Positions 1 through 17,264 of a stretch of DNA of 17,264 nt are shown in pieces. Position numbers and translations under genes: made by a program. The first letter of the stretch is position 1. The number at the start of each line of letters is the position of its first letter. The notes under the pieces are model-generated. The model had not been told where the DNA came from and made no database searches. It worked only from the letters and a program-made list of their open reading frames with translations. The DNA is from Chloroflexota bacterium (GTDB lineage Bacteria; Chloroflexota; Anaerolineae; Fen-1058), in contig JACRBO010000298.1 in the NCBI GenBank assembly GCA_016219235.1, forward strand, positions 1-17,264, given 5' to 3'.

Positions 1-285
1 GAACTTGGGCTGTCGGCTGCGCCCGACGCAGCAATTCTGGAACGCAGCCGGGAGACGGGCCGAGTGGTCGTCACGCTGGATGCTGACTTTCACTTGCTGC
101 TGGCCTTGTCACACGCCACATCACCCTCGGTGATTCGGCTTCGCATCGAGGGCTTGCGGGCCACGGCTCTGGCCGATCTGCTGGAGTCTGTGCTGAAGAA
201 ATGCAGCGAAGATTTGGAATCAGGTGCGGCGGTTACGGTACAGCTACGTCGACTGCGCGTTCGACGCTTACCGCTCATCGGCTAG
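1..285 (+). CDS. DUF5615 PIN-like family protein, C-terminal part
   Basis: The reading frame is open from the first base, so the true start lies outside the window. The visible part reads ELGLSAAPDAAILERSRE, then VVVTLDADFHLLL, then SVIRLRIEG. This is the pattern of DUF5615 (Mut7-C/PIN-like) proteins: 'sD.eIl..a...grvvvT.D.DF..l' followed by 'gvi.lR'. The acidic pair in LDADF would be part of the putative metal-binding nuclease site. Such proteins are often the toxin-like partner of a DUF433 antitoxin encoded just upstream; that partner, if present, is off the window. A GTG at 64 could be called as a start, but it would cut the domain, so I treat the gene as 5'-truncated by the window edge. 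The activity is inferred from the family only. Confidence 0.72.
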   Translation, partial: ELGLSAAPDAAILERSRETGRVVVTLDADFHLLLALSHATSPSVIRLRIEGLRATALADLLESVLKKCSEDLESGAAVTVQLRRLRVRRLPLIG

Positions 286-316
286 TTCGTCACGTACCAC
301 GCATCACGAGGTTCAC
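284..316 (+). repeat. Heptad-built panC leader with Shine-Dalgarno
   Basis: After the upstream stop codon the sequence parses into 7-nt units (AGTTCGT, CACGTAC, CACGCAT, CACGAGG), then TTCAC and the panC ATG at 317. The last heptad supplies the weak ribosome site (GAGG at 308-311). Nearly the same leader, ending in GGTTCAC, precedes sixA, and a partial copy lies at 5351-5364. Confidence 0.55.
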
Positions 317-1255
317 ATGCAAGTCCTGACCACCATCCAAGATTTTCGTGCCGCCAAAGCCGCCCTGCCTGGCCGTTGGGGTCTCGTGCCGACGATGGGC
401 TTTCTACATGCGGGGCACTTGTCGTTGGTCAAGCGCGCCAAAGCCGAGAACGACCACGTCGCGGTCAGCATCTTCGTCAATCCCACGCAGTTTGGGCCGA
501 ACGAAGACCTGACTGCGTATCCGCGTGATCTACAACGCGACTTGAGTTTGCTGGAACCGCTCGGCGTTGATCTGGTGTTCAATCCCACGCCGGAAGTTAT
601 GTATCCGCCGAATTATCAAACCTACATCACCGTCGAAGACGTGACCCAGTATCTGGAAGGCGCGTCGCGGCCCGGCCACTTTCGCGGCGTGGCGACGGTG
701 GTGGCGAAATTGTTCAACATCGTCGGGGCGGAGCGCGCCTACTTCGGGCAGAAGGACGCTCAGCAAACGATCGTCATCAAACGCATGGTGGCCGATCTGA
801 ACCTGCCGATTCAGATTGTTATCTGCCCCACGCTGCGCGAAGCCGACGGGCTGGCGATGTCGAGCCGCAACACGTATCTGGATGCGGAACATCGCAAGGC
901 CGCGCCGGTGTTGTATCGCGCGTTGTGCGCCGCAAAAAACGCCTTTGATCAGGGCGAACGCAGTGGTGATCAACTACGATCGATCATGCGCGGCGTGATC
1001 GAAGCCGAGCCGCTGGCGAAGATCGATTACGTGTCGGCGGCGAATGCGACGACGCTGCAAGACCTGGGCCTCACCCCCCGGCCCCCTCTCCCGACGACGA
1101 CGCTTCGCGTGCAGTCGTCGGGAGAGGGGGAGCAGGGAGTGCTGCTCTCGATGGCGGTGCGGGTAGGCAAGCCGCGGCTGATCGATAATTTCTGGTATGA
1201 AAACGGTAACTGGTCAATTGGTGAATCGGTAACTGGTCGATCAGTCAATTGGTAA
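317..1255 (+). CDS. panC: Pantothenate synthetase (pantoate--beta-alanine ligase)
   Basis: PanC condenses pantoate and beta-alanine using ATP, the last step of pantothenate synthesis, in the cytoplasm. The 312-residue product shows VPTMGFLHAGHLSLV (24-38, with the HIGH-like HAGH), FVNPTQFGPNEDL (53-65), FGQKDAQQ (143-150), and READGLAMSSRN (174-185, the KMSKS-equivalent). The conserved end VRVGKPRLIDN is at 281-291. The ATG at 317 is chosen because GAGG lies six bases upstream and the protein then begins at the usual place; an in-frame upstream extension to 224 runs through the previous gene. Two oddities: residues 252-273 are an extra segment encoded by a palindromic repeat, and the last 16 or so residues (after FWYEN) are encoded by the spacer heptad repeat. 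coaX follows after a 134-base repeat spacer. Confidence 0.96.
   Translation: MQVLTTIQDFRAAKAALPGRWGLVPTMGFLHAGHLSLVKRAKAENDHVAVSIFVNPTQFGPNEDLTAYPRDLQRDLSLLEPLGVDLVFNPTPEVMYPPNYQTYITVEDVTQYLEGASRPGHFRGVATVVAKLFNIVGAERAYFGQKDAQQTIVIKRMVADLNLPIQIVICPTLREADGLAMSSRNTYLDAEHRKAAPVLYRALCAAKNAFDQGERSGDQLRSIMRGVIEAEPLAKIDYVSAANATTLQDLGLTPRPPLPTTTLRVQSSGEGEQGVLLSMAVRVGKPRLIDNFWYENGNWSIGESVTGRSVNW
1070..1135. repeat. Palindromic REP-like element inserted in frame in panC
   Basis: This is a 66-nt block with no counterpart in ordinary PanC. Its core is a perfect 17-bp stem: 1082-1098 (CCCCCTCTCCCGACGAC) pairs with 1114-1130. The 15-nt loop contains a nested ACGC-TTC-GCGT hairpin (1100-1110). The left flank CCTCACCCCCCGGCC resembles the CTCACCCC…CTCTCCC/GGGAGAGG palindromes dispersed in many bacterial genomes. 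Because 66 is a multiple of three and no stop is created, it adds 22 residues (252-273) between TLQDLG and VLLSMAVRVG. Confidence 0.8.
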
Positions 1256-1389
1256 TCGGTTAATCGGTCAACTCGTAATCAGTCAATCAGTCAACTCGTA
1301 GCCGCTCACTCGTTACTCGTTACTCGTCACTCATCACTCATCACTCGTCACCAATCGACCGATTACCAATTACCAATTACCGATTAACC
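1199..1389. repeat. Heptad repeat spacer, panC-coaX
   Basis: The left arm (about 1203-1300) is made of 7-8-nt units beginning with GT (GTAACTG, GTCAATTG, GTAATCG and variants). The centre holds six in-register YACTCRT heptads (1307-1348). The right arm (1349-1389) holds TACCAAT/TACCGAT units complementary to the left arm. The left arm runs through the panC stop codon, so the PanC tail is repeat-encoded. No promoter stands out. Confidence 0.8.
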
Positions 1390-2157
1390 ATGCTCCTCAC
1401 TCTCGACATCAGCAACACCTCCATCAAAGCCGGCGTCTTTCGCGGCGAGACGCTGGTCGCCAACTGGCGCTTTGCCACCGAGCGGCAGAAGTTGACCGAC
1501 GATTACGCCATGCTGCTGCTGGGCCTGTTTCAGGCGGCGGGCATTCCGGCCAGCGAGATTAAGGGCGTCTCGATGTCGTGTGTCGTGCCGCCGTTGCGCG
1601 CCGTCTTCGACGATCTGGCGCACAAGTATCTGCACCTCACGCCGCTGATCGTCGGGCCGGGCATCAAGACGGGCGTGAAACTGGCGGTCGATAATCCGCG
1701 CGAAGTTGGCGCAGATCGCGTGGTCAATTCACTGGCGACGTATCGCCTGTACGGCGGCCCGGCGATTGCGATCGCGTTTGGCACGGCGACGGTCTTTGAT
1801 TGCATCTCCGCGCAAGGCGAATATTTAGGCGGAGCGATTGCACCCGGCATGGTCACGTCGCTGGAATCACTCACGCGCTCAGCGGCACAGCTGTTTCAAG
1901 TCGAACTCGTCCGCCCGGCCAAAGCCATCGGTAAGAACACGGTCACCACGATGCAGTCCGGTGTGGTGCTGGGGTTTGCAGGTCTGGTCGAAGGGCTAGT
2001 CCGACGCCTCAAGAGCGAACTGGGCGAAGCGAAGGTCATCGGCACCGGCGGCCTGGCCGAAGTCATCGCGCCCGCGACCGATGCAATCGACGTGGTGGAT
2101 TTGCAGTTGACGCTCAAGGGACTGAAGTTGATCTACGAACTGAACGCGCAAGCGTGA
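1390..2157 (+). CDS. coaX: Type III pantothenate kinase
   Basis: CoaX phosphorylates pantothenate with ATP, the first step from pantothenate to CoA. The 255-residue product has the family layout: LTLDISNTSIKAGVF (3-17, phosphate motif with Asp6), GADRVVN (107-113, Asp109 the usual catalytic base), FGTATVFD (130-137), GEYLGGAIAPGM (143-154), GKNTVTTMQSG (181-191) and GTGGLAE (218-224). Two motif residues depart from the family: Ser8 replaces Gly in D-x-G-N-T, and Ala129 replaces the Asp of the usual DFGTAT. Either could affect activity, but the setting between panC and coaBC argues for a working kinase. The ATG at 1390 is the first residue of the conserved beta strand; there is no clear Shine-Dalgarno, because the upstream bases are repeat. 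Confidence 0.93.
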   Translation: MLLTLDISNTSIKAGVFRGETLVANWRFATERQKLTDDYAMLLLGLFQAAGIPASEIKGVSMSCVVPPLRAVFDDLAHKYLHLTPLIVGPGIKTGVKLAVDNPREVGADRVVNSLATYRLYGGPAIAIAFGTATVFDCISAQGEYLGGAIAPGMVTSLESLTRSAAQLFQVELVRPAKAIGKNTVTTMQSGVVLGFAGLVEGLVRRLKSELGEAKVIGTGGLAEVIAPATDAIDVVDLQLTLKGLKLIYELNAQA

Positions 2158-2217
2158 CGAGTAACGAGTGACGAGTGAAAAGTCAATCACTCATCACTCG
2201 TTACTCGTCATCGGCAT
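2154..2217. repeat. Heptad inverted repeat over the coaX stop
   Basis: GTGACGA, GTAACGA and GTGACGA follow one another in register (2154-2174), and CACTCAT, CACTCGT, TACTCGT follow at 2188-2208. The arms 2155-2171 and 2194-2210 are perfectly complementary over 17 bp with a 22-nt loop. The coaX TGA (2155-2157) is inside the left arm. There is no T tract, so it is not a classical terminator. Confidence 0.8.
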
Positions 2218-2229
2218 TTGTCATTCACT

Positions 2230-3456
2230 ATGGACCAAATACCACTCTTCCACAACAAACACATCATCCTAGGCATTTGCGGCGGAATTGCCGCCTACAA
2301 AACAGCCGACCTCGCCAGCAAGTTGACGCAAGCGGGCGCGCTGGTCGATTGCATCCTCACCAAATCGGCCACGAAGTTCATCGGGCCGGTGACGTTTGCG
2401 GCGGTGACGGGCCGCGCCGCGCTGACGGATGCCGATCTATGGCGGACGGATGCGCATGTGCCGCACGTGCAGCTGGGCGAATCCGCCGATCTGACGATCA
2501 TCGCGCCCGCGACGGCGAATACAATTGCCAAACTCGCACACGGGCAAGCGGATAGTTTACTCACCGTGACGGCGTTGGCCGCCCGCGGACCGATCATTCT
2601 CGTCCCCGCGATGGACGGCGGCATGTGGTCGAATGCGGCCACGCAGGCCAACGTCGAGACGCTACGCCAGCGCGGTTTTCACATCTGCGGCCCGGCGCTG
2701 GGCCGCATGGCGTCGGGCCTGGTCGGCGCGGGGCGGATGGTGGAAACACCTGAAATTCTGGGCTTCGCGCGCGTCGTGCTGGGCAAGCGCGGCCCGTTCA
2801 ACGGCAAGCAGATCGTGGTGACGGCGGGCGGCACCCACGAAGCGATCGATCCGGTGCGCTTCATCGGCAATCGATCGAGCGGGAAGCAAGGCTTCGCCAT
2901 CGCGCAGGCGGCGATCGATCGGGGCGCGGACGTGACGCTGATCGCCGGCGCGTCGGCGCTGCCCACGCCGTATGGGGCGCAGCGTATCGATGTGGAATCA
3001 GCGCAACAGATGTGCGAGGCGGTGTTGGCGGCGAGCGCAAATGCCGATGCCTTGATCATGGCGGCGGCCGTGGCTGATTTTCAAGCCACCTCGCAGGCCG
3101 ATCAGAAGATCAAGAAAACCAAAGACACGGTCGAACTGGACTTGAAACTGGTGCGCACGCCCGATATTCTGCAAGCGGTGAAAGAGCAGCGCGAGAAAAC
3201 GCGGGGGCCGAGAGTGACGATCGGGTTTGCGGCGGAAACGCAAAATTTGTTGGAGAACGCCACGAGCAAACTTCACAGCAAAGGGTTGGATCTGATCGTC
3301 GCGAATGATGTGTCGGCAATCGATGCCGGGTTCGCCGTCGATACCAATCGCGTGACGCTGCTGGACGCGGGCGGCGGCGTGGAGCCGCTGCCCATCATGA
3401 GCAAGGCGCAAGTGGCCGAACACGTCCTCAATCGGCTGGCCGCCCTGTTGAGTTAA
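2230..3456 (+). CDS. coaBC: Bifunctional phosphopantothenoylcysteine decarboxylase / phosphopantothenate--cysteine ligase
   Basis: The product ligates cysteine to 4'-phosphopantothenate (CoaB) and decarboxylates the product (CoaC, FMN-dependent) to 4'-phosphopantetheine. The 408-residue protein has both domains. The CoaC part (about 8-185) has GICGGIAAYK (15-24), His79 in HVQL, PATANTIAKLAHGQAD (93-108), PAMD (126-129) and GRMASGLVGAGRM (158-170). The CoaB part (about 190-405) has VVTAGGTHEAIDPVRFIGNR (196-215), SSGKQG (216-221), AAAVADF (278-284), KIKK (293-296) and GFAAET (332-337). PAMD replaces the PAMN of the E. coli protein, a variant seen in other phyla. The ATG at 2230 is preferred over the in-frame TTG at 2218, which lies at the end of the spacer repeat. 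The distance to coaX and the shared pathway suggest one transcript. Confidence 0.95.
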   Translation: MDQIPLFHNKHIILGICGGIAAYKTADLASKLTQAGALVDCILTKSATKFIGPVTFAAVTGRAALTDADLWRTDAHVPHVQLGESADLTIIAPATANTIAKLAHGQADSLLTVTALAARGPIILVPAMDGGMWSNAATQANVETLRQRGFHICGPALGRMASGLVGAGRMVETPEILGFARVVLGKRGPFNGKQIVVTAGGTHEAIDPVRFIGNRSSGKQGFAIAQAAIDRGADVTLIAGASALPTPYGAQRIDVESAQQMCEAVLAASANADALIMAAAVADFQATSQADQKIKKTKDTVELDLKLVRTPDILQAVKEQREKTRGPRVTIGFAAETQNLLENATSKLHSKGLDLIVANDVSAIDAGFAVDTNRVTLLDAGGGVEPLPIMSKAQVAEHVLNRLAALLS

Positions 3457-3484
3457 GTTCGTTTAATCTCATTTGAAGTACAAT

Positions 3485-3512
3485 TAAAGCGGCGGTGCAC
3501 ATCGCCGCTTTA
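3485..3512. terminator. Hairpin after coaBC, possible terminator
   Basis: 3485-3494 (TAAAGCGGCG) pairs perfectly with 3503-3512 across an 8-nt loop. The right arm ends in TTTA, but a long T tract is missing, so termination is likely but weak. A TACAAT at 3479-3484 could be a -10 box for the methyltransferase gene, with no convincing -35; in that case the hairpin would lie in the 5' leader instead. Confidence 0.5.
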
Positions 3513-3538
3513 TCATTCCCCACCTGGAAAGAAGACCC

Positions 3539-4222
3539 ATGCCCGAAGCTTTTGACGAACAACTGGCTGAACAAGTTGATCACTATATCGAGCGGCTGTT
3601 TGTGCCGCCCGATGAAAGCCTGACGCAGAACCTGAAGGACGCGGCCGCCGCGGACTTGCCGACGATCAACGTCTCACCCAATGAAGGCAAGTTACTGTAT
3701 CTCATCGCGAAGATGTCGCGCGCCAAACGCATTCTGGAGATCGGCACGCTGGGCGGCTATAGCACGACGTGGCTGGCGCGGGCACTGCCGAATGATGGCA
3801 AATTGGTGACGCTCGAACTCGACGCGAAACACGCGGCGGTGGCTCGCCGCAGTCTCGATCGGGCCGGCGTGGGCGATCGGGTGGAGATCGTCATCGGGCG
3901 CGGCGTGGATTCGCTGGCCGCCCTGCTCGATCGAAACGAACCGCCCTTCGATCTGATCTTTATCGACGCCGATAAGCCTTCGTACGTGGACTATCTGCAT
4001 GGAGCGCTGCGCTTGTCGCAGCCCGGCACCGTGATTTTGGCCGATAATGTGATCCGCAACGGGCGCGTCATGGATGCGCAATCCACTGACGCGAGCTCAC
4101 GCGGCGCGCGGGCCTACAATGCCGCCATTGCCGCGCATCCGCGCCTGGAGTCGATCGTGCTGCCGATAATTCGGGAGAATCTTGACGGTTTGTCGATCTC
4201 GATTGTAACGAGCAGCCAGTAA
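3539..4222 (+). CDS. SAM-dependent O-methyltransferase (COMT/CCoAOMT-like, Methyltransf_3 family)
   Basis: This is a class I methyltransferase expected to move a methyl group from S-adenosylmethionine to a catechol-like hydroxyl, in the cytoplasm. In 227 residues it shows the family's order: the N-terminal helix region with TINVSPNEGKLL (42-53), SAM motif I EIGTLGGYST (67-76), the acidic LELD (92-95) after a strand, FIDADK (141-146) and LADNV (167-171). Asp143, Asp169 and Asn170 match the divalent-metal ligands of COMT and CCoAOMT. The length fits the bacterial family. GGAAAG about seven bases before the ATG is a fair ribosome site. The physiological substrate cannot be read from the sequence. 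The last residues (VTSSQ) and the stop are encoded by the following heptad tract. Confidence 0.9.
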   Translation: MPEAFDEQLAEQVDHYIERLFVPPDESLTQNLKDAAAADLPTINVSPNEGKLLYLIAKMSRAKRILEIGTLGGYSTTWLARALPNDGKLVTLELDAKHAAVARRSLDRAGVGDRVEIVIGRGVDSLAALLDRNEPPFDLIFIDADKPSYVDYLHGALRLSQPGTVILADNVIRNGRVMDAQSTDASSRGARAYNAAIAAHPRLESIVLPIIRENLDGLSISIVTSSQ

Positions 4223-4302
4223 CGAGCAACCAGTCATGTCACTCATTACTCGTCACTCGTTACTCATCATTCGTCACGCAGCACGCACTACGCAACACGG
4301 AG
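4205..4302. repeat. Fourteen uninterrupted heptads between the methyltransferase and sixA
   Basis: The 98 bases divide exactly into fourteen 7-nt units without a slip. They start GTAACGA, GCAGCCA, GTAACGA, GCAACCA, pass through YACTCRT units (4240-4267), and end CACGCAC, TACGCAA, CACGGAG. The first units contain the methyltransferase stop codon (4220-4222) and the last gives most of the sixA Shine-Dalgarno (GGAGG, 4299-4303). The GTAACGA units and the later TACTCGT/CACTCGT units are complementary, so it can fold back. Confidence 0.85.
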
Positions 4303-4308
4303 GTTCAC

Positions 4309-4782
4309 ATGCAACTCTATTTTCTCCGTCACGGCCTGGCCGACTGGCCCGATTGGGACGCGGCGCAAGATCACTTGCGGCCGTTGACCAAAGACGGTAT
4401 CAAGAAAATGAAGGCCGAGGCTAAAACGCTGGCGCGGCTGGGCGTGCAGTTCGACGCGATCTTGTCCAGCCCGTACACACGCGCCCTGCAAACCGCCGAC
4501 ATCGTGGCCGGACTGCTGGGCAAAGAGGTCACCGAAGAGAGCCACCTCGCGCCGGGCTTCAACCTGGATCGTCTGTGCGAGATTGTGTCACGTTATCCCA
4601 CAGCGCAAGCGCTGCTGCTGGTGGGCCACGAGCCAACGTTTAGCGCGACGATCACGGCGCTGATCGGCGGCGGGCGCATCACGCTGAAGAAAGGCGCACT
4701 CGCGCGCGTCGAGGTGACGTCGTTTGAGCCGCTGAGCGGCGACTTGCTCTGGCTGCTGCAACCCAAAACTCTCATCGGTTGA
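4309..4782 (+). CDS. sixA: Phosphohistidine phosphatase SixA-like (histidine phosphatase superfamily)
   Basis: This is a small member of the phosphoglycerate-mutase-like histidine phosphatase superfamily; SixA removes phosphate from phosphohistidine, for example on HPt domains. The 157-residue protein opens with LYFLRHGLAD, where His8 in RHG (7-9) would be the phosphorylated nucleophile. It continues with LTKDGIKKMKAEAKTL, then ILSSPYTRALQTA (51-63, catalytic Arg58), and VGHEPTF (105-111, catalytic His107). The length and the missing insert domains fit SixA rather than mutases. The ATG at 4309 has GGAGG five bases upstream. The nitroreductase gene starts seven bases after its stop, so the two are probably cotranscribed. 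No histidine kinase is in the window, so the target is unknown. Confidence 0.9.
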   Translation: MQLYFLRHGLADWPDWDAAQDHLRPLTKDGIKKMKAEAKTLARLGVQFDAILSSPYTRALQTADIVAGLLGKEVTEESHLAPGFNLDRLCEIVSRYPTAQALLLVGHEPTFSATITALIGGGRITLKKGALARVEVTSFEPLSGDLLWLLQPKTLIG

Positions 4783-4789
4783 GGTCAGG

Positions 4790-5305
4790 ATGGACGCATA
4801 TCAAACGATCATTTCAATCCGATCGGTTCGCCAGTTCGATCTGACGAGGTCGATTAGCGACGAAGTGCTGCACCGCATTTTGCAGGCCGGCCGCATGAGC
4901 GGCTCCAGCAAGGACACGCAGCCGTGGTGGTTCATCGTGGTCACAGAGCGCGCTACATTGGAAGCGCTGTCGAAGTGCGGCACTTTTGCGCAGCACATCG
5001 CAGGCGCGGCGGTAGCGATTGCCATCGTCTTCGATCCGCAGTTCTATCGCGGCGAGTTTGATTCAGGGCGCTGCGCGCAGAACATGCTGCTGGCCGCGTG
5101 GGCCGACGGCGTCGGCTCGTGTATCGCCTCGATGCACCGCGAGGACGAGACCAAAGTCGTGCTGGGCGTGCCCGGCCAGTATCGCTTGCAGCACATCATC
5201 TCGTTTGGCTATCCACTGCCAGTGACACAGGACTTGCCGATCGTGCCGCAGCGCAAACGCAAGCCGTTAGAGGAAATTGTGATGCGAGAGAAGTGGCAAG
5301 CGTGA
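4790..5305 (+). CDS. Nitroreductase-family flavoprotein
   Basis: This is an FMN-dependent oxidoreductase of the nitroreductase superfamily, acting as a homodimer with NAD(P)H on an unknown substrate. In 171 residues it has the FMN-phosphate motif near the N-terminus (IRSVRQF, 10-16), the 'sGSSkdtQPWWFIVV' strand (38-51), the central helix CAQNMLLAAWADGVGSC (95-111), and the closing ISFGYP (137-142) with the basic RKRKPLEEIV (155-164). The size fits the compact members. GAGGTCAGG just before the ATG gives a ribosome site, and the gap to sixA is seven bases. Substrates in this superfamily range from nitroaromatics to quinones and flavins and cannot be told from these motifs. The stop codon is inside the next repeat tract. 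Confidence 0.88.
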   Translation: MDAYQTIISIRSVRQFDLTRSISDEVLHRILQAGRMSGSSKDTQPWWFIVVTERATLEALSKCGTFAQHIAGAAVAIAIVFDPQFYRGEFDSGRCAQNMLLAAWADGVGSCIASMHREDETKVVLGVPGQYRLQHIISFGYPLPVTQDLPIVPQRKRKPLEEIVMREKWQA

Positions 5306-5364
5306 TGCGTAGTGCGTGGTGCGTGCTCTAACCTGACCGAGAGATCCACGCAACACGGTTCACT
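5302..5364. repeat. Heptad tract over the nitroreductase stop
   Basis: GTGATGC, GTAGTGC and GTGGTGC run in register (5302-5322) through the stop codon. A CACGCAACACGGTTCAC segment (5348-5364) resembles the panC and sixA leaders but is followed by no start codon. The rest up to 5402 is AT-richer with no clear promoter. Confidence 0.6.
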
Positions 5365-5412
5365 TATCTTTTTCTTTGTTCTGTGCTACAACCATTCTCA
5401 TCAGGGAAGACC

Positions 5413-6351
5413 ATGTCCAAAATCCAAATTCGGCGCGGGGCCGAAGTCTTTCACAACCGCGACATTGAAATTGAAGTGCCGCGTGACTATTCGGCGGTGG
5501 CTGAGGCTGCCAATCAGATCACGCGCACCATCCTGCCGGCGTATCCCAGGACCCGCCGCCTGTTCGAATCGCTGCTGGCCGATCCGCGCGTGACCGCGCA
5601 CTGGGAAATGGCGAACTACACCGCCGTCATGAAGCTGGGCTACAACGATCACGGCCCGGTCCACGCGCAGATCGTGGCGGCGTCGGCCATGCAGATGATG
5701 CAGCTGCTGCATCAACGCAGCGTGCCCTTCGACGTAATCGAGTCCGGCGCGGGCGATCTGGACGACGCGCATCTGGTGGTGCTGGCTGGCATTTTGCTGC
5801 ACGACATCGGCAATCAGATTCATCGGGTGGGGCACGAGGCGTACAGCGTGGCGCTGGCGCAGCCGGTGCTGGAGCGGCATTTCACGCCCATTTATGGCGA
5901 CGATCCCGAAAAGATGCAGGATTTGATCGGGTTTACGTTATCGACCATCGCCTGTCACGATTGCGATCCGGCGCCGTTGACAATGGAAGGTGCGGTAGTG
6001 GCCGTGGCCGATGGCACCGACATGACCAAAGGCCGCGGCCGCGTGGCCTTCGATCTGGGCAAGATCGACATTCACTCGGTGTCGGCCCTGGCGATTGAAG
6101 CCGTGAAAATCCAGGCGGGCGCCGTCAAACCGATCGAGATCATCGTGTCGCTCAGCAATTCGGCCGGCATCTTTCAGGTGGAGCAAATCCTGGCGCGCAA
6201 GTTGACCGTCACGCCGCTAGCCGACTACGTCACCATTCGCGCCATCGCAGCCACCGACTTTCCCGAGCTCGATCAACGCATCATCCACAGCGTCATCTAT
6301 GAAAACGGGCGTTTTCGCGTCGACGATAACCCTGACAAGATGAAGGGATGA
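5413..6351 (+). CDS. HD-domain phosphohydrolase-like protein
   Basis: This is a metal-dependent HD-superfamily protein. In the 312-residue product the N-terminal 60 residues are family-specific. The HD core follows: NDHGPVHA (78-85, His80/His84), AGILLHDIGNQIHRVGHE (125-142, the HD pair His130-Asp131 plus His137 and His141) and AVVAVADGTDMTKGRGR (194-210, distal Asp200). All metal-ligand positions appear intact. Members hydrolyse phosphate esters such as nucleotides or cyclic dinucleotides, but no subfamily can be assigned. The C-terminal part (235-305, beginning IEIIVSLSNSAGIFQVEQIL) looks like a separate alpha/beta domain, possibly regulatory. The ATG at 5413 has AGGGAAG just upstream and is preferred over an in-frame GTG at 5383. 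The C-terminal DKMKG and the stop lie in 8-nt repeats. Confidence 0.83.
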   Translation: MSKIQIRRGAEVFHNRDIEIEVPRDYSAVAEAANQITRTILPAYPRTRRLFESLLADPRVTAHWEMANYTAVMKLGYNDHGPVHAQIVAASAMQMMQLLHQRSVPFDVIESGAGDLDDAHLVVLAGILLHDIGNQIHRVGHEAYSVALAQPVLERHFTPIYGDDPEKMQDLIGFTLSTIACHDCDPAPLTMEGAVVAVADGTDMTKGRGRVAFDLGKIDIHSVSALAIEAVKIQAGAVKPIEIIVSLSNSAGIFQVEQILARKLTVTPLADYVTIRAIAATDFPELDQRIIHSVIYENGRFRVDDNPDKMKG

Positions 6352-6453
6352 CAGGGTGAAGGGATGAAGGGACACTTGCACCCACTGCGTGCAGTGCGGT
6401 GTGACAAGATGACCGCTTGATGAGATCATCTTGTCAGCATGTCATCTTGTCAC
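6334..6453. repeat. Octad repeat and inverted repeat between the HD and arrestin-like genes
   Basis: Five 8-nt units follow in register at 6334-6373 (GACAAGAT, GAAGGGAT, GACAGGGT, GAAGGGAT, GAAGGGAC) and include the HD gene stop. A small palindrome CACTGCGTGCAGTG lies at 6383-6396. GTGACAAGATGAC (6401-6413) pairs perfectly with 6441-6453, and a further copy of the right-arm word (ATCATCTTGTCAG) is at 6425-6437. Confidence 0.75.
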
Positions 6454-7321
6454 GCGATGTGCGTCAGCCAATGGAGGTATACCTATTCCTGCTCAACTTT
6501 TTCTCCAACTCGATCGCGCCGCGGCGACCTATCGGCCCGGCGACCTGATTCGCGGCAGCCTGCGCGTCGTGGCGAGTTCTGAACTGCGGACGCGCGGCAT
6601 TATGCTGCACGCCATTGGGGATGAAGTCACATCGCTTGGCCCCAACGTGGTGATGACCGAGCATACCCATCCGTTCAATCTGTCGTTCAGTCTGTGGTCG
6701 CCTGGCGCCGAACAGGATAAGCTGCCCGTGGGCGAGCACACCTTTCCGTTTGAGTTCGCGCTGCCCGCCAATTTGCCGCCCACGTTCAAAGGCGAACTCA
6801 CCACCATTGCCTACCGGCTGGAAGCGAAGATCAATCGCTTGCTGGCAACCGACCTGCACGCCGAACAGCAATTGATCGTGCGCGTGCCGCCGCCCGTCGA
6901 TGCGGACAAGCCCGTGCGCGCCTCGGTTAGCTCAACGACCGGCCTGACGCTGGAGTTGGAACTGAAAGCCAGCGGTTATTGTCCCGGCGATCACGTGGCA
7001 GGCACGCTGCACCTCATCGGCACGCCGCCCGCGATCAAGTCGGCCATCGTCGATGTCTATTCGCGCGAGAAAGGCGAAGCGCGCGAGTTTGCCGATCACG
7101 TGGAACATGTGCGCGTGCGCGCCGAGATCGATCCGGCGCAGTTCAGCGGGGGTGTTCCCTGCCCGATCGATCTGCCGCTGCCCGACGATGCCGATCCGTC
7201 TTTCGTCGCGCAGCACTCGTCCAAGACGCGCTACGTGCGCGCGCAGCTAACCCTGGCTGACGGTCATACCTTAACGACCGAAGCCATCATCCGCGTGGGC
7301 CAAAGAATCAATGACCAATGA
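6431..7321 (+). CDS. Arrestin-fold protein (start uncertain)
   Basis: The product reads as two beta-sandwich halves typical of the arrestin-like/Spo0M-like fold. The first half has LQLDRAAATYRPGDLIRGSLRV, then TRGIMLHAIGDE, then LPVGEHTFPFEFALPANLPPTF, then YRLEAKI. The second repeats the scheme (LELELKASGYCPGDHVAGTL, PIDLPLPDDADPSF, KTRYVRAQLTL). The paired 'Y.PGD.i.G.L' and 'lP…PsF…Y.l.A.l' patterns are the family signature. Bacterial members are mostly uncharacterised scaffold-like proteins, so no function is assigned. The only NTG start in frame is TTG at 6431, inside a repeat. GGAGG at 6473-6477 instead points to ATT at 6485, giving 278 residues. The C-terminal INDQ and the stop are repeat-encoded. 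Confidence 0.72.
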   Translation: MSACHLVTRCASANGGIPIPAQLFLQLDRAAATYRPGDLIRGSLRVVASSELRTRGIMLHAIGDEVTSLGPNVVMTEHTHPFNLSFSLWSPGAEQDKLPVGEHTFPFEFALPANLPPTFKGELTTIAYRLEAKINRLLATDLHAEQQLIVRVPPPVDADKPVRASVSSTTGLTLELELKASGYCPGDHVAGTLHLIGTPPAIKSAIVDVYSREKGEAREFADHVEHVRVRAEIDPAQFSGGVPCPIDLPLPDDADPSFVAQHSSKTRYVRAQLTLADGHTLTTEAIIRVGQRINDQ

Positions 7322-7385
7322 AAAATGACAAATTACAAATGCCGTAAACCCGTGTCCGTCATTGGTCATTGGTCATTGGTCATTG
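7309..7385. repeat. Heptad inverted repeat between the arrestin-like and DUF72 genes
   Basis: Four perfect GTCATTG heptads occupy 7358-7385. The left arm CAATGACCAATGA (7309-7321) is their perfect complement and contains the arrestin-like gene's stop codon. Degenerate AATGAC/AATTAC words continue to 7340. The DUF72 ATG follows 10 bases after the last heptad without a visible Shine-Dalgarno. Confidence 0.85.
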
Positions 7386-7395
7386 TTAATTGATC

Positions 7396-8139
7396 ATGGG
7401 CATTCTCTATCTCGGCACGCAAGGCTTTGCTTACAAAGACTGGGTGGGCAATTTCTACCCCACGCACTCGCCGCCGGCCGACTATTTAGGCCACTTCGTC
7501 GAGCACTTCCGCGCGGTGGAGCTGGACAGTACGGCACACGGCGTGCCACAGCCCGCCACCGTGCGCGCCTGGTATGACAACACTCCCCCCGATTTCGTCT
7601 TTGCCGCCAAGTTTCCGCGCCGCATTACGCACGACAAACAACTCAACGTGGATGATGCCCGCGCGTTTCTAGCCGCGATGCAGGGCCTGCGCGAAAAATG
7701 CGGCCCGCTCTTGCTGCAATTCCCGCCGGACTTCGCGCCGGATCGGGCCGCCGAGCTCGATCGGTTTTTGGCGGCGCTGCCGCAGGCGTTTCGATATGTA
7801 GTCGAGTTTCGGCATGCGGGCTGGAATCAATCGCACTGGGAGATGCTGATCCGCTATCGCGTAGCGCTGTGCCTGCACGATCTGCACTATCCGGCCAAGG
7901 CCGCGCCCATGACCACCAACTTCACGTATGTGCGCTGGCTGGGCAATCGCACGCAGTTGACCAAATTCAACCGCATCCAGATCGATCGCAGCAAAGAACA
8001 GGCGTGGTGGAGCGAGGTGCTGCGCGCGCAGCTAAGCAAAGGGCAGGATGTGTACGGCTTTGTCAACAACTGCTGGTCCGGCCACGCGCCGACCAGCGCG
8101 CAACAATTGCTCAAGTCAATTGTCGGGGGGAGCAAGTAA
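7396..8139 (+). CDS. DUF72 (YecE-like) family protein
   Basis: The 247-residue product matches the DUF72 TIM-barrel-like family: LYLGTQGFAYKDWVGNFYP (4-22), VELDSTAHGVPQPATVRAWY (41-60), FVFAAKFPRRITHD (67-80), then LLLQFPP, then YVVEFRHAGW, then the late YVRWLGNR and YGFVNNCWSGHAPTSAQQL. The usual 'E.NsTFY..P' appears as ELDSTAHGVP, and the usual 'YvRlHG' as YVRWLGN, both conservative variations. The family has no settled biochemical function. The ATG at 7396 gives the normal start just before the first strand; the in-frame TTG at 7390 adds two residues. The next gene begins six bases after the stop. Confidence 0.88.
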   Translation: MGILYLGTQGFAYKDWVGNFYPTHSPPADYLGHFVEHFRAVELDSTAHGVPQPATVRAWYDNTPPDFVFAAKFPRRITHDKQLNVDDARAFLAAMQGLREKCGPLLLQFPPDFAPDRAAELDRFLAALPQAFRYVVEFRHAGWNQSHWEMLIRYRVALCLHDLHYPAKAAPMTTNFTYVRWLGNRTQLTKFNRIQIDRSKEQAWWSEVLRAQLSKGQDVYGFVNNCWSGHAPTSAQQLLKSIVGGSK

Positions 8140-8145
8140 ACGATC

Positions 8146-9747
8146 ATGCATAAACACCGGTGGCTCATATTCATCGGCATTGTCAGCCTGGCACTGGCGG
8201 CCTGCGGCGCGCCGCAGACGCCGGCCGTGCCTGCAACCGTACCGGCCAGCGCGCAACAACCTTCTATTGCAACAACTGCGCCATTTGCTACGCCATTGGC
8301 CTCGCCGACACAGGCGGCCAGAATGCAGTCTGCCACACCAGCGGCCACGCCGACGAACGCAACATCAGCAATGTCCACGGCAACCGTGCCCGCAACAAGT
8401 GCGCCGCCGCCAACAAACGGCGCTGATCGCGACACGCCGGTTTTGATCTTCCCTGCCGCCGACGGCCTGATGTCGGTCCTGGCCGACGGCACGGGCCAAC
8501 GGCTGCTCAGCCCGGTCCAGCCGGAAGCCGCGCGCACGCTGGCGGAGGCGTTGTCACCGGCCGGCGACTGGCTCGCCTTCGTTAGCGGTGATGACACCAT
8601 GCTGCCCGATCAAAAGGACAGCGGCCCGCTGACGCTGAATCTACTCGACGTCTCGACCGGCCAGATCAAACCGATCACGCCGCTATTCTCAGCCGAACTG
8701 GAGCAGGCGATCAGGTCCGCGACCGCCACCGGCGATCGCAACGACGCGATTGAAGCCGCCATTGCCGTCGTCGATAACTCCGACACGCGGCAGTGGTCGC
8801 CTGATGGCCGCTACCTGGCCTTCATCGCCGCCATCGACGGCCCGTCGTCGGATGTGTACAGTTACGATCGAGAAACGGGGCAGATCAATCGGCTGACCGA
8901 CGGACCGCATCAGGCCGCGCAGCTGTTCTGGTCGCCCGACAGCCAGTGGATCGTGCACGAAGAAGTGGCCTCATTTGGCACGGGCGCGGGCTGGGACGTC
9001 AGGGCGGTGTGGGCGGCTGCGCCCGACGGCAACACGACGCGCAAGGTGTACGACGCGGGCGCCAGCGGCGATGAAGTCTTCGTGGACTGGGTCACGCCGG
9101 ACACATTCCTGGTTTATTCATGGACGGCGGTGGGCTGGCAAAATGCGCGACTGGTCAACCTGATGACGGGCGAAGCGCAGCGCGTCGGCCCGGATTTTCC
9201 GGTGCTGAGTCTGGCCTATGATCCGGCGACACAGGCGCAGCTGTACGCTGGCGATGATTTCTTTATGCAACAACGGGGGTTACGCGGCGGCCTGTATCTG
9301 GCTGCACCGAACGCCAGCGGTCAACCGCCGCGCTTCATTGCCGACGGCGACTGGTACACTGTGCGCTGGCTGCCGCAGTCGCAGTTGTTTTTTGCCGCAG
9401 GCAAAGCGGGCGCGCTGAGTGTGACGCGCGACGGGGTGGTGACGCGCTACGACACTGAACAGGCCATACCAATCGAGTCGCCCGACGGCGCGTGGCTGCT
9501 GGCGTGGCGCAACGGTGACGTTATCAACTCGACCGGTCTGCGCCTCTATACGCCCGACGGCACACTCGCGCGCACCATCACGCAAGACACGGTCTTATTC
9601 GCGACATGGTCGCCCGACTCGACCGGCGCGTTTTACGTGTCGGCGGGCGCGCTGCGCTACGTGTCGATCCCGGACGGCGAGCCACAGGTAATCGTGGAGA
9701 AGTTGATCACCGCCGAACCGGCGGGCTATGTCTGGGTGCGACCATAA
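8146..9747 (+). CDS. Secreted lipoprotein with TolB/PD40-type beta-propeller
   Basis: The 533-residue product begins with a lipoprotein signal peptide (MHKHRWLIFIGIVSLALAAC, lipobox LAAC with Cys20). A Pro/Thr/Ala-rich linker (about 21-95) holds it off the membrane. The rest is a propeller of WD40-like/PD40 blades. SPAGDWLAFVSG (about 136), WSPDGRYLAFIAA (about 217), FWSPDSQWIVHEE (261), SPDGAWLLAW and ATWSPDSTGAFYV (486) are the recurring 'SPDg.wiaf' strands, with 'TGQI..lT' turns between them. TolB-type propellers usually bind proteins or peptidoglycan-associated partners; the ligand here is unknown. No Shine-Dalgarno is close to the start, which follows the DUF72 stop by six bases and may depend on translational coupling. 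The linker is of the same kind as in the minus-strand lipoproteins but lacks their two-Cys module. Confidence 0.88.
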   Translation: MHKHRWLIFIGIVSLALAACGAPQTPAVPATVPASAQQPSIATTAPFATPLASPTQAARMQSATPAATPTNATSAMSTATVPATSAPPPTNGADRDTPVLIFPAADGLMSVLADGTGQRLLSPVQPEAARTLAEALSPAGDWLAFVSGDDTMLPDQKDSGPLTLNLLDVSTGQIKPITPLFSAELEQAIRSATATGDRNDAIEAAIAVVDNSDTRQWSPDGRYLAFIAAIDGPSSDVYSYDRETGQINRLTDGPHQAAQLFWSPDSQWIVHEEVASFGTGAGWDVRAVWAAAPDGNTTRKVYDAGASGDEVFVDWVTPDTFLVYSWTAVGWQNARLVNLMTGEAQRVGPDFPVLSLAYDPATQAQLYAGDDFFMQQRGLRGGLYLAAPNASGQPPRFIADGDWYTVRWLPQSQLFFAAGKAGALSVTRDGVVTRYDTEQAIPIESPDGAWLLAWRNGDVINSTGLRLYTPDGTLARTITQDTVLFATWSPDSTGAFYVSAGALRYVSIPDGEPQVIVEKLITAEPAGYVWVRP

Positions 9748-9752
9748 ACACA

Positions 9753-9783
9753 GGCCTCGCAGATCACTAAGACCTGCGAGGCC
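9753..9783. terminator. Bidirectional hairpin between convergent genes
   Basis: GGCCTCGCAG (9753-9762) pairs perfectly over 10 bp with 9774-9783 across an 11-nt loop. It lies six bases after the propeller lipoprotein stop and 26 bases beyond the TPR gene end, so it can serve both converging transcripts. There is no long T tract on either side. The arm GACCTGCGAGG resembles the GACCTCGGAGG palindrome found after asd, so it may be a dispersed repeat used as terminator. Confidence 0.6.
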
Positions 9784-9809
9784 AATCGTTCTGGACACTC
9801 CATTCGCGC

Positions 9810-10298
9810 TCAATTCAGCCGCGCGATCAGCAGCTTGAGCGCTTCCTTTGCCACTCGATACCCCGGTTCGATATTGATCGCCGCGCGATAACAGCGCAGC
9901 GCTTCGCGCCACGGGCCGATCGTTTCGTAGACGCGCCCCAGGTTCAGCCACGGAAAATGCGGCGATTCATACCGCGGCGACTGCGTGGCCCGTTCCAGCC
10001 ACTCGATGGCCTCGCGCTGGCGGCCCTGCTCGACCAGGTAAGCGCCGATGTCGTTGTAAGGATTGCCAAACGCGGGATCGATCTCGATGGCCTTCAGGCA
10101 CTCCGTAATCGCGTCTTCGTAGCGGTTGAGAAACGAGTAGCACCAGCCCAGAAACGTGTGCGCTTCAGCCGTCGAATAGATTTCGATACTGGCCTGATAC
10201 AGCGCAATCGCGTCGGCCAATTCGCCGTTGAGTTGCTGCGAATATGCTTCGCGCCACAATTCCTCGGCGCGGGCGCGGGCAGAAACAAAATCATCCAT
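9810..10298 (-). CDS. Tetratricopeptide repeat protein
   Basis: The 162-residue cytoplasmic-looking product has no signal peptide and consists almost wholly of TPR units. Approximate repeats are 11-44 (AEELWREAYSQQLNGELADAI…), 45-78 (AEAHTFLGWCYSFLNRYEDAI…AIEIDPAF), 79-112 (GNPYNDIGAYLVEQGRQREAI…) and 115-148 (FPWLNLGRVYETIGPWREAL…AINIEPGY). TPRs form helical protein-binding surfaces; the partner is not evident. The ATG at 10298 is chosen because GAGGG lies seven bases upstream; an in-frame start 27 bases earlier precedes that site. It is the last gene of a minus-strand run that starts with the three lipoproteins, 64 bases after the nearest one, and may be coexpressed with them. Confidence 0.9.
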   Translation of the reverse strand: MDDFVSARARAEELWREAYSQQLNGELADAIALYQASIEIYSTAEAHTFLGWCYSFLNRYEDAITECLKAIEIDPAFGNPYNDIGAYLVEQGRQREAIEWLERATQSPRYESPHFPWLNLGRVYETIGPWREALRCYRAAINIEPGYRVAKEALKLLIARLN

Positions 10299-10362
10299 GC
10301 TGCATCCCTCAAACAAGCAGAGCAAACTCGATCACAATACACCCGTCATTGCCCTCACCGCA

Positions 10363-11514
10363 TCAGTTGCTCAAGAGTTGGAGCGCCTGGGACAACAGTT
10401 CGTGAGCGGTCGAGGCGGCGTATCTCAAATCAGAAATCATCCCCGACGTAACTGCACCCTCTTGTCGTCCGCACGTCTCATAAATCGGGCGCGCAATGTC
10501 TAGCATAGTGGAGATTGCTTTGAGATATTTGCCATATGCCAACTGGACATTACCAGATTTCGCGCCAACATCAAAAGTTGGTGCAATCCCAATTCGATCG
10601 TAGGTCGTCCGATATTCGTCACACGGAAACGACTTCACATCCATCGGGAACGGCCATGATGCGGGTGTCGCAGTTATATTCTTGACGGGACGCTTTCTGA
10701 GTTCACCCAGGACATCTGAATTATACATGACTTGCTGAACCGCGCTCAGCAGCGGCCCGTGTTGTGAGGTTTCGGAGGATGCATCAACCTCATAACGGAC
10801 AAATTCCCAGGCCCGCGCCAGTTGATTGGCTGCATCGCCAGCAGGCGGAAAGATGGTGTTCAACTGGTTTCTACCGATCGTGCCCGAGCCACTTTGACCG
10901 CACGTACGCAGCTTTTCACCCAGACTACTCAACTGATCGATCGCCCCGCGATACAAAGTATAGGCTTGTTGCACATTTGGCGGCTGGCCGGTCATGTCAT
11001 AAGGCGGCGCAGCGACAAGACTATTATAAGTTTGAATCATAGGTGGACATAGATCGGCGTGTCCATCCATAAGTTGATTGAGCTGCCTATTAAGCGCCTG
11101 GGCCGCATCCAAAGCCTGCTGAATTGATTTCTGTACAGTGGATGGTTGCGACGAGACGCCGCTGCCCGAACTCACTACCGGGGCTTTGGTAGCGGTCGGT
11201 TTAGGCGTAACGATCTTCGTGGGGGCAAGTTTCGGCGTATTGGTCGGTTGCGGGGTGGCCGTCGGCGCGGGCGTCGCGGTAGCGGTCGGCGGCACAGGCG
11301 TGGCCGTGGGCGGCACCGGTGTGCTGGTGGCCGTCGGTTCCAGCGTCGCCGTCGGCGGTACAGGCACGGTGGTATGTTCGAGCGTTACTGTCGGCAGAGT
11401 TGATGTTGGAGACAATGGCTCTGTCGAAACAACACCGGGCGCTGGAGAGCTGCAAGCCGACAGTGTAACCACAATGAGCAGGATTCCACATAGATGTCGC
11501 AATCGTGTCAACAT
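10363..11514 (-). CDS. Lipoprotein with Pro/Thr linker and two copies of the two-Cys helical module
   Basis: The family is not one I recognise by name. The 383-residue product has a signal peptide with lipobox LSAC (Cys21) and a long VPPTATPVPPTATATP-type linker (about 34-112). Two helix-rich modules follow. Module 1 (about 125-240) has Cys156 and Cys205, with Tyr163, PPYDM (170-174) and AYTLYRGAI (184-192). Module 2 (about 250-383) has Cys298 and Cys348, with Tyr305, PTFDV (312-316) and AYGKYLKAI (326-334). Each pair of cysteines probably forms a disulfide outside the membrane. AGGAG lies six bases upstream of the ATG. It is the third and last of three tandem relatives, 78 bases after its neighbour. 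Its linker DNA is about 93% identical to that of the first one. Role unknown. Confidence 0.88.
   Translation of the reverse strand: MLTRLRHLCGILLIVVTLSACSSPAPGVVSTEPLSPTSTLPTVTLEHTTVPVPPTATLEPTATSTPVPPTATPVPPTATATPAPTATPQPTNTPKLAPTKIVTPKPTATKAPVVSSGSGVSSQPSTVQKSIQQALDAAQALNRQLNQLMDGHADLCPPMIQTYNSLVAAPPYDMTGQPPNVQQAYTLYRGAIDQLSSLGEKLRTCGQSGSGTIGRNQLNTIFPPAGDAANQLARAWEFVRYEVDASSETSQHGPLLSAVQQVMYNSDVLGELRKRPVKNITATPASWPFPMDVKSFPCDEYRTTYDRIGIAPTFDVGAKSGNVQLAYGKYLKAISTMLDIARPIYETCGRQEGAVTSGMISDLRYAASTAHELLSQALQLLSN
11168..11358 (-). repeat. Pro/Thr linker repeat, copy shared with 13961-14151
   Basis: These 191 bases align without a gap to 13961-14151 with about 13 differences. The stretch 11293-11358 is identical to 14086-14151 (66 bases). 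Internally it is made of short GTCGCCGT/GGCGGCAC words that encode PTATxxPP repeats. Confidence 0.8.
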
Positions 11515-11592
11515 AGTTGCTCCTGATTGAAATCGGTGCTGCTGCTTTGAACTCCATCCTCAACACCAACCGGTCCGTCTGTGTGACCGTCT

Positions 11593-13113
11593 TTATTGTC
11601 CCAGCGCAGCCAGGGCCTGCGTCAACCAGCTGCCCGCCGTATTGACGGCCTGCCGGGCTTCGTTGAAGTCCAGCGAACCGATGTTGCCGCCGCCCGATAA
11701 ACAGATGTTGGCGATCTGCGTGACCTTGCTGCCCGCGATGAAATCGACCGCCTGCCGGTACTGGGCGTAAGCGCCCTGCTGACTGGCCGGTACGTCATAC
11801 GTCGGCGCATTGACGACCGCCCGATAGCTCTCCATAAACGCCACGCAACTCTCAGAGCCGCCGCCGTGATACAAGCGATCCATGGCCCCGCCGATGGCCT
11901 CGACCGCATTGCGCGTCCGCTGGATGGTGTCAGCCAGCGGCGCGGCGGCGGGCGCTTTGGTGGCGACGGGCTTGGGTGTAGCGCCCGGTACGAGTGTGGC
12001 CGGGGGTAAGTTCGTCGGCGTCGCCACGATTTCGATTTCGCCCGTGGGCAGCTTTATCTCCACGTTATCAAACGTGGTCAGCATGCCACCCTGGCTGCCG
12101 GTACCGGCTGCAAAAGCGATGGGGCCGCGTTTGAACTGGCTGTCTTTGATCGTCGCGACTTGCACATCGTTGATGTAGAACGCAAAGTCGGGGCCGTGCG
12201 CGATCAAGCGCAGCCGGTTGACCTCGTTGCGCGGTTTCAGCGCCGCACTGCGTTTGGCGGCCACCAACGGCTTAAATTCGTTGGCCGTGCCGGTCAGTAT
12301 GCTGAAGGTGCCGTTATTGAACACGTTGAAGAAGTAACTGCCGCTGGCGCCGGAGCGCGCTACGATGCTGTAAAAAGTGCCGCTGCCGCCGGTGGCCTGG
12401 CGCGCATCAACGGTCAGATCAAAATCCTCGAAGTCCACGTTCAGTGCAGACAGGGCCAGGGATTCCGGTGCGTCCACACTTAACCGCAGTTGCCCGCCGA
12501 TCACTTTGGAAGTTGAACCGGTCAGATTGTATTCGGCCCAATGCAGTTCATTATCGGCAAAGTTCTCTTTCACCAACTGCGCGCCGGGCTGTCCCCGGGT
12601 AGCGCTGATCTGGAATTCGCCGGTCAGCTTCTTGCCGGCCAGGCGCACCGTAATCACGTACCGCCCAGGAATCAGCAGGCGCGCATCTTCGAGCAGCGGC
12701 CAGATATAGGTACCGGCTTCACCCGCCGTCCAGTCTTCAGTCTTATCAAAGAGCGAAGATTCGCCGCGCTTCAACTCGACTTCCAGGCTCATGCTTGCCG
12801 GGATGCCGACGTAGTCAAATGCGGCATACATCGCCGTCGCGCCAGCCTCAAAGATAGTGCCGCCTGTCTTGGCATCTTGCATGGTTTCGTCAGGGGCGAA
12901 CATCAGATGTGAAATAGCCGGATCGGGTACGGGCGTACTGGTCGCTGTCGGCTCCGGCGTCGCCGTGGGCGGTACGGGTGTAGCCGTCGGCTCCATCGTC
13001 GCCGTCGGCGGAATCAGCGTCGGCTCGGGCGCGGATGTGGCGGTGGCACAGGCCGCCGCGAATAGACTCAGCATTGAACCCACGGTTATTAGCTTGCCCA
13101 ACGTTTTCAACAT
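11593..13113 (-). CDS. Mosaic lipoprotein: Ig-like domain, LamG/DUF1080-like domain and one two-Cys helical module
   Basis: The 506-residue product has a lipoprotein signal ending AAAC (Cys22) and a short EPTATPVPPTATPEPTATST linker (about 29-64). A beta-sandwich Ig-like region follows (about 66-172, from ISHLMFAPDE to GEFQIS). Next is a jelly-roll of the concanavalin/LamG or DUF1080 type (about 180-353). The latter shows ENFADNELHW, GGQLRLSVDAPE, FDLTVDARQ, NRLRLIAHGPDFAFYINDVQ and FDNVEI. A second linker (364-392) leads to one helical module (about 395-506) with Cys423 and Cys471, PTYDV (437-441) and AYAQYRQAV (449-457). The LamG-like fold often binds carbohydrate, but no catalytic residues can be pointed out. 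GGAGG lies seven bases before the ATG. It sits between two related genes, with 78-base gaps on both sides. Confidence 0.87.
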   Translation of the reverse strand: MLKTLGKLITVGSMLSLFAAACATATSAPEPTLIPPTATMEPTATPVPPTATPEPTATSTPVPDPAISHLMFAPDETMQDAKTGGTIFEAGATAMYAAFDYVGIPASMSLEVELKRGESSLFDKTEDWTAGEAGTYIWPLLEDARLLIPGRYVITVRLAGKKLTGEFQISATRGQPGAQLVKENFADNELHWAEYNLTGSTSKVIGGQLRLSVDAPESLALSALNVDFEDFDLTVDARQATGGSGTFYSIVARSGASGSYFFNVFNNGTFSILTGTANEFKPLVAAKRSAALKPRNEVNRLRLIAHGPDFAFYINDVQVATIKDSQFKRGPIAFAAGTGSQGGMLTTFDNVEIKLPTGEIEIVATPTNLPPATLVPGATPKPVATKAPAAAPLADTIQRTRNAVEAIGGAMDRLYHGGGSESCVAFMESYRAVVNAPTYDVPASQQGAYAQYRQAVDFIAGSKVTQIANICLSGGGNIGSLDFNEARQAVNTAGSWLTQALAALGQ

Positions 13114-13132
13114 TCTCTGCCTCCATAGCAGT

Positions 13133-13152
13133 GACCCGGCGGGTCGTAGAAT
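13133..13152. promoter_or_regulatory. 20-nt leader element shared with the neighbouring paralogue
   Basis: GACCCGGCGGGTCGTAGAAT differs at two positions from 14312-14331. It begins 19 bases upstream of the middle lipoprotein's start codon. GACCC and GGGTC can form a small hairpin. It is either an operator/leader element or a remnant of gene duplication. Confidence 0.4.
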
Positions 13153-13180
13153 AATCGGCCTTGCATCAGAGCTACGTCAA
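13151..13180 (-). promoter_or_regulatory. Possible promoter of the middle lipoprotein gene
   Basis: On the minus strand TTGACG (13175-13180) is followed after 18 bases by GATTAT (13151-13156), matching -35 and -10 consensus at 5/6 and 4/6. A start point near 13144 would give a short leader with the GGAGG site. Chance matches of this strength are common. Confidence 0.3.
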
Positions 13181-13191
13181 GACGCTTGTAA

Positions 13192-14292
13192 TCACTGTCC
13201 TAACAAGTCCTGGGCGCTTTTGAGTGAATCGATGATATTCTTTAGATCGGTCCGGATATATGCCATCGGGTTCGTGTTCAACTCATAAGCCTGGTTAGCA
13301 CACATACCGGCCACGCCGCCGACCTTCAAGCTATACGTCTCAAGTGCTTGCCGGTAGGTCTGGTAGGCAGCCACCACGTTCGGAGGCTGGCCGGTGACAT
13401 CGATTTCTTGCGGCTGAATTGTGGCGTGATAGCTCCGCAGCTCGGCACAGTCAGGATCGATTCCGCGTAGCGGCGATACCCAGTGGCCGCCTAAATGTTT
13501 GTCAAATACGCCCGCGATTCCTTCCAGAGAAGCCCGTAACTGGACAATAGCGGCCGGTACGGGCGATAAAGTGGTCAGGATAGCCGCGTTTTCGAAACGT
13601 TTCACCGCTTGCCCTAGTAAGCCGAGCGACTTGTCGATAATTAGGCGAGTTTCTCCCCACTCCAACCCGCCAATTGGACCGCCGCCTTTGCCGCAGTCTA
13701 GAAAGGTCGCCGAGCGCAGATTGAGCGTATTGATCGCGCTTCGATACAAATCGTAGGCTTGCTGCACTGACGCCGGCTCACCCGACACGTCATAGACCGG
13801 GGCCTGGCTCACGCTTTGATATTTCGCCAACAGCGGCGCGCATAATTCCACCCCGCCGGTTTTCATTTGATCCAGCAGGCTGAGCATGACCTGCACGGTA
13901 TCAAACGTCTGCTTGACCGATTTCTGCACCGAGGACGGCTGCGCTGAAACACCGCCCCCCGAACTGACTGCCGGAGCCTTGGTCAAGGTCGGCTTAGGCG
14001 TAACGATCTTCGTGGGGGCAGGTTTCGGCGTATTGGTCGGCTGCGGGGTAGCCGTCGACGCGGGCGTCGCGGTAGCGGTCGGCGTCACAGGCGTGGCCGT
14101 GGGCGGCACCGGTGTGCTGGTGGCCGTCGGTTCCAGCGTCGCCGTCGGCGGAACCGCAGTGGCTGTTGGCTCAATCGTCGCCGTCGGTGGTACGGGCGTC
14201 GGCTCGGGTGCAGGGGCCGCGGCGGTGCAAGCCGCTGCCAACAGGCTCACGATCAACCCCAATATTATCAACCTACCTGACAGTCTTGACAT
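13192..14292 (-). CDS. Lipoprotein with Pro/Thr linker and two copies of the two-Cys helical module
   Basis: First of the tandem trio in transcription order, 366 residues; the family is not one I know by name. It has a signal peptide ending LLAAAC and a long PTAT-type linker to about residue 105. The two modules, numbered from the upstream Met at 14295, are as follows. Module 1 has Cys152 and Cys201, with Tyr159, PVYDV (166-170) and AYDLYRSAI (180-188). Module 2 has Cys283 and Cys332, with Tyr289, EIDVTGQPPN (297-306) and AYQTYRQAL (310-318). Two adjacent ATG codons exist. I take the second (14292) because AGGAG is then seven bases away, and because its distance to the shared leader element then equals that of the next gene (19 bases). 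The C-terminal part is helix-rich with no transmembrane segment. Function unknown. Confidence 0.87.
   Translation of the reverse strand: MSRLSGRLIILGLIVSLLAAACTAAAPAPEPTPVPPTATIEPTATAVPPTATLEPTATSTPVPPTATPVTPTATATPASTATPQPTNTPKPAPTKIVTPKPTLTKAPAVSSGGGVSAQPSSVQKSVKQTFDTVQVMLSLLDQMKTGGVELCAPLLAKYQSVSQAPVYDVSGEPASVQQAYDLYRSAINTLNLRSATFLDCGKGGGPIGGLEWGETRLIIDKSLGLLGQAVKRFENAAILTTLSPVPAAIVQLRASLEGIAGVFDKHLGGHWVSPLRGIDPDCAELRSYHATIQPQEIDVTGQPPNVVAAYQTYRQALETYSLKVGGVAGMCANQAYELNTNPMAYIRTDLKNIIDSLKSAQDLLGQ
13961..14151 (-). repeat. Pro/Thr linker repeat, copy shared with 11168-11358
   Basis: Ungapped partner of the linker in the third lipoprotein, about 93% identical. Identity is highest in the first-translated half and falls off quickly on both sides, where only protein-level similarity remains. 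Confidence 0.8.
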
Positions 14293-14311
14293 CATCTATC
14301 TCCTAGAAAAC

Positions 14312-14331
14312 GACCCGGTGGGGCGTAGAAT
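14312..14331. promoter_or_regulatory. 20-nt leader element, second copy
   Basis: GACCCGGTGGGGCGTAGAAT starts 19 bases from the ATG at 14292, the same distance as the copy in front of the middle lipoprotein gene. No such element is found before the third lipoprotein gene. Confidence 0.4.
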
Positions 14332-14340
14332 CAGACACGC

Positions 14341-14387
14341 AAAACGCGGGGACATCTCGCCCTAATCGGTATCGAGATGCCCCCGCG
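14341..14387 (-). terminator. Rho-independent terminator of lysC-asd
   Basis: Arms 14345-14359 and 14373-14387 pair over 15 positions with a single A/C mismatch, and the loop is 13 nt. In the minus direction the hairpin is GC-rich at its base (CGCGGGG) and is followed by TTTTG (14340-14344). It lies 164 bases beyond the asd stop and before the lipoprotein leader, so it separates the two minus-strand units. Confidence 0.75.
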
Positions 14388-14454
14388 CCTCAGTCCGGGA
14401 AACATTATGCGCCTGAGCCGGATGCCTGTCAATACGTAGAAATACTTATTGAAT

Positions 14455-14575
14455 CAGCCCCTGCGCCACTGTCGTGGAAAGACCTCGGAGGTTTTCCTCG
14501 ATTGTCTGATCATGCCTGCCAGTCGATCAAAACCTCCGAGGTCTTGTGCGCTTACTTCACCAGCCCCTGCGCCAC
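14455..14575. repeat. Palindromic element flanked by a duplicated asd 3' end
   Basis: The core is a perfect 17-bp inverted repeat, AAGACCTCGGAGGTTTT (14479-14495) with 14529-14545, and a 33-nt spacer. The 15-bp direct repeat CAGCCCCTGCGCCAC flanks it at 14455-14469 and 14561-14575. The 14561-14575 copy is inside asd (encoding VAQGL before VK-stop). On the minus strand the outer copy reads VAQGLIQ-stop, so it looks like an old or duplicated end of asd. Confidence 0.75.
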
Positions 14576-15601
14576 CATCAGTTCCGCATTCAGCAGCGAG
14601 CCGCCCGCCGCGCCGCGAATGGTGTTGTGCGACAGCACTACAAACTTCACATGGAACAGCGGGTCTTCGCGCACGCGGCCGACCACGGTGGTCATGCCGT
14701 TGCCCGCGTTGCGATCGCGCCGCGGCTGCGGCCGATCGGCCTCCGGGCGCACCTCGATGACGCACTGCGGAGCCGACGGGAGCGATTGAACGATCGGGGG
14801 CGCGGTGAAGTCCGCCATCGCCTGCGCGGCCTCTTCCGGTCCGATGGGTCGATCAAACTCGATCGAGACGCAGACGGTATGCCCGTCGATCACGGCCACG
14901 CGATTGGTGTGTGCCGAAATTTTGATCGGCGCATCGATCACGCCCGATTGATCCAGCCGCCCCAACATCTTAAGCGGCTCCGTTTCGACTTTGGCTTCCT
15001 CACCGCCGATGTAGGGCACGACATTATCAATCGCGTCGAGCGAGGCCACGCCCGGATAGCCTGCGCCCGAGAGCGCCTGCATCGACACGACGAAGGCTTT
15101 TCGCAAGCCAAAGGCATCCAGCAGCGGGCGAAACGCGATCGTGAAACCCGTGGACGTACAGTTGGGGTTCGTGGCGATGAAGCCGCTCCAGCCGCGCTGT
15201 TGCTGCTGCACTTTGATCAACGCGGTGTGATCGGGATTGACTTCAGGGATCAGCAGCGGCACATCCGCGTCCATGCGATACGAAGATGCATTTGAACACA
15301 CGCCGTGCCCCGCCCGGGCAAACGCCGGTTCGATGGTCTTCGCCTGATCGGCTGGCAACGCGGAGAAAGCGATGGCCGCCTCGAAGCCGGGTTCGGTAGG
15401 CACGACTTTCATGTCGCGCGCGTACGCGGGCATGGGCGCATCCAGTACCCAGCGACAGGCATCGCCATAGGTTTGCCCCACCGAACGATCGGAGCCGGTG
15501 AGCGCGCTCACTTCAAACCACGGGTGATTATCCAGCAACTGCACGAAGCGTTGACCCACTGCGCCGGTCGCGCCGAGCACAGCAACTTTGATCTTGGACA
15601 T
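14552..15601 (-). CDS. asd: Aspartate-semialdehyde dehydrogenase
   Basis: Asd reduces aspartyl phosphate to aspartate semialdehyde with NADPH, the branch-point precursor for lysine/DAP, threonine and methionine. The 349-residue product has the nucleotide motif VLGATGAVGQRFV (8-20), GVCSNASSYR (100-109), the catalytic cysteine in NPNCTSTGF (145-153, Cys148), QALSGAGYPG (175-184), the catalytic His region SAHTNRVAVIDGH (229-241, His231) and RPQPRRDRNAGNGM (290-303). That last motif and the order of blocks mark the archaeal/eukaryotic-like subtype. The ATG at 15601 has AGGAG six bases upstream; the in-frame extension to 15667 is translated spacer repeat. It lies 86 bases after lysC, in the same direction and pathway. 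Its final codons are duplicated beyond the stop, around a palindrome. Confidence 0.95.
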   Translation of the reverse strand: MSKIKVAVLGATGAVGQRFVQLLDNHPWFEVSALTGSDRSVGQTYGDACRWVLDAPMPAYARDMKVVPTEPGFEAAIAFSALPADQAKTIEPAFARAGHGVCSNASSYRMDADVPLLIPEVNPDHTALIKVQQQQRGWSGFIATNPNCTSTGFTIAFRPLLDAFGLRKAFVVSMQALSGAGYPGVASLDAIDNVVPYIGGEEAKVETEPLKMLGRLDQSGVIDAPIKISAHTNRVAVIDGHTVCVSIEFDRPIGPEEAAQAMADFTAPPIVQSLPSAPQCVIEVRPEADRPQPRRDRNAGNGMTTVVGRVREDPLFHVKFVVLSHNTIRGAAGGSLLNAELMVAQGLVK

Positions 15602-15612
15602 GATATTCTCCT

Positions 15613-15702
15613 GATGAATGCACAACGCGTACGCGCAATGCACAATGCTCAATTGTGAACTGTGCATTGCGCATTGTGCATTATGAACTATGCATTATGA
15701 AT
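15613..15702. repeat. Heptad inverted repeat between lysC and asd
   Basis: Six heptads run in register at 15661-15702 (TGTGCAT, TGCGCAT, TGTGCAT, TATGAAC, TATGCAT, TATGAAT). The left arm GCGCAATGCACA (15633-15644) pairs perfectly with 15661-15672. The lysC stop and its last two codons lie in the heptads. Confidence 0.8.
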
Positions 15703-17115
15703 TAGCCGGTGAATGCTTCTAACCGCCTCATCCCCATCCTTCGCATCGACGATGAGGCTGATGCTGCATTCGGACGAGCCTTGCGCGATGGCGATGACGT
15801 TGAGGCGATCGTTGCCCAGCGCGCTGAAGATGCGGCCTGCGATGCCGGTGGTATGCCGCATGCCCGCGCCGACGACGGTGACGATGACGACGTTCTCTAA
15901 CGCCACCACATCGTCGATGTCCTGCTGCTCCAGTTCGCGGCGGAATTCATCTTGCAGGGCGGCAACCACGGTTGACGTGGCGGCCGACGGCACAGTGAAG
16001 CAGATGCTCTGCTCTGACGACGCTTGCGTGATGAGGCTGACGCTGGTGTGGGTGCGCGCGACGGCGCCAAAGGTGCGGGCGGCTACGCCGGGTACGCCCA
16101 GCATACCGCGCCCTTCCACCGTCAACATGGTTTGCCCGCGAATGACGGTGACGGCTTTGATGTCGCCCAGTGTATGCGGGCGCGCGTTGCGCGCGTCGCG
16201 CCCATTGTCTTTCACGATCTGCGTGCCGGGATGCTGCGGATTGAACGTGTTTTTGACCCACAACGCAATGCCGCGCTCGATGACGGGGCGGATGGTCTTG
16301 GGGTGCAGCACCTTTGCGCCGTAGTAAGCCAGTTCGGAAATTTCTCGATAGGTGAGTTCGGACAGGGTCTGCGCGCCCGGCACGATGCGGGGATCGGTCG
16401 TCATCACGCCGTCCACATCGGTCAGAATCCACACTTCGTCGGCGTCCAGGGCCACGGCTAAAATTGCCGCGCTGTAATCGCTGCCGCCGCGCCCCAACGT
16501 TGTGATCACGCCGTCTTGCGTCGCGCCGATGAAGCCCGTTACGACAGGGATCACACCCTGATCGAGCAGCGGATTCAAGCGGGCCTGCGTGTGCGATCGG
16601 GTGAGATCGCCGATCGGGTTGGCGGCTTGATAATGCGCATCGGTGATGATCAAGTCGTTGGCCTCAACCGCTTCGGCCTGCGCGCCCACCGATTGCAAAT
16701 AGGCCGTCATCAGCTGGATGCTCATGCGCTCACCCAGCGAACTGATCGTGTCGAGGGCGCGGGCCGAGGCTTCGCCGAGCACGTTGACAGCGTGGCACAG
16801 CGCCTCGAATTCCGACAGATAGGTCAGCACTTCGGCGCGAGCCTGGCCTTGCGCGCCGGGCGGCATCAGCGCTTCGAGTGCCACAAAATGCTTTGTACGC
16901 AGGTCGGCGGCGATGGTGCGGAAGGTGCTCGCATCGCCATCGGCGGCCGTGTGTGCACCCTTGAGCAGCGCATCGGTGACGCCGCTCATCGCCGAGACGA
17001 CGACGACCACGCGCGGCCAATCCTTTTTCGCGGCCAGCACGATGTCCGCCGACTGGCGGATGGCGTCGGCCTTGCCAACAGACGTGCCGCCAAATTTCAT
17101 CACGAGTGTTTTCAT
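15688..17115 (-). CDS. lysC: Aspartate kinase
   Basis: Aspartokinase phosphorylates aspartate with ATP, the committed step of the aspartate family. The 475-residue product is monofunctional. It has VMKFGGTSVG (5-14), VVVSAMSGVTD (38-48), SSLGERMS (125-132), VVTGFIGATQDGVITTLGRG (191-210) with GSDYSA (211-216), and DVDGVMTTDPR (233-243). Two C-terminal ACT domains follow (about 320-385 and 405-473), with VEGRGMLGVPGVAARTF (333-349) and GAGMRHTTGIAGRIF (416-430). The ACT pair is the usual seat of feedback inhibition by an end-product amino acid; which one cannot be told. GGAGGAG just before the ATG is a strong ribosome site. It is upstream of asd and probably cotranscribed with it. The C-terminal NA-stop is encoded by the spacer heptads. 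Confidence 0.96.
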   Translation of the reverse strand: MKTLVMKFGGTSVGKADAIRQSADIVLAAKKDWPRVVVVVSAMSGVTDALLKGAHTAADGDASTFRTIAADLRTKHFVALEALMPPGAQGQARAEVLTYLSEFEALCHAVNVLGEASARALDTISSLGERMSIQLMTAYLQSVGAQAEAVEANDLIITDAHYQAANPIGDLTRSHTQARLNPLLDQGVIPVVTGFIGATQDGVITTLGRGGSDYSAAILAVALDADEVWILTDVDGVMTTDPRIVPGAQTLSELTYREISELAYYGAKVLHPKTIRPVIERGIALWVKNTFNPQHPGTQIVKDNGRDARNARPHTLGDIKAVTVIRGQTMLTVEGRGMLGVPGVAARTFGAVARTHTSVSLITQASSEQSICFTVPSAATSTVVAALQDEFRRELEQQDIDDVVALENVVIVTVVGAGMRHTTGIAGRIFSALGNDRLNVIAIAQGSSECSISLIVDAKDGDEAVRSIHRLIHNA

Positions 17116-17136
17116 GTTCTCCTCCGTGTTCTTGCT

Positions 17137-17240
17137 CGAAGCGAAGCGTCAGCCTCGGCGTGAGCCTGGCTTGAATGCTCGCAGCGGAGCGCCAGCTCCG
17201 CGTTGAACTGCCGGAGCGTCGGCTCCGGCGTGAGCATTGA
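17137..17240. repeat. Three tandem hairpin units in the lysC leader
   Basis: Three related units follow one another. GCCGGAGC (17210-17217) pairs with 17222-17229 (8 bp, loop GTCG). GCGGAGC (17184-17190) pairs with 17195-17201 (7 bp, loop GCCA). CGAAGC-GTCA-GCCTCG at about 17144-17159 is an imperfect copy with one mismatch. Units end in TTGA. They resemble dispersed palindromes but could fold in the lysC 5' leader. Confidence 0.65.
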
Positions 17241-17245
17241 TCACA

Positions 17246-17264
17246 CAACAAAAAACGCGGAGCC
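17246..17264 (-). terminator. Possible right half of a terminator for an upstream minus-strand gene
   Basis: On the minus strand the window edge reads GGCTCCGCG followed by six T (17250-17255). This is the look of the right arm and T tract of an intrinsic terminator whose left arm is outside the window. Confidence 0.35.

Follow-up and report, generated by a model that had tools for sequence, protein, structure and literature searches.

A two-cysteine helical module at the C termini of predicted Chloroflexota lipoproteins

Five module copies in three tandem lipoproteins

Three tandem genes for predicted lipoproteins (A, B and C) carry five copies of a two-cysteine helical module that represents a real and fairly wide protein family, unnamed in the libraries searched and built on a common fold. 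They were found in a stretch of Chloroflexota DNA of 17,264 nucleotides, the whole of which is referred to below as the window. The family is far larger than was visible in the preliminary description, which had been made from this sequence alone. Features of the three genes are listed here, with module scores in bits from the profile of outside modules described below.

13192..14295, minus strand: lipoprotein A, 367 aa; signal peptide with Cys23, Pro/Thr-rich spacer, two modules
13588..13938, minus strand: module A1, residues 120-236; Cys152-Cys201; 46.6 bits
13195..13566, minus strand: module A2, residues 244-367; Cys283-Cys332; 18.8 bits, the weakest copy
11593..13113, minus strand: lipoprotein B, 506 aa; signal peptide with Cys22, Pro/Thr-rich spacer, jelly-roll, one C-terminal module
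12052..12507, minus strand: 3keto-disac_hyd-like jelly-roll domain of B, residues 203-354; PF06439
11596..11943, minus strand: module B, residues 391-506; Cys423-Cys471; predicted four-helix bundle; 77.4 bits
10363..11514, minus strand: lipoprotein C, 383 aa; signal peptide with Cys21, Pro/Thr-rich spacer, two modules
10795..11145, minus strand: module C1, residues 124-240; Cys156-Cys205; 28.8 bits
10366..10758, minus strand: module C2, residues 253-383; Cys298-Cys348; 37.1 bits

Each protein begins with a hydrophobic signal that runs up to a lipobox-like cysteine and is followed by the Pro/Thr-rich spacer (94, 41 and 97 residues in A, B and C, with Pro plus Thr fractions of 0.52, 0.59 and 0.51, respectively). 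A signal peptide with a lipobox cysteine, the feature by which bacterial lipoproteins are recognized, is thus present in A, B and C, and their lipidation is predicted. Position -3 of the lipobox is Ala in A and B; Leu is more canonical than Ala at this position of the consensus. Apart from the module cysteines, the three proteins contain only the lipobox cysteine of each and, within the C signal peptide, Cys9.

The preliminary description had distinguished modules in a 2+1+2 arrangement, and a single regular expression indeed matches A, B and C five times. All copies show the proposed order of motifs, i.e. Cys-x5,6-Tyr, Pro-x2,3-Asp-[VM], AYxxYxxA[ILV] and a second Cys, and the reported Cys-Cys distances were reproduced (49 and 49 residues in A, 48 in B, 49 and 50 in C). 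As counted by hand, a [YF]D pair lies at +16/+17 in four of the five copies; in A2 it is replaced by ID, located one residue earlier.

The module as a protein family

A test profile was built from 71 modules of outside proteins (P0005-P0075), with no sequence of the window among them. It found all five copies at 18.8 to 77.4 bits, against 7.6 bits for the best of 1,500 shuffled stretches, which places their resemblance beyond chance; since the series of searches that led to the outside proteins started at the window modules, the profile is independent in its letters and not in its discovery.

The cysteine pair noted in the window is conserved across the wider family: 70 of the 71 outside modules keep both residues, spaced by 48 (64 modules) or 50 residues (6 modules), and P0010 lacks the first cysteine. 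Among 39 diverse modules, Cys38 and Tyr67 (numbering of the module B model) are invariant (39/39 each) and Cys86 is kept in 38; the exception, L111, has a cysteine a few residues downstream. The most conserved positions of the module are its two cysteines, together with a number of tyrosines, prolines, alanines and leucines.

The placement of the module is equally regular, with no more than five residues (0-5) between its end and the C terminus in all 75 P proteins. A lipobox-like cysteine is present in 62 of the 62 proteins judged to be N-terminally complete, the other 13 of the 75 having been set aside, by judgement, as incomplete. With a narrower lipobox pattern the count was 56/66; four of the ten misses are cut at the N terminus and six match the wider pattern. 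The spacers of 56 family proteins have a median Pro plus Thr fraction of 0.49 (range 0.24-0.57).

Fold prediction and search for known families

The helical fold suggested earlier is supported by structure prediction. AlphaFold2 confidently modelled module B as a four-helix bundle (pLDDT 93); for both halves of A the same helix order was predicted at lower confidence, in a domain arrangement with a pTM of 0.51. In the module B model Cys38 lies where helix 2 starts and Cys86 where helix 3 ends, which would bring both to the same end of the up-down bundle.

Pfam and NCBIfam searches of the window proteins gave no family that scores over its cut-off across the module. The 39 members were scanned against the same libraries and judged by E-value, without curated cut-offs; this gave weak matches in one to three members each and no common theme, the best being E 0.0081 in Pfam (MIT, three members) and E 0.0014 in NCBIfam (one member). 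Hence no described Pfam or NCBIfam family fits the module in the window proteins or the 39 members, and the claim of an unnamed family stands for the module. It does not stand for protein B, whose middle part matches PF06439 (3keto-disac_hyd) at 39 bits, over the curated cut-off of 26.8. The single Pfam leads SCO1, DUF4129, MIT and YopE were rejected as module identities, being weak and inconsistent.

A sequence search of PDB chains with two profiles returned only chance-level matches (best E 0.1 and 0.083). When the TarH, 4HB_MCP and HBM profiles were compared with the 39 members, only HBM matched, in one member at E 0.099, so that profiles do not assign the module to these sensor families. 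Cytochrome c' (1jaf) was rejected as a relative: its haem attachment motif is CxxCH, no module cysteine of the five copies lies in such a motif, and the Foldseek E-value was 0.34.

Distribution and family anatomy

Besides the window's own proteins, the family comprises 74 proteins (protein searches returned 4, 7 and 64, one of the four being that of the window). Twelve come from named organisms or sources, i.e. Anaerolineae, Anaerolineaceae, Ardenticatenaceae, Promineifilaceae, Leptofilum, Chloroflexi and one hydrothermal vent metagenome entry.

A profile of the five window modules matched three of seven hand-picked relatives at E 0.1 (G001, G002 and G005, the last with 41 bits), three of five genomes of the order and 20 of 396 genomes of the class. 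The 39-member profile, made from 44 modules of which five were left out, matched 26 of 392 class genomes, and the family is present in about 25 of these. One of the 26 matches, to an HlyD protein (L163, genome G244), was rejected as a coiled-coil false positive; another, in G229, is a frame of only 62 residues. Two phylum-wide draws each gave 2/400, with the identical two genomes, and a further draw from the same phylum gave no family match (0/191). This last draw was made for the MAG L035, titled Bacteroidetes bacterium, a title that is probably wrong, as its genome list overlaps that drawn for the Thermoflexales MAG. At most 11 to 24 candidates were scored per genome in the large draws, so absence from them is soft. 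No match was obtained in the phylum of G747, titled Acidobacteria (0/189), or in six mixed genomes that included L035 and G747 (0/6), both being sets without a positive control. Relatives of A were not found in plasmid and phage records, nor by short-pattern scans with the A profile in viral contigs and genome contigs. The short-pattern scans evidently miss relatives, because a profile search found the family in the same genome collection.

In most family members the module forms the C-terminal head of a predicted lipoprotein, borne on a Pro/Thr-rich spacer. Four subtypes were sorted by eye.

Subtype 1: tandem modules of Thermoflexales, as in the A/B/C array
Subtype 2: lipoproteins bearing a PFQQWGxAR-like motif
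Subtype 3: C-terminal modules, mostly behind a CBM_4_9-like region, with single cases of SH3_3, CarboxypepD_reg or fasciclin
Subtype 4: the YYISNPND-type group

Partner domains over the cut-off were CBM_4_9, SH3_3 and CarboxypepD_reg in L118, CBM_4_9 in P0067, SH3_3 and CarboxypepD_reg in P0065, and fasciclin in L117; in these scans, too, no family over its cut-off fell on the module. The CBM_4_9 assignment is often below the cut-off in subtype 3 and was precomputed for only four of 64 proteins. At the loci inspected, most members of subtypes 2 and 3 are single genes with unrelated neighbours. By eye, two subtype 2 members from two genomes (L126:2349-3320 and L128:8477-9292) share prolyl-tRNA-synthetase-like and signal-peptidase-like neighbours, and two of subtype 3, also from two genomes, are located near TatC/TatA-like genes (L132:8170-9477 adjoins them, L134:8799-9932 is two genes off).

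The array locus and its relatives

The A-B-C array is flanked by lysC-asd at its near end and by a gene for a TPR protein at its far end. The following features border it.

14552..15667, minus strand: asd, near-end flank, conserved in G001, G002 and G010
14296..14432, minus strand: promoter-like site (TTGACA-17-CATAAT) and leader hairpin upstream of A
9810..10325, minus strand: TPR protein gene, far-end flank, conserved in G002 and G010

Asd of the window shares 92% identity with its counterpart in the MAG Thermoflexales bacterium BIN20 and 85% with that in BIN19, so the window belongs to a relative of these Chloroflexota. Contigs of G001, G002 and G010 also have lysC-asd adjoining such lipoprotein genes. 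The contigs of the relatives break within repeats, and gene order was read contig by contig. In G010, asd is followed by A-B, and a second contig begins in a B copy (97% like the first) beside the TPR gene. One contig of G002 carries B and A and the first part of a third gene; on another, the tail of a B-like gene that lacks a module is followed by a two-module gene and the TPR gene. Judged from these sequences, relatives differ in how many genes lie between asd and TPR and in the order of these genes. Frame L099:5610-6320 of G002 encodes a B-like jelly-roll, stops without a helical module and adjoins the two-module gene.

The strong leader hairpin before A (-53.7 kcal/mol, z -5.1) consists of the stem GCGGGGGCATCTC / GAGATGTCCCCGC followed by a U run. 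With different loops, the leader also lies before the A and B lipoprotein genes of G001 and the A gene of G010. In whole genomes its exact pattern occurs twice in G001, once in G010 and not in G002, only at lipoprotein genes. A search of Rfam gave no match in the window.

Several repeats were observed at the locus. A direct repeat of 300 nt (82% identical; 11074-11373 in C and 13867-14166 in A) covers the spacer and the start of the first module, and a second one (227 nt, 70%) connects the upstream and signal regions of B with those of A. Between asd and A (14479-14545) there is a 26-nt inverted repeat (88%), which may represent either a terminator or some small mobile element. On the minus strand at 9753-9783, a terminator-like stem of thirteen pairs separates the TPR gene from a gene for a beta-propeller-like lipoprotein (8146-9747).

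Sequence divergence and selection

Comparison with G010 revealed unequal divergence along B. Its module is 94.1% identical (dN 0.033, dS 0.93, dN/dS ~0.035), whereas residues 64-355, which include the jelly-roll, are only 28.9% identical (dN 0.89, dS saturated). Six flanking genes (Asd, LysC, TPR, CoaBC, DUF72 and PanC) are 79-93% identical in the same comparison, with dS of 0.51-0.67; dN/dS is ~0.10 for Asd and ~0.07 for LysC, both above the B module. At least the B module is therefore under strong purifying selection. The PF06439 match of B is just below the cut-off in the B of G002 (25.8 bits), and no Pfam match was found in that of G010 at E 0.01.

Compared with the A gene of G010, which is possibly not an ortholog, the modules of A show 39.8% and 27.8% identity; A-type modules of relatives are 19-47% identical to the modules of A. 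Within the window, the spacers of A and C are 80% identical and their modules 38% and 22%. Parts of these genes thus undergo recombination or diversification. In the module tree, the first modules of A and C cluster with first modules of relatives (98/99) and B with two copies of G010 (99/98), A2 groups only with its two database counterparts, and C2 lies on a long, unplaced branch.

Possible role of the module

We propose that the family consists of stalked, lipid-anchored surface-display proteins of Anaerolineae with the head as a docking domain, a docking or adhesion reading to which we give roughly even chances. The protein would be exported and lipidated at the lipobox cysteine, the spacer, possibly glycosylated, would carry the head away from the membrane, and the protein would end in one or two four-helix bundles, each pinned by a disulfide. 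In B and the CBM_4_9 relatives the head would hold a fixed envelope or matrix partner, protein or glycan, with the adjacent jelly-roll recognising changing glycans. The role would be adhesion or envelope-matrix attachment rather than catalysis, and the locus a variable tandem array of predicted display proteins. VKOR, a disulfide-forming enzyme, was found in five of eight member genomes (no match in G010, G370 and G299), which makes extracytoplasmic disulfides plausible. The Chloroflexota envelope is described as debated and unusual (PMC13319060): the phylum is considered monoderm with layered envelopes, and tomograms of two species look diderm. A stalk crossing layers of this kind would put the head outside.

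A stronger version seems improbable to us. It would make the module a lineage-specific, universal docking head of Anaerolineae, disulfide-locked and bound to one conserved envelope or sheath polymer, combined with interchangeable glycan-recognising domains and encoded next to asd in an array that serves as a cassette-swapping display locus, with a leader RNA hairpin of its own to drive it.

Among the Chloroflexota are filamentous bacteria that abound in sludge, soils and hot springs. A C-terminal head common to dozens of their predicted lipoproteins offers a handle on their surface make-up and sticking, and the 74 database proteins, of which the few source-named ones are mostly called hypothetical, could be given a single family annotation.

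An apical binding face was sought through conservation and none was found, conservation being without bias to either end of the module. This, the nature of the most conserved residues (cysteines, Tyr, Pro, Ala and Leu) and the low identity of the relatives' A-type modules to those of A would suit a stable end cap or structural spacer without a specific partner, conserved for folding only. We consider this unlikely, since module B is under stronger constraint than Asd and LysC and two-module heads and pairings with several different domains recur. The same conserved B module speaks against the idea that these are surface proteins varying under phage or grazer pressure, their array diversified by duplication and recombination and their heads merely exposed targets. 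That idea, which overlaps the other readings, would account for the differing gene order and number between asd and the TPR gene and for the 300-nt stretch shared by A and C beside such dissimilar modules, but most subtype 2 and 3 members at the loci inspected are single genes among unrelated neighbours, and we regard it as quite doubtful.

Comparison with known systems

The module could also be a small-ligand receptor domain like the four-helix sensors of Tar, Tsr, PcaY_PP and LytS, carried by a lipoprotein instead of a membrane receptor, which we judge rather unlikely. The Tar/Tsr, PcaY_PP and LytSN sensors are extracytoplasmic four-helix bundles of about 120 residues, as predicted for the module, and were among the best fold matches. 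The module differs from them in having a conserved cysteine pair and neither a membrane segment nor a signalling domain after it, and the sequence match is not above chance.

Two helical proteins of Bacteroides, 3rh3 (titled DUF3829-like) and 3iee (BF3319), superimposed with an rmsd above 6, a value derived from the low-confidence arrangement (pTM 0.51), and DUF3829 was absent from the Pfam matches of the window proteins and the 39 members. No sequence relation was seen to the OspC and Vsp surface lipoproteins of Borrelia, and the arrangement they share with the module is common to helical bundles. Jelly-rolls accompany the module as PF06439 in B and as CBM_4_9 (PF02018) in subtype 3, and these CBM_4_9 and 3keto-disac_hyd/LamG-type jelly-rolls are separate domains, the module itself being all-helical.
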